Assembly: GCF_000420325.1 (NCBI RefSeq)
Contig: NZ_ATUS01000003.1
Location: 62,001 to 126,000, forward strand
Direction: 5' to 3'
DNA: 64,000 bases
Source of the DNA: Spongiibacter tropicus DSM 19543
Lineage (GTDB): Bacteria; Pseudomonadota; Gammaproteobacteria; Pseudomonadales; Spongiibacteraceae
Each line of letters opens with the position of its first letter. The stretch's first letter is position 1. Of the stretch, positions 1-64,000 are shown piece after piece. A program made the position numbers and the translations under genes. The notes beneath the pieces were generated by a model that was not told the DNA's origin, searched no databases, and worked only from the letters and a program-made list of their open reading frames with translations.

Positions 1-912
1 TGCATACCCATGCATCAATGAATTCATCACCAGATTCGTCAATATCTGGGAAATGGCGCCAGCGTAGCCCCTCACCGCCATATCGCCCTTGCACTCCAGC
101 GCATAGCTTAGCGAGGTTCCCTTCAACTGAGGGCTCAGACTGCACCAAACCTCTTCAGTATAGGCCTGCAGATCAAAGTGACTCAGGTCATCGGCCGTCT
201 GATTTACCGCTACCTGCTTAAAGCTATGTACTAATTCTGCCGCGCGTTTCAGGTTGCTCATCAGCAACTGGCAGTATTGTTCGGCACTGTCGAAAAGCCC
301 GCAGAGCTCCCGGTGACCCAACTCACCTCGCTCGTATTTGTCGCTCACGGTCTGCACGAGTGTCTGCATGGACGAGGCTGCCGTCACCCCGATACCGACC
401 GGAGTATTAATCTCATGGGCAACCCCCGCCACCAGACTCCCCAGTGACGCCATTCTCTCGCTGCTCTCCATATGCTCTTGCGCAGCACGCAAACGACGCA
501 GCGCCGCATTCAGCTCTGTGTTACTGATGGCGACTTCACTGACTCGCAACTCCAACTCGTTCTGCGTGGCCATCAGGGCCGCTTCGCGCTCTGCCATAGA
601 ACGTAACAATCCCTGCAGAGCCCGGGACAAGCCGGTCAAGTCCAGATCTACTGTTTCTGCATGAGATTCAAGCCAGTCACCACGCTCCTCGCTCTGTTCC
701 AGCAGCCCGACCAGTGCTGACAGCTCGTCGAAAAAGGGGCGGCTGCTCAACCAAAGCAGGCCACAAACCGCAGCAATACACAGAGCCAAGAAAAGGAACT
801 GAACACTCAGCAACACATTCAGGTTCGCAATCAACCATCCTGCAACGACAGCCACCGCGCCCAGTAGCAGCATATTTTGGCGGAGGGAAAAAGGGGTCTG
901 GAATCGCAGCAA
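1..912 (-). CDS. Sensor histidine kinase, C-terminus cut by window edge
   Basis: Membrane sensor kinase whose 3' end lies beyond the left edge. Reading leftward from about 912, two hydrophobic segments are followed by a linker and a HisKA H-box (AHEINTPVGI, His codon at 415-417). The N-box of the ATPase domain (ILTNLVMNSLMHGYA) falls at the edge, so the catalytic G-boxes are not visible. I chose a TTG start at 912 because GGGGGAGG lies just upstream and the next in-frame start, an ATG at 873, would begin directly in the first membrane segment. The H-box closely resembles that of the kinase at 31357-33747 (AHELNTPIGI), so the two are probably related. No partner response regulator is visible. 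Signal unknown. Confidence 0.8.
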   Translation of the reverse strand, partial: MLRFQTPFSLRQNMLLLGAVAVVAGWLIANLNVLLSVQFLFLALCIAAVCGLLWLSSRPFFDELSALVGLLEQSEERGDWLESHAETVDLDLTGLSRALQGLLRSMAEREAALMATQNELELRVSEVAISNTELNAALRRLRAAQEHMESSERMASLGSLVAGVAHEINTPVGIGVTAASSMQTLVQTVSDKYERGELGHRELCGLFDSAEQYCQLLMSNLKRAAELVHSFKQVAVNQTADDLSHFDLQAYTEEVWCSLSPQLKGTSLSYALECKGDMAVRGYAGAISQILTNLVMNSLMHGYA

Positions 913-1076
913 ATCCTCCCCCTCTCAATAAGCGATGACGATCTTAGGATGGTTTACGGCTGCTATTTACTCAGGCCGCACTCATGTGCCGCAGTAAACC
1001 GCACAGCAGAAAACAGCTGTATCGTGTGTACTACCTACTCCTGCATCACCAACGATTTCGCCTGCCCCAGCCTTGC

Positions 1077-2405
1077 TCAGCGACCCAGCATCAGGTCAAT
1101 ACGCTCATCGTGAAACAGGTCGACCCCCGGTGCCAATAATTCGACATAGCGATCAAAATATAGGAACTGCTTTAACAACATGGTGAATGCGCGAGGAAAT
1201 CGAATACCGTAGTTACGAGCGATATTACCGAGGTCATTCATCAGTCCATTGATACCGTCCCCGCCACGATTCTCCAGTACCTGCGCCGGATCCATGGCAT
1301 TAAGACCATCAAACAAGGCCGCAATATCGCGGGTCAAGGCGTCGATATCCACTGCCTCCCGAGTAATACCTACCGTCACCATGGCTTCGGCCATCATTCG
1401 ATAGTTTTGCTGACTCACCCCAGCAAACAGGCTGAACATGGCCTGCCAGGCTTCCGGCTGAATCCGCCCGACCATGCCAAAATCGATAAAGCCGACCCGG
1501 CCGTCTTTCAGAAGCAGCAAATTACCGCTATGCAAGTCCGCATGAAAGAAAGGACACTGGGTCAAGCTCGCAAACCAGGTATTCAAGGCGTGAAACAGGC
1601 TCTCACCCGGATCAATACCCACGCTGTCAATGACCGCAGTATCCGTCAATGCCGAGCCATAGAGGCGCTCCATCGTCAGCACGCGCGCCGACGATGCCTG
1701 GAGATAGGGTTTAGGCGCGATCACCTGCTGATTGCCACTGGCTGCCAGAAACTCCCTGAACACACGGAGGTTCTCGGCCTCCTTGATGAAATCGCATTCA
1801 TCAATCATCGACTGATACATCTCTGCAACTAGTCCCGCCACTGCATCGCGGTCCATATTCGGTGTAATCAGTTCGACCAGACGCGTCAGCAGATACACGG
1901 TATTCATGTCTGTAGTCAGCACTTCACGCACACCCGGCTTCTGCACCTTGACCACGACATCTTCGCCGCTCGCCAGCCGGGCAGCATGAACCTGCGCGAT
2001 GGACGCCGACGCCAAGGCCGTTGTTTCGAATGATGCAAAAACGGCTTCCAGGGGGTTCCCCAGCTCCTTCTCCACAATCTGTCTCACCGTGGTAAAAGGA
2101 ATGGGCGGCGTCTGGTCCAGACAGGATTGGAACTCTTCAACATACTCACTGGGAAATAACGACGGCGAGCTGGCAATAAACTGTCCGAACTTGATATACG
2201 TCGCCCCCAAGGCCTCAAACAGTTCGCGCAACTCCGCCGGCGTTGGCTGACGCCATTGCAGCAACCACTTCAGCGCCCGGGGGTACACCGTCGCAACGGT
2301 TTGCAGCAAGCGTCTCGACCCCCTCAACCCCAATTCGGCAAGCCCCACGTCACGCCCGGCCGACAGACTGGGCAAAAGCGGTTTGAATTTGGGAAAGGCG
2401 GGCAT
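1077..2405 (-). CDS. ABC1/AarF/UbiB-family protein kinase-like protein
   Basis: Member of the atypical kinase-like ABC1/UbiB family, which in bacteria is linked to ubiquinone biosynthesis. Visible family marks are the KxGQ motif (YIKFGQF), the alanine-rich ATP loop ASIAQVHAA, the catalytic-loop-like FFHADLHSGNLLL and the metal-binding GFIDFG. About 442 residues. A TTG 33 bases further upstream is in frame, but the ATG at 2405 has GAGG at good spacing and gives the more usual N-terminus. The gene stands alone, not beside ubiE/ubiJ, so it may be a paralogue rather than ubiB itself. It is divergent from the ADC-like gene at 2563. Confidence 0.85.
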   Translation of the reverse strand: MPAFPKFKPLLPSLSAGRDVGLAELGLRGSRRLLQTVATVYPRALKWLLQWRQPTPAELRELFEALGATYIKFGQFIASSPSLFPSEYVEEFQSCLDQTPPIPFTTVRQIVEKELGNPLEAVFASFETTALASASIAQVHAARLASGEDVVVKVQKPGVREVLTTDMNTVYLLTRLVELITPNMDRDAVAGLVAEMYQSMIDECDFIKEAENLRVFREFLAASGNQQVIAPKPYLQASSARVLTMERLYGSALTDTAVIDSVGIDPGESLFHALNTWFASLTQCPFFHADLHSGNLLLLKDGRVGFIDFGMVGRIQPEAWQAMFSLFAGVSQQNYRMMAEAMVTVGITREAVDIDALTRDIAALFDGLNAMDPAQVLENRGGDGINGLMNDLGNIARNYGIRFPRAFTMLLKQFLYFDRYVELLAPGVDLFHDERIDLMLGR

Positions 2406-2562
2406 AGCAATGTCCTCGGGGATCGGTGAGTACAACAATCACTATTATCCCCCAGCGCAGGCCAGCGGCATAGCGGCTGACCAGGGAATTACTGCATGAT
2501 ATTTTCCAACTGAGAAAGTAGAGTTACAATCCCATAACCACAAACAATAAAATAGGTGCCTC

Positions 2563-3393
2563 ATGCAAGACACAGCCATACTGGCTCAGGAAGAGCTGGT
2601 GAGTGGAAAGCAAACCGACCAGACCTGCAAAGCGCTTGGCGATGGCCGCTATTTGATTGATGGACAGGAAATCACCCTGCCCGTCCATGTCAACGCCGCC
2701 TCCATGTTGATGAACGTCTTCACGGTCGACAGTCGCGTTGCGCAGCAGCTTATTGCCGACAGCGGCTTCCGCGTCGTTGAGATATGGCCGGGAAAAGCGC
2801 TAATGCAGCTGCTCGCGGTGGATTACCGCGAAAATGATCTGGGCGACTACAATGAGGCCGCTATCTCCTTCCCCGTCACCACACCGGGACAGTCGCGCCC
2901 GTTACCGTTGATCGGTGCCATGTGGCGAATGATGCGTGGCAAGCTGTGTAACTATATCTACCGTATGCCGGTAAACCAGGACTTCACAACCCACGCCGGA
3001 CGCTTTATCTGGGGTTTTCCCAAATGGGTGACCGATGTGGATATTCAATTTGGCGAGGAGCGGGCCGAGGGCTGCTTCCGCGATGATGGGCAGCTCGTGT
3101 TTAAAATTGCCGCCAAGGCTGGCGGCAATAGCAAAGCTGCGGCGCAGGAAGCTCCCTCTCTGGCGATTCGCAACCATCAGGCATGGAAAACCGTCGGCAT
3201 TACTGAGGGCGAGGGACTGACATTCAGCATGGGGGGCGATATTCCAGAGATTGGCGACCAGCACCCGCTGGCCCGTCAACTGCGCGCGCTGGGACTCCCC
3301 AAAAAGCCGATGTGCAGCATCTCTATCAAAGAGGCAAAAATGGTGTTTGAAGGCCCCGAGGCTGTTGCACTGGGGGAACGCTTTAGCCGTTAA
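2563..3393 (+). CDS. Acetoacetate decarboxylase-like protein
   Basis: A 276-residue protein of the acetoacetate decarboxylase (ADC) superfamily. The key sign is FIWGFPKW at residues 148-155. In characterised ADCs the first Lys of a G-[FY]-P-K-K segment forms the Schiff base and the second Lys lowers its pKa. Here Lys154 is kept but the second Lys is replaced by Trp, so the chemistry may differ, as in other ADC-like families that act on other keto acids. The 3' end overlaps that of the convergent marC gene by 11 bases. No ketone-metabolism genes are adjacent, so the substrate is unknown. Confidence 0.75.
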   Translation: MQDTAILAQEELVSGKQTDQTCKALGDGRYLIDGQEITLPVHVNAASMLMNVFTVDSRVAQQLIADSGFRVVEIWPGKALMQLLAVDYRENDLGDYNEAAISFPVTTPGQSRPLPLIGAMWRMMRGKLCNYIYRMPVNQDFTTHAGRFIWGFPKWVTDVDIQFGEERAEGCFRDDGQLVFKIAAKAGGNSKAAAQEAPSLAIRNHQAWKTVGITEGEGLTFSMGGDIPEIGDQHPLARQLRALGLPKKPMCSISIKEAKMVFEGPEAVALGERFSR

Positions 3394-4066
3394 GCGCGGC
3401 CCCTGCCCCCTCAGTACTGATGGCACCGAGCAGGCCGCTTTGAGCGATACCATCAAACAGGAACTGCATCGCCAACGCACAGAGCAGCACGCCGAATACG
3501 CGACTGATCATATGCATACCGGTCACGCCCAGCAGGTTTTGCAGGCGACTGGCCAGCAACAATGACAGCAGCGTAATCAGCAACACCAACAGCAGGCTGC
3601 TTATCACCGCGGCCTGCTCAACCAGATTGCCCTCGGCGTGAGCCATTAGCAGAATAACAGCGCCTATGGCGCCGGGCCCGGCTATCAGTGGCGTAGCCAG
3701 CGGGAACACGGCGATGTCCGCGCGCAGCTCCGCCTCACGGTTTTCCTCTCGGGTCGTCGTCGTCGCGCCGCTGCCCTTGGCCGAGACCATCTCGATACCA
3801 ATCAGCAGCAGCAATATGCCGCCCGCAGCCCGCAGCGCCGCCAGCGAAATGCCCAGCATGGTCAGAATCCATTCCCCCAGCAGGGCAAACATCAGCAACA
3901 AGGCGGTGGCAATAGCGACACCTCGAAAGGCCGTGCGGCGACGTTCACTATCGCTCAAACCGCCAGAGAAAACGGCAAACATCGCAGCGACATCAATTGG
4001 CCCAATCGTGGCAAAAAAGGTCGTCAACGCGACGCTGAAGGCCTCCAGCACGCTGGCATCAGCCAC
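3383..4066 (-). CDS. MarC family integral membrane protein
   Basis: Inner-membrane protein of the MarC/UPF0056 family, whose function remains unsettled. It has about six hydrophobic segments and the typical N-terminal [14 protein letters not shown] and mid-protein [18 protein letters not shown] motifs. The open frame extends far upstream through pyrD, but the GTG at 4066 has GGAGC seven bases before it and gives the normal family length (227 residues). It overlaps the pyrD stop by 8 bases, which suggests translational coupling in a pyrD-marC operon. The 3' end overlaps the convergent ADC-like gene. Confidence 0.85.
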
Positions 4067-5093
4067 GCTTGCGCTCCAGTGCTCGAGCCGCGCCGCGAAC
4101 CGCATCTTTAATGAGTGCGGGACCGCGGTAAATGAAGCCAGTATATACCTGCAGCAATTCGGCGCCCGCCGCGATTTTTTCTTCCGCCGCCTGTTCACTA
4201 TCAATCCCGCCGACACCGATGACCGGCATCGCTCCGGCCAGTTCATCCGCCAGAATCCGGATGACTTCCGTCGACGCATCGCGCACGGGTGCGCCGCTCA
4301 AGCCACCGGTTTCTTCTGAGTACGGCAGCCCTTTCACGACCTCACGGGAGATCGTGGTATTGGTGGCGATAACCGCGTCGATACCTGCGGCAACAAACGC
4401 CCTGGCGACACCGCGCACGTCGTCTTCGACCATATCCGGTGCAATTTTTACCGCCAGTGGCACGTAGCGCCCATGCTCCTCCGCCAACGCTTTCTGAGCC
4501 GACTTCAAGGCCGCGAGCAGTTGTTTCAGCGGCTCACCAAACTGCAGGTCTCTCAGCCCAGGGGTGTTGGGCGACGACAAGTTGACTGTGACGTAATTGG
4601 CGAGCGGATAGACCTTGCGCAAACAATGCAGGTAATCGTCGACGGCCTGCTCTGCAGGCGTATCCTTGTTCTTACCGATATTGATACCGAGAATCCCGTC
4701 GTAACGACTCGCCTTCACCGCTGTCAGCAAGGCATCGACCCCGTCATTGTTAAAGCCCATACGGTTAATAATGGCGTCTGCGGCGGGAAGGCGGAATAGC
4801 CGTGGCAAGGGGTTTCCGGGCTGCGCTCTGGGCGTCACCGTTCCCACTTCGATAAAGCCAAACCCCAACGCGGCCAGCGCGTCGATATGCCGGGCATTTT
4901 TGTCCAAACCTGCGGCCAGTCCCACGGGGTTGGGGAACCGCAGCCCCATCACTTCAACCGGACAGTCCGGTGGGCGGCGCGCCAGCAGTGGCGTCAATCC
5001 CAGACGATGGCAGACAGACAGGGCATTCAGCGACAAATGATGCGCGCGCTCCGCTGAAAAACGGAACAAGAAGGGGCGAATAAGGGAGTACAT
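4059..5093 (-). CDS. pyrD: Dihydroorotate dehydrogenase (quinone), class 2
   Basis: Membrane-associated FMN enzyme that oxidises dihydroorotate to orotate in pyrimidine synthesis and passes electrons to quinone. At 344 residues it has the class 2 length, with an N-terminal amphipathic segment ([20 protein letters not shown]) for membrane and quinone contact. FMN and substrate motifs include [20 protein letters not shown] and [12 protein letters not shown], the last carrying the class 2 catalytic serine. The C-terminal phosphate-binding part contains IGVGGIDS and [13 protein letters not shown]. It overlaps marC downstream. Confidence 0.97.
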
Positions 5094-5202
5094 AGTCGGA
5101 CCAATAGCTACAATGCCGCCAGCATAGCGAAATGCGGCGGCCGGAAAAAGTCAGCAGGGAGAAAAGCGAGCGGTCCAAAACCGTTGAACCGCCAAACCGC
5201 AC

Positions 5203-5832
5203 TTACGCAGAAGTGTGTAGGCCACACTCGCGGTTTTCAGCAACCTTGGTGGGATCGAAGTAGTGCTTGCAGCTCGGCAATGCGTGCTCATCCATAAACG
5301 CCTGCACGTCGTCTTCGCTCCAATAGAAAATCGGTGCCACCTTCAAAATGCCACGCCCATCCCAGGACAGCACGTCCAGGCTTTGACGAAAAGCGGTCTC
5401 TTCCTTGCGAATACCGGTGATCCATATCTTGGGCTTCAGCTCATCGAAGGCGCGGTTAAACGGTTCCAGTTTCACCTGCCGAGTGAACTCACTGTGCAAA
5501 TCGGGATTGTCATCAGGATGGGGAATGCCGCCCATGATGGCATTGCGGCGCTCGGCGGTCATTTCCGGGATATACACTTTGAGGTTGGGCTGGAGCAACT
5601 GAATCAGCTTCTCAGCCACCCGGTAGGTATCGGGCACGTTGTATCCGCTATCAGCCCAGACGACCGGCATCTCTGGCGCAACGTCAGTAACGAGTTTGAG
5701 CATAACAGCGGCATTCGGCGAAAAACTGGTAGACGCCATCGCCGGCTCGCCCAGCGAAACCGCCCAGCGAATAATATCTTGTGCCGATTTATTCCGCAGC
5801 TCTGCGTTGAGCGCGTCGAGATCCAAGTCCAT
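5203..5832 (-). CDS. cysH: Phosphoadenylyl-sulfate (PAPS) reductase
   Basis: Thioredoxin-dependent reductase of assimilatory sulfate reduction that makes sulfite from PAPS. The C-terminal ECGLH motif holds the catalytic cysteine. The paired CC/CxxC cysteines that bind the 4Fe-4S cluster of APS reductases are absent, which favours PAPS over APS. The nucleotide-binding part includes STSFSPNAAVMLKLV and WADSGYNV. The ATG at 5832 was preferred to an in-frame GTG at 5844 because AGG precedes it at better spacing. A large inverted repeat lies 84-112 bases upstream (5916-5944) and may be its operator. Confidence 0.92.
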   Translation of the reverse strand: MDLDLDALNAELRNKSAQDIIRWAVSLGEPAMASTSFSPNAAVMLKLVTDVAPEMPVVWADSGYNVPDTYRVAEKLIQLLQPNLKVYIPEMTAERRNAIMGGIPHPDDNPDLHSEFTRQVKLEPFNRAFDELKPKIWITGIRKEETAFRQSLDVLSWDGRGILKVAPIFYWSEDDVQAFMDEHALPSCKHYFDPTKVAENRECGLHTSA

Positions 5833-5915
5833 GATGCCTGTCACTGCCTATTTAACGGGCTCCAACTTTATCACAGCCCGCCAAACAATCAATAAAAATC
5901 CTTAAAAATCATACA

Positions 5916-5944
5916 GTTATAACAAACTAGAATATTGTTATAAC
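5916..5944. promoter_or_regulatory. Perfect 10-bp inverted repeat upstream of cysH
   Basis: GTTATAACAA at 5916-5925 and its exact reverse complement TTGTTATAAC at 5935-5944 are separated by 9 bases. The site lies between the divergently placed cysH start and the pepN 3' end, so it most likely controls cysH. A LysR-type regulator such as CysB is a natural candidate but is not shown by the sequence. Confidence 0.6.
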
Positions 5945-5969
5945 AGAATTGATTTTTATACCCATGCGA

Positions 5970-8618
5970 TTAACTCAAGCTTTTCGACACAACCTCGTAC
6001 ACATCACTGCTCAATTCCGGTTCCGCCAGAATACGCTCCAGCTCCGCCTTCATTTTTGTTTGTACCTCGGGTAAATACTTGCGCCACTTGCTCAGCGGCC
6101 CCAGCAGTCGAGAAGCAATCTGTGGATTGCGGCGATTCAGGCCGAGTACCTGATCGGCAAGAAACGCGTAGCCCGCACCGTCTTCACGATGGAAGTTCAC
6201 CGCGTTTTGACCGCAGAACGCCCCGATCAAGGCACGCACTTTATTCGGATTGCCGATATCAAACGCGGGGTGCTGCATCAGCTCCTTCACACGATCCAGC
6301 GTGCCCGGCAGGCTGCACATCGCCTGCACCTGGAACCACTGGTTAATCACCAGCGGTTCGTGTTGCCAGTCCTGATAGAACGTCTGCAACGCCTGCGATT
6401 TATAGGTCATCTCGCTGTTCACGATTGCCGTCAGCGCCGCCAGTCGATCCGTCATATTGCGGCTGTCTTCAAACTGCGCCTGAGCCAGAGCCGCGCCCTC
6501 GCCAGTCAGCATCAGATAGGCCAGAGCCGTATTTTTCAGGCTGCGGCGGGCGATCTGTTCCGCACTGGCCTGATACACCTCGTTGCTCTCACAGCGGCGG
6601 TACACTGCCAACAGCGAATCCGTCAATGCAGCCGCAAGACAGCGGCGTACCGCTTCGCGAGCAGCGTGGATCGCCTGAACATCCACCGGCGAAATCAATT
6701 CGGCCAGATAGGCTTCCGAGGGCAGACGCAGCATCAATGCCACCATGGCCGGATCAAGGCTCTCGTCGCCAAGCAGACCTCGACAGGCATCGACATAGTC
6801 ATCACCCACCGCAACCGCTTGTCCCGCTGAGAGCGCCTGCATCGCCGCGCGAATTTCCATCAGTCCCAGTTGCTGGCTGGCATCCCAGCGGCAGAAACCA
6901 TCGCCATCCACCCGCATAATGCGCAGCAGGTCTTCGCGACGATAATCCATCTCCAGCTTCACCGGGGCTGAAAAGCCCCGCAACAGGCTCGGCACGGGCT
7001 CCTCGATGACCTTCTCAAACACAAACTGTTGCCGCGCTTCCGTGACATTTAATACCTGTTCGGTGTTATCACTGCGTTCAACATTGGCAGCTTCGCCCTG
7101 TAATTGCAGCGGCAATTGCCCCGCGTCCCCCAGCAGCGCCATCGCCAGCGGAATATGCAGCGGCAGCTTTTCCGGCTGACCGGGCGTTGGCGGGCAGTAT
7201 TGCTCTACGGTGAGCGTGTAGGTCTGGGCCTGCTCATCGTAGGTTCCCGCCACCGTTAATCGCGGCGTACCCGCCTGAGAGTACCAGCGACGGAACTGTC
7301 CTAGATCGACGCCACTCGCGTCTTCCATCGCCACGACAAAGTCCTCGCAGGTGACGGCCTGCCCGTCGTGGCGGTCGAAATACAGATCACTGCCCGCCCG
7401 AAAGCGTTCCGGCCCGAGCAGGGTGTGGATCATGCGCACGACTTCCGCACCCTTCTCATAAATGGTCACGGTGTAGAAGTTGGAGATTTCGATGAAGGAG
7501 TCCGGCCGCACCGGATGCGCCATAGGTCCGGCATCTTCGGCAAACTGGGCGGTGCGCAGCAGCGTGACATCTTCTACCCGCTTTACAGTGGGCGACCCCA
7601 TATCGGCCGAGAAAGCCGCATCGCGGAATACCGTAAATCCTTCTTTCAGGCTCAACTGGAACCAGTCACGGCAGGTGACCCGGTTCCCCGACCAGTTGTG
7701 GAAATACTCGTGGGCAACCACTCCTTCCACGCGTTGAAAGCCGGCGTCAGTCGTCGTCTCCGGCTTGGCGAGCACACAGGAGGTATTGAAGATATTGAGA
7801 CTCTTGTTCTCCATCGCCCCCATATTAAAATCGTCAACAGCGACAATATTGAACAATTCCAGGTCGTACTCGCGGCCGTAGACCTCTTCGTCCCAACGCA
7901 TGGCATTTTTCAACGAGGCCATGGCGTGATCGCATTTATCGAGGTCCTTGTCCTCGACGTAGATATGCAAATCAACGTCCCGACCACTCATGGTGGTATA
8001 GCGATCGCTGATTCGCGACAGCTTGCCCGCGACCAATGCAAACAGATAGGCGGGTTTCGGGAAGGGGTCGTGCCAAACGCTGCGATGGCGGCCATCCGCC
8101 AGGGTTTCGGTGAGCACGCAGTTACCGTTCGACAGCAGTACCGGGTAGTGACCTTTATCGGCAAGAATTTCTACCTCGAACTCGGCCATGACATCGGGGC
8201 GGTCCAGATAGTAGGTAATCTTGCGGAAACCCTCGGCTTCGCACTGAGTACAAAACATGCCACTGGATTTATACAGGCCTTCCAACGAGGTATTGTTCTG
8301 GGGAAAAATGCGCGTCACACAGTGCAGGGAGAACTGCTCCGGCACCTCGGCAATCACCAGCTCCTCGCCTTCCTGACGCCAGTCCCCTTCAGCCAGCACC
8401 CGGCCATCAATAGACAGCGACAACAACTCCAGCTCAGTACCATGCAAGCGAAGCGGCGGCGAACCCGGTACCGCATCGGGATTACGACGCAGGCTCAGTG
8501 TTGCACTGACCTCGGTATGCGCCTCGCCAAGCTCAAAGCGTAGGGCCGTCTTGTCGATCAGGTAATCGGGAACTTGGTAATCTTTCAGGTAGATAGTGCT
8601 GGGCTGCGCGTCGCGCAT
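5970..8618 (-). CDS. pepN: Aminopeptidase N (M1 family)
   Basis: Zinc metallopeptidase that removes N-terminal residues from peptides in the cytoplasm. At 882 residues it matches the proteobacterial PepN length. It carries the exopeptidase motif GAMEN (267-271) and the zinc-binding HEYFH (303-307) with the downstream Glu in SLKEG. The start ATG at 8618 has a strong GAGGAG. The downstream all-helical domain is complete. The next gene upstream (DUF2797) ends only 23 bases away, so the two may be cotranscribed. Confidence 0.97.
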   Translation of the reverse strand: MRDAQPSTIYLKDYQVPDYLIDKTALRFELGEAHTEVSATLSLRRNPDAVPGSPPLRLHGTELELLSLSIDGRVLAEGDWRQEGEELVIAEVPEQFSLHCVTRIFPQNNTSLEGLYKSSGMFCTQCEAEGFRKITYYLDRPDVMAEFEVEILADKGHYPVLLSNGNCVLTETLADGRHRSVWHDPFPKPAYLFALVAGKLSRISDRYTTMSGRDVDLHIYVEDKDLDKCDHAMASLKNAMRWDEEVYGREYDLELFNIVAVDDFNMGAMENKSLNIFNTSCVLAKPETTTDAGFQRVEGVVAHEYFHNWSGNRVTCRDWFQLSLKEGFTVFRDAAFSADMGSPTVKRVEDVTLLRTAQFAEDAGPMAHPVRPDSFIEISNFYTVTIYEKGAEVVRMIHTLLGPERFRAGSDLYFDRHDGQAVTCEDFVVAMEDASGVDLGQFRRWYSQAGTPRLTVAGTYDEQAQTYTLTVEQYCPPTPGQPEKLPLHIPLAMALLGDAGQLPLQLQGEAANVERSDNTEQVLNVTEARQQFVFEKVIEEPVPSLLRGFSAPVKLEMDYRREDLLRIMRVDGDGFCRWDASQQLGLMEIRAAMQALSAGQAVAVGDDYVDACRGLLGDESLDPAMVALMLRLPSEAYLAELISPVDVQAIHAAREAVRRCLAAALTDSLLAVYRRCESNEVYQASAEQIARRSLKNTALAYLMLTGEGAALAQAQFEDSRNMTDRLAALTAIVNSEMTYKSQALQTFYQDWQHEPLVINQWFQVQAMCSLPGTLDRVKELMQHPAFDIGNPNKVRALIGAFCGQNAVNFHREDGAGYAFLADQVLGLNRRNPQIASRLLGPLSKWRKYLPEVQTKMKAELERILAEPELSSDVYEVVSKSLS

Positions 8619-8641
8619 ACTGCTCTCCTCAATGCGGCGGC

Positions 8642-9484
8642 TTACAGCGCTGGGCTGCTCAGCTCCAGGTGGTAACCGCCGTATTTGCGAATATTGATCA
8701 CGCCGGTATCAAAAATCAGGTACTGACCTTTAATACCCATCAGGGTGCCCTCGGCCAGGGCATTTTTGTCGAGATTAAATGATTTGACCTTGGTCGGATA
8801 TTCCGCCACGGGGTACTCAATATGCAAGACGTCAACATCACTAATGGGCTGAATCGCTTGCAAACCAAAGCGTTCCTGCAGCGCAGCAATCTCAGACTGG
8901 CATTCCCCCGCCAAGTCATCGCGACGCGCTGCCAGATCCATGGTATCCGGGCTACCCTTCAACATGGCCTGCCAGCTCGTTTTATCGGCGACGTGATTTT
9001 TGTACACCGTTTCGACGAGCCCCGACTGCAGGCGGTTGCTGACGCGAAAAATCGGCAGAGCTGCCACCGCACCTTGATCAATCCAGCGCGTCGGAAGCTG
9101 TGTGTTGCGGGTAATGCCGACTTTCACACCGGATGAATTCGCCAAATACACAATGTGGTCGATCATGCAGTGGGTTTCGCCCCACTCCGGCTCCCGGCAG
9201 GTCCCCTCAAAATAATGGCATTTCTCCGGGCTGACAATGCAACTGTCGCACTGCGCCAGCCGCTGAAAACAGGGGTAACAGTAACCTTGATTGAAGCTCT
9301 TTTTGGTCAGACGACCACAGTGCACGCAGTTGATCTGATGGATATATTCCAGCCGCAGCGGATGGCCGATCAGGCGGTTCATATCTACCTTATGTTCACC
9401 CAGCGGCAACTGATAATGCGCCAGTTGATTGTCCAGGTGCGTATGCATTTTCGAAGCCGCACCGGCAACACTCGACAAAGCCAT
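8642..9484 (-). CDS. DUF2797 family protein
   Basis: A conserved gammaproteobacterial protein of unknown function, about 280 residues. Two Cys pairs near residues 55-80 (NCVHCG, GYCYPCF) and further cysteines suggest metal binding. The middle part (IVYLANSSGVKVGITRNTQLPTRW) resembles the core of the GIY-YIG fold and carries the usual DUF2797 signature. The ATG at 9484 overlaps the stop of the upstream yeaC-like gene (TGATG) and has GGAGAG before it, so translation is probably coupled. An in-frame start 15 bases upstream is less likely. Confidence 0.8.
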   Translation of the reverse strand: MALSSVAGAASKMHTHLDNQLAHYQLPLGEHKVDMNRLIGHPLRLEYIHQINCVHCGRLTKKSFNQGYCYPCFQRLAQCDSCIVSPEKCHYFEGTCREPEWGETHCMIDHIVYLANSSGVKVGITRNTQLPTRWIDQGAVAALPIFRVSNRLQSGLVETVYKNHVADKTSWQAMLKGSPDTMDLAARRDDLAGECQSEIAALQERFGLQAIQPISDVDVLHIEYPVAEYPTKVKSFNLDKNALAEGTLMGIKGQYLIFDTGVINIRKYGGYHLELSSPAL

Positions 9485-9756
9485 CAGCTCTCCGTCCATT
9501 TGATGGGTTTTTCAGCATCGGTATCGCCGTGACCGCTGCAGCTTTCGCCCTCGGCTTTGCTGCCCAGATCCACGTAGCCAACACGCTGCTGCTCCGGCTT
9601 GCGACGGAAATCGTAGGCAATCACCGCCTCCATACAGCTCTCGCGCTGCTCGGGTGTAAGCGTGCGACCATCCGGCCACTTACCAATTTCCACCGCTCGC
9701 TTGAGCGATTCATAGATGCTGGGATCGAGGTTATCGATCAGCTTTTCAAAATCCAT
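9484..9756 (-). CDS. YeaC-like DUF1315 family protein
   Basis: Small 90-residue protein matching the YeaC/DUF1315 family of unknown function. The pattern MDFEKLIDNLDPSIYESLKR followed by AVEIGKWPDGRTLTPEQRE is characteristic of the family. The C-terminus is polar with HGDTD and no membrane segment. The ATG at 9756 has GGAGGG at good spacing. An in-frame codon 27 bases upstream is unlikely to be the start. It lies in a short operon with the DUF2797 gene. Confidence 0.82.
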   Translation of the reverse strand: MDFEKLIDNLDPSIYESLKRAVEIGKWPDGRTLTPEQRESCMEAVIAYDFRRKPEQQRVGYVDLGSKAEGESCSGHGDTDAEKPIKWTES

Positions 9757-9825
9757 GGTGCCCTCCGCAGACGGCTGAAACAAAAGCTTGAGATTATACC
9801 AGAGACAGGGCGAACCCCGCGGCGG

Positions 9826-10665
9826 TTATACGGGGCGACGGCGCAGAAAAGCTGCTGCCACTCCCAGCAACAATCCCATAACCAGACCGCTGAAATGGGC
9901 CGTGTTGGCAATTTCGCCAAGCCCCAACAGGCGGGTGAAGCCCGCCATGCACACCAACAGCCAGATCAGCATGACCGTTGCCACACCGCGTACCAACGGG
10001 AAAGCCTCCACCGGGCGCAGGCGGTTCCAGGCAAGAATGTAACCGAGCAGTCCGTAGATAACGCCGGACATACCGCCGAACAACGACACGGTCATCATTG
10101 CCTGCGCCATATTTGACGCCGCGGCGACCAGCAGCACCAGCCCCAGCAACGCCATGCCACCCTGGCGGCGCTCGATCATGCCACCCAGTTCCCACAACCA
10201 AAGACCGTTAAAGGCAATGTGCATCAAACCAAAGTGCAGAAACATCGGCGTCAGCAAACGCCAGGGCTCGCCCACTGGCCATTGAGCGAGCAGCTGGCCG
10301 CTTTCAAGGTCTAGCGGGTAAAACGTCAACAGCGCCACAGACTCAAAACTGCGATCAAGCTGCGGCAGCAACGCCCCGGCAATACTCAGCAGCAACAACA
10401 CCCATACCACGGGACCACTTCGACGTTGCAACACGGGCGCCGAACGCGTTGGTGCCGAGCGGCGCTCTATGTGCAGCTCACCAGTCTTCAGGCGTGAGTA
10501 CAAGGCGCGTACCTGTTCCTGCTGCTGGGCGTCCCCGACTCGCAGCAACTGGCGATTACCTTCTTCGGCAATATGATGGGCAACGCCCTGTTGCCACAGC
10601 AGTGCGGAGAAATCTGCCAGATCCTCATCCAACGGCAGATCCAGCGCAATAAAGTACTCAGTCAT
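9826..10665 (-). CDS. Rhomboid family intramembrane serine protease
   Basis: GlpG-like rhomboid protease. A roughly 85-residue cytoplasmic N-terminal domain is followed by six membrane segments. The catalytic serine is in GGMSGVIYG (about residue 200) and the catalytic histidine in NTAHFSGL (about 257), with HFGLMHIAFN at 145-153 supplying the conserved His/Asn region. All active-site residues are present, so it should be active. The start lies inside the last codons of nadK, and two ATGs (10671, 10665) are possible. The second has GGGG at better distance. Substrates unknown. Confidence 0.88.
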   Translation of the reverse strand: MTEYFIALDLPLDEDLADFSALLWQQGVAHHIAEEGNRQLLRVGDAQQQEQVRALYSRLKTGELHIERRSAPTRSAPVLQRRSGPVVWVLLLLSIAGALLPQLDRSFESVALLTFYPLDLESGQLLAQWPVGEPWRLLTPMFLHFGLMHIAFNGLWLWELGGMIERRQGGMALLGLVLLVAAASNMAQAMMTVSLFGGMSGVIYGLLGYILAWNRLRPVEAFPLVRGVATVMLIWLLVCMAGFTRLLGLGEIANTAHFSGLVMGLLLGVAAAFLRRRPV

Positions 10666-11551
10666 CGTCATCCCCGGCAGGCAAATGCGCCCCCCAACCG
10701 AGCTTGTCACGACAACTGGCGTAAAAGGAGTGGTCCAGTGGATGGATGAGCTTCATACGGTGAGGTTTCTTGCGAACGGTGATGATATCTCCCGGCTCGC
10801 TGGTCATGCGCAGCTGACCATCGCAAGTCACTGGCGGCTTCGCCGTATTGCGTTCGCTGACCACCATGGTGATTTCACTTTTGCCATCGATCACAATCGG
10901 CCGACTGCTCAACGTATGAGGAAACATCGGCACGATAACAATGGCATCCAGGCGCGGATGCATAATCGGGCCACCCGCCGAGAGGGAATACGCCGTAGAA
11001 CCAGTCGGAGTGGAAATGATTAAGCCATCTGAGCGCTGACGGTAGACAAACTCCCCGTCGACAAACAGCTCGAATTCCATCATGTGGCCAGAGGTCCCGG
11101 AGTTGAGGACCACGTCATTGAGGGCATCGCCCTTGCCCACCCGCTCACCGTTGCGGATCAACTCCACATCGAGCAGGAAGCGCTTTTCAAGACGGTAATG
11201 CCCGTCAAGCACTGCGCCCACCTGGGCCTCAATATCGTCAGGCGAGATATCCGTCAGGAAACCGAGGCGGCCGCGGTTGACCCCCAGCACCGGCGCATTG
11301 TGCCGAGCCAGTGTTCTCGCCGCCCCCAGCAGGCTGCCGTCGCCGCCCACCACAATAATCAAATCGCAAATCTCGCCAATCATCCGGCGACTGCAAACTC
11401 GCAGTGCATGGCTGTCCATCAGCCCGGCAATCTGCTCATCGAGAACGGCACTCAGGCCACGCTGCTGGAGAAAATCCAACAGACGACGAAGGGTTTCGGC
11501 AACGCCATTACCTTCACGGCCGATCACCCCAATATTGCGGAACTGTTCCAT
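10658..11551 (-). CDS. nadK: NAD kinase
   Basis: Phosphorylates NAD to NADP in the cytoplasm. The nucleotide-binding GGDGS is at residues 69-73 and the conserved TPTGSTAYSLSAGGP at 181-195. The frame is open about 370 bases upstream, but the ATG at 11551 (MEQFRNIGVIG) matches the usual NadK N-terminus and gives 297 residues, the family norm. The C-terminus is acidic (GDDDD). Its end overlaps the rhomboid start. Confidence 0.95.
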   Translation of the reverse strand: MEQFRNIGVIGREGNGVAETLRRLLDFLQQRGLSAVLDEQIAGLMDSHALRVCSRRMIGEICDLIIVVGGDGSLLGAARTLARHNAPVLGVNRGRLGFLTDISPDDIEAQVGAVLDGHYRLEKRFLLDVELIRNGERVGKGDALNDVVLNSGTSGHMMEFELFVDGEFVYRQRSDGLIISTPTGSTAYSLSAGGPIMHPRLDAIVIVPMFPHTLSSRPIVIDGKSEITMVVSERNTAKPPVTCDGQLRMTSEPGDIITVRKKPHRMKLIHPLDHSFYASCRDKLGWGAHLPAGDDDD

Positions 11552-11713
11552 AACACCTGCTGCCATGCGCTGGGCGCTCATTATAACCGCCCAGCGGGAA
11601 GGCAATGCAAACACCGATTGCGCTCCCGGCGACGACCTCATCCTGAAAAGTAAAATTACGACGCAATTTCTGTCTACAATGGCGGAAACATTTGATCGAG
11701 CAACGACCCGCAG

Positions 11714-12580
11714 ATGATGGCAAATGCCTTCCCACATAGCCTCCCCCAGCTGAACTCGCCCCCTGTGCGCGCCTTGGCATGGAGCTGCTTTGCCCCCCCA
11801 CTTCTCAACGAGACGACAGGGATTGCCGCTCCGGATCTCCCGCTGACGAGCCAACGACGGGAATGGCTGGAGCAGCTGGACCGGAATGATCGCCGCCTGC
11901 GCGATTACCTCGAGCAGCACTGCCGGAGTCCAAGGCTGGGCCTCGTGTTCGAATCACTCTGGCATTTTTTTCTGATTGAAGACCCACATACCGAACTGCT
12001 GGCCCACAACCTGCCAGTCAGGCAGGACGGACGAACACTGGGCGAGTTCGACGTGCTTTATCACGACATGTTGAAAGGCCACACATTTCACTTAGAACTG
12101 GCCGTGAAGTTCTTCCTTGCTCGGCACGCAGGCGAGCTGCCCTTTCGAGAATGGCTCGGCCCCAACAGCGCCGACCGTCTTGACCGCAAACTGGAACGAC
12201 TGCTCTCGCACCAGCTAGAGCTGTCGCAGACCCCAGCCGGCCAACAAGCGCTGAAAACTGCGGGGATTGTTAAATGCGAGCCCCAACTGCGCGTGGCGGG
12301 GATGCTGTTCTATCCGGAACAACAAAAAGCCTGGAGTCACGGCCTGAACCCAGATCACCCCGTCGGGGACTGGTTCCACGTCGGGAAATTCCGCCAACGG
12401 TCAGATGAACACTGGCAGTGGCGATTGCTGGAAAAGCCCTATTGGTTAGATGCTGATTACGAAAATGCCCGGCCGCTCGATGAGCGTCAGCTCGATCGAG
12501 CAGAACAGCGTCCCGTCATGCTGATCAATAAGCACCTCGAACGCTGCTTTGTCGTTCCCGATGACTGGCCTCGCGACTAA
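11714..12580 (+). CDS. DUF1853 family protein
   Basis: A 288-residue protein of the DUF1853 family, unknown function. The stretch LGEFDVLYHD followed by HLELAVKFFL resembles a PD-(D/E)xK nuclease-like core (Asp, then Glu-x-Lys spaced about 20 residues later), so a nuclease fold is a reasonable but unproven guess. Two adjacent ATGs (11714, 11717) could start it. It is divergent from nadK and overlaps the convergent pyridoxal-phosphate enzyme at the 3' end by 4 bases. Confidence 0.75.
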   Translation: MMANAFPHSLPQLNSPPVRALAWSCFAPPLLNETTGIAAPDLPLTSQRREWLEQLDRNDRRLRDYLEQHCRSPRLGLVFESLWHFFLIEDPHTELLAHNLPVRQDGRTLGEFDVLYHDMLKGHTFHLELAVKFFLARHAGELPFREWLGPNSADRLDRKLERLLSHQLELSQTPAGQQALKTAGIVKCEPQLRVAGMLFYPEQQKAWSHGLNPDHPVGDWFHVGKFRQRSDEHWQWRLLEKPYWLDADYENARPLDERQLDRAEQRPVMLINKHLERCFVVPDDWPRD

Positions 12581-13479
12581 CTGCAGCCAAACACCTCGGG
12601 ATAGCCTCGCCTTCCTTGTAAACCACCGGTGTGCACCGCCAGTATCCGCGAGTACGCGTTGAGCTCCCCCGACAACTTCAAGGTTTCCACTGCGTAGAAA
12701 AGCTTAGCGGTGTACACCGGGTCGAGAGGGATACCACTGCGCTGCTCAAACGTCTTAATAAACTCAATCAGTCCTGGCGTCAGTTGCCCGAACCCCTTGC
12801 CAATAAAGCGGTAGTCCAAAGACCAGTTATTTCTGAAGTGACCGATCTTGGTCAACAGGCGTTGAATATCGGCGGGCATGAACTGCTCAGCCTTTTTCAC
12901 TACCGGCACACCACGCACAGCCACGCCGTCAGCAACGGCGCAAGCCAAGCCAGCAAGGGTACTGCCCGTACCGCAGGCCAGCATCACCAGGTCATACGCC
13001 GCAGCCCGATCTGGCAGCAACGCTGCAATATCCGCACAACCCTGCACCCCCAGGACATTCGCCGCACCCTCCGGAATCACATAAGGCTTTGGAAGCTCGT
13101 GCACTAAGGAGGCAACAAACTCCGGATCATGGCGGCGCCGATAATCGCTCCGACTGAGGGGAATAATCGTCGCCCCCCAGCGCGCCGCATCTAGCAGGCA
13201 GGGCGTTTGCTGCCCCGCATCTGCGCGCACAAACAGATAGCACGGAAAGGCCGCTTCCCGAGCAACCGCCGCCAAAGCATGAAGGTGATTGGAGTGAGCA
13301 CCACCGAAACTAACCAGACAGTGGGCATCAAGGCGCCGCGCTTCGCTCAGATTGGTCTTGAGTTTGAACCATTTATTGCCAGGCGCCAGCGCGTGCTGAC
13401 GATCCAAGCGCAATACATCCACGCAGGGAGTGTCCGTATATAAGGCATCAATCAGTGAGGTGACTGCCACCTCAGCCAA
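12577..13479 (-). CDS. D-cysteine desulfhydrase / ACC deaminase family PLP enzyme
   Basis: Fold-type II pyridoxal-phosphate enzyme of 300 residues. GNKWFKLK at 34-41 carries the PLP-binding Lys36, and SFGGAHSNHLHALA and the glycine-rich ACGTGSTLAG bind the cofactor phosphate. Family members act as D-cysteine desulfhydrases or, in fewer cases, ACC deaminases. The choice cannot be made from this sequence alone. A TTG start at 13479 is favoured because GAGGCG lies seven bases before it. It overlaps the upstream coiled-coil gene by 8 bases, indicating coupling. Confidence 0.82.
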   Translation of the reverse strand: MAEVAVTSLIDALYTDTPCVDVLRLDRQHALAPGNKWFKLKTNLSEARRLDAHCLVSFGGAHSNHLHALAAVAREAAFPCYLFVRADAGQQTPCLLDAARWGATIIPLSRSDYRRRHDPEFVASLVHELPKPYVIPEGAANVLGVQGCADIAALLPDRAAAYDLVMLACGTGSTLAGLACAVADGVAVRGVPVVKKAEQFMPADIQRLLTKIGHFRNNWSLDYRFIGKGFGQLTPGLIEFIKTFEQRSGIPLDPVYTAKLFYAVETLKLSGELNAYSRILAVHTGGLQGRRGYPEVFGCS

Positions 13480-14800
13480 GCTTGTGCGCCTCGCAGCGGT
13501 CGCTGTCTCCCGAGCGGAATAACTTCGGCTTCATCACCTTATCCAGCGGTTGACCGCAGTATTCCCCGCGCTCGTCCTGATAACAGCACACCGGCAGGCG
13601 GTAGTGGACCAACCATCGCTGATACTGCTCCAAGCTGACCTCACAGCGCTCGGCGGCATAGGCTTGCGGATCACGCAGATAGGCGGGCATGTCATGACGA
13701 TCGATCACCAGATGCTCAATGCCGGGGTGATAGGCAACAAACACCACTCCCTTCTCCGCCATTTCGGTCAGAATCGCATTATCGTCCTTGAGCATGAGCT
13801 CGTTGTTCTGCTCGCGCAGGCGCCCCAGCTCATCACGCAATCCGACGATTTCAGTGGCGCGCTGATACAATTCTGTCTCACGCTTTCGCAGGCGCTCCTC
13901 GTAATCGGCAGCGTGGCGTTCCAGCTCTCTCTGCAGGCGCTCCTGGTAGCCAGTTTTCAGCGCGTCAAGCTCACTCTGCGCGGCCTCTCCGCCTTTTTCC
14001 AGCAACGCCTCATATTCGGCATTTCGACTCTCCAGCTCAGCCTGCTGCTTGGTCATTTGTGTCTGCAATTGCCGACAGCGAGCCTCCAGCTCAGCCCCGT
14101 TCTTTGTGGCCCGTGCCAGCGCCTTTTCAGTCGCCGCCAATTTTTCAGCGAATTGTTCGGCCTGCTTTTCGGCGAGCGTTTCAAAGCGTTCAGCCTGGGT
14201 CGCCAGCCGAAGCTGCTCAGCTTGTCGCAGCGCTTTCAATCTCGCGCGGTAAGCCCGGTGAAATATCGGTTGATCGGCATCGACAGAATCGGCACGAGCG
14301 GCAGGCGGTGCCGGAGGCGCGCTCTCCTGAAAAAATGGCGATACTGCCGCCGCGGTCGGTGCCGACGCTTCATCACTGACAATACCCAGTCGATTGCGCT
14401 GCACCGCCACACTGATGGCTGAGAATGTTTGGTTGTTCTCCATCTCCGGGTCCCAGAGTTGCTGGCGATACCAGGACACCGGACAGGCACTGCGGCAGGC
14501 GACCCGAATCATGCCCGCACCTAAGTCAGGACCAAAGTTCGCGTGGTCTAACAAATGGCGAAGGGGGATATTCCAGCTGCCGGCAATACGGCCTCGCTTG
14601 TCAAAGCTGATCGTAAAGAAAACCGCACCCGTGACCTTCAATGCGCCATTTATCTGTACGAACACAGCCTGTAACTGCTCGCCGGCGAAGTCCGGCACAC
14701 CGACGACGTCGTCGAGAACAGCTTCAAACTCAGAGAAATACATTTCTTTGACGATGTCATCGTCGCGAAAAAAAAGAATGGCTTCTGTCAGTGATGACAT
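13472..14800 (-). CDS. Conserved protein with central coiled coil, function unknown
   Basis: A 442-residue protein in three parts. An N-terminal globular domain (about 1-140) contains the cysteine-bearing segment RVACRSACPVSWY. A Pro/Ala linker and a long charged coiled coil (about 180-345, many EQ/ER heptads) follow. A C-terminal domain has four or five cysteines (VCCYQDERGEYCGQP, DRCEAHKLG) that could bind metal. No Walker motif is visible, so it is not a ParA-type ATPase, a name such proteins are sometimes given. GGAAGG precedes the ATG. It is translationally coupled to the D-cysteine desulfhydrase-like gene. Confidence 0.75.
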   Translation of the reverse strand: MSSLTEAILFFRDDDIVKEMYFSEFEAVLDDVVGVPDFAGEQLQAVFVQINGALKVTGAVFFTISFDKRGRIAGSWNIPLRHLLDHANFGPDLGAGMIRVACRSACPVSWYRQQLWDPEMENNQTFSAISVAVQRNRLGIVSDEASAPTAAAVSPFFQESAPPAPPAARADSVDADQPIFHRAYRARLKALRQAEQLRLATQAERFETLAEKQAEQFAEKLAATEKALARATKNGAELEARCRQLQTQMTKQQAELESRNAEYEALLEKGGEAAQSELDALKTGYQERLQRELERHAADYEERLRKRETELYQRATEIVGLRDELGRLREQNNELMLKDDNAILTEMAEKGVVFVAYHPGIEHLVIDRHDMPAYLRDPQAYAAERCEVSLEQYQRWLVHYRLPVCCYQDERGEYCGQPLDKVMKPKLFRSGDSDRCEAHKLG

Positions 14801-14978
14801 AGGGCACTCGCCTTCCAGCTTTTATAGTAGAAGCAGATGATAGCGCGATTTGACGCACAAATACGGCGTGGCAATCACATTCATTCAAGTGGCGCAGACG
14901 CGTGCAGCGGAAATTCGACGCACTGACAAAGCAGGTAAAAATAAAGGAATATTAAAAACAGAAAGGAGGTCAGGAAAT

Positions 14979-14992
14979 CACTGCAAGCAGTG
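14979..14992 (-). terminator. Possible stem-loop after the tRNA pair
   Basis: CACTGC and GCAGTG are separated by two bases just downstream of the tRNA-Asp 3' end on the minus strand. The following sequence is only moderately T-rich, so it could be a weak terminator or a processing hairpin. Confidence 0.35.
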
Positions 14993-15000
14993 GTAAAAGT

Positions 15001-15077
15001 TGGCGGACCGGACGGGACTCGAACCCGCGACCTCCGGCGTGACAGGCCGGCATTCTAACCAACTGAACTACCGGTCC
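15001..15077 (-). tRNA. tRNA-Asp (GTC)
   Basis: The 77-base minus-strand sequence folds as a tRNA. The acceptor pairs GGACCGG with CCGGTCC, followed by discriminator G and an encoded CCA. The anticodon loop CTGTCAC carries anticodon GTC. The T-loop GGTTCGAGTCC is intact. It lies 24 bases downstream of tRNA-Val and shares its promoter. Confidence 0.97.
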
Positions 15078-15101
15078 GCATACTCTTACACTCGATCGAT
15101 T

Positions 15102-15177
15102 TGGTGGGTGATGACGGGATCGAACCGCCGACCCTCTGCTTGTAAGGCAGATGCTCTCCCAGCTGAGCTAATCACCC
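15102..15177 (-). tRNA. tRNA-Val (TAC)
   Basis: The 76-base minus-strand sequence begins GGGTGAT, paired with ATCACCC, then discriminator A and an encoded CCA. The anticodon loop CTTACAA carries anticodon TAC (valine). D-loop and T-loop sequences are canonical. It is the first gene of a Val-Asp tRNA operon. Confidence 0.97.
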
Positions 15178-15195
15178 CTCAATCGAGTGAGGCGC

Positions 15196-15223
15196 ATTCT
15201 ACAGTAATGACCTTGCTTGTCAA
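15196..15223 (-). promoter_or_regulatory. Sigma-70 promoter of the tRNA-Val/tRNA-Asp operon
   Basis: On the minus strand a perfect TTGACA (15218-15223) and TAGAAT (15196-15201) are 16 bases apart. A GC-rich GCGCC discriminator follows, typical of stringently controlled stable-RNA promoters. It ends about 20 bases before mature tRNA-Val. Confidence 0.85.
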
Positions 15224-15422
15224 ACCTTCCAGGGGATTTTTTTTAAAAAACTGTAAAAAAAGCCTATCCAACTGATTTTGCTCATTTTTTGTACTACATG
15301 AAGCCCAATAATTCGCCACTTTGTGCAGCCTTTGAGCACCCTGCGAAGCACGCTGTTCTGTACAGCTTTAGTAAGGCTGATTACCATAGCTCGCCCTAAC
15401 TTCAGGCTCAGGTCCTTTATCC

Positions 15423-15785
15423 GTGGAAATTTTCAAAGAGTTCAGTTTCGAAGCCGCCCATCGCCTACCCAACGTCCCCGAGGGCCACAAATGCGCCCGC
15501 CTGCACGGCCACAGCTTCCAGCTACGGGTCGTTGTTGGTGGCGAGCCCGACTCTCACACAGGCTGGATCATGGATTTTGGCGATATCAAGCAGGCGATAG
15601 CGCCTATTCTGGACCAGCTTGACCACTACTACCTGAATGACATCCCTGGCCTTGAAAACCCCACCAGCGAAAACCTGTCGATATGGATTTGGCAAGCGCT
15701 GAAGCCATCCCTGCCTGCACTAAAACGTATCGAAATGCGTGAAACCTGCACCAGCGGCTGTAGCTATAGCGGCCCCGAGAACTGA
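15423..15785 (+). CDS. queD: 6-carboxy-5,6,7,8-tetrahydropterin synthase
   Basis: Zinc enzyme of the PTPS family in queuosine (7-deazaguanine) synthesis, converting dihydroneopterin triphosphate to carboxytetrahydropterin. Zinc ligands His13, His28 and His30 and the QueD signature C-x3-H-G-H (Cys24 to His30) are present, as is the C-terminal Glu in [12 protein letters not shown]. At 120 residues it has the expected length. The start is a GTG at 15423. It stands alone, with no other queuosine genes nearby. Confidence 0.92.
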
Positions 15786-16245
15786 CACGCGCACCATCTT
15801 GATGCCCGCCAAAGCCCCAGAATTATGCAGCGTTGCAATTGGTAACACGTTACATAAGTCAACTCTTGACGTAACACTTATTCACAGATAGGGCCCAATA
15901 ACCCAAAGTTCATCGTTTAGCGGCAAAAAATCACAGATAAAATCAAGAAAACATCATAACTATATGTTTTTTATAGAATTTAATATAATGATTAAAATTT
16001 GACCAATTTGTTACAACCCCGAGTCTATCGCGCTTAGCGGGCCAAACTGACAACTTACCCACCAACTTATCCACAGATTATGTGGAAAACCCGTAACCCC
16101 AGTGTAAAACTCCTGCCGTTACCATAGGGAATACGTTAGCAGGCAGTCTAACTAACTGAACCCCGACACCAAATACACAAACACATATTCATGGGGCGCA
16201 CCGCTTATGCTAGCCAGCTTCCACTAACACCCGCTTTCTATACAC
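15786..16245. other. Intergenic region with DnaA-box-like sites and an AT-rich core
   Basis: No protein gene is visible between queD and the terminator of the alcohol dehydrogenase gene. TTATTCACA (15878-15886) and TTATCCACA (16067-16075) fit the DnaA box consensus TTATNCACA. TGTGGAAAA (16081-16089) is an inverted copy with one mismatch, only five bases from the second box. Between them, about 15930-16010 is strongly AT-rich. This layout resembles a DnaA-binding locus. No dnaA, dnaN, mnmG or rpmH lies in the window, so an origin is not established. Confidence 0.45.
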
Positions 16246-16269
16246 AAAAAAAGGGGCCAGCGGCCCCTT
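16246..16269 (-). terminator. Rho-independent terminator of the PQQ dehydrogenase gene
   Basis: On the minus strand an 8-bp stem AAGGGGCC/GGCCCCTT with a 3-base loop is followed by a run of seven Ts. It lies 21 bases after the stop codon of the dehydrogenase gene. Confidence 0.9.
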
Positions 16270-16289
16270 CAAAATCACAGATTGTTTTT

Positions 16290-18446
16290 CTAGCTAATTA
16301 AGCCTATCAACCAAGCGAGTCCGCTATATACCCAAGCTTTAAAGCTGCGCCACCACTCGGGTAGCTCACGGGACTCTTTGTCCTTGTTTGCTTCATCAAG
16401 GATATAAGCGTGAATGGCGTAGGCCTGATCTTCATCAATCACCTGCTTGAAGCCGACCATACCCAGCTTGCTCATGATGCCGTCCAGCACGATAGCGTTA
16501 AAGTTATCGTGAAACGCGCGCGGCAAATGACGCAAATCAGGGATGGCGCCGTTGGAAATCACTTCAGTACCATGACAGGCCGCGCAGTAGGCGTAATACA
16601 GCTTGCGCCCCTGCTCCAGCACAGCCTCATCCTCAGTCAAACGCGGCGGCGGCTCGTGCAGCTGCTTTTCGGGATTTGGCGGCAATTGGCCATTGCCCCC
16701 CAATTTAAAGGTCAGAACCCGGCTCGGCGGTGGCGTGTACTCACGCTCCAGACCCGCGACCAAGCCAAAAGCACCACCCCAACCGACCAGCAGAGTCACG
16801 TATTGCTCGCCGTCAAGACTATAGGTCACTGGCGCCGCCATGGCGCCCGTGCGGACATCATGGCTCCAGAGTTTTTCACCGGTCTTGTCATTCACAGCAA
16901 TGAATTGCCCATCCGCCGTTCCCTGAAAGACCAGCCCTCCCGCCGTCGCCAGCAGACCGCCATTCCAGGTCAGTTTATGCGGAATTTCCCAGGCAGCGCT
17001 CTGTGTTTTCGGATCCCAGGCCAGCAATGAGCCTCGAGTCATCGTCGTCGTCAGCAACTGCGCCAGAATCGGGTCGGGCAATGCAGGCTGCTCCAGAGGC
17101 ACGCCCAGATTCCACTGCCCCCAGCGGTGCAGGTATTCCTCGACATCCGCGTACTGGAACAGGGCTTCAATGGCGGGAATATAGACATAGCCGGTATCGG
17201 GGCTGTGCGCCATCGGGTGCCAGTTGTGCGCGCCCATGGACGATGGCCGAATCAGCTCCGGCTTGCCTTCATAACGCGCGATATCGGTTTCAACCGGCCG
17301 ACCGGTCGCCATATCGTAGTGGCTTGCCCAGTTCACCTTGGCGTAGGGTTCAGCCGACAGCAACTTGCCGTTCTCGCGATCGATGATAAAGAAGAAGCCG
17401 TTTTTCGGCGCATGCCAGATAACCTTCTTATGTTCACCATCGATTTCCATGTCGGCCAGCATAATATGCTGCGTGGCGGTAAAGTCCCAAGTCTCGGCAG
17501 GGGTCTCCTGATAGTGCCAAAGGTAGTCACCGGTATCGGGGTTCAGCGCGACAATCGACGACAGATAGAGGTTGTCACCACCTTCAGGACTTCTAATACG
17601 CTGGTTCCAGGGAGAGCCGTTACCGACACCGATGTACAACTGGTCCAACTCGTCGTCGTAGACGATTGAGTCCCAGACGGTGCCGCCACCACCGAACTCC
17701 CACCATTTACCCGTCCAGGTTTCAGCGGCTCGCGCCATGGCATCATTCTCGAACCCGTCGGCCGGGTTGCCGGGGACGGTGTAGAAGCGCCAGCGCATCT
17801 CGCCGGTATTCACATCAAAGGCGCTGACAAAGCCTCGAACACCGTATTCTGCGCCACCATTCCCAATGAATACCAAACCTTTGGCGACACGGGGAGCCCC
17901 GGTAATGGTGTACGGATATTTCTCAATATCAGCACTTTGTACGGACCAGATGACCTCACCACTCTCGGCATCCAGGGCGATCAGGCGGGCATCGAGCGTG
18001 CCGACAATCACTTTACCTTCGTAGACAGCGACACCCCGGTTTACGACATCGCAGCAGGCCATCTTGGCCCACTCCCGGGGAACCTTGGGATCGTACTTCC
18101 ACAGCAGCTCACCACTGCGGGCATCCAAGGCATACACCACACTCCAGTTGCCGGTGACATACATCACGCCATCAACCACTATCGGGGTTGCTTCAAGGCC
18201 GCGATTGAAATCAGTGTCAAAGGACCAGGCCAGGCCCAGCTCAGTCACCGACTCGCGATTGATCTGCTTGAGCTCGCTGTAGCGCTGCTCGCGGTAATCT
18301 TTACCGTGAGCAAGCCAGTTGTCAGAGGGATTGTCTGCGATCGTGCCGGTATTAACATCGGCGGCGCGCATGGCGCTGGCGGAATGCGCCAGAATCAGGC
18401 TGGCGATGGTCAACAGGGTGGTCGACCAGCGGTTTCTTACGCTCAT
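16290..18446 (-). CDS. PQQ-dependent alcohol dehydrogenase with cytochrome c domain
   Basis: Periplasmic quinohemoprotein alcohol dehydrogenase of 718 residues. An N-terminal signal peptide (about 1-25) is followed by the eight-bladed PQQ propeller and a C-terminal cytochrome c domain with CAACH at 621-625. The adjacent-cysteine disulfide pair is at 131-132. Catalytic Asp321 is in AETWDFTATQ. The residue two positions later is Thr, not the extra Asp of lanthanide-dependent enzymes, so calcium is the likely metal. The C-terminal hydrophobic tail (AWVYSGLAWLIGLIS) may anchor it to the membrane. No separate cytochrome or PQQ synthesis genes are adjacent. Confidence 0.92.
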   Translation of the reverse strand: MSVRNRWSTTLLTIASLILAHSASAMRAADVNTGTIADNPSDNWLAHGKDYREQRYSELKQINRESVTELGLAWSFDTDFNRGLEATPIVVDGVMYVTGNWSVVYALDARSGELLWKYDPKVPREWAKMACCDVVNRGVAVYEGKVIVGTLDARLIALDAESGEVIWSVQSADIEKYPYTITGAPRVAKGLVFIGNGGAEYGVRGFVSAFDVNTGEMRWRFYTVPGNPADGFENDAMARAAETWTGKWWEFGGGGTVWDSIVYDDELDQLYIGVGNGSPWNQRIRSPEGGDNLYLSSIVALNPDTGDYLWHYQETPAETWDFTATQHIMLADMEIDGEHKKVIWHAPKNGFFFIIDRENGKLLSAEPYAKVNWASHYDMATGRPVETDIARYEGKPELIRPSSMGAHNWHPMAHSPDTGYVYIPAIEALFQYADVEEYLHRWGQWNLGVPLEQPALPDPILAQLLTTTMTRGSLLAWDPKTQSAAWEIPHKLTWNGGLLATAGGLVFQGTADGQFIAVNDKTGEKLWSHDVRTGAMAAPVTYSLDGEQYVTLLVGWGGAFGLVAGLEREYTPPPSRVLTFKLGGNGQLPPNPEKQLHEPPPRLTEDEAVLEQGRKLYYAYCAACHGTEVISNGAIPDLRHLPRAFHDNFNAIVLDGIMSKLGMVGFKQVIDEDQAYAIHAYILDEANKDKESRELPEWWRSFKAWVYSGLAWLIGLIS

Positions 18447-18521
18447 AAATTGCCCCGGTATAAGGTGTCTTCGTTTTTTTGTTATTTATCTACGAAGAAA
18501 CGCCGACCCGGAGCACTCGCA

Positions 18522-19097
18522 CTAGCGTTTCTTCAGGCCCTGCATATTCTCGTAGAACGCCATAATTTCTTTCAGGTCAGCCTCGTAATCCCCGGTGGGA
18601 TAAAAGGTTGGCCCCAGCCCTGTGGTCTTTGTCTTGGCATCGACAAAGCCCAACACGATGGGCACATTTGCCGCACAGGCAATGTGATAAAAACCGCCTT
18701 TCCAGCGATCAACTTCACTCCGTGTTCCCTCCGGCGTAATGACCACCAACAGTTCGTCACGGCGACGATATTCCTCAGCCATCTGCTCTACCGTGTTATG
18801 ACGCTTGCGGCGGTCGATAGCGATGCCACCAAACCAGCGCATAATGGCGCCCAAAGGCCCTTTGGGAAACAAGGTATGCTTACCCATCCAGTGCACATCC
18901 AGGCCCAGCACGAAAGCAATCACCATCATGGTGGGAAAGTCCCAGTTACTGGTATGTGGCGCCGCTATCAATACACACTTTTTCTGTTCCGGCTTTTGCC
19001 CCAGCACTTTCCAGCCAATCAGCCGGGAGGTAAACAGGAACAGTGGACGAAGCAGGAAAGTCAGCAGTGAATTTTTGAATATCGTATTTTTTTGCAT
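18522..19097 (-). CDS. PlsC-like acyltransferase
   Basis: A 191-residue protein of the lysophospholipid acyltransferase (PlsC/LPLAT) superfamily. The conserved His is in APHTSNWDF, where the usual HxxxxD motif appears as H-T-S-N-W-D, and the later phosphate-binding motif is TPEGTRS. One N-terminal hydrophobic segment suggests membrane association. It is shorter than PlsC, like the family members that remodel lipids or acylate other substrates. The ATG at 19097 was chosen over a TTG 36 bases upstream. Acyl acceptor unknown. Confidence 0.8.
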   Translation of the reverse strand: MQKNTIFKNSLLTFLLRPLFLFTSRLIGWKVLGQKPEQKKCVLIAAPHTSNWDFPTMMVIAFVLGLDVHWMGKHTLFPKGPLGAIMRWFGGIAIDRRKRHNTVEQMAEEYRRRDELLVVITPEGTRSEVDRWKGGFYHIACAANVPIVLGFVDAKTKTTGLGPTFYPTGDYEADLKEIMAFYENMQGLKKR

Positions 19098-19222
19098 ATC
19101 ACTATGGCACCAACACTGCACAGGGTGCAGCAATTGGTTACAGGTAGTTTACCAACACCAAGTCAGGGAACAAGCGCAGTAAGACGCTTACCCCCATTCC
19201 TGAACGATTATTAATATTGAGA

Positions 19223-20053
19223 TCAGTCTTTGAAGTCTGGAGACTCACCCGGCGCAGACGAAATTGCCAACATGGCGTCTTCCTGGCTAAGCATGCCAGC
19301 ATTCCATGTCGCGACATAATTCAGCGCGTCTTCTACGCTGTGGTCGCGTGAATAGCGGATCATTTCCTTGGTTCCGCGAACAGCCAGCGGTGACTTGCGG
19401 GCAATACTTTGAGCCAGCTCAGACACCGCATCGACCATCTCCTCATAGGAATTGTAAGCGCGGTTAATCAGGCCAATCCGTTCCGCTTCCGATGCATCGA
19501 CATTGCGCCCGCTCAGCGCCAGCTCGCTGACCAGCCCCGGAGAAATCAGTTTGGGCAGGCGCTGTAATGTACCCACATCAGCCACGATGCCAATATCAAT
19601 TTCCTTGATAGAGAAATTGGCGCCCTGCGCACAAAAACGCATATCGCAGGTGGAAATCATATCGATACCACCACCCACACAGTTGCCCTGAATAGCCGCA
19701 ATAACGGGCTTACGGCACTGCTCTATAGCAGTGAGATTGCCCTGCAACATTTTAATGTGGCGACGGAACCACTCGATACGTCGCCCCAGCTCCGGCTGCT
19801 GGGACATCAGGTCTGCCAATCCGGCAAACATGCCCAGATCAATACCCGCACAGAAATTCTTGCCCTCACCGCAAAGCACAACTACGCGCACACAGGGCTC
19901 GGCATCGAGCCACTCAAAACACTGTTGCAGCTCTGCCCACATGGCCTCATTCATGGCGTTAGCTTTGTCGGGGCGGTTAAGGGCTACCCATGCGACATGC
20001 TGCTCCATACGCAGCGCCAATGTTTCAAATACTGGGGGTTTGACCGTATTCAT
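19223..20053 (-). CDS. Crotonase family, probable delta(3,5)-delta(2,4)-dienoyl-CoA isomerase
   Basis: Enoyl-CoA hydratase/isomerase fold protein of 276 residues. Oxyanion-hole segments are KNFCAGIDL and IQGNCVGGGIDM. The stretch IKEIDIGIVADVGTLQRLPK closely resembles that of ECH1-type dienoyl-CoA isomerases, whose catalytic Glu and Asp lie there, and differs from the two-glutamate hydratases. This suggests a role in beta-oxidation of fatty acids with odd-position double bonds. The ATG at 20053 overlaps the stop of the upstream nitroreductase (ATGA). It is the last gene of a three-gene overlapping operon. Confidence 0.82.
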   Translation of the reverse strand: MNTVKPPVFETLALRMEQHVAWVALNRPDKANAMNEAMWAELQQCFEWLDAEPCVRVVVLCGEGKNFCAGIDLGMFAGLADLMSQQPELGRRIEWFRRHIKMLQGNLTAIEQCRKPVIAAIQGNCVGGGIDMISTCDMRFCAQGANFSIKEIDIGIVADVGTLQRLPKLISPGLVSELALSGRNVDASEAERIGLINRAYNSYEEMVDAVSELAQSIARKSPLAVRGTKEMIRYSRDHSVEDALNYVATWNAGMLSQEDAMLAISSAPGESPDFKD

Positions 20054-20613
20054 AGTCCCGTCCATGTCTCAACAAAATCTGACGTCGCCACCTCAGGCAG
20101 GGGCTTGGCACTGCCATCGCGACTTCCGATATAAAGAAAGCCTATTATTTCTTCGTTATCTGACATTCCGATGGCTGACATAACACCGCGGTCGAAGGCG
20201 TGATCCCCGGTTCGCCAGATTCCCGCATACCCCTGGGCCTCCAGCGCCAGCAGAAAACCGTAGGCGGCACAGCCAGTCGCCAACCGCTGCTCTACAGCCG
20301 GCACCTTTGGATGCTCCTGAATCACCGCCGACACAATCAGAATCATCGGCGCACGCAGCGGTTGTTTTCGGAATTTCTCCAGTTCGGCCTCTGTGCTCTC
20401 AGGGCGCCGCACCACAGCGGCGTCGGCGTAGATATCGCCAAGGCGGGAGCGGGCCTCCCCTTCTACGAGGCGAAACCGCCAGGGTCTCAGCCTCGCATGA
20501 TCCGGCGCTCGTGCTGCGGCGGCAAACGCCTCGTCCAGCACCTCACTACCCGGCGCTGGCTCACAGAGTTTACTTGCAGAATTTCGCTGCTGAAGCAGGC
20601 GCAGTGCATCCAT
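20050..20613 (-). CDS. YdjA-like nitroreductase family protein
   Basis: FMN-binding reductase of 187 residues similar to YdjA, a minimal nitroreductase. Family landmarks are the N-terminal MDALRLLQQRNSASKL, the FMN-binding ARAPDHARLRPWRF, the central HKVPAVEQRLATGCAAYGFLLA and GIWRTG. Natural substrate unknown. The ATG at 20613 has TGGA seven bases upstream. Its start lies just past the stop of the SRPBCC gene and its end overlaps the isomerase gene. Confidence 0.85.
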   Translation of the reverse strand: MDALRLLQQRNSASKLCEPAPGSEVLDEAFAAAARAPDHARLRPWRFRLVEGEARSRLGDIYADAAVVRRPESTEAELEKFRKQPLRAPMILIVSAVIQEHPKVPAVEQRLATGCAAYGFLLALEAQGYAGIWRTGDHAFDRGVMSAIGMSDNEEIIGFLYIGSRDGSAKPLPEVATSDFVETWTGL

Positions 20614-20615
20614 CG

Positions 20616-21113
20616 TCAATCCAGTTTTCTCACAGCCTCAGAGGGCGCATCGGCCCGAGATTCATAGAAGTCTTTCATGCCCGCCGCCACATCGCGAATC
20701 ATGCGATTGACCGGGCCACGCATGACACGTTTATACAACCATGCACCTATCCTCCCCCAGCGCATGGAGAAGCTCAAGCGGGCAGTAAATGCCGTCTGAC
20801 TATTGCCGGCATCATCTATCTGATAGCGAAATTGCGCCTGACGGAAGGGAGCCGGAGCGCCTTTGTCTTTGCGATGCAAGCGCAGCACAAATCCTCGCCC
20901 TTCATTCCATTCCACGACGCTCTCATCCAGCCAGCGGCCAAATTTCTGGTAGACACGACGACTGGCACCGACACCGGATGCCGGGCCTTCATGCAGTTCA
21001 CAGCGCTGTACACCGGGGACATAGTGATGAGCCAGGGTCAAATCCTGCAACATCGCCCACACTCGGTCTTTGGGCAAATCAATCACCACGCGCGCGCTGG
21101 CTTCATAGTTCAT
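20616..21113 (-). CDS. SRPBCC (START-like) family protein
   Basis: A 165-residue protein with the helix-grip ligand-binding fold of the SRPBCC/polyketide-cyclase-like superfamily. It opens with VVIDLPKDRVWAMLQDL and has a central FTARLSFSMRWGRIGAWL before a long C-terminal helix. No signal peptide. Members bind hydrophobic ligands, and this one has no visible catalytic motif. It is the first gene of the operon with the nitroreductase and dienoyl-CoA isomerase, hinting at a lipid or aromatic ligand. Confidence 0.8.
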   Translation of the reverse strand: MNYEASARVVIDLPKDRVWAMLQDLTLAHHYVPGVQRCELHEGPASGVGASRRVYQKFGRWLDESVVEWNEGRGFVLRLHRKDKGAPAPFRQAQFRYQIDDAGNSQTAFTARLSFSMRWGRIGAWLYKRVMRGPVNRMIRDVAAGMKDFYESRADAPSEAVRKLD

Positions 21114-21216
21114 TCACGGACTCCTTTCACGCCCCAAGGTTGTCAGGGGGGAGTATTCAACCATGAAAGCGTACGGCTGTCTTGCTCATAAATGCGGGGA
21201 TATTCTGCGAAAAGCA

Positions 21217-21627
21217 CTAACTCATCGCAAAATACTGATCGAAGTCCGCCGCGTAACGAGATATCCACTCGGCGGCGGCTTGCTCGGCATTGAGTTGTCG
21301 CCCCTGATGCTCGGACACACAGTGCCGATAGGCTTCAATTTGACAGAGCTGCTCCACCATACGCAGATGATAGAGCGCTTGCTCAGAGGAAAGGGAAATT
21401 CTGGCCAGCCAGCTGTCGCCGTGGCGGCAACAGCAGCTGATTCGCCCGATGCCGGTGAAATCAACAGGCATCGATGGAAGGGTAAATCGTACCGCACTGC
21501 CGCGAGCGAAAGGACGCTCCACCTTACAACACAGACCCGGCAGTTCCGCACTGTCTGGCAGCATATCGTTGTCGACCGGCACAACCTCTACTGGAATGGC
21601 ATCTGGGTGTCGGATATATCCTCGCAT
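21217..21627 (-). CDS. PilZ domain protein (probable c-di-GMP binding)
   Basis: A 136-residue protein with a single PilZ-like domain. The N-terminus MRGYIRHPDAIPVEV carries the RxxxR element. The second PilZ motif (D/NxSxxG) is not clearly kept, so nucleotide binding is uncertain. The C-terminal LRMVEQLCQIEAYR is a common extension of PilZ proteins. The ATG at 21627 has GGGG eight bases upstream, while a GTG 63 bases further up is less likely. It stands alone, and a link to motility or attachment is inference. Confidence 0.65.
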   Translation of the reverse strand: MRGYIRHPDAIPVEVVPVDNDMLPDSAELPGLCCKVERPFARGSAVRFTLPSMPVDFTGIGRISCCCRHGDSWLARISLSSEQALYHLRMVEQLCQIEAYRHCVSEHQGRQLNAEQAAAEWISRYAADFDQYFAMS

Positions 21628-21766
21628 AGCCAGGACCCCTGCGACGTGAATTGCGGTTAGGGCTATTGCGCCACATTTGCAATTTGTCACCTATCCGTAA
21701 TTGCCGCCCCGTCGCTAGCCGCTATCCGAGGGGCAGCTAGCGCCGAGCGCAATGGCCGCTCGCGAC

Positions 21767-23638
21767 TCAGCCCTTGGACAGCCAGTCTGCGTAGGGGGAC
21801 TCCAGCTCCAGGCTGACGCGCTCAGCCCAACCGGCAATACCGATACTTCCCCGCTGAATATCGAGGTCATCCTCGTTTAACACACCTTCACCAAATTGAT
21901 AACGAACGCTTAAGTCACCGCGCAGTGCCGCCTCGTCATAAGCGCGGGCCTGAGCGACAACTGCCTCCCGACGATCACAGTAGGCAGACCAGGCTTCGCT
22001 TCCGTGACGTCCCTTGACGAGGCGCTCCGCCACCGAGGGGGAGAGCAGACAGGCACTGGCATTGTTGCCGCCAAAGCCCTTGGCATTGAGAATGGCGATG
22101 TCCATGCTGTCCGGCTCCAGTGCCAGATGCTGCATGGGCAGCATCAAATTACTGCGCTGCACGTCGTCAGCGATGTGGTCGATGGTGGAAATACCGGGCA
22201 GTACGTGATCCTGCCAAACGCCGAGACTGGCCATTAGCTGATCGCCCGAAGCCGCACCGATACTGTGGCCAAGATAAGCTTTAATCGCCGCTACCGGCCA
22301 ACGTTCTATCCCAAATGCTTTCGCGGTTTCGTTCAGGATATGCGATTCCGTCACCCTGTTCTGCGGTGTGCTGGTCCCGTGGGCCTGAACAAAAGACCGG
22401 CGCCGTACCGCCTCTTCACCCAGAATCGCCGACGCTGCCGCAACAGCCTTGCCAACGGTCAGATAGTTGCCAACGCCCGGCGACGAGATCGACTTCTTAT
22501 AGCCGTCAGCATTCACGAAGACATCCGGCACCGCTGCATGAATCTGTGCCCCCAGCTCCAGCGCCAGTTCGTCATCAAACAGCACAATAAACTGACTGGC
22601 CTCAGAGATGGTGAAGCCGCAGTTGCTGCTGAAAGGACGGCTGGCACGTCGATAATCCGGCTCGGTAAGCCCGCGGGCTTCGTCCAGTTTCAGCAGTTCT
22701 GCGTCGCTTGCCAGCGCCCCCATCGTGGCGTAGCCATCCATGACCCGAGGCTCAACACCGGCATCAGCCGCGCCGACAATCGCCACTCGCACATGCCCGC
22801 TGCGAATATCCTGGACCGCCTGCCGAAGGTTATAAAAGAAGGTGGCACAAGCGCCCAGGCTGGGCCCGGTTCCACCAACATTGCCCAGTACATAGGCACT
22901 GACAAAGTCGGCCGGCATATCGGCCAAGCCTAGCGCCAATTGCTTGGACGTCACTCGCCCGCCGTTGGCTCTGGCACCAAGCAACCCACCGAAGCCCGCG
23001 TCGTCCAGTTGCGCCATGGCCGAACTGGCGTAAACGGAAATCTCATCGGGGCGAACCCGGTTGCGAACAACGTCCCAGTCGATACCCACCGACTGCAATG
23101 CATCCGATGCGCCGAACACCGACATCTGCAAACCACGCGGGTGATTGCGAGCCGGGTAATAGGCGGCGGGATCAAAGCCGGTCGGCAACTGCCCCGCAGA
23201 AGACACTTCAAAACGACGGTGGGTCGGCAGCAGCACATCTACCGACTCAGTGACCGTCACAGCAACTCGATCATCACCCAGATCGCGAAGCTGCCAGTTG
23301 GCTGGCAGCGCCTCAGGAAGCTGTTTGCGTCGCAGTACAAATTCAACGGCACCACGCTCGCCCTGTAGCTGCATACGCCGGTTCCAGGGCACCTGCTCCA
23401 CATCAAACGCGGAGCGCTCGATTTTTCTGATCAGCGTGTGGGCCAGAATGTAGTCACGCCGAGCCTGTCCCTGCAACTCATCTCCCACCTTCATCAAGGC
23501 TGCCAGGCTCTGCAAGGTACGATCCGCCACCGCAGTTGGCAGCGCGTCGATGACCAGCCGACGGTAGGCGTGATGAAAAGAGCTGCGACCGGCGGGATTA
23601 ACCCCCCCAAATCCGACAATTAACGGCAGACGGCTCAA
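21767..23638 (-). CDS. Long beta-ketoacyl synthase family protein
   Basis: Thiolase-fold condensing enzyme of 623 residues, much longer than FabB/FabF (about 410). The first 170 or so residues and the last 90 are extra. The ketosynthase triad is visible: Cys264 in GPSLGACATFF, His420 in VQAHGTSTPQN and His458 in KAYLGHSIGAASG, with Lys453. No ACP or acyltransferase gene is adjacent. It is divergent from a GlxA-type regulator that may control it. It is more likely a specialised fatty-acid or lipid-chain synthase than a housekeeping Fab enzyme. Confidence 0.82.
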   Translation of the reverse strand: MSRLPLIVGFGGVNPAGRSSFHHAYRRLVIDALPTAVADRTLQSLAALMKVGDELQGQARRDYILAHTLIRKIERSAFDVEQVPWNRRMQLQGERGAVEFVLRRKQLPEALPANWQLRDLGDDRVAVTVTESVDVLLPTHRRFEVSSAGQLPTGFDPAAYYPARNHPRGLQMSVFGASDALQSVGIDWDVVRNRVRPDEISVYASSAMAQLDDAGFGGLLGARANGGRVTSKQLALGLADMPADFVSAYVLGNVGGTGPSLGACATFFYNLRQAVQDIRSGHVRVAIVGAADAGVEPRVMDGYATMGALASDAELLKLDEARGLTEPDYRRASRPFSSNCGFTISEASQFIVLFDDELALELGAQIHAAVPDVFVNADGYKKSISSPGVGNYLTVGKAVAAASAILGEEAVRRRSFVQAHGTSTPQNRVTESHILNETAKAFGIERWPVAAIKAYLGHSIGAASGDQLMASLGVWQDHVLPGISTIDHIADDVQRSNLMLPMQHLALEPDSMDIAILNAKGFGGNNASACLLSPSVAERLVKGRHGSEAWSAYCDRREAVVAQARAYDEAALRGDLSVRYQFGEGVLNEDDLDIQRGSIGIAGWAERVSLELESPYADWLSKG

Positions 23639-23679
23639 AATACTGATTCCTTAACGAGTTACCACAGATGGGCAGGCAG

Positions 23680-23707
23680 TTTACTCCTGCCGCCCTGCAC
23701 CTATAAT
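23680..23707 (+). promoter_or_regulatory. Probable sigma-70 promoter of the GlxA-type regulator
   Basis: A perfect TATAAT (23702-23707) lies 16 bases after TTTACT (23680-23685). The -10 box overlaps the upstream in-frame ATG at 23706, which supports the ATG at 23727 as the real start with a very short leader. Confidence 0.55.
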
Positions 23708-23726
23708 GTCATTTACGCCAATAAAC

Positions 23727-24779
23727 ATGGTATTTACGACAACAGTGTCAACATTCTCGCACATCGCCCTTCTCGGCTTTCGCCAGGCGCTAACAACCAG
23801 CCTTAGCCTTCCGATTGAACTGCTGGAAGCCTGTAACCAGCAGTTCACTAGGCGGCGGCAACGCCCTCCGATCAAGCTGGAATTATTGAGTTTGGACCCT
23901 CCACCACTGGCGACATCCGGAGGCCTGGTGCTACAGGCAGATCAGTGGCTCTATGCAGAGCCGGAAAGCGCCCCCTGGCCCGTACCGGATATCCTGATTA
24001 TCGCCAGTCGCTGGCGTCATCCCCTCCGCGGAGGCGCTCAACGCCCGGAGGTCAAACAGTGGCTTCAACAGTTGGCATCTCATGGCTGCGAGCTGTGCGC
24101 GGTCGGAACCGGCAGTTACTTTCTCGCGGAGGCAGGTTTGCTCGATGGGCGCGCAGCGACGACCCACTGGCACTATTTCGACGACTTCGAAAATCGCTAC
24201 CCGAGAATAAAGCTGCAGCGCGATCACCTGATTACTGAGGCAGGCAAGCTGTACTGTACGGGCAGTGTTAACAGCGCGGCCGACCTGGTTATTCACCTAA
24301 TCGACCGCCACTGGGGGGCCGACATCGCTCATCAGGTAACCCAGCAATTCTCCCCTGAAAGCCGTCGCCCCTTCGCCAATCAGGCCTATCGCAGTGAGCA
24401 CAATCTCCGCCACGGCGATGAAGTCATTGCCCTCGCACAAAGCTGGATGCATCGACACTTCGGCGACCCGATCCGTATGGACGATCTGGCACAGCGCAGC
24501 GGACTGAGCCAGCGCAGTTTCCAGCGCCGCTTCCAGAGGGCCTGCGGACAATCCCCCCTTCAGTACCTACAGCAGATACGCCTCGATTCAGCGAGGGAAT
24601 TGCTGCAAAACAGCAACTTGCCCGTTGAGGAAATCAGCGCTCTGTGTGGCTACAGTGATGCCAGCTATTTCAGCAAGCTTTTCAAGCAGATGAATGCCAT
24701 TGCACCCGGCCAGTTTCGCCACAATGTTCGGCGCAAGTTGTTTTCTGCCGACGATCGTTTTTACGAAGGTCGGGATTAA
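23727..24779 (+). CDS. GlxA-family AraC-type transcriptional regulator
   Basis: A 350-residue regulator. An N-terminal DJ-1/PfpI-like domain (about 1-180) contains CAVGTGSYFLAEAGLLDGR at the nucleophile-elbow position, where the usual Cys of active enzymes is Thr. It is followed by two helix-turn-helix motifs of the AraC family (about 245-345, with LAQRSGLSQRSFQRRFQRA and ISALCGYSDASYFSKLFKQ). Such proteins sense small metabolites and activate neighbouring genes. It faces away from the long beta-ketoacyl synthase gene, the natural target. Start chosen after the promoter at 23680-23707. Confidence 0.85.
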   Translation: MVFTTTVSTFSHIALLGFRQALTTSLSLPIELLEACNQQFTRRRQRPPIKLELLSLDPPPLATSGGLVLQADQWLYAEPESAPWPVPDILIIASRWRHPLRGGAQRPEVKQWLQQLASHGCELCAVGTGSYFLAEAGLLDGRAATTHWHYFDDFENRYPRIKLQRDHLITEAGKLYCTGSVNSAADLVIHLIDRHWGADIAHQVTQQFSPESRRPFANQAYRSEHNLRHGDEVIALAQSWMHRHFGDPIRMDDLAQRSGLSQRSFQRRFQRACGQSPLQYLQQIRLDSARELLQNSNLPVEEISALCGYSDASYFSKLFKQMNAIAPGQFRHNVRRKLFSADDRFYEGRD

Positions 24780-24937
24780 CACCTAGCGTTCACACAGCCG
24801 CCAATGCCTGAAAACAGTGAAAAACCACGGATGCGAGAATCACTGCCCCTCTTCGCCCTCAACGGGGGAATCACTGCTGGCAGCAATCGCAGGCAGCGGG
24901 CATACTCCCCACTTTCTGAATACCCTTGGACTCCATC

Positions 24938-25765
24938 ATGCTTCGTATTGGACGCGTCAATCGCTTGAGCGTCAGCCGCAAAACGACGGCGGGCTTTTAT
25001 CTGGACGGCGGCGATGCCGGAGATATTTTTTTACCGCCTCGCCAGGCGCCGGAGAATATAGCCGTTGGCGATACGCTCGACGTCTTCATACTGCACGATA
25101 ATGACGGCAGCCTGATCGCCAGCAGCCAGCGCCCCACATTACAATGCGGCGATGCCGGACAACTTCCGGTGAGCGCCATTGCCGATGTGGGCGCATTCCT
25201 GGACTGGGGGCTGGATAAAGAACTGCTGCTGCCTTTCAGCGAACAGCTCGGTGAGCTTCGCGTCGGGCAAAATGTGCTGGTAACGGTATACACGGATCTG
25301 CGCGGACGACTGGTCGCCAGTATGCGACTGGACCGACACATTTCAGATCAGGCCGATGGCTTTAAAGCCGGTCAGGAAGTCGGCTTGATGGTCGCGGGAA
25401 AAACCACGCTGGGCTACAAATGTATTGTCGACCAACGCGTTTGGGGACTGCTTTACGACAGCGAGCTCAGCCATCCGCTGAAGCGCGGAGATCAACTGAG
25501 CGGCTGGATACGGCGCGTGCGTCCGGACAAACGTCTGGATCTGACATTGAATACGCCGGCCAAACAGCGCGCACCCGATGTCGCAGAACAGATTCTGAAA
25601 CAGCTCGATGCCAACGACGGTTTTCTTGCACTCGGTGATAAAAGCCCACCGGAAGCCATCAAACGTATCTTCGGCGTCAGTAAAAAAGCCTTTAAACAGG
25701 GGCTGAGCAAGCTCTATAAAGAACGCAAAATCCGCATTAGTGATCGAGGCATCGAGAAGCTTTGA
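24938..25765 (+). CDS. CvfB-like S1 RNA-binding domain protein
   Basis: A 275-residue cytoplasmic protein of the CvfB/YitL type. Tandem S1-like beta-barrel domains (about 1-210, with FLDWGLDKELLLPFSEQ as a typical S1 signature) are followed by a winged-helix C-terminal domain (LGDKSPPEAIKRIFGVSKKAFKQGLSKLYKE). Family members bind RNA and affect virulence-factor expression in Firmicutes. The role in proteobacteria is unclear. The ATG at 24938 has GGA seven bases upstream. Confidence 0.85.
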   Translation: MLRIGRVNRLSVSRKTTAGFYLDGGDAGDIFLPPRQAPENIAVGDTLDVFILHDNDGSLIASSQRPTLQCGDAGQLPVSAIADVGAFLDWGLDKELLLPFSEQLGELRVGQNVLVTVYTDLRGRLVASMRLDRHISDQADGFKAGQEVGLMVAGKTTLGYKCIVDQRVWGLLYDSELSHPLKRGDQLSGWIRRVRPDKRLDLTLNTPAKQRAPDVAEQILKQLDANDGFLALGDKSPPEAIKRIFGVSKKAFKQGLSKLYKERKIRISDRGIEKL

Positions 25766-25796
25766 CCGCCGGCGATATGACTTTCAGGAGGCACCT

Positions 25797-26213
25797 ATGG
25801 ACCACAGCCCGTTTTTGCGCGACAGCCTGATTCCACTGCGACTGTCCGCCATTGATCAGGACGGCTTCCCGGTAATCTGTTCGCTGTGGTATCTCTATCA
25901 CGACGACGCGTTGTATTGCGTCTCTCACCGCAACGCCAAAATTATCCGCCTGCTGAAAGCACGCCCCGAGTGCGGCTTTGAAATTGCTGTTAACGGCATT
26001 CCCTATCGCGGCGTTCGCGGCAAAGCCGTTGCCAGCCTTTCCAGCGACAGCGAGGGTGTGTTGCTGAGCAAGCTGATTGATCGCTACCTCGGCGGCAGCA
26101 ACCAATCACTGGCAGACTGGCTGATGAGTCGCAAAGCGGATGAAATTGCCATCTGCCTGCGCCCCAAAACCCTGTCCAGCTGGGACTTCAGCGAGCGCAT
26201 GTCCGACGGCTAA
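25797..26213 (+). CDS. Pyridoxamine 5'-phosphate oxidase-fold protein
   Basis: A 138-residue flavin-reductase-like split-barrel protein. The pattern IPLRLSAIDQDGFPVICSLWYLYHDDALYCVSH is typical of the small PPOX family that binds FMN or F420. No specific substrate can be named. AGGAGG lies at ideal distance before the ATG. It starts 31 bases after the CvfB-like gene, so the two probably form an operon. Confidence 0.75.
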   Translation: MDHSPFLRDSLIPLRLSAIDQDGFPVICSLWYLYHDDALYCVSHRNAKIIRLLKARPECGFEIAVNGIPYRGVRGKAVASLSSDSEGVLLSKLIDRYLGGSNQSLADWLMSRKADEIAICLRPKTLSSWDFSERMSDG

Positions 26214-26235
26214 AGCGAATCGGCCTCCAGCGCTA

Positions 26236-29200
26236 CTACGACGATTTTTTCGAAAAACGCTCGCTCAAGGTCGCCATCAGCACATAGAACAAGGGCACGA
26301 ATACGGTGGCAACGAAGGTTGCCATCAACATACCACCGATCACACTGGTACCCAGTGCAGTCCGGCTGGCGGCACCGGCGCCAGTGGACAGCGCCAGCGG
26401 CAGACAACCCAGTGTAAATGCCAATGAGGTCATGACAATCGGCCGGAAGCGCAGGCGCAGCGCCTCCAGCGCCGCATCGACAATCGACAGGCCTTTCTCG
26501 CGCTCCTGCATGGCGAATTCGACGATTAGAATCGCGTTCTTACTAGCGAGACCGATCAGACACACCAGGCCGATCTGGAAATAAATATCGTTGTCCAGCC
26601 CCCGCAGCCATGCCGCAATCACCGCACCCAGCAACGCAAAAGGCACCGCCATCACCACGGCCGCCGGCATCAGCCAACGCTCATACTGCGCCGCCAGAAT
26701 CAGGAATACGATCAGGATCGCCAAAATAAAGGCTTTACTGCTATTCCCCGATGATGACTTCTCTTGATAGGCGCTGCCGACCCAGCCAATGCTGAAGTCG
26801 CGCCCCAGCACATCGGCGGCCACCCGCTCAATGGCGGCGATGGCCTCACCGGAGCTGTAGCCCGGCGCGGGCGAACCCAGAACCTTCGCCGCATTGAAGC
26901 CGTTGAACCGGGTCACCGCATCCGGCCCCACCACACGCTCGACGTTGACGAGTGAGCGCAGCGGTATCAGGCTGCCCGTTGAGGAGCGCACGAAAACTTT
27001 GCTGAGGTCATCTGGGGAGCGACGGAAGGACTCCTCCGACTGCAAATTTACCTGAAAGCTGCGGCCGAACAGCGTGAAGTCGTTGACATACAGACTGCCG
27101 AACGTCGCCTGCATCGTGCTGAACACGTCCTCAACCGGCACACCCAGACTCATGGTTTTCTCACGGTCCAACGTCAATTTGTACTGCGGCGTATTCATCT
27201 GAAACGTGCTGTATACCCGGCTGAGTTCCGGCTGTTTATTCGCCTCGGCAACCAGTTTCCAAACGGCCTCATTCAAATCAGACAGGCGGGCCTCACCTCG
27301 GCTTTGCAGGTAAAACTCAAAGCCGCCAGTGCTGCTGAGGCCGATAATCGGTGGCGGATTAAAGGCAATCATGCTGCCATCCAGCAAGTCGTTGCCCAGC
27401 GCTGGCACGCGGTGAGCCAACGAAATGGAATCCAGGCCCGGCGACGCACGCTCATCCCAATCGTCCAGCATGATGAACGACACACCGGCGTTGGTTTTCA
27501 GTGACGAAGAAAGAATGTCGAAGCCCGCAAAGGTAATCAGCGAACTGACACCGTCAGTCTCCATCAGTCGCCCGGCCATGGCATCAGTTACCGTCGCCGT
27601 CCGCGACAGAGACGCCGCCGGCGGCGTGTTGTAGGCCATCATGATATAACCCTGGTCCTCGGCGGGCACCAGGCCGGTCGGCACGCGGGTAAATACCCAC
27701 AGCGCCACAACCACCAAGGCAACAAAGCCCAGCGAACTGGCGACACGGTGGCGAAGGATCATCGCGGTCACGGCCATATAGCGATCGCGAAGCCATTCAA
27801 AGCCACGGTTGAAGGCGGTCAGTGCACGGTGAGAAACGCCGCCGTGGCCATGGGGTTTGAGCATCATGGCGCACAGTGCTGGCGTCAGTGTCAGTGCAAC
27901 AATCCCCGACAGCACAACAGAAATCGTCAGCGCGACGGCAAACTGCCGATACATTTCGCCGGTGAGTCCTTCAATAAATACCACCGGCAGAAAAACCGCA
28001 GACAGAACCAGTACGATTGCCACGAGCGGGCCGCTGACTTCCTGCATGGCCTGCTTGACCGCTTCGTAAGGCGTGAGATGCTGCTCTTCCATAATGCGCT
28101 CAACGTTTTCAATCACGATGATCGCATCGTCAACCACAATACCAATGGCGAGAATCAGGCCGAACAGCGTCAGCAGGTTGATGGAGTAACCGAGGATGTA
28201 CAAGCCCGCGAACGTACCGACAATGGACACAGGAATCGCCAGCAGCGGAATAAAAGTGGCACGCACGTTCTGCAAAAACAGAAACATGACCAGAATCACC
28301 AACAACATCGCCTCGAAGAATGTCACGACGACTTCATTGATCGACTTCTCGACAAATACCGTGGTATCGAAAGCGAGTTCAATATCGACCCCTTCCGGCA
28401 CATTGGCCTTTACCCGCTCCATAACCGCCTTGGCGGCCTCAGCGGTCTCAAGCGCATTGGCACCCGGTCGCAAGTACATTGCCACGGGCACAGCAGGCTC
28501 GCCGTTGAATGCACCGCGGAAGGCATAATCCTTGGCACCCAGTTCAACCCTCGCAATATCACCGAGGTGCAATGCCGCTGAGTTCGGCTCTGCGCGAATA
28601 ATAATGTCTTCAAATTCTTCGACCGTCGCCAGACGACCCTGGGTACTTACGGCATAGGTGAACGGCTGATCTGCCGACATTGGCTCGGCACCGAAAGAGC
28701 CAACCGCAAAGTTTGAATTCTGACCTGCGATCGCCGCGGCGACATCGCTGGGTGTCAGCCCGTACTCTGCGAGGCGGTCTGGCTGCAGCCAGATTCGCAT
28801 GGAATAGTCACGCGCACCGAGCAAGCGCGTACCGCCGATACCCGGCAGGCGACGCAGCTCGTCAATGATATTTAACAGCGCGTAGTTACTCAGGTAGATG
28901 GCGTCGTACTGGGGCAGCTTCGACGACAACGAGAAAATCATCAGAATATCTGTTGAGCGCTTATCGACGGTAATACCCAAACGCTTTACCGCTTCGGGGA
29001 GACGGTTTTCCGCCACCGCCACCCGGTTCGACACGTCGATCGCCGCCTGATCCGGATCTGTCCCGGTAGCAAAAATCACACTGGTACTTACATGTCCGGC
29101 AGCCGACGCCTGCGTATTCATATACAGCATACCCTCGACCCCGTTGAGCTCCTGCTCCAGCGGGGCGGCAACCGTCTCAGCCAGGGTTTCGGCATTGGCG

Positions 29201-29355
29201 CCGGGGTAGCTGGCGGTCACCACAATTTCAGGCGGAAGAATCTGCGGGTACAGCGACACCGGCAGTTTGCCCAAAGCGGTTGCCCCAGCAATCAGGATCA
29301 GCAGCGACAGGACAATCGACAGTACCGGGCGCTCGATGAAAAACCGGACGCTCAT
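26236..29355 (-). CDS. RND multidrug efflux inner-membrane transporter (AcrB/MexB type)
   Basis: Proton-driven efflux pump of 1039 residues with the full HAE1 architecture: TM1 near residue 10, a periplasmic porter domain, TM2-6 starting about 335, a second porter domain and TM8-12 at the C-terminus. The TM4 proton-relay pair appears in LAIGIVVDDAIIVIENV (two adjacent Asp). The start overlaps the stop of the adaptor gene (ATGA). No outer-membrane TolC-like gene is present here, so a TolC encoded elsewhere is probably used. Confidence 0.95.
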   Translation of the reverse strand: MSVRFFIERPVLSIVLSLLILIAGATALGKLPVSLYPQILPPEIVVTASYPGANAETLAETVAAPLEQELNGVEGMLYMNTQASAAGHVSTSVIFATGTDPDQAAIDVSNRVAVAENRLPEAVKRLGITVDKRSTDILMIFSLSSKLPQYDAIYLSNYALLNIIDELRRLPGIGGTRLLGARDYSMRIWLQPDRLAEYGLTPSDVAAAIAGQNSNFAVGSFGAEPMSADQPFTYAVSTQGRLATVEEFEDIIIRAEPNSAALHLGDIARVELGAKDYAFRGAFNGEPAVPVAMYLRPGANALETAEAAKAVMERVKANVPEGVDIELAFDTTVFVEKSINEVVVTFFEAMLLVILVMFLFLQNVRATFIPLLAIPVSIVGTFAGLYILGYSINLLTLFGLILAIGIVVDDAIIVIENVERIMEEQHLTPYEAVKQAMQEVSGPLVAIVLVLSAVFLPVVFIEGLTGEMYRQFAVALTISVVLSGIVALTLTPALCAMMLKPHGHGGVSHRALTAFNRGFEWLRDRYMAVTAMILRHRVASSLGFVALVVVALWVFTRVPTGLVPAEDQGYIMMAYNTPPAASLSRTATVTDAMAGRLMETDGVSSLITFAGFDILSSSLKTNAGVSFIMLDDWDERASPGLDSISLAHRVPALGNDLLDGSMIAFNPPPIIGLSSTGGFEFYLQSRGEARLSDLNEAVWKLVAEANKQPELSRVYSTFQMNTPQYKLTLDREKTMSLGVPVEDVFSTMQATFGSLYVNDFTLFGRSFQVNLQSEESFRRSPDDLSKVFVRSSTGSLIPLRSLVNVERVVGPDAVTRFNGFNAAKVLGSPAPGYSSGEAIAAIERVAADVLGRDFSIGWVGSAYQEKSSSGNSSKAFILAILIVFLILAAQYERWLMPAAVVMAVPFALLGAVIAAWLRGLDNDIYFQIGLVCLIGLASKNAILIVEFAMQEREKGLSIVDAALEALRLRFRPIVMTSLAFTLGCLPLALSTGAGAASRTALGTSVIGGMLMATFVATVFVPLFYVLMATLSERFSKKSS

Positions 29356-30617
29356 TGCACACGCTCCTGCGCGGTCGGCAGATCTGCCTGCACGAGCTTC
29401 ATTTGCGGCGCCTCAGGCTCATCATCAAAATGGGGCTCGGGGCCGTAGTCGTAGGTAATTTCAATCACTTCCGGCTCCAGCAGTGCCCCCGGGCGCACGC
29501 GTACCAAGCCTTCAAGTACGACGGTATCACCGGGCTCCAGACCGCTATCGACGATGCGCCCGCCTTCGACCTCAAGTCCGAGGGTTACAGGGCGCACTTC
29601 CGCACGCTGCTCCGCATTTACTACGTAGACATAACTGCCCTGGGCGTTCTGCAAGACGGCACGCTCCGGCAGTACCATAGAATTTCGGCTATACAGCCCT
29701 TTCAAGCTGACCCGAACAAACTGGCCGGGCAGCAAACTGCCCTCAGGGTTGTCGACCGTCGCTCTGAACTGCACCGTACCGGTATTACGATCAATGACGC
29801 TATCGCTGAAATTAATATGACCGAGATGGGGGTGAGTCTGCTCACCGGCAGTTTCAATCTGCACGGCGCGCTGACTCTCGTCATAGCTCAATTCGCCCTC
29901 TTTCAGCAGGCGACGGAGCAGCAGCACCATTTCATCAGGCATCGAGATGTTGACCCACAAAGGGTCCAGCTGAGTGATACTGGTCAGCAAACTGTTGGCA
30001 GACGGACCGACCAAACTTCCCTCTGAAACCTGCTCCCGGCTGGTGATGCCGGAAATCGGCGCCCGCACTTTGCAATAATCAAGATTGATCTGGGCGGCGC
30101 TCACCTCAGCCTCGGCGAGCTGCAGCGTCGCCCTCGCCTCGTCCAGCTCAGATTCCGCATCATCGCGGTCACGCTGACTGATGGCATTGGTTTTAATCAA
30201 TTCACTGGCGCGGCGCCAGCGACGTTCTGCGGCGGACAGGCTGGCGCGCGCCTGAGCCAACTGGGCCTTGGCACGGTTAAGCGCCACCTCGAAAGGTGCG
30301 GAATCAATTTCGAACAGAAGCTGACCCGCCTCCACCTGCTGGCCTTCTGTGTAGGTGCGTCTCAGCAGGATGCCCTCGACCCTTGCACGAACCTGCACTT
30401 CTTTGGACCCCTCCAGGCGACCGGGATACTGCCCAACCACGGGCACATCATCGCTGCGCATCACCAACACCTTCACGGGCTGCGCCTGTTCCGCAGCTAC
30501 CGGGGCCTGCTCGGCGCCACAAGCCGACAGCACTGCCACCACAGCGATCATCGCTATGGCCAAGCCACGTCGTGTCTGCACGCCAAAGGTATTCAGCCGA
30601 GAATCAGCGGTGTTCAT
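29352..30617 (-). CDS. RND efflux periplasmic adaptor lipoprotein
   Basis: Membrane-fusion protein of 421 residues that joins the RND pump to an outer-membrane channel. The N-terminal signal segment ends in the lipobox LSAC (Cys33), so it should be a lipoprotein. Lipoyl-like halves (EGILLRRTYTEGQQVEAGQ and YCKVRAPISGITSREQVSEG) flank a coiled-coil hairpin (about 105-165). The C-terminus is unusually acidic (PEPHFDDEPEAP). It is divergent from the tetR gene, with a shared operator at 30652-30683. Confidence 0.93.
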   Translation of the reverse strand: MNTADSRLNTFGVQTRRGLAIAMIAVVAVLSACGAEQAPVAAEQAQPVKVLVMRSDDVPVVGQYPGRLEGSKEVQVRARVEGILLRRTYTEGQQVEAGQLLFEIDSAPFEVALNRAKAQLAQARASLSAAERRWRRASELIKTNAISQRDRDDAESELDEARATLQLAEAEVSAAQINLDYCKVRAPISGITSREQVSEGSLVGPSANSLLTSITQLDPLWVNISMPDEMVLLLRRLLKEGELSYDESQRAVQIETAGEQTHPHLGHINFSDSVIDRNTGTVQFRATVDNPEGSLLPGQFVRVSLKGLYSRNSMVLPERAVLQNAQGSYVYVVNAEQRAEVRPVTLGLEVEGGRIVDSGLEPGDTVVLEGLVRVRPGALLEPEVIEITYDYGPEPHFDDEPEAPQMKLVQADLPTAQERVQ

Positions 30618-30651
30618 AGGGAGCTATCCGAGTTAAACAAAAGACCCAGCC

Positions 30652-30683
30652 ACTTTACATACATGCACGTACGTATGTAAAGT
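30652..30683. promoter_or_regulatory. Operator between the RND operon and tetR
   Basis: ACTTTACATAC (30652-30662) and its exact reverse complement GTATGTAAAGT (30673-30683) are separated by 10 bases. The TACATAC...GTATGTA core resembles the known AcrR operator of acrAB. It sits in the 107-base divergent gap and would let the TetR protein repress both sides. Confidence 0.75.
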
Positions 30684-30724
30684 ATCAGTTACATTTTTTG
30701 TTACCAATTGTAACGGAAGGCATT

Positions 30725-31348
30725 ATGAGACGCTCAAAGGCCGAGGCCGAAGCCACCAGGGAAAGCTTGCTGACTGCCGCCGAACAGCTGTTTGCAGAAC
30801 AGGGAATCGGCAGCACACGACTCAGCGACGTGGCTTCAGCGGCCGGCGTCACGCGAGGCGCAATCTATTGGCACTTCAAAAATAAAGATGAACTGATCAA
30901 TGCCATCATCGACCGCTTGAGCCTTCCACTGGACACGGCAATGCGCAGCCAAGTGGAAGACGCCGCCAACGGCATGCTGACATTAGACGCGTTCAAAGAG
31001 GTGTTACTGATGTCCTACCAGCGGATGCTGGAGAGTCCAACCGTGGAGCAGGTGACCCGCTTTGCCATGCGCTACAGCCTCTGCACGGAATCCCAAAATG
31101 CTCGCGAGCATCTCGACAAAAACCGCCAACACAATCTCAGCCTCATCACCCAGATCGTCAGCTATGGCCAGCAATATAAATTGATTCGCGACGACATCAG
31201 CGCGGAGGAGCTGGCGTGCTATATCCGCGCGCATATCGTTGGCATTTACCACCAGCAGCTTTCATCCGGCGATTCCTATTTCGCCGGGCTCGACGATATT
31301 CGCCGTTCGATTGACCTGATGTTTGCAGGTCTCCAACCCGGCAGATAA
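30725..31348 (+). CDS. TetR/AcrR family repressor of the RND pump
   Basis: A 207-residue regulator with an N-terminal TetR helix-turn-helix (RLSDVASAAGVTRGAIYWHFKNKDEL, about 32-57) and a C-terminal ligand-binding domain of AcrR/TtgR style. GGAAGG lies before the ATG at 30725, and an ATG 27 bases upstream is less likely. Position and operator strongly suggest that it represses the divergent adaptor-pump operon and is released by pump substrates. Confidence 0.88.
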   Translation: MRRSKAEAEATRESLLTAAEQLFAEQGIGSTRLSDVASAAGVTRGAIYWHFKNKDELINAIIDRLSLPLDTAMRSQVEDAANGMLTLDAFKEVLLMSYQRMLESPTVEQVTRFAMRYSLCTESQNAREHLDKNRQHNLSLITQIVSYGQQYKLIRDDISAEELACYIRAHIVGIYHQQLSSGDSYFAGLDDIRRSIDLMFAGLQPGR

Positions 31349-31356
31349 AGCAGAAC

Positions 31357-33747
31357 TCAGCCTGCATCCTGCAAGTGATCATGCTGCGGCATCAGCGGTA
31401 ACTGCACCGTGAAAGTACTGCCCTCCCCCGGCGTCGACACCACGGAGATTTCGCCACCCAGTTGCCGGCGAACCACGTTGTAGACCAGATGGAGCCCCAG
31501 CCCGCTGCCTGCGTGCTTACCCCCCCTGCGCGTGGTAAAGAACGGCTCGAATACCTTTTCCCTAACCTCGGGGGACATGCCGACCCCATCATCGGCAACA
31601 TCCAAGACTACCCAAGGCCCATCGCGTCTTACGCGCAACTGGATTCGACCCTGACGGTCGCCGGGGAATGCATGCCCCAGACTGTTGTTGACTAAATTGA
31701 CCACGACTTGCGTCAAGCCACCCGGCACGGTGTGGATATAAATATCCCGAGGGCAATCCAGGCTGACATCGTGCCCGTTGCTTCGACAGCTTGGCGCGAG
31801 GTGCAGCAAAATATCGTGCAAGTAGTCGTGTAGATTAATCTTCCTCACATCTGCCGACGCCTGATCAACTGATACTTGTTTAAAGCTGCTGATCAGATTG
31901 CCCGAACGCTGCAGACTTTCCAGCACCATACTGGAAGCCTCCATCAGCCGGGAAACAGTGCGCTCCGCCTCATCCCTCGACAGTTGATCACTTTGGGCAA
32001 CCAGTGGCGCGATACGCTGAATATCTGACTTCAATGTTGAAGACGCGGTAATCGCTATACCAATCGGCGTATTCAGCTCGTGGGCAAAACCGGCCACCAG
32101 ACCACCCAGCGCCGCCATTTTTTCCGATTCGACCAACTGCCCCTGCGTTTGCTGCAGACGCTCAACCATCGCCTGCAACTTCACACTGGACTCATCCGAA
32201 TGGTATTTAGCGCCGGTAAGCACCAGCAGCGACATGCCCAGCAAACCGACAAACAGCATCCCTGCGGCCAGTACCCCCCAGGGCATGATCGAGCGACTGT
32301 CTGCCAGAAACCGCTGACTGCCGCTGATAGTCAATCGCCATTGCTGATCGGCAAAATGAATGGGCCAGCTCTGAACAAACAACGGGGCTTTATTCGCGTT
32401 CTGCAGCGAATCTGCTTCAAATATCAGCTCATCACCCGCCGTCAGGGTCAGCGCCAAACCGTTCAGGTTTTGATTCACCAACAGCGCATGCATCAGGTTT
32501 TCCACCCGGAAAACGCCGCTGATATAGCCGCTCAATACGCCAGCCCTAAATACAGGAAAATACACGACAACCCCCGCCTGCTGCCCCGTCTCCTGCACCA
32601 GCGTCAGCGGCGCGGTCGCCGCAGGCTGACGATGATCAGACGCCGCCAGCAGTGCCTTTCTGGCCTGCGGGTTCGAGCTGATGTCATAGCCCAATGCCGC
32701 TTCGTTCCCCACCTCGGGAGCGATATACTTGATGACAACATAGGTATCGCGCCTGTCCGCGAGCATCCTCGTGCCGTTGCCATCCGCTTCCGTAACAACT
32801 TTGGGCTCACCCATTTGCAGGCTGAGCTGCCGCTCAAAAGCCTCGCGCTGCTGATGCGGCATAACTACAGCCCAAGCCACTCCCTGAAAGCCCGGATTGC
32901 GATCCAGCAGGCCGCCAACGAACTGATAAAACTCTTCTCGGTTAACGTGCTCCGACGCCCCCAAAAATGACTGGGCGGCGTATAGCCCCTCAAAGTAGCT
33001 GTGAAGAAGAATTTCTGCCCGCAGGTATATTTGCTCCGCGTGGCGTTCGAACATCTGCTGTTGACGGGTCGATTCCCAGCGACTGGCAAAAACATACATC
33101 ACCACCACGACCACCGACGCCAGGAGTAAAGCAACGGGAAGTATTTTTGCCCGGCTCCGCCAGATACCCCTTGGCTCGGCAAAAAACACAAACATCAGCG
33201 TGGCGACAAGCATAATTCCCAGCCCATCGCCGACCCACCAGGTGGCCCAGTTATAGAGATAATTATTGGACTCCAGCTTGCCCGCCAACCAGAGCGTAGA
33301 AACCGCAACAGACGCACTGATGACGCTGGCCACACCGCAGATCAGGACAATATAGATCAGCACCGAGCGTGCCGTATCCAGATTCAGCGGGTAACCAATC
33401 ACCCGCTTGAGCACCCAGGCGCCCACCACGGCCTGCGTGGCAGCACCAAGCCCAATCAGCGCTGGCGCCCAGGCCTCGGCAAAGAAGGCCGCAACACCCT
33501 GATCGAGTGGCACCTCAATAGCATTGATAGAAAACGAGGCAAGCGCGACTGCGGGCCAATATCGGTACCCCGCCAGCAACATGGCGGCCAGGGCAATACC
33601 CGCAGAGGGCCATATCGCCGTTGCATAACCGGGCGGAATAGCCAACAGCATGGCCAGATAGCCGACAGAATAATAAGCAAGCAGTATAAAGAAGAATACT
33701 GACAGGTAGTTCTCGCGCAGCGCTTGCCGAGTCAGCCCTATTGGCAT
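31357..33747 (-). CDS. MASE1-CHASE sensor histidine kinase
   Basis: Membrane kinase of about 796 residues. The N-terminal MASE1-type integral domain has about seven or eight membrane segments (to residue 230). A periplasmic CHASE-like domain (about 235-465) and a further membrane segment follow. The cytoplasmic part has a HisKA H-box AGFAHELNTPIGI and a complete HATPase domain with N-box LTQVVVNLVNNSLGHAFPG, DVADDGVGM and GSGLGLHLVYNVV. No receiver domain and no adjacent regulator gene are seen. An in-frame TTG 18 bases upstream of the chosen ATG is also possible. Signal unknown. Confidence 0.87.
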   Translation of the reverse strand: MPIGLTRQALRENYLSVFFFILLAYYSVGYLAMLLAIPPGYATAIWPSAGIALAAMLLAGYRYWPAVALASFSINAIEVPLDQGVAAFFAEAWAPALIGLGAATQAVVGAWVLKRVIGYPLNLDTARSVLIYIVLICGVASVISASVAVSTLWLAGKLESNNYLYNWATWWVGDGLGIMLVATLMFVFFAEPRGIWRSRAKILPVALLLASVVVVVMYVFASRWESTRQQQMFERHAEQIYLRAEILLHSYFEGLYAAQSFLGASEHVNREEFYQFVGGLLDRNPGFQGVAWAVVMPHQQREAFERQLSLQMGEPKVVTEADGNGTRMLADRRDTYVVIKYIAPEVGNEAALGYDISSNPQARKALLAASDHRQPAATAPLTLVQETGQQAGVVVYFPVFRAGVLSGYISGVFRVENLMHALLVNQNLNGLALTLTAGDELIFEADSLQNANKAPLFVQSWPIHFADQQWRLTISGSQRFLADSRSIMPWGVLAAGMLFVGLLGMSLLVLTGAKYHSDESSVKLQAMVERLQQTQGQLVESEKMAALGGLVAGFAHELNTPIGIAITASSTLKSDIQRIAPLVAQSDQLSRDEAERTVSRLMEASSMVLESLQRSGNLISSFKQVSVDQASADVRKINLHDYLHDILLHLAPSCRSNGHDVSLDCPRDIYIHTVPGGLTQVVVNLVNNSLGHAFPGDRQGRIQLRVRRDGPWVVLDVADDGVGMSPEVREKVFEPFFTTRRGGKHAGSGLGLHLVYNVVRRQLGGEISVVSTPGEGSTFTVQLPLMPQHDHLQDAG

Positions 33748-34099
33748 TTCATGACCGACAGGCAAGAGTGGTCGGATAGCAGCATATTACATATGACGGG
33801 AATACCCGGCCTCCAAATTCGCTGGAAAGATGTTTCTACACAATAGTTTAGAAAGCATCCACCCAACAAAAGAATAAGTAAATTCGCTTAGCGGGCTAAC
33901 CGATGAGAACAGACATCATTGCAATAGCCCGCGGCTATAGCGTTATTTAAAGAATTAATACTCCCCTGTATATCCAACCCGGGCATGGCATTTAGCGCAT
34001 TCCATGTTTGGCTTTTATCGCATCTTGCATCGCAATGTAATATCCTATGCGGCTTTTCGACCAAGCAACACTAACAATATCAACAATGGATCTTTAAAG
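33748..34099. other. Intergenic region between sensor kinase and pntAA
   Basis: About 350 bases, AT-richer than the flanks, between two divergent genes. I found no protein gene and no convincing inverted repeat. Promoters of both genes must lie here, but no -35/-10 pair stood out clearly. Confidence 0.4.
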
Positions 34100-35233
34100 A
34101 TGCTCTTAGGAATTCCAAAAGAACTCGCCTCTGGGGAGAATCGGGTTGCGATCATTCCGAGCGATGCCAAAAAATTGGTACGCGCCGGGGCGGTCGTCCA
34201 GATTGAAGCGGGAATGGGCCTGGGCAGCGGTTACAGCGACGCCGAATACGTCGACGCCGGTGCTAGCGTAGTCGAAGATCGGGCGGCGATTTTCGCTGCC
34301 GCCGATATCGTACTGCGAATCAGCAAACCCACCCTGGAAGAAATCAAGCAACTCAAGGCCGGTAGCATTCACATCAGCTACCTCGACCCGTTCAATGAAC
34401 ACGACTTGATTAAAGCCTTCCGCGATCAGAACGTGACTGCAATCAGCATGGAAATGATTCCGCGCAGCACCCGTTCTCAGAAAATGGATGCCCTCAGCTC
34501 ACAGGCCAGCCTTGCGGGCTACGTCATGGTATTGCTCGCGACCACACGTCTGCCGCGCATTCTGCCCATGATGATGACCCCTGCAGGTACGCTGAAACCC
34601 GCAACCGTCTTCGTTATCGGCGCAGGTGTTGCCGGTCTGCAGGCTATTGCCACCGCCAAGCGCCTCGGCGCCAAAGTGGTTGCCTTTGATACCCGCCCGG
34701 TGGTTGCCGAGCAGGTTCGCTCATTGGGCGGTAAATTCCTGGAAATCGACCTGGGCGAAACCGGCCAAACCAAAGACGGCTACGCGGTCGAGCTGACCGA
34801 AGAACAGCGCAAACTGCAGTTGGAAGGTCAGAAAAAGCAAATTGCAGATTCAGACATCGTGATCACTACCGCTCAGGTATTTGGTCGCAAACCTCCGGTA
34901 CTGGTCACCAGTGACATGATTCAGGGCATGAAGCCCGGCAGTGTCATCGTGGATATGGCCGCTGAAACCGGCGGTAACGTTGAAGGCTCTGTTGCCGGTG
35001 AAACTGTCACTATCGACGGCGTTACCGTTATCGGCGACGGCAACTGGGCAAACTTCGTAAGCCGCGACGCCAGTCAAATGTACTCAGCTAACCTGTTCAA
35101 CCTGGTTGACGAAGGCTGGGATAACGAAAAACAAGCGATGGTCATCGATTTCGAGAACGATATTCTGCAGGGCTGTGTGATTACCCACGGCGGCGAAATC
35201 GTTAATGACACCATCAAAAACCTGGTTAAGTAG
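34100..35233 (+). CDS. pntAA: NAD(P) transhydrogenase subunit alpha part 1
   Basis: NAD(H)-binding domain I of proton-translocating transhydrogenase, which uses the proton gradient to reduce NADP with NADH. The 377-residue protein has the alanine-dehydrogenase-like N-terminus MLLGIPKELASGENRVAIIP, the segment IPRSTRSQKMDALSSQASLAGY and the Rossmann motif VIGAGVAGLQAIATAKRLGAKV. The frame is open 96 bases upstream, but the ATG at 34100 gives the family N-terminus. It is the first gene of a three-gene pnt operon. Confidence 0.95.
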   Translation: MLLGIPKELASGENRVAIIPSDAKKLVRAGAVVQIEAGMGLGSGYSDAEYVDAGASVVEDRAAIFAAADIVLRISKPTLEEIKQLKAGSIHISYLDPFNEHDLIKAFRDQNVTAISMEMIPRSTRSQKMDALSSQASLAGYVMVLLATTRLPRILPMMMTPAGTLKPATVFVIGAGVAGLQAIATAKRLGAKVVAFDTRPVVAEQVRSLGGKFLEIDLGETGQTKDGYAVELTEEQRKLQLEGQKKQIADSDIVITTAQVFGRKPPVLVTSDMIQGMKPGSVIVDMAAETGGNVEGSVAGETVTIDGVTVIGDGNWANFVSRDASQMYSANLFNLVDEGWDNEKQAMVIDFENDILQGCVITHGGEIVNDTIKNLVK

Positions 35234-35242
35234 GAGGTAAAG

Positions 35243-35533
35243 ATGGAAATCGTATTTCTCGCGTTCATCTTGATGCTGTCGATTTTCCTCGGCTTCGAGC
35301 TCATCAATAAAGTCCCCGCCACGCTGCACACGCCGCTGATGTCGGGTTCAAATGCTATTTCTGGTATCACCCTGGTAGGTGCGTTGACGTCAGCGGGCGC
35401 CGAACACACTCAACTGGCCACCATTCTTGGTACGGCGGCTGTCGCCATGGCCACCATCAACGTGATCGGCGGCTACATGGTTACCGACCGCATGCTGGCC
35501 ATGTTCAAGAAAAAACAGGGAGACACTAAGTAA
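35243..35533 (+). CDS. pntAB: NAD(P) transhydrogenase subunit alpha part 2
   Basis: Small membrane subunit of 96 residues with three or four hydrophobic segments, corresponding to the C-terminal membrane part of the fused PntA of enteric bacteria. Conserved segments include KVPATLHTPLMSGSNAISGI and VIGGYMVTDRMLAMF. AGGAGG precedes the start. Its stop overlaps the pntB start by one base (TAATG). Confidence 0.95.
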   Translation: MEIVFLAFILMLSIFLGFELINKVPATLHTPLMSGSNAISGITLVGALTSAGAEHTQLATILGTAAVAMATINVIGGYMVTDRMLAMFKKKQGDTK

Positions 35534-36900
35534 TGGGTATCGAATTGCTGGTCAACCTGTCCTATGTGGCAGCGGCCGTTCTGTTTATCTTTGGTCTGAA
35601 AATGCTGGGGTCACCCGCAACAGCCCGTAAAGGTAACCTCGTTTCAGCCGTCGGTATGTTCATCGCAGTAGTGATTACCCTGCTGGATCAGAGCATTATT
35701 GATTACAAATGGATTGCCGTCGGTATTGTTGCCGGTGGCGTTGTCGGCGCGATTGTAGCCCGCTCGGTTGCGATGACATCCATGCCGGAAATGGTGGCCC
35801 TGTTCAACGGCTTTGGTGGTATCGCCAGTCTGTTCGTTGGCTGGGCGGCGCTGTACGGCTTTGAGGCCAATGCCTTTGAACTGATCACCATCGTACTGTC
35901 GATTCTGATCGGTGGCGTGACCTTCACCGGCTCGCTGATTGCCTACGGTAAACTCAGCGAAAAAATGCCTGGTCGCCCGCTGGTCTTCAGCGGTCAGCGC
36001 GTTTTCAACATCCTGCTGATTCTGGCCATTATTGCCAGTGCCGTGATGTTCGTATTGAACCCAGGCGTTGCCCTGTACCTGTACCTGGTTATCGGCCTGA
36101 GCTGTCTGCTTGGCATTATGCTGGTCATCCCCATCGGTGGCGCAGATATGCCAGTGGTCATCTCGCTGCTGAACAGCTACTCCGGTCTGGCCGCCTGTGC
36201 CGCCGGTTTCGCGATCAACAACATCATTCTGATCGTGGCGGGTTCGCTGGTTGGTGCCAGCGGTATCATCCTGACCCAGATCATGTGTAAGGCGATGAAC
36301 CGCTCACTGAGCAACGTCCTCTTCAGCGGCTTCTCTGCCGTTGCTGGCGGCGGCGCCGGTACCAAGATCGAAGGCGAAGCCAAAGCCATGTCGGCTGACG
36401 ACGCATACTATGTTCTGGAAGCGGCCACCAGTGTGGTTATCGTTCCCGGCTACGGTATGGCCGTTGCCCAGGCACAGCACGTAGTGAAAGAGCTTCAGGA
36501 AATTCTGGAAAAGAACGGTGCCGAGGTCGTCTATGCGATTCACCCGGTTGCCGGTCGTATGCCTGGCCACATGAACGTACTGCTGGCCGAAGCCGATGTT
36601 TCCTACGACCTGCTGCTGGAAATGGACGCCGTTAACCCCCGCATGGATACCTTCGACGTGGCAATCGTTATCGGTGCCAACGACGTAGTTAACCCAGCGG
36701 CCCGCGAGATGGAAGGCAGCCCGATCTACGGTATGCCCGTCATCAACGTGGACATGGCACGCAACGTGTTCGTCATGAAGCGCTCTATGGCGTCGGGCTT
36801 TGCGGGTATCGACAACCCGCTGTTCTTCAAAGAGAACACTCGCATGCTGTTTGGCGATGCCAAGGAAATGCTGAGCAATATTATCAAAGCGTTCAGCTAA
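35533..36900 (+). CDS. pntB: NAD(P) transhydrogenase subunit beta
   Basis: A 455-residue subunit. About eight or nine membrane segments (1-270) form the proton channel, and a C-terminal Rossmann domain (about 285-455) binds NADP(H), with VPGYGMAVAQAQHVVKEL and HPVAGRMPGHMNVLLAEA. Together with pntAA and pntAB it makes the complete enzyme. It ends at a strong terminator. Confidence 0.96.
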   Translation: MGIELLVNLSYVAAAVLFIFGLKMLGSPATARKGNLVSAVGMFIAVVITLLDQSIIDYKWIAVGIVAGGVVGAIVARSVAMTSMPEMVALFNGFGGIASLFVGWAALYGFEANAFELITIVLSILIGGVTFTGSLIAYGKLSEKMPGRPLVFSGQRVFNILLILAIIASAVMFVLNPGVALYLYLVIGLSCLLGIMLVIPIGGADMPVVISLLNSYSGLAACAAGFAINNIILIVAGSLVGASGIILTQIMCKAMNRSLSNVLFSGFSAVAGGGAGTKIEGEAKAMSADDAYYVLEAATSVVIVPGYGMAVAQAQHVVKELQEILEKNGAEVVYAIHPVAGRMPGHMNVLLAEADVSYDLLLEMDAVNPRMDTFDVAIVIGANDVVNPAAREMEGSPIYGMPVINVDMARNVFVMKRSMASGFAGIDNPLFFKENTRMLFGDAKEMLSNIIKAFS

Positions 36901-36930
36901 TCCGGCTGGCCCTTCGGGCAAGCCAACGAA

Positions 36931-36961
36931 AAAGGGCGACTGCATGCAGTCGCCCTTTTTT
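36931..36961. terminator. Bidirectional terminator between pntB and the marR gene
   Basis: A perfect palindromic stem GGGCGACTGCA/TGCAGTCGCCC (36934-36955) is flanked by As on the left and six Ts on the right. It can therefore end transcription of pntB on the plus strand and of the MarR gene on the minus strand. Confidence 0.93.
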
Positions 36962-36994
36962 ATTACCTGACATGAACTGCCGCGACTTAACTGG

Positions 36995-37462
36995 TCAGCC
37001 AGCGCCCTGCTCTCGCTCCAGCGCCTGCTGCAAGACCGGCAGAACAGCGTTCAGTGAATCACGCAACGACAGCAGCGTCTCCACCGGCAACGCCGTCTCT
37101 TCCAGCAACGCGGTGGGAATACAGGCACACTGATCTCGCAGCGCCAGACCACTCTCCGTCAGAGCCAGCATCACCTGTCGCTCATCGCCCTCACAGCGCT
37201 GACGACGAATCAATCCCAACTGCTCCAGACGCTTGAGAAGGGGCGTCAGGGTGTTGGTATTGAGAATCGCCCGACGACTGACCGCCTTCACCGGACAGGG
37301 CGCCTCTTCCCACAGAATCATCAGCACAATGTACTGCGGGTAAGTCAGGCCCAGCGGGTCGAGATGAGGTTTATACAAGCGTGTGAGCAATCGCGACGCG
37401 GCATACAGCGGAAAACATAGCTGATTATCGAGCTTCAGCACTTCCGAGGCAGGCAGTGCCAT
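36995..37462 (-). CDS. MarR/OhrR-type redox-sensing regulator
   Basis: A 155-residue winged-helix regulator. The N-terminal LDNQLCFPLYAASRLLTRLYKPHLDPLGLTYPQ pattern is that of OhrR-like proteins, with Cys16 at the position of the peroxide-sensing cysteine. GGAGGG before the ATG at 37462 sets the start; an ATG 21 bases upstream overlaps the gpx stop. Association with glutathione peroxidase recalls the OspR system of Pseudomonas. It likely controls its own operon through the palindrome at 38064-38079. Confidence 0.85.
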   Translation of the reverse strand: MALPASEVLKLDNQLCFPLYAASRLLTRLYKPHLDPLGLTYPQYIVLMILWEEAPCPVKAVSRRAILNTNTLTPLLKRLEQLGLIRRQRCEGDERQVMLALTESGLALRDQCACIPTALLEETALPVETLLSLRDSLNAVLPVLQQALEREQGAG

Positions 37463-37479
37463 ATCGCCCTCCCCATCCC

Positions 37480-37962
37480 TCATGCGCTGAGCGCCGCCTC
37501 GATATCCGCCGCCAACTGTTCGGGCTTGGTCGTCGGCGCATAACGCTTGATCGGTTGCCCATCCTTACCCACCAAAAACTTGGTGAAGTTCCACTTCACG
37601 GCATTGGTCAAGGTACCCGGTGCGGCCTTTTTCAAATAGGCAAACAGCGGGTGCGTCCCTTTACCGTTAACCTCAATTTTCTCAGTAATGGGAAAGCTGA
37701 CACCATAATTAATCAGGCACTCGCCTTGAATCGTTCCGGCATCGCCCGGTTCCTGATTGGCAAACTGATTACAGGGTGCGCCGATAATCACCAGACCGCG
37801 ATCGCGGTATTGCTCGTAGAGCGCCTGCAAGCCCTCATACTGCGGAGTCAGGCCGCACTTGCTGGCAGTATTCACCACCAGCACAACCTTGCCAGCGTAA
37901 TCCGCCAGACTCATGGGTTTGCCCTGCAGGCTATTAATTTCAAAGTCGTACAACTGGCTCAT
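37480..37962 (-). CDS. Glutathione peroxidase family protein
   Basis: Thioredoxin-fold peroxidase of 160 residues. The peroxidatic Cys36 is in NTASKCGLTPQY, and the catalytic partners are visible: Gln in APCNQFANQEPG and Trp/Asn in VKWNFTKFLV. It reduces peroxides using thioredoxin or glutathione. It is the first gene of an operon with the OhrR-type regulator, 18 bases apart. The palindrome upstream overlaps its probable -10 box. Confidence 0.93.
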   Translation of the reverse strand: MSQLYDFEINSLQGKPMSLADYAGKVVLVVNTASKCGLTPQYEGLQALYEQYRDRGLVIIGAPCNQFANQEPGDAGTIQGECLINYGVSFPITEKIEVNGKGTHPLFAYLKKAAPGTLTNAVKWNFTKFLVGKDGQPIKRYAPTTKPEQLAADIEAALSA

Positions 37963-38063
37963 CTGACGCTCTCCTCACTCAAATAATGATTGGGCGGCCA
38001 GGCCAACTGCGGATAACTGACCCTGCCTTCACTGACTGTACGCTCAAAATAACAAACACGATT

Positions 38064-38079
38064 ATATCGTGCACGATAT
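38064..38079. promoter_or_regulatory. Palindromic operator upstream of the peroxidase-marR operon
   Basis: ATATCGTGCACGATAT is a perfect 16-base palindrome about 100 bases before the gpx start. On the minus strand its right half runs into TATAAT, so binding would block a -10 box. A MarR/OhrR dimer is the likely ligand. Confidence 0.75.
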
Positions 38080-38093
38080 TTTTTAACGACTTC

Positions 38094-38121
38094 TCAAGTT
38101 TTCCGGCTACGCTGCCGATAT
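38094..38121 (+). promoter_or_regulatory. Candidate sigma-28 promoter of the FliK-like gene
   Basis: GCCGATAT (38114-38121) matches seven of eight bases of the FliA -10 consensus GCCGATAA. TCAA (38094-38097) lies 16 bases before it, close to the TAAA -35. The start codon follows 43 bases later. Confidence 0.5.
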
Positions 38122-38164
38122 AACAGGCAACTGATCATTCATCACAGGCAGGGCTTTCGCGGGC

Positions 38165-39478
38165 ATGGTTATTATCAACCCCACCATCAGCACCCAGCCC
38201 GCGGCGTTGACACGTCCAGCGGGGCCTGCGCCTGTGCTGCCGGCCGACCGGGTCCTTAATGCGGTGGTGTTAGGGGAGCGTGCTCAGCACCTCTATGAGC
38301 TGTCTTCCGGCTCATTGCGCATGATGGCGGAGAGTCAGACGCCACTGAGAGAAGGCGAGCAGTTGCAGCTGCGTGTTCTCGGCAAAGATGCACAACAGCG
38401 TCCACAACTGGAAATCCTCCAGCGCGGAACGCAGGATATTTCCCCTCAGCTGCGCAACCGCTTACCCGAGCAGCTCAGCCTCAATCAATTGTCGGCCAGC
38501 CTTAACCAGATTCGCCAGGGCGAGAATCCCACACTGCGGCAATTGATAGCGCCTCTGCTCAGCAGCCTGCCCCGCCGTCAGCAGCTCAGCGACAGCGCAG
38601 GTCTGCAAAAAGCCCTGCACAACAGCGGTCAATCGCTGGAGGCTAAACTGGCCAGCGGCGAGGCTCCCAAAGGTGATATTAAAGCGGCCTTGCTGAAGCT
38701 GCTGGCTACCGTGCAGGCGCAGTCTCCACCGCCACCCAAGGCGGGACTGGCGCGCAGCTATGGTCCATCAAATACCCCGTCACCCTCCGTACACACGGCA
38801 GGCTCTGCGCCTGCAGACATCGCAACACCCGGCACGGCGTCGACGGCCAAGTCCGCATCTGCACCACAGCCGCAAGCGGCGAGTACGGCTCCGGCCTACC
38901 AAGCACCACCCAAACCCTTGGGGTTGCCGGGCGAACTGCAGCCGCAAGGACGACTGCCGCCAAGCCCCCCAGAAATCGAGAGTACATTGCTCAGCCGTCT
39001 CGCCCACGATGTTAAGGGCGCCCTCGCCCGACAGGATGCCAACCAGCTACTGGGCTTGCACAGCCGCGAACATGGGGGCAGCTACATGATCGAGTTGCCC
39101 GTTCGCGACCGCGATGGCATTGATGTCTGGCAGTTCCAGTTTCAACCACCCCGCACCGAGCGCGATCATAGTCACAACGAACGCGGCTCCCAGCATGACA
39201 CTACCCAGACCGGGTGGACGCTCTCTCTGAGTTTCGATCTGCCGGGATTGGGCGCGATTACGGCAAGAGTGACGCAACAGGAAAAACAGCTGGGTATCCG
39301 CTTCGATGCGGTGCAATCCGACGCTCTTGAACTGCTCCGGCAGCACACTCCAGAGCTACATCAACGCCTAGCGGAGAAGGGCATCGACGTTGCCGGTATC
39401 GACTGCCGACGTCGCAGTGCCCAAGCCTTAACGGAAAGCAGTTACTCGCTGTCGGCGCTGTTGAGGGATCAGGCATGA
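38165..39478 (+). CDS. Second FliK-like protein (flagellar hook-length control C-domain)
   Basis: A 437-residue protein. A long, Pro/Ala/Gln-rich and poorly structured middle part (about 195-275) is followed by a C-terminal domain like that of FliK, with GGSYMIELPVRDRDGIDVWQFQF and GWTLSLSFDLPGLGAITARV. The canonical fliK is at 50630. A gene for a FlhB-like C-domain overlaps its stop by 4 bases. Such FliK-like/FlhB-like pairs occur in other gammaproteobacteria, but their function is unknown to me. Confidence 0.78.
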   Translation: MVIINPTISTQPAALTRPAGPAPVLPADRVLNAVVLGERAQHLYELSSGSLRMMAESQTPLREGEQLQLRVLGKDAQQRPQLEILQRGTQDISPQLRNRLPEQLSLNQLSASLNQIRQGENPTLRQLIAPLLSSLPRRQQLSDSAGLQKALHNSGQSLEAKLASGEAPKGDIKAALLKLLATVQAQSPPPPKAGLARSYGPSNTPSPSVHTAGSAPADIATPGTASTAKSASAPQPQAASTAPAYQAPPKPLGLPGELQPQGRLPPSPPEIESTLLSRLAHDVKGALARQDANQLLGLHSREHGGSYMIELPVRDRDGIDVWQFQFQPPRTERDHSHNERGSQHDTTQTGWTLSLSFDLPGLGAITARVTQQEKQLGIRFDAVQSDALELLRQHTPELHQRLAEKGIDVAGIDCRRRSAQALTESSYSLSALLRDQA

Positions 39479-39855
39479 GCACGCAACACGGCAGCGTAGC
39501 GGTCTCTCTCCACTACGACGGCGAAAACGCCCCTACCGTCAGCGCCAAAGGGGAAGGCGATATTGCCCGGCGCATATTGGAAATTGCCAGCGCACACGAT
39601 ATTCCCATTTACCAGAATGCCGAGCTGCTGCAGTTTCTGAGCCGGGTTGATCTGGACGCCGAAATTCCGCCGGAGCTGTATGTGGCCGTGGCAGAGATTA
39701 TTGCCTTTGCCTACCGTTTGAAAGACCGCGTACCGGCAAGCTACTACTATCAGAACAGCGGAGAAACCGTGTACAGCCAAGATACCGCACAGTCTGCCGC
39801 CGACGAAGATCTGCTCCGTAAGGGCGAAGACAACGAAGGCATGAATGGGGATTAA
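39475..39855 (+). CDS. FlhB C-terminal domain homologue
   Basis: A 126-residue soluble protein that aligns with the part of FlhB after its autocleavage site. VSLHYDGENAPTVSAKGEGDIARRI and the later SRVDLDAEIPPELYVAVAEIIAFAYRLK match VALRYDEARSKAPVLVAKGADQIAARI and ASVELDDEIPAGLYLAVAQILTYVYQL of the true FlhB at 45314. The NPTH motif and membrane part are absent. It could act as a stand-alone export-switch partner of the FliK-like protein. It is translationally coupled to that gene and ends convergently with the DUF2802 gene. Confidence 0.85.
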   Translation: MSTQHGSVAVSLHYDGENAPTVSAKGEGDIARRILEIASAHDIPIYQNAELLQFLSRVDLDAEIPPELYVAVAEIIAFAYRLKDRVPASYYYQNSGETVYSQDTAQSAADEDLLRKGEDNEGMNGD

Positions 39856-40274
39856 TGCGTGCTGCGCACCGCTGCCAGCAGTTCGGCCTCGGAGCGACTG
39901 ATACCACAGCGCTGTACCAATTCCTCGGTACCCAAGCCCTGATCCGCCAGACGAATGGCCTGTTGGTAGAAGCGCAGATCGCGTTTTTCACTGTCCAGAG
40001 CCTGTTGGCGGCTACCGACCATTTCCAGATACTCTTCCAGCGCCAGCACCCGCTCGCCCATCACCGTTAAGGCACTGCTTTGAGCTTCCAGTTTAGCTTG
40101 CTGGGCCGCCAGCTTTTGCTCCATCGCCAGCACCATCATTTCCGCTCGGGAACGACGGCTCTGCCACAGGTACAACAGCATCGCCAGCCCGGCAACACTG
40201 AGTAAGATACCCAGAATCGTCAGATCATCTAACTGACTGAACCATGCGAGAACTACACCTTGCTGCTCTGCCAT
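39852..40274 (-). CDS. DUF2802 family membrane-anchored protein
   Basis: A 140-residue protein with one N-terminal membrane segment (about 18-36), a coiled coil (about 45-100) and a C-terminal helix-turn-helix-like stretch (QGLGTEELVQRCGISRSEAELLAAV), the DUF2802 signature. It is found next to fliA and chemotaxis genes in other polar-flagellated bacteria, but its function is unknown. AGGA precedes the ATG at 40274; in-frame starts further up lie inside fliA. It is the last gene of the flagellar cluster in this window. Confidence 0.8.
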   Translation of the reverse strand: MAEQQGVVLAWFSQLDDLTILGILLSVAGLAMLLYLWQSRRSRAEMMVLAMEQKLAAQQAKLEAQSSALTVMGERVLALEEYLEMVGSRQQALDSEKRDLRFYQQAIRLADQGLGTEELVQRCGISRSEAELLAAVRSTH

Positions 40275-40303
40275 TGTCCTGTTCCTGCATTCCCCGGCGC
40301 CGA

Positions 40304-41026
40304 TCAGGCAGCCAGCCAATCCCCTAAACGCCCTTTCAGCCGCAATACTGCCTGACTGTGAATCTGGCAAACCCGCGACTCGCTCACTTCCAACACCTCG
40401 CCGATTTCCTTGAGGTTCAAGCCCTGATCGTAGTACAGCGCCATCACCAGCTTCTCACGTTCAGGCAGTGCCTCGATCTGTGTAGCCAGCGCACGCTGAA
40501 GGCCTTCGTCCTCCAACTCCCGCAGCGGCGTATCGGCGCTGTCATCTTCGTCGCTGAACTCCATACCGCTGTCGCTGGCCTGCTCCAGGCTGACCAGACG
40601 CACCGCCGCGGTGTCGCTCAGCAAATCGTAGTAGTCATTGATATCAATGCCCATTTCCTCGGCAATTTCCGCGGCCTGCGCCTCGCGCCCCAAACGGGAC
40701 TCGACGCGATTGACTGCCGCCGCCAACTCCCGAAGCTGGCGACTTACCGAACGGGGAGCCCAGGCGCCCTGACGCATCTGGTCAATCATCGCGCCACGGA
40801 TACGAATGCTCGCATACGTTTCAAACCCCGCACCCTGCCCCGCACGGAAATTACTGGCCGCTTCCAACAGGCCAATCATCCCGGCCTGAATCAGATCATC
40901 CACCTCCACACTGGCAGGCAGGCGGCTGAGTAAATGGTAGGCAATGCGTTTAACCAGCGGCGCGTGGCGCGTCACCAGCTCGTCGCGGTTGCCTACCTGC
41001 ACATCGAGGTAAGCAGCGTGACTCAC
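40304..41026 (-). CDS. fliA: RNA polymerase sigma-28 factor FliA
   Basis: Flagellar sigma factor that transcribes late genes (flagellin, chaperones, chemotaxis). Regions 2 and 4 are intact, with LPASVEVDDLIQAGMIGLLEAASNF and GLNLKEIGEVLEVSESRVCQIHSQAVLRLKGRL. At 240 residues it is normal in length. It overlaps flhG by 4 bases (ATGA). It is the likely user of the sigma-28-like sites at 38094 and 61089. Confidence 0.97.
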   Translation of the reverse strand: MSHAAYLDVQVGNRDELVTRHAPLVKRIAYHLLSRLPASVEVDDLIQAGMIGLLEAASNFRAGQGAGFETYASIRIRGAMIDQMRQGAWAPRSVSRQLRELAAAVNRVESRLGREAQAAEIAEEMGIDINDYYDLLSDTAAVRLVSLEQASDSGMEFSDEDDSADTPLRELEDEGLQRALATQIEALPEREKLVMALYYDQGLNLKEIGEVLEVSESRVCQIHSQAVLRLKGRLGDWLAA

Positions 41027-41850
41027 ACGGCAACTCCTTTCAGACTTTCCTGTTGCAGAAGACGATCAACAAAGAATTCAAGGTGACCGCTCGGCCCCTG
41101 AGGCATTGGCCATTTATCCACCGTCTCCGCCAATTTTCGGAACGCCAGCGACGCATCCGCCCCCGGATACAGTTCGCTCACTGCCTGCTGACGGGCATCG
41201 GCTTTAACCAGAAAGCGATCGCGGGGAATAAAGCCTGCATACTCCAGCGTAACATCGAGGAAACGCTGGGCGACTTCGTTCAAGCGCTCGAAACCATCGC
41301 GGGCCTGATCCTGACTGTCGACCATATTGCGCAGAACTTTGAAACGCTTAATACCGGCATCACGGCTCATCACTTTGATCAGCGCATAGGCGTCTGCCAT
41401 CGAGGTCAGCTCATCGGTGACAACGACCATGACGTAGTGACTGGCTTTACTGAAGGTAATCACACTGTCGGAAATACCGGCCGCGGTATCCACCACCATC
41501 ACATCGTAATCATCATTGAGCGCGCTCAGCGCGCGGACAATGGCACCGTGCTGATCACTGCCCAGCTCCGCCATTTTCTTGATCCCCGACGCGGCGGGAA
41601 TAATATCGATGCCACTGGGACCGGGCATCAGGATATCCTGGATATCGCAAGCGCCCTCCAGCACATGAGACAAGTTCCACTTGGGCCGCAAGCCCAACAT
41701 GATATCGACATTGGCCAGACCCAGGTCGGCATCCATCAGCAATACCCGCTTCTGGCGGCGAGCAAGCTGGCAGGCCAGATTCACCGAAACATTGGTTTTG
41801 CCAACGCCACCTTTACCACTGCTCACTGCGATCACTTTTACCGGGTTCAT
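41023..41850 (-). CDS. flhG: Flagellar number regulator FlhG (FleN), MinD-like ATPase
   Basis: ParA/MinD-type ATPase of 275 residues that limits the number of polar flagella and in Pseudomonas antagonises FleQ. The deviant Walker A motif GKGGVGKT is at 12-19, with LLMDADLGLANVDIMLGL and VVDTAAGISD further on. The C-terminus ends in a membrane-targeting-like helix (HLEFFVDRLLQQESLKG). The pair with FlhF points to a polar flagellum. Because the FleQ-like protein here lacks its receiver domain, the FlhG contact may differ. Confidence 0.95.
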   Translation of the reverse strand: MNPVKVIAVSSGKGGVGKTNVSVNLACQLARRQKRVLLMDADLGLANVDIMLGLRPKWNLSHVLEGACDIQDILMPGPSGIDIIPAASGIKKMAELGSDQHGAIVRALSALNDDYDVMVVDTAAGISDSVITFSKASHYVMVVVTDELTSMADAYALIKVMSRDAGIKRFKVLRNMVDSQDQARDGFERLNEVAQRFLDVTLEYAGFIPRDRFLVKADARQQAVSELYPGADASLAFRKLAETVDKWPMPQGPSGHLEFFVDRLLQQESLKGVAV

Positions 41851-41911
41851 AGTCTTTCCTTATTTTTCATTGCCATCGCTGATCGACAGCTCCTGTTGAC
41901 GCCCGCAGGCG

Positions 41912-43153
41912 TCAGGCCTGTACTCCCAACCGCTGCGCAGGCGCAGGGGTCGCTACCCGGGGAGCCGGGGTAAATCCGCGCGCCATACGCATGGCAATAC
42001 TGACCAGCTTCGTGGCATCAGCAGGGCTCAGGTTTTGCGGCACCTTCGGGCCATTAGCACACCACACTGCGGGCAGGCGATGCTCAATCAGGTTCGACAG
42101 CAAACCACCCAGACGCATGGCTTCATCGATACGGCTGATCACAGCGCCCTGCAAATCAAAGCGGCTGTAGGCGTCAATAATTTCACTTTGCACATAGGCT
42201 TCGACATCGGCCGGTAAGGTCAGATAGCACTGCAATCCCGGCATCACGCTCAACAGTTTTTCCATTTCGTTCAGGCCTTCGCGATCCCGAAACGACAGCC
42301 CCGACGTGTCCACCAGTACCAGCGCCTTTTTCTCCAGCAGGCGAAAGGTCCGCGCCGCTTCACTGATCGTGCCGGCGCCGTGAACCGGAATCTGCAGAAT
42401 GCGGCCGTAAGCGCGCAGTTGATCCTGAGCGCCCACCCGCGCGCTGTCCGTGGTCAGCAGTGCGATATTGTCGCGGCCGTGACGCATCACATGCTGGGCA
42501 GCCAGTTTGGCAATGGTGGTCGTCTTCCCCGCCCCCTGGGGGCCAAGCAGACAAATCGCGCCACGGCTCGGCGGCGGCGCCACCGGCAAGCGTCGGCTCA
42601 GGAGAATTTTCAGGGCTTCCCGCTGCACCGCCTCGCTTTGCTCCGGCGGCAATTCCCGCTGAAGTTGCTCGGCAATCCGCGGCTCAATATCCATGGCTTC
42701 CAGCAGACCATTACTGCCCTGATGGCGTGGTTGCTCGGTGCTGAGCTGCTGCCAGTTGTGATCCTTGAGCTGTGACATCAGCATGGACTTCATTGCCGCC
42801 AGCTCCTGCTTCATCTCATGCAATTCGTCATTTTCAGACCACGCGAGCTGAGGACCTTTGCCAAAATTTTGGCGTGGCATCTCCGCCACCGGTGAAAGTT
42901 CAGTCTCGGAACGTTTTTCACGACGGGCCAACAAGGCCTCCAGCGCGGTATTTTCGCGGCTCTGAGCGGCATCTTGACGGACGGGAGCTACCACGGCCTC
43001 GCCCTCTGCCTCTGGTTCGTCCCAGCTCACCACCAGCTCCACACCACCGGGCACAGACTGGCAATCGAGAATCACCGCATCTGGACCGTGGGCAGCGCGG
43101 ATCATCCGCATCGCCTGTTCACTGTCTGCTGCCCGATATTTCTTTACGTTCAT
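41912..43153 (-). CDS. flhF: Flagellar placement GTPase FlhF
   Basis: SRP-type GTPase of 413 residues that sets the polar site of flagellar assembly. N-terminal basic domain MNVKKYRAADSEQAMRMIRA, linker, then NG domain with Walker A GPQGAGKT (204-211) and switch segment LVDTSGLSFRDREGL. GGGAG precedes the ATG. It lies between flhA and flhG in the usual order. Confidence 0.96.
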   Translation of the reverse strand: MNVKKYRAADSEQAMRMIRAAHGPDAVILDCQSVPGGVELVVSWDEPEAEGEAVVAPVRQDAAQSRENTALEALLARREKRSETELSPVAEMPRQNFGKGPQLAWSENDELHEMKQELAAMKSMLMSQLKDHNWQQLSTEQPRHQGSNGLLEAMDIEPRIAEQLQRELPPEQSEAVQREALKILLSRRLPVAPPPSRGAICLLGPQGAGKTTTIAKLAAQHVMRHGRDNIALLTTDSARVGAQDQLRAYGRILQIPVHGAGTISEAARTFRLLEKKALVLVDTSGLSFRDREGLNEMEKLLSVMPGLQCYLTLPADVEAYVQSEIIDAYSRFDLQGAVISRIDEAMRLGGLLSNLIEHRLPAVWCANGPKVPQNLSPADATKLVSIAMRMARGFTPAPRVATPAPAQRLGVQA

Positions 43154-43179
43154 CTACTCCCGCTCCTGACGGGGCCCAC

Positions 43180-45285
43180 TCAGGTCAACCGCCCCTGCTG
43201 GCCGATGGTCGACAGCAAACGAACCTCTTTACTGTCTGGCACTTCGTTGTAGGACAAGACATGCAGATTGGGCACACTGCGCCGCGTGAAGCGCGACAAC
43301 CAGGCCCGAATCGACGGTGAAACCAATACCACCGCCGGCTGCCCTGCCAATTCCTGGCGGTTGCTGAACTCTGCCAGCTCCCGCTGAATCCGTTCGGCGA
43401 TTCCCGGCTCCAATCCAATGGCGCCGTTGCCGCCTCGAACCATATCCTGCAACATCTGTTCCAGATCAGCATCGAGTGCCACGACCGGCAATTCTTCCTC
43501 TAAGCCATTGATTTCCTGAACAATCATTCGACCCAGCGAAACGCGAACCCCCTCCAAAAGATCGTCAGGATTTTTGCATCGCGGCGCCTGTTCCGCCAAA
43601 GATTCGGCGATCAGACGAATGCTGCGAATGGAGATATTTTCCTTCAGCAGGTTCTGCAGAACCTTCACCACCACGCTCAACGGCAGTTGTGCGGGCACCA
43701 GTGACTCCACCAATTTCGGGTCGGAGCTGGCCAGGCGATCCAGCAACTGCTGAACTTCCTCGTGGCCGAGCAGTTCGTGGGCGTGCTGTTTGATGACCTG
43801 ACTGAGATGCGTGGCAATAACGGTACAGGGATCGACCACGGTGTAGCCGAGGGTCTGCGCCTGATCACGCTGACTGGGATCGATCCAGATTGCATCCATG
43901 CCAAACGCCGGATCTTTCGTGGGCACACCCTGCAAGCCACCCTGCGCGCCGCCGGGATTAATCGCCAACTCCTTGCCGGCCTGCACTTCACCTTGGGCAA
44001 CGCTGTCACCCAGCAACTGAATACGGTAGCTGCCGGGCGACAATTCAAGGTTGTCGCGGATATGAACGGACTGAACCAGAAAGCCCAGATCTTTTGACAG
44101 CTTCTTGCGCACCGCCGTGATTCGGCCGATCAACTCGCCTCCCTGATTGCGGTCGACCAGGGGAATCAGGCGGTAGCCCACTTCCAGGCTCACCACGTCC
44201 AACTGCGTGACCTCATCCCACTTCAGCTCGTTGCTCTCTGGGGCCGCAGGGACATCCGCCTCGGCAGTCTCATCGTCATCAACCAGTTGCGGTTGTTTGG
44301 CATGTCGAGAGATCAACCAGCCACCCACGCCGCAGGCAGCCGCCAGCATCAAAAACACCAGGTTGGGCATGCCGGGGATAATACCGATCAATCCCAGCAC
44401 GGCCGCCGACAGATACAAGACCTCCGGCTTGGCGGCCATCTGGCCGACCATCTGCTCGCCCATATTCTGCGGGCGCGAAATCCGCGTCACGATAATCGCC
44501 ACCGCGGTCGACAGCAGCAGCGATGGAAGTTGCGCCACCAGACCGTCACCGATAGTCAGCAGAGTGTAGTTGTGCATGGCCTGAGAGAAACTGAGGTTGT
44601 GCTGTCCCACACCCACACCCAGACCACCGATAACGTTAATAAACAGGATCAGGATCCCGGCAACAGCATCGCCGCGCACAAACTTGCTGGCACCGTCCAT
44701 CGAACCGTAGAAGTCCGCCTCGGTGCGCACTTCCTCGCGGCGCCGGCTGGCCTCTTCCTGCGACAGAATCCCGGCGTTCAAATCCGAGTCAATGGCCATC
44801 TGCTTGCCGGGCATGGCATCCAGAGTAAAACGCGCCGTCACTTCCGATACCCGGCCTGCGCCCTTGGTAACCACCACAAAGTTGATGACCACCAGAATGA
44901 CGAACACCACCATGCCCACCACGTAGTTGCCGCCAATAACAAACTCGCCAAAGGATTCAATCACCTTGCCCGCGGCACCCGGGCCGGTATGCCCTTCCAG
45001 CAATACCACGCGAGTCGAGGCTACGTTCAGCGCCAGCCGCAGCAGCGTTGCCAACAGCAGAACCGTGGGAAACACCGAAAAGTCGATGGGCCGCTCAACG
45101 TAGATCACCGCCAGAATAATGATCAGCGATAAGGCGATGTTGAAGGTAAACAGCAAATCAAGCAGAAACGGCGGCATGGGGATGACCAGCATCGCGAGAC
45201 AGGCCATCATCAGCGCCAGTACGCCGATGCCACTGCCCATCACATCCCGCATCCAGTTCGGCATTGTCATTGTCTGTGTTGCCAT
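43180..45285 (-). CDS. flhA: Flagellar export gate protein FlhA
   Basis: Inner-membrane export-gate protein of 701 residues. Eight membrane segments occupy about the first 325 residues, with the FHIPEP-type conserved loop (GKQMAIDSDLNAGILSQEEASRRREEV) after the fourth. The cytoplasmic nonameric ring domain (about 350-701) binds chaperone-substrate complexes. It is the natural continuation of the fliL-flhB operon, 28 bases after flhB. Confidence 0.97.
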   Translation of the reverse strand: MATQTMTMPNWMRDVMGSGIGVLALMMACLAMLVIPMPPFLLDLLFTFNIALSLIIILAVIYVERPIDFSVFPTVLLLATLLRLALNVASTRVVLLEGHTGPGAAGKVIESFGEFVIGGNYVVGMVVFVILVVINFVVVTKGAGRVSEVTARFTLDAMPGKQMAIDSDLNAGILSQEEASRRREEVRTEADFYGSMDGASKFVRGDAVAGILILFINVIGGLGVGVGQHNLSFSQAMHNYTLLTIGDGLVAQLPSLLLSTAVAIIVTRISRPQNMGEQMVGQMAAKPEVLYLSAAVLGLIGIIPGMPNLVFLMLAAACGVGGWLISRHAKQPQLVDDDETAEADVPAAPESNELKWDEVTQLDVVSLEVGYRLIPLVDRNQGGELIGRITAVRKKLSKDLGFLVQSVHIRDNLELSPGSYRIQLLGDSVAQGEVQAGKELAINPGGAQGGLQGVPTKDPAFGMDAIWIDPSQRDQAQTLGYTVVDPCTVIATHLSQVIKQHAHELLGHEEVQQLLDRLASSDPKLVESLVPAQLPLSVVVKVLQNLLKENISIRSIRLIAESLAEQAPRCKNPDDLLEGVRVSLGRMIVQEINGLEEELPVVALDADLEQMLQDMVRGGNGAIGLEPGIAERIQRELAEFSNRQELAGQPAVVLVSPSIRAWLSRFTRRSVPNLHVLSYNEVPDSKEVRLLSTIGQQGRLT

Positions 45286-45313
45286 ACGCGTATCTCTGCG
45301 TTAATCGACGCTG

Positions 45314-46438
45314 CTACAGCAGGTCTTTCAGGTAAATATCGTCAACGTCGGGTTCCGGCGCTTCCGGATAATCGCCACCCACCGCCTGCCAGCTGCGCAG
45401 CTGGTAGACGTAAGTCAAAATCTGCGCCACCGCCAGATACAGACCGGCGGGAATTTCATCGTCCAGCTCAACACTGGCAAAAATCGCCCGCGCCAGACGC
45501 GGCGATTCGACAATGGTCACGGCGTTGTCGCTTGCCAGCTCGCGAATCCGCGCCGCAATCTGATCAGCGCCCTTGGCGACCAGCACAGGTGCCTTGGAGC
45601 GGGCTTCGTCGTAGCGTAGCGCGACCGCGAAGTGTGTGGGGTTGGTAATGACCACATCCGCCGTAGGCACTTTCTCCATCATGCGCCGACGCGCAGCGGC
45701 CTGCTGCATCTCCCGCAGCTTGGCTTTGACTTCCGGGCGACCGTCCGACTCCTTGTGTTCGTCACGCACTTCCTGACGCGTCATGCGCAGCTCTTTTTTG
45801 TAGTTCCACATCTGCCAGGGCACGTCGAGGGCAGCAATGACCACCAGCGGCAAACTCACGATCAGGAAAAACCACACCAACAGCGCACTGCTGTTGACGA
45901 TGGCCTCTTTGGGATCTTCCAGTCCCAGGCCAAGAATGTCGTTCGCCATGCCTTCGAGCAGAAAAAAGGCAGCCAGCCCGATAAAGCTCATCTTGGCGAT
46001 AGACTTGAACAGTTCGCCGAGGCTGCGTACCGAAAACAGCTTGGCGACGCCTTTGATCGGGTCCAGGCGCTCAAACTTGAAACTGAGATTAAAGGTCCAG
46101 CCACCGAGCACCACATTCGCAATAATTGCTGCCGCAAGCGTTGCCAGCATTAGCGGCCAGATGCTCATCAATCCGTTCACCAACAGCGCGAAAAACTGGC
46201 CGGGTAAGCGCTCGGCATCGCTCAACAGAAAATCGGGAGACAGACTGCCGCGCATGACGCCCTGCATCTGTTCAGCCACGTAGCTGCCGCTGACAATCAG
46301 CATCAGCGCACCGGCCATGGTCACCATCATCGTGGCCAGTTCTTTGGAGCGCGGCACCTGCCCTTTTTTACGGGCGTCGGCCAGCTTCTTGGCGGAGGCC
46401 TCTTCGGTGCGTTCTTGACCGTCCTGATTCTCTGCCAT
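45314..46438 (-). CDS. flhB: Flagellar export switch protein FlhB
   Basis: Export-apparatus protein of 374 residues with four membrane segments and a cytoplasmic domain that self-cleaves at NPTH (266-269) to switch from rod/hook to filament substrates. The motif is intact. A separate FlhB C-domain gene is at 39475. It starts one base past fliR. Confidence 0.97.
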   Translation of the reverse strand: MAENQDGQERTEEASAKKLADARKKGQVPRSKELATMMVTMAGALMLIVSGSYVAEQMQGVMRGSLSPDFLLSDAERLPGQFFALLVNGLMSIWPLMLATLAAAIIANVVLGGWTFNLSFKFERLDPIKGVAKLFSVRSLGELFKSIAKMSFIGLAAFFLLEGMANDILGLGLEDPKEAIVNSSALLVWFFLIVSLPLVVIAALDVPWQMWNYKKELRMTRQEVRDEHKESDGRPEVKAKLREMQQAAARRRMMEKVPTADVVITNPTHFAVALRYDEARSKAPVLVAKGADQIAARIRELASDNAVTIVESPRLARAIFASVELDDEIPAGLYLAVAQILTYVYQLRSWQAVGGDYPEAPEPDVDDIYLKDLL

Positions 46439-46439
46439 C

Positions 46440-47216
46440 TCAGCCTCCGAGGAAGACCGCCGTCTGCTCGAAAGCGCGGTTCAGCAGGCGGCTGAGTACC
46501 GGCAGCAGATTCGGAATCAGTTGATCAACAATCAGATAGCCCATCAGCATCGCTAGCGGGAAACCCACGGCAAACAGGTTGAGCGTTGGCGCGGCGCGGC
46601 TGATGACCCCGACCGCCACCTGTACCACCAGCAAAGCGATGATGGCGGGAATCGACACCCGAATCGCACCGGCAAACAGCTCTGCGCCCCAGGCCACGAC
46701 ACTGTCGATAGCCGCGGGCTCAACGCTGCGGCTGGCACTTGGCCAGAGTTCAAAGCTGCGGGCCATCAGCTTGATGAATTCCAGATGCCCCCCCATTGCG
46801 ACAAACAGCAACATGCAGATAATCAGCAAGTACTGCGATAACACCGGCACCTGAACACCGCGCTGGGGATCCACCATCATGGCAAAGCCGAGTCCCATGC
46901 CGTTGGCGATCAGCTGGCCGGCCAGCACAATGGCGTCGAACACGAGCTGCACGATAAAGCCAATACACAGGCCAATCAGCAGCTCATTGGCGAGCAGCAG
47001 CATGCCCTCCAGACTGATAATGTTGACCGCCGGCGGCGTGGGCAGCAGCGGCAGCAAAATGACGCAGAGCACCACACTGAACAGAATTTTGGCACGAGCG
47101 GGAATGTAGGAGGCGCTGAACAGCGGCGCGGTCAACATGGCGCCACTGATCCGGGCAAAGGGCAGCCACACGGCCGCCAGCCAGGACAATATTTGCGCCT
47201 CATTCACCGCAATCAT
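46440..47216 (-). CDS. fliR: Flagellar export gate protein FliR
   Basis: Membrane protein of 258 residues with five or six hydrophobic segments, part of the FliPQR export core. Conserved segments include FARISGAMLTAPLFSASYIPAR and GLGFAMMVDPQRGVQVPVLSQYL. It lies between fliQ and flhB, with a one-base gap to flhB. Confidence 0.96.
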   Translation of the reverse strand: MIAVNEAQILSWLAAVWLPFARISGAMLTAPLFSASYIPARAKILFSVVLCVILLPLLPTPPAVNIISLEGMLLLANELLIGLCIGFIVQLVFDAIVLAGQLIANGMGLGFAMMVDPQRGVQVPVLSQYLLIICMLLFVAMGGHLEFIKLMARSFELWPSASRSVEPAAIDSVVAWGAELFAGAIRVSIPAIIALLVVQVAVGVISRAAPTLNLFAVGFPLAMLMGYLIVDQLIPNLLPVLSRLLNRAFEQTAVFLGG

Positions 47217-47224
47217 GCTGCGCC

Positions 47225-47494
47225 TCAGCCCACCAGCAAGGGAATCATTTCAAACAGGCTGCGGGTGTAGTCCAGCAGATGCCGCAGCATCCACGGCCCG
47301 GTCAGCCCCAGCACCGCCACCAGTACCACCAGCTTGGGAATAAAGCTGAGGGTCATATCCTGAATCTGCGTGGCCGCCTGAAACATACCGATCAGCAGGC
47401 CCGCCGCCAGCGCTGACAGCAGCAGTGGCGCCGCCAACAGCACGGTGATATTCATGCCCTGTCTGCCGAGTTCGATGACGGTATCCGGTGTCAT
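47225..47494 (-). CDS. fliQ: Flagellar export gate protein FliQ
   Basis: An 89-residue two-helix membrane protein of the export core. MTPDTVIELGRQGMNITVLL and the closing helix IPKLVVLVAVLGLTGPWMLRHLLDYTRSLF are typical. Full family length. It lies 7 bases after fliP. Confidence 0.96.
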   Translation of the reverse strand: MTPDTVIELGRQGMNITVLLAAPLLLSALAAGLLIGMFQAATQIQDMTLSFIPKLVVLVAVLGLTGPWMLRHLLDYTRSLFEMIPLLVG

Positions 47495-47501
47495 AGGCGC
47501 C

Positions 47502-48248
47502 TCATCGGTAGAAGCTGGCGGCCAGCGAGCCCATCATCAGGCCCCAACCATCCACCAGCACAAACAACATGATTTTGAAGGGCAGCGAGATCATCATCGG
47601 CGACAACATCATCATCCCCATCGACATCAGCACGCTCGCCACCACCAGATCGATCACCACAAAGGGAATGAACACCAGAAAGCCGATCTGGAAAGCGGTC
47701 TTTAATTCGCTGGTGAGAAACGAAGCCATCAGTACCGAGAACGGTACGTCTTCCGGCTTTTGGTAAGCCGCGTGACCAGCGATCTCCGCAAAACGGGCGA
47801 TGTCATCTTCGCGGGTCTGGCTCAGCATAAAGGCACGGAACGGTTCAAAGCCGGTGGTCATCGCCTCCTGGAAGGTCATTTCCTCGGCGATATACGGCGC
47901 GACCGCCTGGGTGTAAGCCTGCTCGCCAATCGGGTACATCACGAACAGGGTGAGGAACAATGACAGGCTCAGCAGCACCTGATTAGAGGGCGTCTGCCCG
48001 GTGCCCAGCGCCTGACGCAGAATCGACAGCACAATCATGATTCGGGTAAATGCCGTCATCCCCAGCAACAAGGCAGGCAGCAGGGTCAACGCCGTCATAA
48101 TCGCCAGCAACTGCAGCGACACGCTGTACTCCTGACCACCGGCAGCATTGGCCGTAGAACTCACTGCGGGTAACGACAGCGGGTCGGCGGCCAGCGCACC
48201 CAGGGGCATCAGACACAGCAGCGGCAGCAAGCCGCGCAGTATGCTCAT
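47502..48248 (-). CDS. fliP: Flagellar export gate protein FliP
   Basis: Membrane protein of 248 residues with a cleavable N-terminal signal sequence (about 1-20) and four membrane segments. The motifs LLGMTAFTRIMIVLSILRQALGTGQTP and FIPFVVIDLVVASVLMSMGMMMLSP are hallmark FliP sequences. The start overlaps the fliO stop by 4 bases. Confidence 0.97.
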   Translation of the reverse strand: MSILRGLLPLLCLMPLGALAADPLSLPAVSSTANAAGGQEYSVSLQLLAIMTALTLLPALLLGMTAFTRIMIVLSILRQALGTGQTPSNQVLLSLSLFLTLFVMYPIGEQAYTQAVAPYIAEEMTFQEAMTTGFEPFRAFMLSQTREDDIARFAEIAGHAAYQKPEDVPFSVLMASFLTSELKTAFQIGFLVFIPFVVIDLVVASVLMSMGMMMLSPMMISLPFKIMLFVLVDGWGLMMGSLAASFYR

Positions 48249-48697
48249 GGCTGTGCCTCCTCACCTTTGCCGGCCAGACGCTTCTTCAGCAGCGCGGCAA
48301 AATCACCCGTAGCGGCGATCGTCTGTTCAGGTAAAGCTTCCGCATCCCAGCGATGCAGGGTTTGCATTGAAGCCGGCGTGCACCCCACCAACAGGCGCTC
48401 CTCGCCCACCTGCAGCACCAGCAGTTTTTCCTTCATACCCAGGGGGATCTGCGATACCACCGCCACACCCGCCTGCTGGGGGCGCTGAAGGCCGCGCAGG
48501 CGGCGCAAAAACCACAGGCCGGCAAACAGCAGTGCGGCCATCAGCAACAGGCTGCCGAGCATGCCGATCACATCATCGCCAGCGCCCACCGGCAGCGCCG
48601 CCACGGCTTGCTCTGCCGATACCGCGTTAGCGGCTGGCTCCTGCGCTATTGCCAGCAAGGGCGATAGCGCCAGTGCGCACAGCGAATGACGCCACAT
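48245..48697 (-). CDS. fliO: Flagellar biosynthesis protein FliO
   Basis: A 150-residue protein with an N-terminal signal-like hydrophobic stretch, one membrane segment (about 47-66) and a cytoplasmic domain with SQIPLGMKEKLLVLQVGEERLLVGCTP, the FliO core. It helps assemble the FliP ring. The ATG overlaps the fliN stop (TGATG). Confidence 0.92.
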   Translation of the reverse strand: MWRHSLCALALSPLLAIAQEPAANAVSAEQAVAALPVGAGDDVIGMLGSLLLMAALLFAGLWFLRRLRGLQRPQQAGVAVVSQIPLGMKEKLLVLQVGEERLLVGCTPASMQTLHRWDAEALPEQTIAATGDFAALLKKRLAGKGEEAQP

Positions 48698-48960
48698 CAG
48701 GCATCAACCTCTTCGTCCTGCCCCACCACCTCAGTGAGCATGATGCCGAATTTCTCCTTCACCACGACCACCTCACCGCGGGCGACGAGTGTGCCGTTAA
48801 CCAGTACGTCCAGCGGCGTACCCGCTGCACGATCCAGCTCAATGATGGCGCCCTGATTCAGCGCCTTGATGTCGCGAATACTCATGCGGGTGCGACCGAC
48901 TTCCACGGATACATCCACATTCACGTCGAGAATTTTGTCCAGATTCAAATCATTCGCCAT
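48697..48960 (-). CDS. fliN: Flagellar motor switch protein FliN, short form
   Basis: C-ring component. The encoded 87 residues consist almost only of the SpoA/FliMN_C domain (LDVNVDVSVEVGRTRMSIRDI to VVVKEKFGIMLTEVV). The N-terminal extension of typical proteobacterial FliN (130-157 residues) is absent. The frame upstream runs only inside fliM and gives no family-like sequence, so the ATG at 48960 with AGGAG ten bases before it is the best start. Confidence 0.92.
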   Translation of the reverse strand: MANDLNLDKILDVNVDVSVEVGRTRMSIRDIKALNQGAIIELDRAAGTPLDVLVNGTLVARGEVVVVKEKFGIMLTEVVGQDEEVDA

Positions 48961-48965
48961 GGGGT

Positions 48966-49919
48966 TTACGACTCCTGTTTCGGTCGGCTGCGACCTGCCG
49001 AACCGGTAAGCTGAACGGCCAACTGGCCCTGATGACTGCCAAAACGTCCTTTCAACAGGGGCTGCTCGCCAACACACAGCAGCACCTCATCGGCACTGGG
49101 CAGGGGAATAACATCACCGCGACGCAGATTCGCCACGCGGCTGAGGCTGAGGCGGGTTTTCGCCAATTGCGCCACCAGGTCGAGAGGCACTTCGTCTATG
49201 CGTTCAACCAGGCGACTGCGCCATTCTTCGCTTGCGGGTTTTTTGTTACTGGGCTTGGTGGTATCGGGCAGGCTGTCGCGTACCGCGTCAATCGCGCTCC
49301 AGGGCACAACCGACCACAGGCCGCCTTTGAAATCGCCGATATCCACCAGAAAGCGGGTGGCCACCAGCGAGTCCGCGTCGGTAAAGCCTTCCAGCAGACG
49401 GGGATCAGTAGACTGACTCTCAATGGCCGGGGCGGTTTTCATGACCGATTTCCAGGCCAGGGCAATGTCCGGCAGCAATGCAGACACCAGAATGTCCATA
49501 AAGCTGAGCTCCGACGCCGAAAACTGCTCGCGCGCGGCATCGGCGGCGCCGCCATAGCCGCCGAAGTAACGGTCGACGAGGTTGAACACCAGCTCCGATT
49601 CAAAGGCAATCATCAGATTGCTGCTGAGCGGCATTCCCGAAATCAATGAAATACTGCAGGGCGCGGGCAGCGTGCCTTGCAGCTCGTCGAATTTCATGAC
49701 CGTAATGCGGTCAGTGGTCAGCCCTTCCACGCTGCTGACAAATTCCCGCAGCCGGGTCGAGGCCGCACTGGCAAACTGCGACTGAATCAACGACAGGGTA
49801 GGAATCAAGCGCTGTACGGCGTAGTCCTGACGGGCGAGGTTATACTTGCCAGAGCTTTGCGGGCTCTGCTCCTCAGCCATCAGCGCTTCGAGTTCTTCCG
49901 GATCAAGTAGGCCAGCCAT
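48966..49919 (-). CDS. fliM: Flagellar motor switch protein FliM
   Basis: C-ring protein of 317 residues. The N-terminal LDPEELEALMAEE is the CheY-P binding peptide. A CheC-like middle domain and a C-terminal SpoA domain (about 240-310) follow. It sets the rotation direction. It sits ten bases after fliL in the operon. Confidence 0.96.
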   Translation of the reverse strand: MAGLLDPEELEALMAEEQSPQSSGKYNLARQDYAVQRLIPTLSLIQSQFASAASTRLREFVSSVEGLTTDRITVMKFDELQGTLPAPCSISLISGMPLSSNLMIAFESELVFNLVDRYFGGYGGAADAAREQFSASELSFMDILVSALLPDIALAWKSVMKTAPAIESQSTDPRLLEGFTDADSLVATRFLVDIGDFKGGLWSVVPWSAIDAVRDSLPDTTKPSNKKPASEEWRSRLVERIDEVPLDLVAQLAKTRLSLSRVANLRRGDVIPLPSADEVLLCVGEQPLLKGRFGSHQGQLAVQLTGSAGRSRPKQES

Positions 49920-49928
49920 ACTGTCGCC

Positions 49929-50396
49929 TCACTGCATCACAAACTTGGTGAAATACACTTCCTCGACACCACCTTTCTTACCGGTCTCTTTTTCGAGCAC
50001 GGCGTTAATGGTGTCGACAACGCGCTGCTGAATAAGCTGGCGCCCTTCGATACTGTTGATCTGGTCTTTGGTCAGGCTGCTGAACATCATGATCAACTCG
50101 TGCCGGATCATGACCTGGTAGTCATCCACTTGCGAAATGACACCGTCCTCCCGGCTCATCACCTCGATATCCACCTGCAGAAACCGGGTGCCACGCTCAT
50201 TCAAGAGGTTCACCACGAACGATGGATCAAGACTCATGATCTGTGGCTTGGGCAACACTTCCGCCGCCGCTTTGCTTTCAGCTGCGTCAGCAGCCGGTTC
50301 GCTGCCCTTCAGGAAAAACCAGGTACCTCCTGCGGTCGCCAGCAACAGCACTACAACCAAGCCAATGAGGACAAATTTGTTTTTAAACATATGCAT
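49929..50396 (-). CDS. fliL: Flagellar basal body-associated protein FliL
   Basis: Single-pass inner-membrane protein of 155 residues near the stator. The membrane segment is at about 8-29, followed by a periplasmic stomatin-like domain with SLDPSFVVNLLNERGTRFLQVDIEV. AAGG sets the ATG at 50396. It is the first gene of the fliL-M-N-O-P-Q-R-flhB-flhA run. A consensus sigma-54 promoter lies 68 bases upstream. Confidence 0.93.
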   Translation of the reverse strand: MHMFKNKFVLIGLVVVLLLATAGGTWFFLKGSEPAADAAESKAAAEVLPKPQIMSLDPSFVVNLLNERGTRFLQVDIEVMSREDGVISQVDDYQVMIRHELIMMFSSLTKDQINSIEGRQLIQQRVVDTINAVLEKETGKKGGVEEVYFTKFVMQ

Positions 50397-50463
50397 AAGG
50401 CCTTTTACGTTCGGCACCCGAGCGCCAAATTTCTTGCAGAAACCTGCTTTTCAAGCACTATTT

Positions 50464-50479
50464 TGCAAGGCCTGTGCCA
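50464..50479 (-). promoter_or_regulatory. Sigma-54 promoter of the fliL operon
   Basis: TGGCACAGGCCTTGCA on the minus strand is a perfect -24/-12 RpoN site (TGGCAC-N5-TTGCA). It lies 68 bases before the fliL start, in the gap after the fliK terminator. Confidence 0.9.
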
Positions 50480-50584
50480 TATGATTTATTTTATATTTTT
50501 CAGATAGTTACGAAATATTTTCCGCTTCTCGCCAATAATTTGGCAGGGGGAATTCGCGCAATACAAGGTGGGATAACAGATACG

Positions 50585-50607
50585 AAAAAGGCGCCGGAAG
50601 GCGCCTC
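50585..50607 (-). terminator. Rho-independent terminator after fliK
   Basis: On the minus strand GAGGCGCC-TTCC-GGCGCC is followed by TTTTT, 22 bases after the fliK stop. It separates fliK from the fliL operon, which has its own promoter. Confidence 0.88.
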
Positions 50608-50629
50608 AAGAAGGTCGGAAATTCTCTGC

Positions 50630-51844
50630 TCATGCGTAGGCGTCGAGGGTCCCGTCGGTATTATTGCGCGGGGTCGGCGCGGCGCTTCCGCCCTCGCCGT
50701 CATGCGGGGTATCCGCGGCCGTGTGAAGTTGTGCAAAACCGCTGCCGGAACGGCCCGACGACTGCTGGCTCTGTTGCTGCGCCTGCTGTTGTGAGGCCTC
50801 TCCCCAACTCGGTTGATGACTCACTTTCACTTCTTCCAGACGCATGCCTTGCTGCTCCATGGCGTGATTCAAGCGCGGCAGCATTTTCTCTATCAAGTCA
50901 CGGGTGTCCTGATGTTGGGTCTGGAACTGCACCGCCGCCTTATCGCCCTGCATGTTCAACTGCACTTGAATACCGCCCAGCTCTTCGGGATTCAGTTTCA
51001 GTGTGGCGTTCTGAACGCCGTTACCGGCCATCCAGTGAATCCGCGCGCCCACGGCCTCACTCCAGGCCGAGTCATCAACCGCGTGCTGACTGATGCTTAA
51101 CTGCAGGGTGGGACTCCGACCGTCCGCGGCGCCACTGCGGGCGGCAGTCAGTCGACCGATATCCGCAATGTCATTAGCCGTGCGCTCCACGCCCTCGGCG
51201 GTCGCCTCACCCTTCGTCGCAGCGATCGTCGCCGCGAACTCACCGCGCGCGGCTTCCACAGCCAATGGCTGGCTGCGAGAAGCGGTCTGCAGTCCTGTTG
51301 CCCGATCCTCAGCCGACTCGGCGGCATTCGCCAGTTCGGCGTCACCCGCTTGCGTGGCGTTCAGTGCCACCGCAGCAACGGTGGGTTTTGTGGCGACAGC
51401 ATCGTCATTGCCGACGACAGCCGTGTCGGCGGCTTCCCCGCCAGACAGTTGTCGCCAGCCAAACAGCGCAGCGGCCAAGCCACCGATTGCCGCCTGTGCC
51501 TCATCCATCTCCTGCACGTCGGCATCGGAAGAGGCCGGCAGCAACTTGCCGTCCGGCGGCAAGATCGTGCCTGCGATGTCTGCCGCTTCCAGCTCTTCTG
51601 CCAGGGCCTCAAGATCGAGTTCGCCGTCGCTACCCTGCTGCATCAGTTCTCCCAGCACCGCCGGGAGTTCACCGCCGTCGCCGGCAGCCAACAGCTGTTG
51701 CAACAGCGCCTGCTGGTTGGCCAGCAAATCCCCAAACGGCAGTAAACCCGCGGGATTGCCGCCATTCAAGGGCGTCACACTGCCACGCGCTGCGGCAGGA
51801 CTTTGGAGCTGGGCACTGCTTACGTTACTGATCGGGCTGCTCAT
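50630..51844 (-). CDS. fliK: Flagellar hook-length control protein FliK
   Basis: A 404-residue export-ruler protein. A long Ala/Glu/Gln-rich low-complexity N-terminal region is followed by the Flg_hook C-domain with VQNATLKLNPEELGGIQVQLNMQGDKAAVQFQTQHQDTRDLIEKMLPRLNHAM. The C-terminus is Gln/Ser/Gly-rich. The ATG at 51844 has AGGAT upstream. It is transcribed from its own sigma-54 promoter at 51952 and ends at a terminator. Confidence 0.92.
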   Translation of the reverse strand: MSSPISNVSSAQLQSPAAARGSVTPLNGGNPAGLLPFGDLLANQQALLQQLLAAGDGGELPAVLGELMQQGSDGELDLEALAEELEAADIAGTILPPDGKLLPASSDADVQEMDEAQAAIGGLAAALFGWRQLSGGEAADTAVVGNDDAVATKPTVAAVALNATQAGDAELANAAESAEDRATGLQTASRSQPLAVEAARGEFAATIAATKGEATAEGVERTANDIADIGRLTAARSGAADGRSPTLQLSISQHAVDDSAWSEAVGARIHWMAGNGVQNATLKLNPEELGGIQVQLNMQGDKAAVQFQTQHQDTRDLIEKMLPRLNHAMEQQGMRLEEVKVSHQPSWGEASQQQAQQQSQQSSGRSGSGFAQLHTAADTPHDGEGGSAAPTPRNNTDGTLDAYA

Positions 51845-51921
51845 AATACGATCCTGTAAGACGGGGTTCACCAGCGCCACACGGCTGTCGTGCGGCCTCA
51901 TGCTGGCGGCAAATATTCATG

Positions 51922-51949
51922 CTCTCAGGCACTACCTCTCAGGTACTAC
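51922..51949. repeat. 14-bp tandem direct repeat in the fliK leader
   Basis: CTCTCAGGCACTAC (51922-51935) is followed directly by CTCTCAGGTACTAC (51936-51949), differing at one base. It lies just downstream of the fliK sigma-54 promoter, within the expected 5' untranslated region. Confidence 0.85.
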
Positions 51950-51951
51950 TC

Positions 51952-51967
51952 AGCAAACACTGTGCCA
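51952..51967 (-). promoter_or_regulatory. Sigma-54 promoter of fliK
   Basis: TGGCACAGTGTTTGCT on the minus strand fits TGGCAC-N5-TTGCW. It lies between the fliJ stop and the fliK start, about 108 bases before the latter. Confidence 0.88.
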
Positions 51968-51980
51968 TTCAAGAAAGGGC

Positions 51981-52442
51981 TTAGCTCAGGCCCTGCTGCT
52001 GGCGGCGCTGCCAGACAAAGCGCTGGCTGCTCAATTCATCGCTGACCGACTGCTCACGGCGAGCTTCATCGCGACGTTCGTCGGCCCGATAACGCTCGAT
52101 AAGTTGATCCATGCTGCGACTGTGCTGGCGGGCTTTCATCCACTCCTGGCGGATTTTCCGTAACTGCTCCCGGCAGCGTTCCACCGAATCGGACTGTTGG
52201 CGAATCGCCAGGGACAGACGAGAGAGAAAGGCGCGACTTTCCTGCAAACGCTTCACGTCACACAGGCTGTCAGCCGCGGCGCGACGGTACTCCTCGTAAT
52301 ACTGCTTGAGTTCGTCGAGTTTCTGGCTCTGGGTCTCATACTGCTGCTGAACGGCCGCATAGCGCGTCGCCTCTTCCTGCTCCTGGCGATCTGCCAGCGC
52401 CTGAACCGGTTGCATACGCTGTGATTTTTTTTCCGTACTCAC
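51981..52442 (-). CDS. fliJ: Flagellar export protein FliJ
   Basis: A 153-residue, highly charged coiled-coil protein lying between fliI and fliK. FliJ resembles the gamma stalk of ATP synthases and activates the FliI ring. The sequence is nearly all helix with Gln/Arg/Glu heptads (YETQSQKLDELKQYYEEYRR), and identification rests on this and position. A GTG start at 52442 follows GGAGGATAACG. Confidence 0.85.
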   Translation of the reverse strand: MSTEKKSQRMQPVQALADRQEQEEATRYAAVQQQYETQSQKLDELKQYYEEYRRAAADSLCDVKRLQESRAFLSRLSLAIRQQSDSVERCREQLRKIRQEWMKARQHSRSMDQLIERYRADERRDEARREQSVSDELSSQRFVWQRRQQQGLS

Positions 52443-52489
52443 CGTTATCCTCCGTTGACGCCAGCCGCTAAGGCCGCGTCAAATTTCAT

Positions 52490-53869
52490 TCAATCGAGTT
52501 CGACTGCTTCGCCTTCCAGCAACAGACTCAGCTTGTCCAGCGAGGCATCAAAGCCGTCAGACTCGTCGTAGGCCTGCTGCAGAAACGCCTGAATCTTCGG
52601 CCACAACGCTATCGCTTCGTCCACTCGGGCATCACTGCCTCGCTGGTAGGCGCCAATGGTCACCAAGTCGCGGTTCTGCTGATACAGCGACACCAGTTGT
52701 CGCAGTCGCCTGACCAGTTGCTGATGTCCCTTATCGGTAATGTCATTCATCGCCCGGCTGACCGAGCGCTCGATATCTATTGCCGGGTAGTGGCCCGCAT
52801 CGGCGAGACTTCGCGACAGCACAATATGGCCATCGAGAATCGCCCGCGCCGCGTCGACAATCGGGTCGTTCTGATCGTCCCCTTCCGCCAGCACGGTATA
52901 AAACGCGGTGATCGAACCGCCGCCTTCTTCGCCGTTCCCGGCCCGCTCCACCAGCGCCGGCAGCCTCGCAAACACCGAGGGCGGGTAACCTTTGGTGGCA
53001 GGCGGTTCGCCTGTCGCCAGCGCGATCTCACGTTGAGCCTGCGCGAAGCGGGTCAGTGAATCCATCAGTAATAACACCTGCTGGCCCTGGTCCCGGAAGT
53101 ACTCCGCCACGGCGCTGGCCAGCCACGCAGCGCGCATCCGCATCAACGGCGGCTGATCTGCCGGTGTGGCGATCACCACCGCATGGCGCATATCGTCGCC
53201 ACCGAGAATATTGTCGATAAAATCTTTGACCTCGCGGCCGCGCTCGCCAATCAGAGCAACCACCACCACATCGGCCTTGGTATAGCGCGTCATCATGCCC
53301 AGCAGGACACTCTTACCGACGCCACTGCCGGCAAACAGTCCGAGCCGCTGACCCTGACCCACGGTCAGCAACGCGTTGATCGCACGAACGCCGACATCGA
53401 GCGGTTCCCGGATGGGACGGCGCGACAGCGGGTTCAGGGGAGCACCGTTCAACGGGCGGTAATCGTCGGTGCGCAAGGGGCCACGGTTATCCAGCGGCTG
53501 GCCGGCGGCATCGATCACGCGGCCCAGCAGGGCCTCGCCCACCGGCACGCTGGATCCCTTGCCGATAGGCCGAACTCTGGCGTGGGGCATGACACCGCGC
53601 AGCTCGCCGGTCGGCATCAGCAAAATACAATCACTGGCGAAACCCACAACCTCGGTTTCCAGCCAGTCACCGTCAATGGTTTCCACTTCGCAGTAGGCGC
53701 CGATCGCCGCCTTGCAGCCCTCAGCTTCGAGCAAGGTGCCTACAATGCGACGCAACTGACCTTCGGCGGGCACCGGCGGTTCGGCGGCACGTCGGGCGAC
53801 CTGCTCACTGCGCTGCTGGAGCCGCGAGACCAGATGCCTGCGAGGATTAAATTCCGTGTTCTGGGGCAT
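52490..53869 (-). CDS. fliI: Flagellum-specific ATPase FliI
   Basis: Export ATPase of 459 residues, related to F1 beta. Walker A GSGVGKS is at 181-187, with [15 protein letters not shown] and the Walker B region [26 protein letters not shown]. The ATG at 53869 has AGGAG seven bases upstream. The start overlaps the end of fliH by 23 bases. Confidence 0.97.
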
Positions 53870-54563
53870 CCGCCGACTCCTGCGAGGAGGCCAACAGGCG
53901 GGCCAGTCGCGTTTCCAGGCGATGATCCACCTGAGACTGGGCATTTCTGATCAGGCTGCCGCCGCGCTGAATATCCGGGTCTTCATGCAGCGTCCAGGCG
54001 GGCTCCAGCGGTTCATCCTGCTCGGCCACCTGCCGCAGCAGCGCAGCATCCTCGGGATTCAGGTGCAGGTCGATCCGTCCCTCAGCCACGGGCAACAGCT
54101 TCACCGCGTCGTGCAGACGGCTGCGCAACCACTCCGGGTCGGCAGTCAATTCGCGCCCCAACAGGGCCTTCGCCACGGCACAGGCCAACACCTCAAGCTG
54201 TTCTGCAACCTCCCCCTCCAGCCAGGCCATGGGCTGACGCAGGGCGGCAATCGCCAACTGCAACTGCTGACTCTGCTGAGCCAGCAATGCCTGTGCGTCG
54301 GCTTCACCTTTGGCAAAACCCTGCTGCCGGGCTTCTTCACGCAGGGCGTCGAGTTCACTCTCCAACAGGGGATCGTCTGCTACACGCTCCACATCGCGCT
54401 CAGGGGTTTGATCAAAACGCATCAGCGACCCATCGCCGACGGGGCGGGATGTCCCCATACCGGGCGGCTGCCATGCGCGTGGGGACTCCTCCACCGCGTC
54501 GACGCTGTCCTGCGGCGGGTGGCCCAGGTCTCGCGGTGTGAAAGCATGAAATCCCTGCGTCAT
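53847..54563 (-). CDS. fliH: Flagellar assembly protein FliH
   Basis: A 238-residue regulator of FliI. A variable N-terminal region is followed by a helical part ([28 protein letters not shown]) and a C-terminal domain with [38 protein letters not shown] and [20 protein letters not shown], typical of FliH/YscL. GGGAG precedes the ATG at 54563. Confidence 0.93.
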
Positions 54564-54587
54564 TGGCAATGCTCCCGTCGCCGCGCC

Positions 54588-55613
54588 TTAGATGTAGTCG
54601 TCGCCACCACGGCCGAGGTCAATCTGGCCACTTTCGGCAAGACTGCGGGCAATGGTAAGAATCTCTTTCTGGGCCTGCTCGACCTCGCTGATCTTAATCG
54701 GGCCGCGAGCATCCATATCGTCCAGCAGCATTTCGCGGGCACGCTTGGACATGTTCCTCAGGATCTTTTCTTTGACTTCTTCCCCAGCCCCCTTCAATGC
54801 AATGGGCAGCAGATCGGAAGAGACCTCACGAAGCAGCTGTTGAACGCCCTTGTCACTGATATTGATGAGGTTGCTGAAGACGAACATCAGGTCCTGAATG
54901 CGCGCAGAGAGTTCTTCGTTGTTTTTAGCGAGACTTTCCAGGATGCGGGTTTCTGCATCGCCACCAAGGCCATTGATCAAACCAGCGGCGGTAGCTGCGC
55001 CATCGATCTGGCGGTTTTTCAGCTTGGCGCTCACCGACAGCTTTTTCTTGAGAATGCCCTGCAACTGCCTCATTGCAGTATCGGGAATGGTCTTCATGTT
55101 CGCGATGCGATAGACCACATCGTTCTGCTGCGCCTCGGGCAGCTTCGCCAACACTTTGGCGGCCTGCTCCGGCTCGAGATGGGCAAGCGTGATAGCGATC
55201 ATCTGGGGGTGCTCATCTTTTAGCATTTGTGCCAGCGCTTCGGGCTCCACCCAACGCAGCTCTTCCATCTCCTGTCCCGGCTGGTCACCCAGTACCCGTC
55301 TCGCCAGACTGCCGCCGGCCTGCTCGCCCAGCGCCGTGGTAAAGACCTTGCGCACGTAGGATTGCACACCTACGGCCAGTGAATTTTCTGACTGCGCGCT
55401 GTGCTGGAAATCCTGCACCACCGCCATCGCGCGACTGTTATCGACACGTTTGATACCCGCCATAGCGGTACCGATACGCTCGACATCCTCGGGTGCAACG
55501 TGCTGCAGCACTTTGGCGGCGTGGGTTTCTCCCATCATCAACAGCAGCAGTGCTGCCTTCTCACAGCCGGGGATACTGGCGACCGCGGCGTCGCTGCGTT
55601 CTGCGTTATCCAT
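54588..55613 (-). CDS. fliG: Flagellar motor switch protein FliG
   Basis: Rotor protein of 341 residues that couples stator force to the C-ring. The three armadillo-like domains are complete, including MIAITLAHLEPEQAAKVLAKLPE in the middle, and the C-terminal torque helix carries the expected charged residues (DDMDARGPIKISEVEQAQKEIL). It overlaps the end of fliF by 8 bases. Confidence 0.97.
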   Translation of the reverse strand: MDNAERSDAAVASIPGCEKAALLLLMMGETHAAKVLQHVAPEDVERIGTAMAGIKRVDNSRAMAVVQDFQHSAQSENSLAVGVQSYVRKVFTTALGEQAGGSLARRVLGDQPGQEMEELRWVEPEALAQMLKDEHPQMIAITLAHLEPEQAAKVLAKLPEAQQNDVVYRIANMKTIPDTAMRQLQGILKKKLSVSAKLKNRQIDGAATAAGLINGLGGDAETRILESLAKNNEELSARIQDLMFVFSNLINISDKGVQQLLREVSSDLLPIALKGAGEEVKEKILRNMSKRAREMLLDDMDARGPIKISEVEQAQKEILTIARSLAESGQIDLGRGGDDYI

Positions 55614-57240
55614 TGTCTTCTGTCACCCACTTGTTGACGACTTGTGCGACGCGGCGAGGATCTTCCTCAACCATGCCGCGCACATCACTGAGCTGCTGCT
55701 CAAATCCCGGCCTGGAACGACCTCCCCCTTGGGGCGCGCCCAGCGCCGCTACCGGCGGCTGCTGATATTCACCGCTCATCGCGCGGTCGATATCGCCTTG
55801 GGCATGCCCCGCATCAAGGGCGGCCGGGCGATGGCTGTGCAGCAGGCTGCGCATACCGGGACGCAGCACCGCAAACACAATCACAATCACCGCGACGCCA
55901 ATCAGCAACTGCTTGATCAGATTGGCAAACCAGGGCTGTTCCCAGATCGCCGGCTCAACCGTTTGTTCGTCAAACAGGGCTTCATCGCGGAAGTCCGCCG
56001 CCATCACCGTCACCCGGTCGCCGCGATCCTGCTCAAAGCCGACGGCGTCTTTAACCAACAGCGTCATGCGCTCGATTTCCGGGTTACTCATCGGCTCGAT
56101 AACCACTTCACCGCTTTCATTCACCCGGCGGTGGTTATCCACCAGCACCGCCACCGACAGTTTATTGACGCGGCCGCTGGGGTTGTTGCTGTGAGCCAAG
56201 ACCCGTTCGATCTCATAGTTGCGAATGACCGAGCGATTGCCTAACGCCGCACTCTCCTCGTTGTCCTGCTGAGCCTGTGCACCCGGAGGCTGGTTACTCA
56301 ACGCCCCCGGTACCCCTCTGGCGGCCGCGCCACCGTCTGCCTGCACCTGCTCGTTTATCTGTTCACTTCTCACCACCTGGCGATCCGGATTCCAGCTCTC
56401 GCGGCTTTCCTGCTCGCTGGAGAAATCCACATCGGCCGACACCGTCACCCGAACCCGGCCCGAGCCGGCGATCGGACTGATAAGCTCGGCAATACGATCC
56501 TCGTAGGCCTGCTCAATGCGGCGGCGGTAATTGAACTGACGGTCGCTAAGTTCAAGTTGATCATCCTCGCGGTGAGTCTCGCTGAGCTGTCGCCCCTGCT
56601 GATCAACGACCGTCACGTTCTCCGCCTGCAGATCACCAATGCTGCCCGCGACCAGATTGACGATTGCCGAGACGTTCTGTTTCGACACATCCCGTCCCGG
56701 GTAGATGTCCAGCATAATCGACGCACTTGAGGGCTTGCGATCCCGTACAAATACGGACTGCTTGGGAATCGCCAGGTGCACACGGGCTCGGCGAACCTGC
56801 TGCAGACTCTCTATGGTGCTGGCCAGTTCCTGCTCCAGCGCATAGTGATACTTCTTGGATTGCATGAACTCACTGACACCAAAGCCCTGCTCCTGCTCAA
56901 GCATGGCCATGCCGGAGCCATCGCGCTCCAGGCCCTGACCGGCGAGCCGGATACGGGCATCGTGTAGCTGCTCGGCCGGCACCAAAATCGCGCCGGTGCT
57001 GTCCTGAATCCGGTAGGGAATTTGCGAAGCATTTAAGGCATCGACGACCGCTGACGCGCGCTCGGGCGGCAAGGAGGTATACAGCGTCCGATAATCGCTG
57101 CCCTGCGACCACATCACGGCGGCGACGCCGACAGCAACACTGGCGGCAATGCTGACCAAAATCAGCAACTGGCGCAGCACGTCATTTTTTGCAGCGCTGG
57201 CCAGCAAAGTATTTACAGACACTGCGCGGGTTTCAGCCAT
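55606..57240 (-). CDS. fliF: Flagellar MS-ring protein FliF
   Basis: MS-ring protein of 544 residues with two membrane segments (about 23-43 and 440-458), YscJ-like ring-building domains between them, and a C-terminal FliG-binding tail ending at the stop. GAGG sets the ATG at 57240; a GTG 15 bases upstream is possible. Confidence 0.96.
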   Translation of the reverse strand: MAETRAVSVNTLLASAAKNDVLRQLLILVSIAASVAVGVAAVMWSQGSDYRTLYTSLPPERASAVVDALNASQIPYRIQDSTGAILVPAEQLHDARIRLAGQGLERDGSGMAMLEQEQGFGVSEFMQSKKYHYALEQELASTIESLQQVRRARVHLAIPKQSVFVRDRKPSSASIMLDIYPGRDVSKQNVSAIVNLVAGSIGDLQAENVTVVDQQGRQLSETHREDDQLELSDRQFNYRRRIEQAYEDRIAELISPIAGSGRVRVTVSADVDFSSEQESRESWNPDRQVVRSEQINEQVQADGGAAARGVPGALSNQPPGAQAQQDNEESAALGNRSVIRNYEIERVLAHSNNPSGRVNKLSVAVLVDNHRRVNESGEVVIEPMSNPEIERMTLLVKDAVGFEQDRGDRVTVMAADFRDEALFDEQTVEPAIWEQPWFANLIKQLLIGVAVIVIVFAVLRPGMRSLLHSHRPAALDAGHAQGDIDRAMSGEYQQPPVAALGAPQGGGRSRPGFEQQLSDVRGMVEEDPRRVAQVVNKWVTEDNG

Positions 57241-57276
57241 GACAGATTGCCTCACTCAGAATCGGAAAGCCCTGCT

Positions 57277-57615
57277 TCACATCGACATCCTCATCACTTC
57301 CTGATAGGCGTCCACCAGCTTGTTGCGCACTTCCACGGCGGCTTTAAATGACACCTGCGCCTTTTGCATATTCACCATCACTTCAGTGATGCTCACATTC
57401 GGATCGCCGCGCTCAAAGGCCGTGGTCAGTTCACTGGCATTCTTCTGGCTGGCATTCACCCCATCCAGCGACTGCTGCAGTAACTGGGAGAAATCGACCC
57501 GCGGCGTGGATTCCAGCGCCGTCGACGAGCCGACTTCCTCCATCGACGGCAGCGGGCTCTGCTCACGCAGGGCGCGAATCTGTTGGAGGATCGAGTCCAC
57601 TTTCATATCCGACAT
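57277..57615 (-). CDS. fliE: Flagellar hook-basal body protein FliE
   Basis: A 112-residue rod-junction protein. The conserved core VDFSQLLQQSLDGVNASQKNASELTTAFERGDPNVSITEVMVNMQKAQVSFKAAVEVRNKLVDAYQEVMRM is complete. It starts 12 bases after the fleR stop, so it is probably transcribed with fleR. ATGs at 57615 and 57606 are both possible. Confidence 0.95.
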   Translation of the reverse strand: MSDMKVDSILQQIRALREQSPLPSMEEVGSSTALESTPRVDFSQLLQQSLDGVNASQKNASELTTAFERGDPNVSITEVMVNMQKAQVSFKAAVEVRNKLVDAYQEVMRMSM

Positions 57616-57627
57616 AACGCTCTCCCC

Positions 57628-58572
57628 TTAGCCTTGCAGGCAGCTTTGTTCACGCATCCGCGCCAGCTTGTAGCGCAGTGTGCGAGGACTGATGCCGAGC
57701 AGTTCGGCGGCTTCTTTCTTCGAGCGCCCCTGACGTAAGGCCGCCTGGATACGCTGACTTTCCTGGTCTCGCATAAAGCCTTCCAGCGGTGCCGCTTCTG
57801 CCGACACCGGTGCCGAGAACAGTTGCATGCCCTGCTCAAACTGAATGTCGACATCGTCGATTCGCGGCGCGGCGCGCAGAATCAGCGCACGTTGGATCAC
57901 GTTATCGAGTTCCCGAACATTGCCGGGCCAGGGGTAGCTGAGCAGTTTGTCGGCGGCAGCGGAGCTGAGCACACTGGCTCCGTCGCTGACCGACTCGTCG
58001 CGCTCAAGAAAGTGAATGGCCAATGGCAGAATATCGTCGCGACGCTCACGCAGCGGTGCCAGACAAAGGGGGAATACATTGAGGCGATAGAACAGATCTT
58101 CACGAAAATCGCCATCGTTAACGGCCTGTCTCAGATCGCGGTTAGTCGTTGCCAGTACACGAACATCCAGCTTGATACTGCGGCGGCTGCCCAAGCGTTC
58201 AATTTCCTTTTCCTGCAGGACACGCAGCAGCTTGGCTTGCAAGCCGATATCCATTTCGGAGATTTCATCCAGCAGCAAGGTGCCGCCCTGTGCCTGCTCA
58301 AACTTACCGGCGTGACTGTTCACCGCTCCGGTGAAGGCCCCCTTCTCATAGCCGAAAAGCATGGCTTCCAGCATATTCTCGGGAATCGCTGCGCAGTTCA
58401 GCGCCACAAACGGGCCGTCTGCACGGCGCGATTGCTGATGGATATAGCGGGCATACACTTCTTTACCCACACCGCTTTCTCCACAAATCAGTACAGTGGC
58501 ATCGGTGGCCGCTACCCGGGAGGCCAGCGTTTTCAGTGCGCGCGACGCGCGGTCTTCGGCGATCAGGCTCAT
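57628..58572 (-). CDS. FleR/FlrC-type sigma-54 activator lacking a receiver domain
   Basis: Sigma-54 activator for middle flagellar genes. It has only 314 residues: the AAA+ domain starts at once (Walker A GESGVGKE at 31-38, sigma-54 contact loop GAFTGA at 78-83, Walker [13 protein letters not shown]), followed by a Fis-type HTH ([22 protein letters not shown]). That C-terminus is typical of FleR. FleR/FlrC normally carry about 120 N-terminal receiver residues phosphorylated by FleS/FlrB; here these are absent. The ATG overlaps the stop of a 51-codon ORF (ATGA), which limits any upstream extension. Confidence 0.9.
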
Positions 58573-58724
58573 TGCGACTTACCTCCGCGCAATGCCGTTG
58601 AGCGCAGTACACGCTGTTGTTGCTGCAACTGTTTTCTGGCCAGCACCAACTCTCTCTGGCAGCGATTCATTATCGCCACATCCAACGTTACGCTAGCGGA
58701 GTTAGAAAGAAGTATATCAGCCAT
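58569..58724 (-). CDS. Small ORF coupled to fleR, function unknown
   Basis: A 51-codon reading frame that fills the space between a sigma-54 promoter and fleR. AAGG lies eight bases before its ATG, and its stop overlaps the fleR start (ATGA), so fleR translation likely depends on it. The protein has a neutral N-terminal half ([19 protein letters not shown]) and a basic, Gln-rich helical half ([19 protein letters not shown]). I do not recognise it. It occupies the place where fleS/flrB would be expected. It could be a small regulator or only a leader peptide. Confidence 0.6.
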
Positions 58725-58759
58725 TGTTAACAACCTTTTGTCACTGTTACGGCCTTCAA

Positions 58760-58775
58760 TGCAACCGCCGTACCA
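58760..58775 (-). promoter_or_regulatory. Sigma-54 promoter of the small ORF-fleR-fliE operon
   Basis: TGGTACGGCGGTTGCA on the minus strand matches TGGYRYRN4TTGCA fully. It lies 36 bases before the small ORF start. The upstream 58780-58850 is strongly AT-rich, suitable for activator or IHF binding. Confidence 0.88.
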
Positions 58776-58867
58776 ATATATTTTTTATAAAAAATTCAAT
58801 TACTTAATTAATAAAAAACGGGGAATGACAAACTTTTGGCGGCTGTTTTTAAACAAAATAGTCAGGC

Positions 58868-58892
58868 ATAAAAAATGCGGCATAAGCCGCAT
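58868..58892 (-). terminator. Terminator after the fleQ-like gene
   Basis: On the minus strand ATGCGGC-TTAT-GCCGCAT is followed by a run of Ts, about 50 bases after the fleQ-like stop. It isolates fleQ from the next operon. Confidence 0.9.
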
Positions 58893-58942
58893 GGTTAGAA
58901 ACAATGAATCTGCTAGCTGAAATCAGATTGGGATAAGGCCAT

Positions 58943-60022
58943 TCAAGCCATACCGAGTTTCTTCATTTTCTCGGCCAGCGTAGTCCGCTGCAGGCCAAGC
59001 AATTGTGCGGCCCGGGTAATAACACCGCCCTCACGCTCTAGCGCCTGACTGATATATTGCTGCTCCAATTCCTGCAGCAGCGATTTCAGGTCCACACCGT
59101 CTGCGGGCAGACTGGCTGGCGCAAGGCTGGCCTCCTCTGTGCTGTCTTCGTCAAATTCGCGGTCCAGCAGCACGGCCATCAGTGCGTCCTGATCCTCACG
59201 GCCCGATGGCTCGCTGTCGTCATCGACAACCAGTTCGAAACGGTATTTCGCGGGAAGGTCTTTAACACCGATACGCTGCCCGCCGTGGGTGATCGACAGG
59301 CGCTCGATGAGGTTTTCGAGTTCACGAACATTGCCCGGCCAGCCGTAACGCTGCAAAGCCCGCAGGGCATTGGGAGACAGATTCGGCGGCGTCATGCCCC
59401 GCTCTTTCAAGCGTGCTGAAAAGCCGCCAACCAGCGTTTCGATATCTTCGGGATGCTCGCGCAGGGAAGGCACTTCGATAGGAAAGACATCGAGACGAAA
59501 AAACAGGTCCTGGCGAAAACTGCCTTCGTCCACCATGTCCTCAAGGTTGCGGTGGGTCGCAGCCAGAATACGCACATTGCAACGGCGGGTTTCATTGCTG
59601 CCGACACGTTCGTAGCAACGTTCCTGAAGGACGCGCAGCAGTTTGACCTGCATCGGCAGGCTCATGTCACCGATCTCGTCGAGAAACAGCGTACCGCCCT
59701 CAGCCATTTCAAAACGGCCTTTGCGCGTTGCCACCGCACCGGTGAACGCGCCTTTTTCGTGGCCGAACAACTCGCTTTCCAGCAGATCAGCCGGAATGGC
59801 GCCGCAGTTCACCGGAATAAAGGGATTGCCAGCGCGGTCGGAGTACTCGTGAATTTTTCGGGCAACGACTTCCTTGCCGCTCCCAGACTCGCCGCGAATC
59901 AACACCAGCGTGTCGAAGCTGGCGACCTGCTGAATCAGTACATCCAGTGCCCGCATTTTGCGTGAGCAGGGGGCCATACCCATGACTGATTCGCCTTCCT
60001 TTGACCGCATCGCATTGCTCAT
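58943..60022 (-). CDS. FleQ/FlrA-type sigma-54 activator lacking the N-terminal domain
   Basis: Master-regulator homologue of about 359 residues or fewer. Walker A GESGSGKE (44-51), GAFTGA (91-96) and Walker [11 protein letters not shown] are intact, and the C-terminal HTH ([27 protein letters not shown]) matches FleQ. Pseudomonas FleQ has about 490 residues with an atypical N-terminal receiver, which is missing here. The next gene ends only 229 bases upstream, so there is no room for it. Starts at 60022, 60010 or 59983 are possible, the last with the best ribosome site (AAGGAAGG). Arg residues for c-di-GMP binding could not be checked without alignment. Confidence 0.88.
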
Positions 60023-60251
60023 TTTGTTTATACTTTCGTCACTTGAGAGGACATCCCACTCTCTCCCCAAGACCCCTGCAAGGCAAAGCCTTGGCAGCCC
60101 CACGACAATCATCAAGCGTGGAATCATTCTGAGAGATCAGCCCATGGCTTGTTAATACGTAGAATCGCTGAGCAGCGTTCGGTATTACCGGCCTGCACAG
60201 GGAGGGATAAGAAGAACGGGCAAGCGGGATACCTGCCCTAATGTCGACGGA

Positions 60252-60608
60252 CTACGCGTGACGGAGATAACTACCCAGATTCTCGGCGTTGCGACGCTGC
60301 TGAGCATTGCTGTCGACCATGGCACCGCGCTGGCGATGCAGCAACTCGGTTACCCGGTCATCAATCTTCAGTATTTCTTCGATCACAGCGGAAACCAGTC
60401 CCGCTTCAGCCGGTGGACAGTCAACCGCAAAGAACTGGTCCATCGCCAGACGTCGCGTCTGCTGCATGGGCAGGGCCGCTGACCAGTCGCCCTGCGAAGC
60501 GCTGTCACAGATGCGCTCGCTCAGCGTCAGCAGCTCGCGAAGCTGCTGCTGACGGGGCGTGAGCAACTCTGCGTTTTTCAGCGCGGCTACATCCATCTCT
60601 TTCACCAT
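60252..60608 (-). CDS. fliT: FliT-like flagellar chaperone
   Basis: A 118-residue helical protein directly after fliS, in the usual position of the FliD chaperone FliT. The sequence (LLTLSERICDSASQGDWSAA, then RVTELLHRQRGAMVDSNAQQRRN) is consistent with FliT-family proteins, which are poorly conserved. Start ATG follows the fliS stop directly. Confidence 0.75.
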   Translation of the reverse strand: MVKEMDVAALKNAELLTPRQQQLRELLTLSERICDSASQGDWSAALPMQQTRRLAMDQFFAVDCPPAEAGLVSAVIEEILKIDDRVTELLHRQRGAMVDSNAQQRRNAENLGSYLRHA

Positions 60609-61055
60609 TTACATTACCGCTTCAGCATGGCTTTCGCGTGCACGTTCCAGCGCATCAACACCGCGCAAGGTGTCGGGAATCGCATCCCAGGCTTCTTTCA
60701 GTTCCTGCAGCAGCGCCGCAACCTCTTCCAGTGCCGCGTCGTCGTTGTTGATATTGGCCAGCAACAGCCGACGGTTCATGTAGTCATAGAGATTCTCAAG
60801 GTTTTCACACAGGGGGTTTTCCACACTGTGATCGATGCTCATACGCAGTCCATCGATAATGGAGATGACCCTGCTGATCGTCGTCGACTTCTGGGCAATT
60901 TCCCGGCGCTGCATTTGGCCGCGAGCCACAGCGATACGATCCAGCGCACCATCCATCAGCAATTGAATGAGCCGGTGAGGGCTGGCGGCGTCGACCTGCG
61001 TCTGCGTTCCGACACTGGCGTAGGCCTGGCTGACACGACCTGCTGAATAGCTCAT
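60609..61055 (-). CDS. fliS: Flagellin chaperone FliS
   Basis: A 148-residue four-helix export chaperone that binds the flagellin C-terminus. The conserved pattern ASPHRLIQLLMDGALDRIAVARG and LYDYMNRRLLLANINND is clear. A sigma-28-like promoter lies 34-60 bases upstream. Confidence 0.95.
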   Translation of the reverse strand: MSYSAGRVSQAYASVGTQTQVDAASPHRLIQLLMDGALDRIAVARGQMQRREIAQKSTTISRVISIIDGLRMSIDHSVENPLCENLENLYDYMNRRLLLANINNDDAALEEVAALLQELKEAWDAIPDTLRGVDALERARESHAEAVM

Positions 61056-61088
61056 GATGAATCCTCTTTTTGTCGATGGTTACTTTAT

Positions 61089-61115
61089 ATATCGACGCTG
61101 TTCTGTATAGCTTTA
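61089..61115 (-). promoter_or_regulatory. Sigma-28-like promoter of fliS
   Basis: On the minus strand TAAA (61112-61115) and GTCGATAT (61089-61096, six of eight matches to GCCGATAA) are 15 bases apart, the FliA spacing. It lies in the fliD-fliS gap. Confidence 0.7.
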
Positions 61116-61167
61116 GCTGTGTTTTTAACGCTTTCGCTGCGGAATCTACTTACCTGTTCCGCCAGCC

Positions 61168-62565
61168 TTATTTGTCGCTTTTCACCATGCCCGGCAGGTT
61201 CGCCAACTGCTCGGTGAGGAAATCGCCCGTGGTACTGAGTTCGCCCAACAGCGTATCCAGGGCGTTAAACTGCGCGGTATAGCGCGCCTCAATCGCGGCG
61301 ATGCGCCGATCCAGCGCTTCCCGCTGCGACGTAATTCTGTCGATCTGGGTGTTGTAGCCTTCGGTGCGGATATCAATAATCCCGCCCGCCTCGGTGTAGC
61401 GGTTCAGTAGCGTGTCGAGGCGCACCGCGTAGCCATCCTCACTGGAGAAAATATCGGCAACGGCGGAGAAATTATCGGCAATGGCGTCGGTGAGCAGCTC
61501 GTCGTCTATTTCCAGCACCGAGTTGTCACCGGTGCGAATGCCCAACTGGGCCAGCGAGTTAAAGTCGCCGCTCAGCCCATCAACGACATTACCCATTTCG
61601 CTACGCAGGCTGAAGGCAATCTGCCTGACTGTCGCATCGCCCTGCAGCAGCCCGGCAGTGTTTGCCTCCGGATCATAGGCAGTCAAATCATTCAGCGTTG
61701 CATTCAGGCTGTTGTAAGCGGTTACAAAGCCTTCAACGGCCTTCTTCACCGAGCTGGTATTCAGACTGACATCGAGGGTGAAATTTTCGCCGGGCTTGGC
61801 CTTACTCAGGTTCAGGGTAAGCCCCTCGATCATGCCCTCGACGGTCAAATTCGCGCTGGTTTGGGTAAAGCCGTCCACAATAACGATGGAATCGAGCGCC
61901 TCGACTTTTTCGGTCATCGGATTGCTCGCCGCATTGGGGTCGAAGCTCAACTGACTGAGATCGCCAGTGTCCCCGGCTCCGGTGCTGACGCTGACGGCGA
62001 TGGCGTTATCGGCGCCGCTCTCATCACTGGTCAGCACCAGCCGCGCGCCGTCCTGGTCGGTAACGATGCTGGCGGTCACGCCGACATTATCGTCGGCCTC
62101 ATTAATGGCATTTCGAATGCTCTCCAGCGAATCCTCGCCCGACAGCACGTCGAGACTGAAGCTTTCGCCGTTAACGGTAATGGTGAGCTGGCCGGTGCCC
62201 ACCGAGGTCTGGGCATCGGTATAGCCCGCAGAAGCGATTTTGTGTCGGCTTGCCAATTGTTCAACGCTGACCTCGTGACTGCCGGCAGCGGCTTGCGTAT
62301 CGGCCGTGGCGGTAAATCCGGCATCGCTTTCTACCGAGACCTTGCGACCGCTGAATGTCTCGGGATCTTGGAGGGTTTCAAGCTTGCTCTGGAAGTTTTC
62401 CAGCGCTGACTTCAGTGCGCCAAAGGCGGAGACTTTTGACTCGGCCAGATACGCCTTGGAGTTCAGGCGATTTTCGGCAGGCGCACGCTCAGCCTCAACA
62501 AGCTGCTCGACAATGCTGCCGATATTCAGCCCGGATCCGATGCCTGTAGAGATTATCGACGCCAT
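61168..62565 (-). CDS. fliD: Flagellar filament cap protein FliD
   Basis: A 465-residue cap protein. The N-terminal IISTGIGSGLNIGSIVEQLVEAERAP and C-terminal FliD domain (FVTAYNSLNATLNDLTAY, DSVLE-like and coiled-coil end) are typical. The ATG at 62565 gives the family N-terminus; an in-frame codon 54 bases upstream does not. A sigma-54 promoter lies 111 bases upstream. Confidence 0.95.
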   Translation of the reverse strand: MASIISTGIGSGLNIGSIVEQLVEAERAPAENRLNSKAYLAESKVSAFGALKSALENFQSKLETLQDPETFSGRKVSVESDAGFTATADTQAAAGSHEVSVEQLASRHKIASAGYTDAQTSVGTGQLTITVNGESFSLDVLSGEDSLESIRNAINEADDNVGVTASIVTDQDGARLVLTSDESGADNAIAVSVSTGAGDTGDLSQLSFDPNAASNPMTEKVEALDSIVIVDGFTQTSANLTVEGMIEGLTLNLSKAKPGENFTLDVSLNTSSVKKAVEGFVTAYNSLNATLNDLTAYDPEANTAGLLQGDATVRQIAFSLRSEMGNVVDGLSGDFNSLAQLGIRTGDNSVLEIDDELLTDAIADNFSAVADIFSSEDGYAVRLDTLLNRYTEAGGIIDIRTEGYNTQIDRITSQREALDRRIAAIEARYTAQFNALDTLLGELSTTGDFLTEQLANLPGMVKSDK

Positions 62566-62675
62566 TTCGTTTTCCGCCCTTTCGTATGTCTCGCCGCCAG
62601 TCCCTGCAACGGCTCTCAAACCCAGAGTTTATCGCCTGTTCAAACCGGCAAACACCACTGATTTTCAGCAAAGAG

Positions 62676-62691
62676 AGCAAGCTCCATGCCA
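62676..62691 (-). promoter_or_regulatory. Sigma-54 promoter of fliD
   Basis: TGGCATGGAGCTTGCT on the minus strand fits TGGYRYRN4TTGCW. It lies in the gap between flaG and fliD, about 111 bases before the fliD start. Confidence 0.82.
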
Positions 62692-62702
62692 CGGCATGAC
62701 GA

Positions 62703-63137
62703 CTACGCTTCCGCCTGAATCAGACTGCCGGTTCCCTCGATAAACGTCCGAGTGATCTGCAGCAGTTCTTCCGGCGGAATTTGCCGGATCACCTCGCCAG
62801 ACTCGGCATGAATGACCTTGAGTATGGTTCTGCCCGTCGTCTCATCCACCGAGAACTCTAGGTCTCGCTCACGGTCACGCAGTATTTCGTTAAGCTTCGC
62901 CACCGCCTGCTCGGTTTTCTCGATGCGGTCGGCGGGGTCAAATTCGGCAACCAGTGCCTTGGCAATCCGGCTGACTTCTTCCTGTGCCACGGCATCGTCG
63001 TTCTGCATCGGCACCGATGAGGCCTTGGCCGATATCGGCAATTCCTCTCCAGAGGAAGGCAAACTCTTGCCGCTTGTCTGGGTGACCGGAACGCGGGTCG
63101 GCAGAGAAGCACTTTTTACGCTAAGACTGTTATCCAT
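62703..63137 (-). CDS. flaG: FlaG family protein
   Basis: A 144-residue protein of the FlaG family, which affects filament length in some bacteria. The N-terminal half is Ser/Pro-rich and likely disordered; the C-terminal core RERDLEFSVDETTGRTILKVIHAESGEVIRQIPPEELL is the FlaG signature. Two ATGs (63143, 63137) are possible. Lies between the flagellin and fliD genes. Confidence 0.93.
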   Translation of the reverse strand: MDNSLSVKSASLPTRVPVTQTSGKSLPSSGEELPISAKASSVPMQNDDAVAQEEVSRIAKALVAEFDPADRIEKTEQAVAKLNEILRDRERDLEFSVDETTGRTILKVIHAESGEVIRQIPPEELLQITRTFIEGTGSLIQAEA

Positions 63138-63177
63138 AAACATTCACCTTCTCACCCCATTTTCGTAGACCAGCAGC

Positions 63178-63197
63178 AAAAGGGCCTATTGGCCCTT
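63178..63197 (-). terminator. Stem-loop terminator after the flagellin gene
   Basis: On the minus strand AAGGGCC-AATA-GGCCCTT is followed by a short T run. A second GC-rich hairpin (CCGCCCC/GGGGCGG around 63231-63246) precedes it, just after the flagellin stop. Confidence 0.75.
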
Positions 63198-63258
63198 GCT
63201 ACTGATGACTCTCTGTTTGGGCCGAGGTGCCCGCCCCGAGGGGCGGACGGGTTCCGGC

Positions 63259-64000
63259 TTACTGCAGCAGGCTGAGTGCCGCCTGGGGCAGAGAGTTGGC
63301 CTGGGCCAGAATTGCAGTACCTGCCTGTTGGAGGATCTGCGCCTTGGTCAGGTTAGCCGTCTCAGCAGCAAAGTCCGCGTCGAGAATCCGACCCCGCGAT
63401 GCAGACAGGTTCTCAGAGATGGTCTGCAGGTTGGTGATGGTGGATTCGAAGCGGTTCTGTACCGCACCGAAGTCGCTGCGCATGTCACTCACGCTGGTCA
63501 GCGCAGAATCAATGCGGCGCAGCATGTCGTTGGAGCTGTCGACAGTCAGTACGTTGACGGCGGTCAGGTCACCGGATGCCGCGGCATCGCTCAGACCCAG
63601 CGTCGCTTCCAGGCCACCGCTGAAGGCGATCGCTTCAGAGGCGTGGATGGTCAGGGTGCCGTCATCGTTCAACTCGGCGCTGCCGTTGTTGCCCAGTGCC
63701 GTATTGATGGCATCCACCAGGTCCTGGGTCGAGGTGTAGGTCCCGTCAGCCACATCTACCGCGTCAGCGTCGCCGATCGCAATGCTGAGGTCACCCGCTA
63801 CCGTAACACCGCCTGCGACAGCCGCGACCGCATCGTCACCATCAGTACCGGTTACCGCCGGGAAGGAGGTGACGCCGCTGTCAGTGGTGTTGTTATCGGC
63901 ATCTGCGTCGAAGTTCGCAACAGACACTTCAGTACCGGTGCCAGTCAGGGCGCTGGTGATGGTGACGTCGTTGCCGTCATTGCTCACCACAAAGTCTGCA
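63259..64000 (-). CDS. Flagellin, N-terminus beyond the right edge
   Basis: Filament subunit whose 5' end lies outside the window. The C-terminal D0/D1 helices are clear: [58 protein letters not shown] and the ending [18 protein letters not shown]. The visible central domain is rich in Asp, Gly and Thr, strongly acidic, and has a segment ([17 protein letters not shown]) of the kind found in flagellin IN repeats. The frame stays open to the window end. Confidence 0.95.

Follow-up and report, generated by a model that had tools for sequence, protein, structure and literature searches.

In the flagellar locus of Spongiibacter tropicus DSM 19543, the two sigma-54 activators, a FleQ-like and a FleR-like protein, both started at the AAA+ domain and carried no receiver, and the kinase FleS was found in none of the 21 genomes of the family that were searched (3 of them 70-89% complete). 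The reading that we favour, and consider somewhat probable, is a receiverless cascade from FleQ to FleR which is ordered by expression and proceeds without phosphorylation of FleR. The window referred to below is the whole stretch of DNA analysed, 64,000 nucleotides of contig NZ_ATUS01000003.1.

Domain structure of the flagellar activators

The fleQ-fleR region of the window contained the following features.

57628-58572, minus strand: fleR-type activator without receiver, 314 aa (open reading frame, Pfam and PDB match)
58569-58724, minus strand: 51-codon gene whose end overlaps the fleR start in an ATGA (conserved frame)
58761-58775, minus strand: sigma-54 -24/-12 consensus TGGTACGGCGGTTGC, 51 nt before the ATG of the small gene
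58943-60022, minus strand: fleQ-type activator without N-domain, 359 aa (Pfam and PDB match)

In the FleR-like protein, Pfam assigned Sigma54_activat to residues 4-169, followed by an AAA lid and a Fis-type helix-turn-helix (HTH), and no receiver was detected by Pfam in the 314 aa. The top PDB match was the AAA+ domain of FlrC (4qhs, E 1.4e-96). The AAA+ and HTH parts expected of a FleR/FlrC member were thus present, while the phosphorylatable receiver was absent and the cognate kinase FleS/FlrB was not found. The FleQ-like protein consisted of Sigma54_activat, lid and HTH, with neither a receiver nor the FleQ N-domain (PF06490) by Pfam, and its top PDB match was Pseudomonas aeruginosa FleQ (8p53_C, E 9.2e-112). 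Of the traits of FleQ/FlrA, the AAA+ domain with GAFTGA and the Fis-type HTH were found, and the N-terminal FleQ (receiver-like) domain, the LFRS linker and the c-di-GMP contacts R144 and E330 were missing. An alternative fleQ start at the in-frame upstream ATG at 60127 would give 394 aa, with an extension unlike the ten other family N-termini compared.

The earlier note had described both proteins as AAA+ and HTH activators lacking receivers, and had named a domain search as the check that could overturn this; Pfam and the six-frame profiles agreed with the description, and no receiver was found in either protein. The six-frame search covered 57600-60620 with profiles of FleR receivers (16 sequences) and of FleQ N-domains (22 sequences), and neither domain was detected in this interval (best E 0.14), by which a hidden or frameshifted receiver was rejected. 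The companion claim that gene spacing leaves no room for such a domain overlooked that the fleQ-fleR gap is not empty; it holds the conserved 51-codon gene and the sigma-54 site.

The same architecture was observed in related genomes. The open frames holding the FleR match were 316-374 codons long in all 18 genus genomes searched, with Walker A 30-31 codons after the FleR start in 17 genus loci, and the flagellar FleQ match lay in frames of 361-427 codons across the genus genomes (n = 18). A sequencing error hiding upstream coding sequence was excluded as the cause of the short activators by their recurrence in 18/18 genomes. Among the best 80 of 332 matches to the short FleR, the closest named ones were those of Spongiibacter marinus and Neomelitea salexigens, both 82% identical. 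A match at E<=1e-92 was obtained in 156 of the 369 genomes of a class-wide sample, and at least five of the matches listed, including that of the own genome, lay in open frames of fewer than 400 codons. Judged by frame length the receiverless state looks uncommon, longer open frames being no proof of a receiver.

Flagellar cluster and sigma-54 sites

Both activator genes belonged to a long flagellar cluster with the following further features.

40304-41026, minus strand: fliA (sigma-28), profile over cut-off
41023-41850, minus strand: fleN/flhG candidate between flhF and fliA, MinD-family matches under cut-offs
41912-43153, minus strand: flhF, TIGR03499 over cut-off
50465-50479, minus strand: sigma-54 consensus before fliL (49929-50417), exact match
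51953-51967, minus strand: sigma-54 consensus before fliK (50630-51901), exact match
51981-57615, minus strand: fliE, fliF, fliG, fliH, fliI and fliJ, directly downstream of fleR (open reading frames; profiles name fliE, fliF, fliG and fliI)

The order on the minus strand was fliC, flaG, fliD, fliS, fliT, fleQ, the small gene, fleR, fliEFGHIJ, fliK and fliL, followed by further fli/flh genes, flhF, the fleN/flhG candidate and fliA. Profiles backed the names of all ten genes tested (fliS, fliT, fliE, fliF, fliG, fliI, fliK, fliL, flhF and fliA), the fliT match of 29.2 bits being just below the Pfam value of 29.5. We take fliH and fliJ to be so by position, the gene at 41023-41850 to be FleN by position and P-loop (MinD-type ATPase), and the other flagellar genes of the window to be what their sequence and position indicate. 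Exact sigma-54 sites numbered 3 in the window versus 0.20 expected, and 3 were reached in 1 of 100 shuffles. The looser consensus TGGYAYDNNNNTTGCW was present in 16 of 17 genus loci and in the 18th.

The loss of domains from both activators might be taken for a flagellar system that is decaying and non-functional. This is very improbable, as the catalytic AAA+ residues were conserved, fleR dN/dS, measurable in 5 of 12 pairs, was 0.02-0.12, the long fli/flh cluster had all its tested genes recognised, and single flagella are described on Spongiibacter nanhainus cells in the report consulted (PMC8805636). The same publication reports a deletion mutant of S. nanhainus CSC3.9, a relative open to genetic work.

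Loss of FleS and of the FleR receiver

The genome search for FleS, in which the top 12 candidates of every genome were scored, gave no match at E<=1e-25 elsewhere in the own genome. At this threshold, 14 of the 21 family genomes had no FleS match, and the remaining 7 contained only a kinase of 533-718 codons with 25-30% identity to FleS. Matches at E 1.1e-40 or better were obtained in 70 of 124 non-family genomes, compared with 0 of 21 in the family.

The relation between kinase and receiver was evaluated in 80 named loci, the best 80 of 332 matches to the short FleR, a sample which leans towards its relatives; FleS was scored in a locus by tblastn above 100 bits with 12 FleS queries from the loci themselves. 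FleS was present in 31 of these best 80 of 332, and all 31, of which 16 had built the receiver profile, had a receiver whose phospho-acceptor Asp is present. The 49 loci of this sample without FleS comprised 43 with no receiver, 5 with a degenerate one and 1 with an intact one; these figures include L094, whose contig was too short for the FleS test. The degenerate receivers were those of L071 (Litorivivens), L072, L087 and L089 (Thioalkalivibrio) and L134, with the acceptor Asp replaced in 5/5. The intact one, L070 (UBA5047), kept the acidic pair and the acceptor Asp with no FleS found, so that loss of FleS is not always loss of the receiver. Pfam agreed on the receiver state in the four loci tested (L070, L071, L072 and L076). 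Receiver and FleS were concordant in 74 of these best 80 of 332 loci, and in 79 if receivers lacking the phospho-acceptor Asp are counted as lost. On a tree built from every named locus except L094 (79 of 80), 5 changes were counted for the receiver and 4 for FleS. A statistical proof of the FleS-receiver link was dropped, since there were too few independent events for significance.

One of the 43 loci counted as receiverless, L131, encodes a FleR-type activator (L131:1710-3068, plus strand) with an N-terminal PAS domain instead of the receiver (Pfam PAS_8). The PAS region resembles FleS (71 bits) and the locus had no separate FleS match; a FleS-PAS/FleR fusion is possible from these similarities.

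In the sister genus the FleR receiver is still there, in degenerate form in Litorivivens (L071:6620-7945), where the phospho-acceptor Asp and the acidic pair were both replaced. By these residues, the Litorivivens FleR is an intermediate stage of receiver loss. The FleR tree, composed of 83 rows with 15 of the 18 genus FleRs (L094 and L040 were dropped and others lost to the C-terminal pattern), grouped the genus FleR with that of its sister genus, which bears a receiver, and contained two more receiverless groups, Ectothiorhodospira and a Steroidobacteraceae-like set. The genus rows required 2 changes and formed one clade in 38% of bootstraps, with several long branches. Horizontal gain of the short FleR from other receiverless lineages was rejected, because the tree places it by the receiver-bearing FleR of the sister genus.

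Five Ectothiorhodospira loci (L076, L078, L099, L122 and L129) combined a receiverless FleR with the absence of FleS from the locus; L076 and L129, the two inspected, encoded a FleQ-type protein of 487-492 aa directly upstream of FleR. As far as their sequences tell, the Ectothiorhodospira loci are a separate route to the same receiver loss. Loci of the Ectothiorhodospira, Thioalkalivibrio and Steroidobacteraceae types resemble the Spongiibacter locus in having no FleS and a FleR receiver that is gone or without the acceptor Asp. They differ in forming separate groups on the FleR tree and in having no comparable small gene, and the Ectothiorhodospira and Thioalkalivibrio loci inspected differ also by a full-length FleQ N-terminal extension.

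c-di-GMP contacts of FleQ and the second FleQ-like protein

Residues of FleQ were compared in P. aeruginosa numbering, for which 18 of the 20 family FleQs found were aligned. K180, E181, R260, R300, R363 and I374 were kept in 18/18 and R185 in 17. Differently, R144 was kept in 1/18 and E330 in 0/18, compared with 35/39 each in full-length FleQs. The LFRS motif was found in 0/18 family FleQs, 0/10 other short FleQs and 0/6 paralogs, and in 34/39 full-length FleQs plus one LFRA. The ten other short FleQs were less clear, with R144 in 5/10 and E330 in 4/10. Judging from the lost contact residues, the short FleQ is probably blind to c-di-GMP and has probably lost this input. R334, which touches both c-di-GMP and ATP in P. 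aeruginosa FleQ, was R in only 7/18 family FleQs and K in 10/18, so that ATP handling of the short FleQ may differ too. A published account describes the FleQ receiver of P. aeruginosa as essential for activity and stable FleN binding (PMC10723142), which is the main reason for caution on the assumption that FleQ minus its receiver still works. Given this essentiality and the variable R334, the short FleQ might depend on assistance, for instance from a second FleQ-like protein.

All 18 genus genomes pointed to such a protein, with one further FleQ match at E<=1e-80 apiece. The copy of the own genome (438 aa; G000:C1:486904-487668, L172:8692-10008) lies outside the flagellar locus and follows a gene with an EAL-type motif (pattern only). 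Its score to P. aeruginosa FleQ was similar to that of the FleQ of the window (372.7 vs 376.9 bits). The N-terminus was long in 4 of the 6 copies sampled and very short in 2, and Pfam detected no N-domain in the own copy. In hhalign, a profile of the four long N-termini matched FleQ N-domains at 52% across 101 columns, but not FleR receivers (0.8%); single-profile searches for the FleQ N-domain in these four copies gave E 0.003-0.22. The N-terminus thus weakly resembles the FleQ N-domain in sequence. In Pfam searches, E values for the FleQ N-domain went down to 8.9e-31 elsewhere in the order, compared with 2.7e-6 to 4e-4 in 19 of the 21 genomes of the own family and nothing in 2; among the family matches listed, none was at the flagellar fleQ. 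The inference of the earlier note that the hierarchy operates without the N-terminal FleQ domain was therefore sustained for the flagellar locus and is less certain for the cell as a whole, since the N-terminus of the second protein weakens it there.

This second protein might be the actual master regulator, or a partner that the system requires, in which case the short flagellar FleQ would be its truncated helper. Its occurrence throughout the genus, its score to P. aeruginosa FleQ and the alignment of its four long N-termini agree with that view, but its gene is placed away from the flagellar genes, and the six sampled copies formed a separate, fast-diverging clade on the FleQ tree, which leaves out nine edge-cut copies. 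LFRS and E330 were absent in 6/6 copies, and no second FleQ match was found in the two sister-genus genomes which have a flagellar FleQ. Together with the two very short N-termini, the poor single-profile values and the Pfam result for the own copy, these observations make such a role rather improbable.

A conserved small gene coupled to fleR

A frame of 51-64 codons, with its start taken as the first ATG after the sigma-54 site, was found upstream of fleR in all 18 genus genomes; in 16 cases its stop overlapped with the start of fleR, and in the other 2 it lay 1 nt short of it. In ten close pairs, hand-picked and sharing members, the frame had no stops and a dN/dS of 0.17-0.34. The other two frames had stops in 10/10 pairs and a higher dN/dS in all, once narrowly (0.36 vs 0.34). 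More distant pairs aligned poorly, with ratios up to about 1.3. The small gene is under purifying selection. Its product is fast-evolving, with only M1 and one Glu invariant in 17 sequences, and was predicted as a single helix from residue 2 to 47 (mean pLDDT 78.9, above 90 for 20 residues, pTM 0.45). No similarity to the receiver and FleS profiles was found; a descent of the small gene from either thus had no profile support, a reversed-sequence control being equally weak.

The ATG of the small gene lay 49-55 nt after the sigma-54 site in 16 loci, and the receiver-bearing fleR started 54 nt (Litorivivens) and 56 nt (UBA5047) after it; these matching distances indicated that the small gene sits where the receiver was encoded. 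The 34 receiverless loci from other families were scanned for upstream frames of 40-110 codons opening with ATG; 2 had one, in neither case ending at the fleR start, which makes the small gene a feature of the genus and not general to receiverless FleR.

The small gene might encode a dedicated regulator acting in trans, which replaces FleS and the receiver, binds the AAA+ ring of FleR and releases it once the MS ring and export apparatus are built. The constant position at the fleR start, the purifying selection in ten close and partly overlapping pairs, the predicted helix and the shared spacing from the sigma-54 site speak for such a role. Against it, the protein evolves rapidly and lacks profile similarity to receivers or FleS, receiverless FleR outside the family manages without a comparable small gene, and coupling alone could serve fleR translation. 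On balance we regard this regulator as a real possibility towards which we do not lean.

Discussion

The receiverless cascade, which we favour, could work as follows. The short FleQ, a complete AAA+ sigma-54 activator, would turn on the promoter at 58761-58775, which would drive the small gene, fleR and fliEFGHIJ as one transcript. The short FleR would then be active once made, without phosphorylation and presumably constitutively, and the order of the flagellar genes would be set by expression order instead of a FleS checkpoint. If any post-translational control remains, the small helical protein, coupled to FleR translation, would be the strongest candidate for it. With the phospho-acceptor domain gone and FleS not found in the 21 family genomes, a hierarchy without FleR phosphorylation, as the earlier note had proposed, suggests itself naturally.

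Compared with the FleQ-FleS-FleR system of Pseudomonas and FlrA-FlrB-FlrC of Vibrio, the AAA+ and HTH parts are homologous and the flagellar gene neighbours are the same as in FleS-bearing relatives; the differences are that here FleS was not found, the FleR receiver and the FleQ N-domain are absent and the residues contacting c-di-GMP have been lost. For Rhodobacter (Cereibacter) sphaeroides, a pair of flagellar activators without receivers has already been published; both, FleQ and FleT, are described as lacking N-terminal regulatory domains (PMC9542535). According to the published descriptions, R. sphaeroides FleQ switches on the fleT-fliEFGHIJ operon, and the class after that is served by FleQ/FleT (PMC7277832, PMC11999139). 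The Spongiibacter pair is alike, by published description and not by sequence comparison, in that both activators are without the N-domain and the second one heads a sigma-54-dependent operon with fliEFGHIJ. By analogy with FleQ/FleT, which work as a hetero-oligomer in R. sphaeroides, the short FleQ and short FleR might form one hetero-oligomer, in which the second activator changes promoter choice instead of acting by itself. The missing N-domains on both sides (PMC9542535) and the shared layout, with the second activator directly before fliEFGHIJ behind a sigma-54 site (PMC7277832, PMC11999139), are consistent with it. However, FleT is without a DNA-binding domain whereas FleR here keeps a Fis-type HTH (HTH_8), so that we consider the hetero-oligomer unlikely. 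The coupled small gene before fleR is another difference from R. sphaeroides. To this our work adds an example from the Gammaproteobacteria, a FleQ/FleR pair whose intermediate stages can be traced and in which FleS and the c-di-GMP contacts were lost in parallel, together with a small gene that is conserved and coupled to fleR.

Sensor-less activators are described as a recognised class, including PspF, HrpRS and LafK (PMC3162934), and control in trans is reported for PspA on PspF (PMC3791423), HrpV on HrpRS (PMC4145663) and FliX on Caulobacter FlbD (PMC7064773). Trans control by the small helical protein next to FleR would be in keeping with these pairs.

In polar flagellates broadly, a flagellum-linked two-component system is described to delay the genes for rod and hook until basal-body assembly is complete, and by the same account only two FlhF/FlhG-positive Gram-negative species of the reference set are without such a system (PMC7064773). 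The lineage studied here has flhF and a FleN-type gene, yet no FleS was found, and the regulatory domains and c-di-GMP contacts are lost, with intermediate stages of loss in related genomes. Whether the checkpoint is dispensable, has given way to timing at the level of transcription or now resides in a small protein thus becomes testable. A new flagellar checkpoint, in which the helical protein of about 55 aa restrains the FleR ring in trans and signals that the basal body is complete, thereby replacing FleS-FleR, is a tentative and somewhat doubtful proposal; if it is true, FleS-FleR would have been replaced in a lineage of FlhF/FlhG flagellates.
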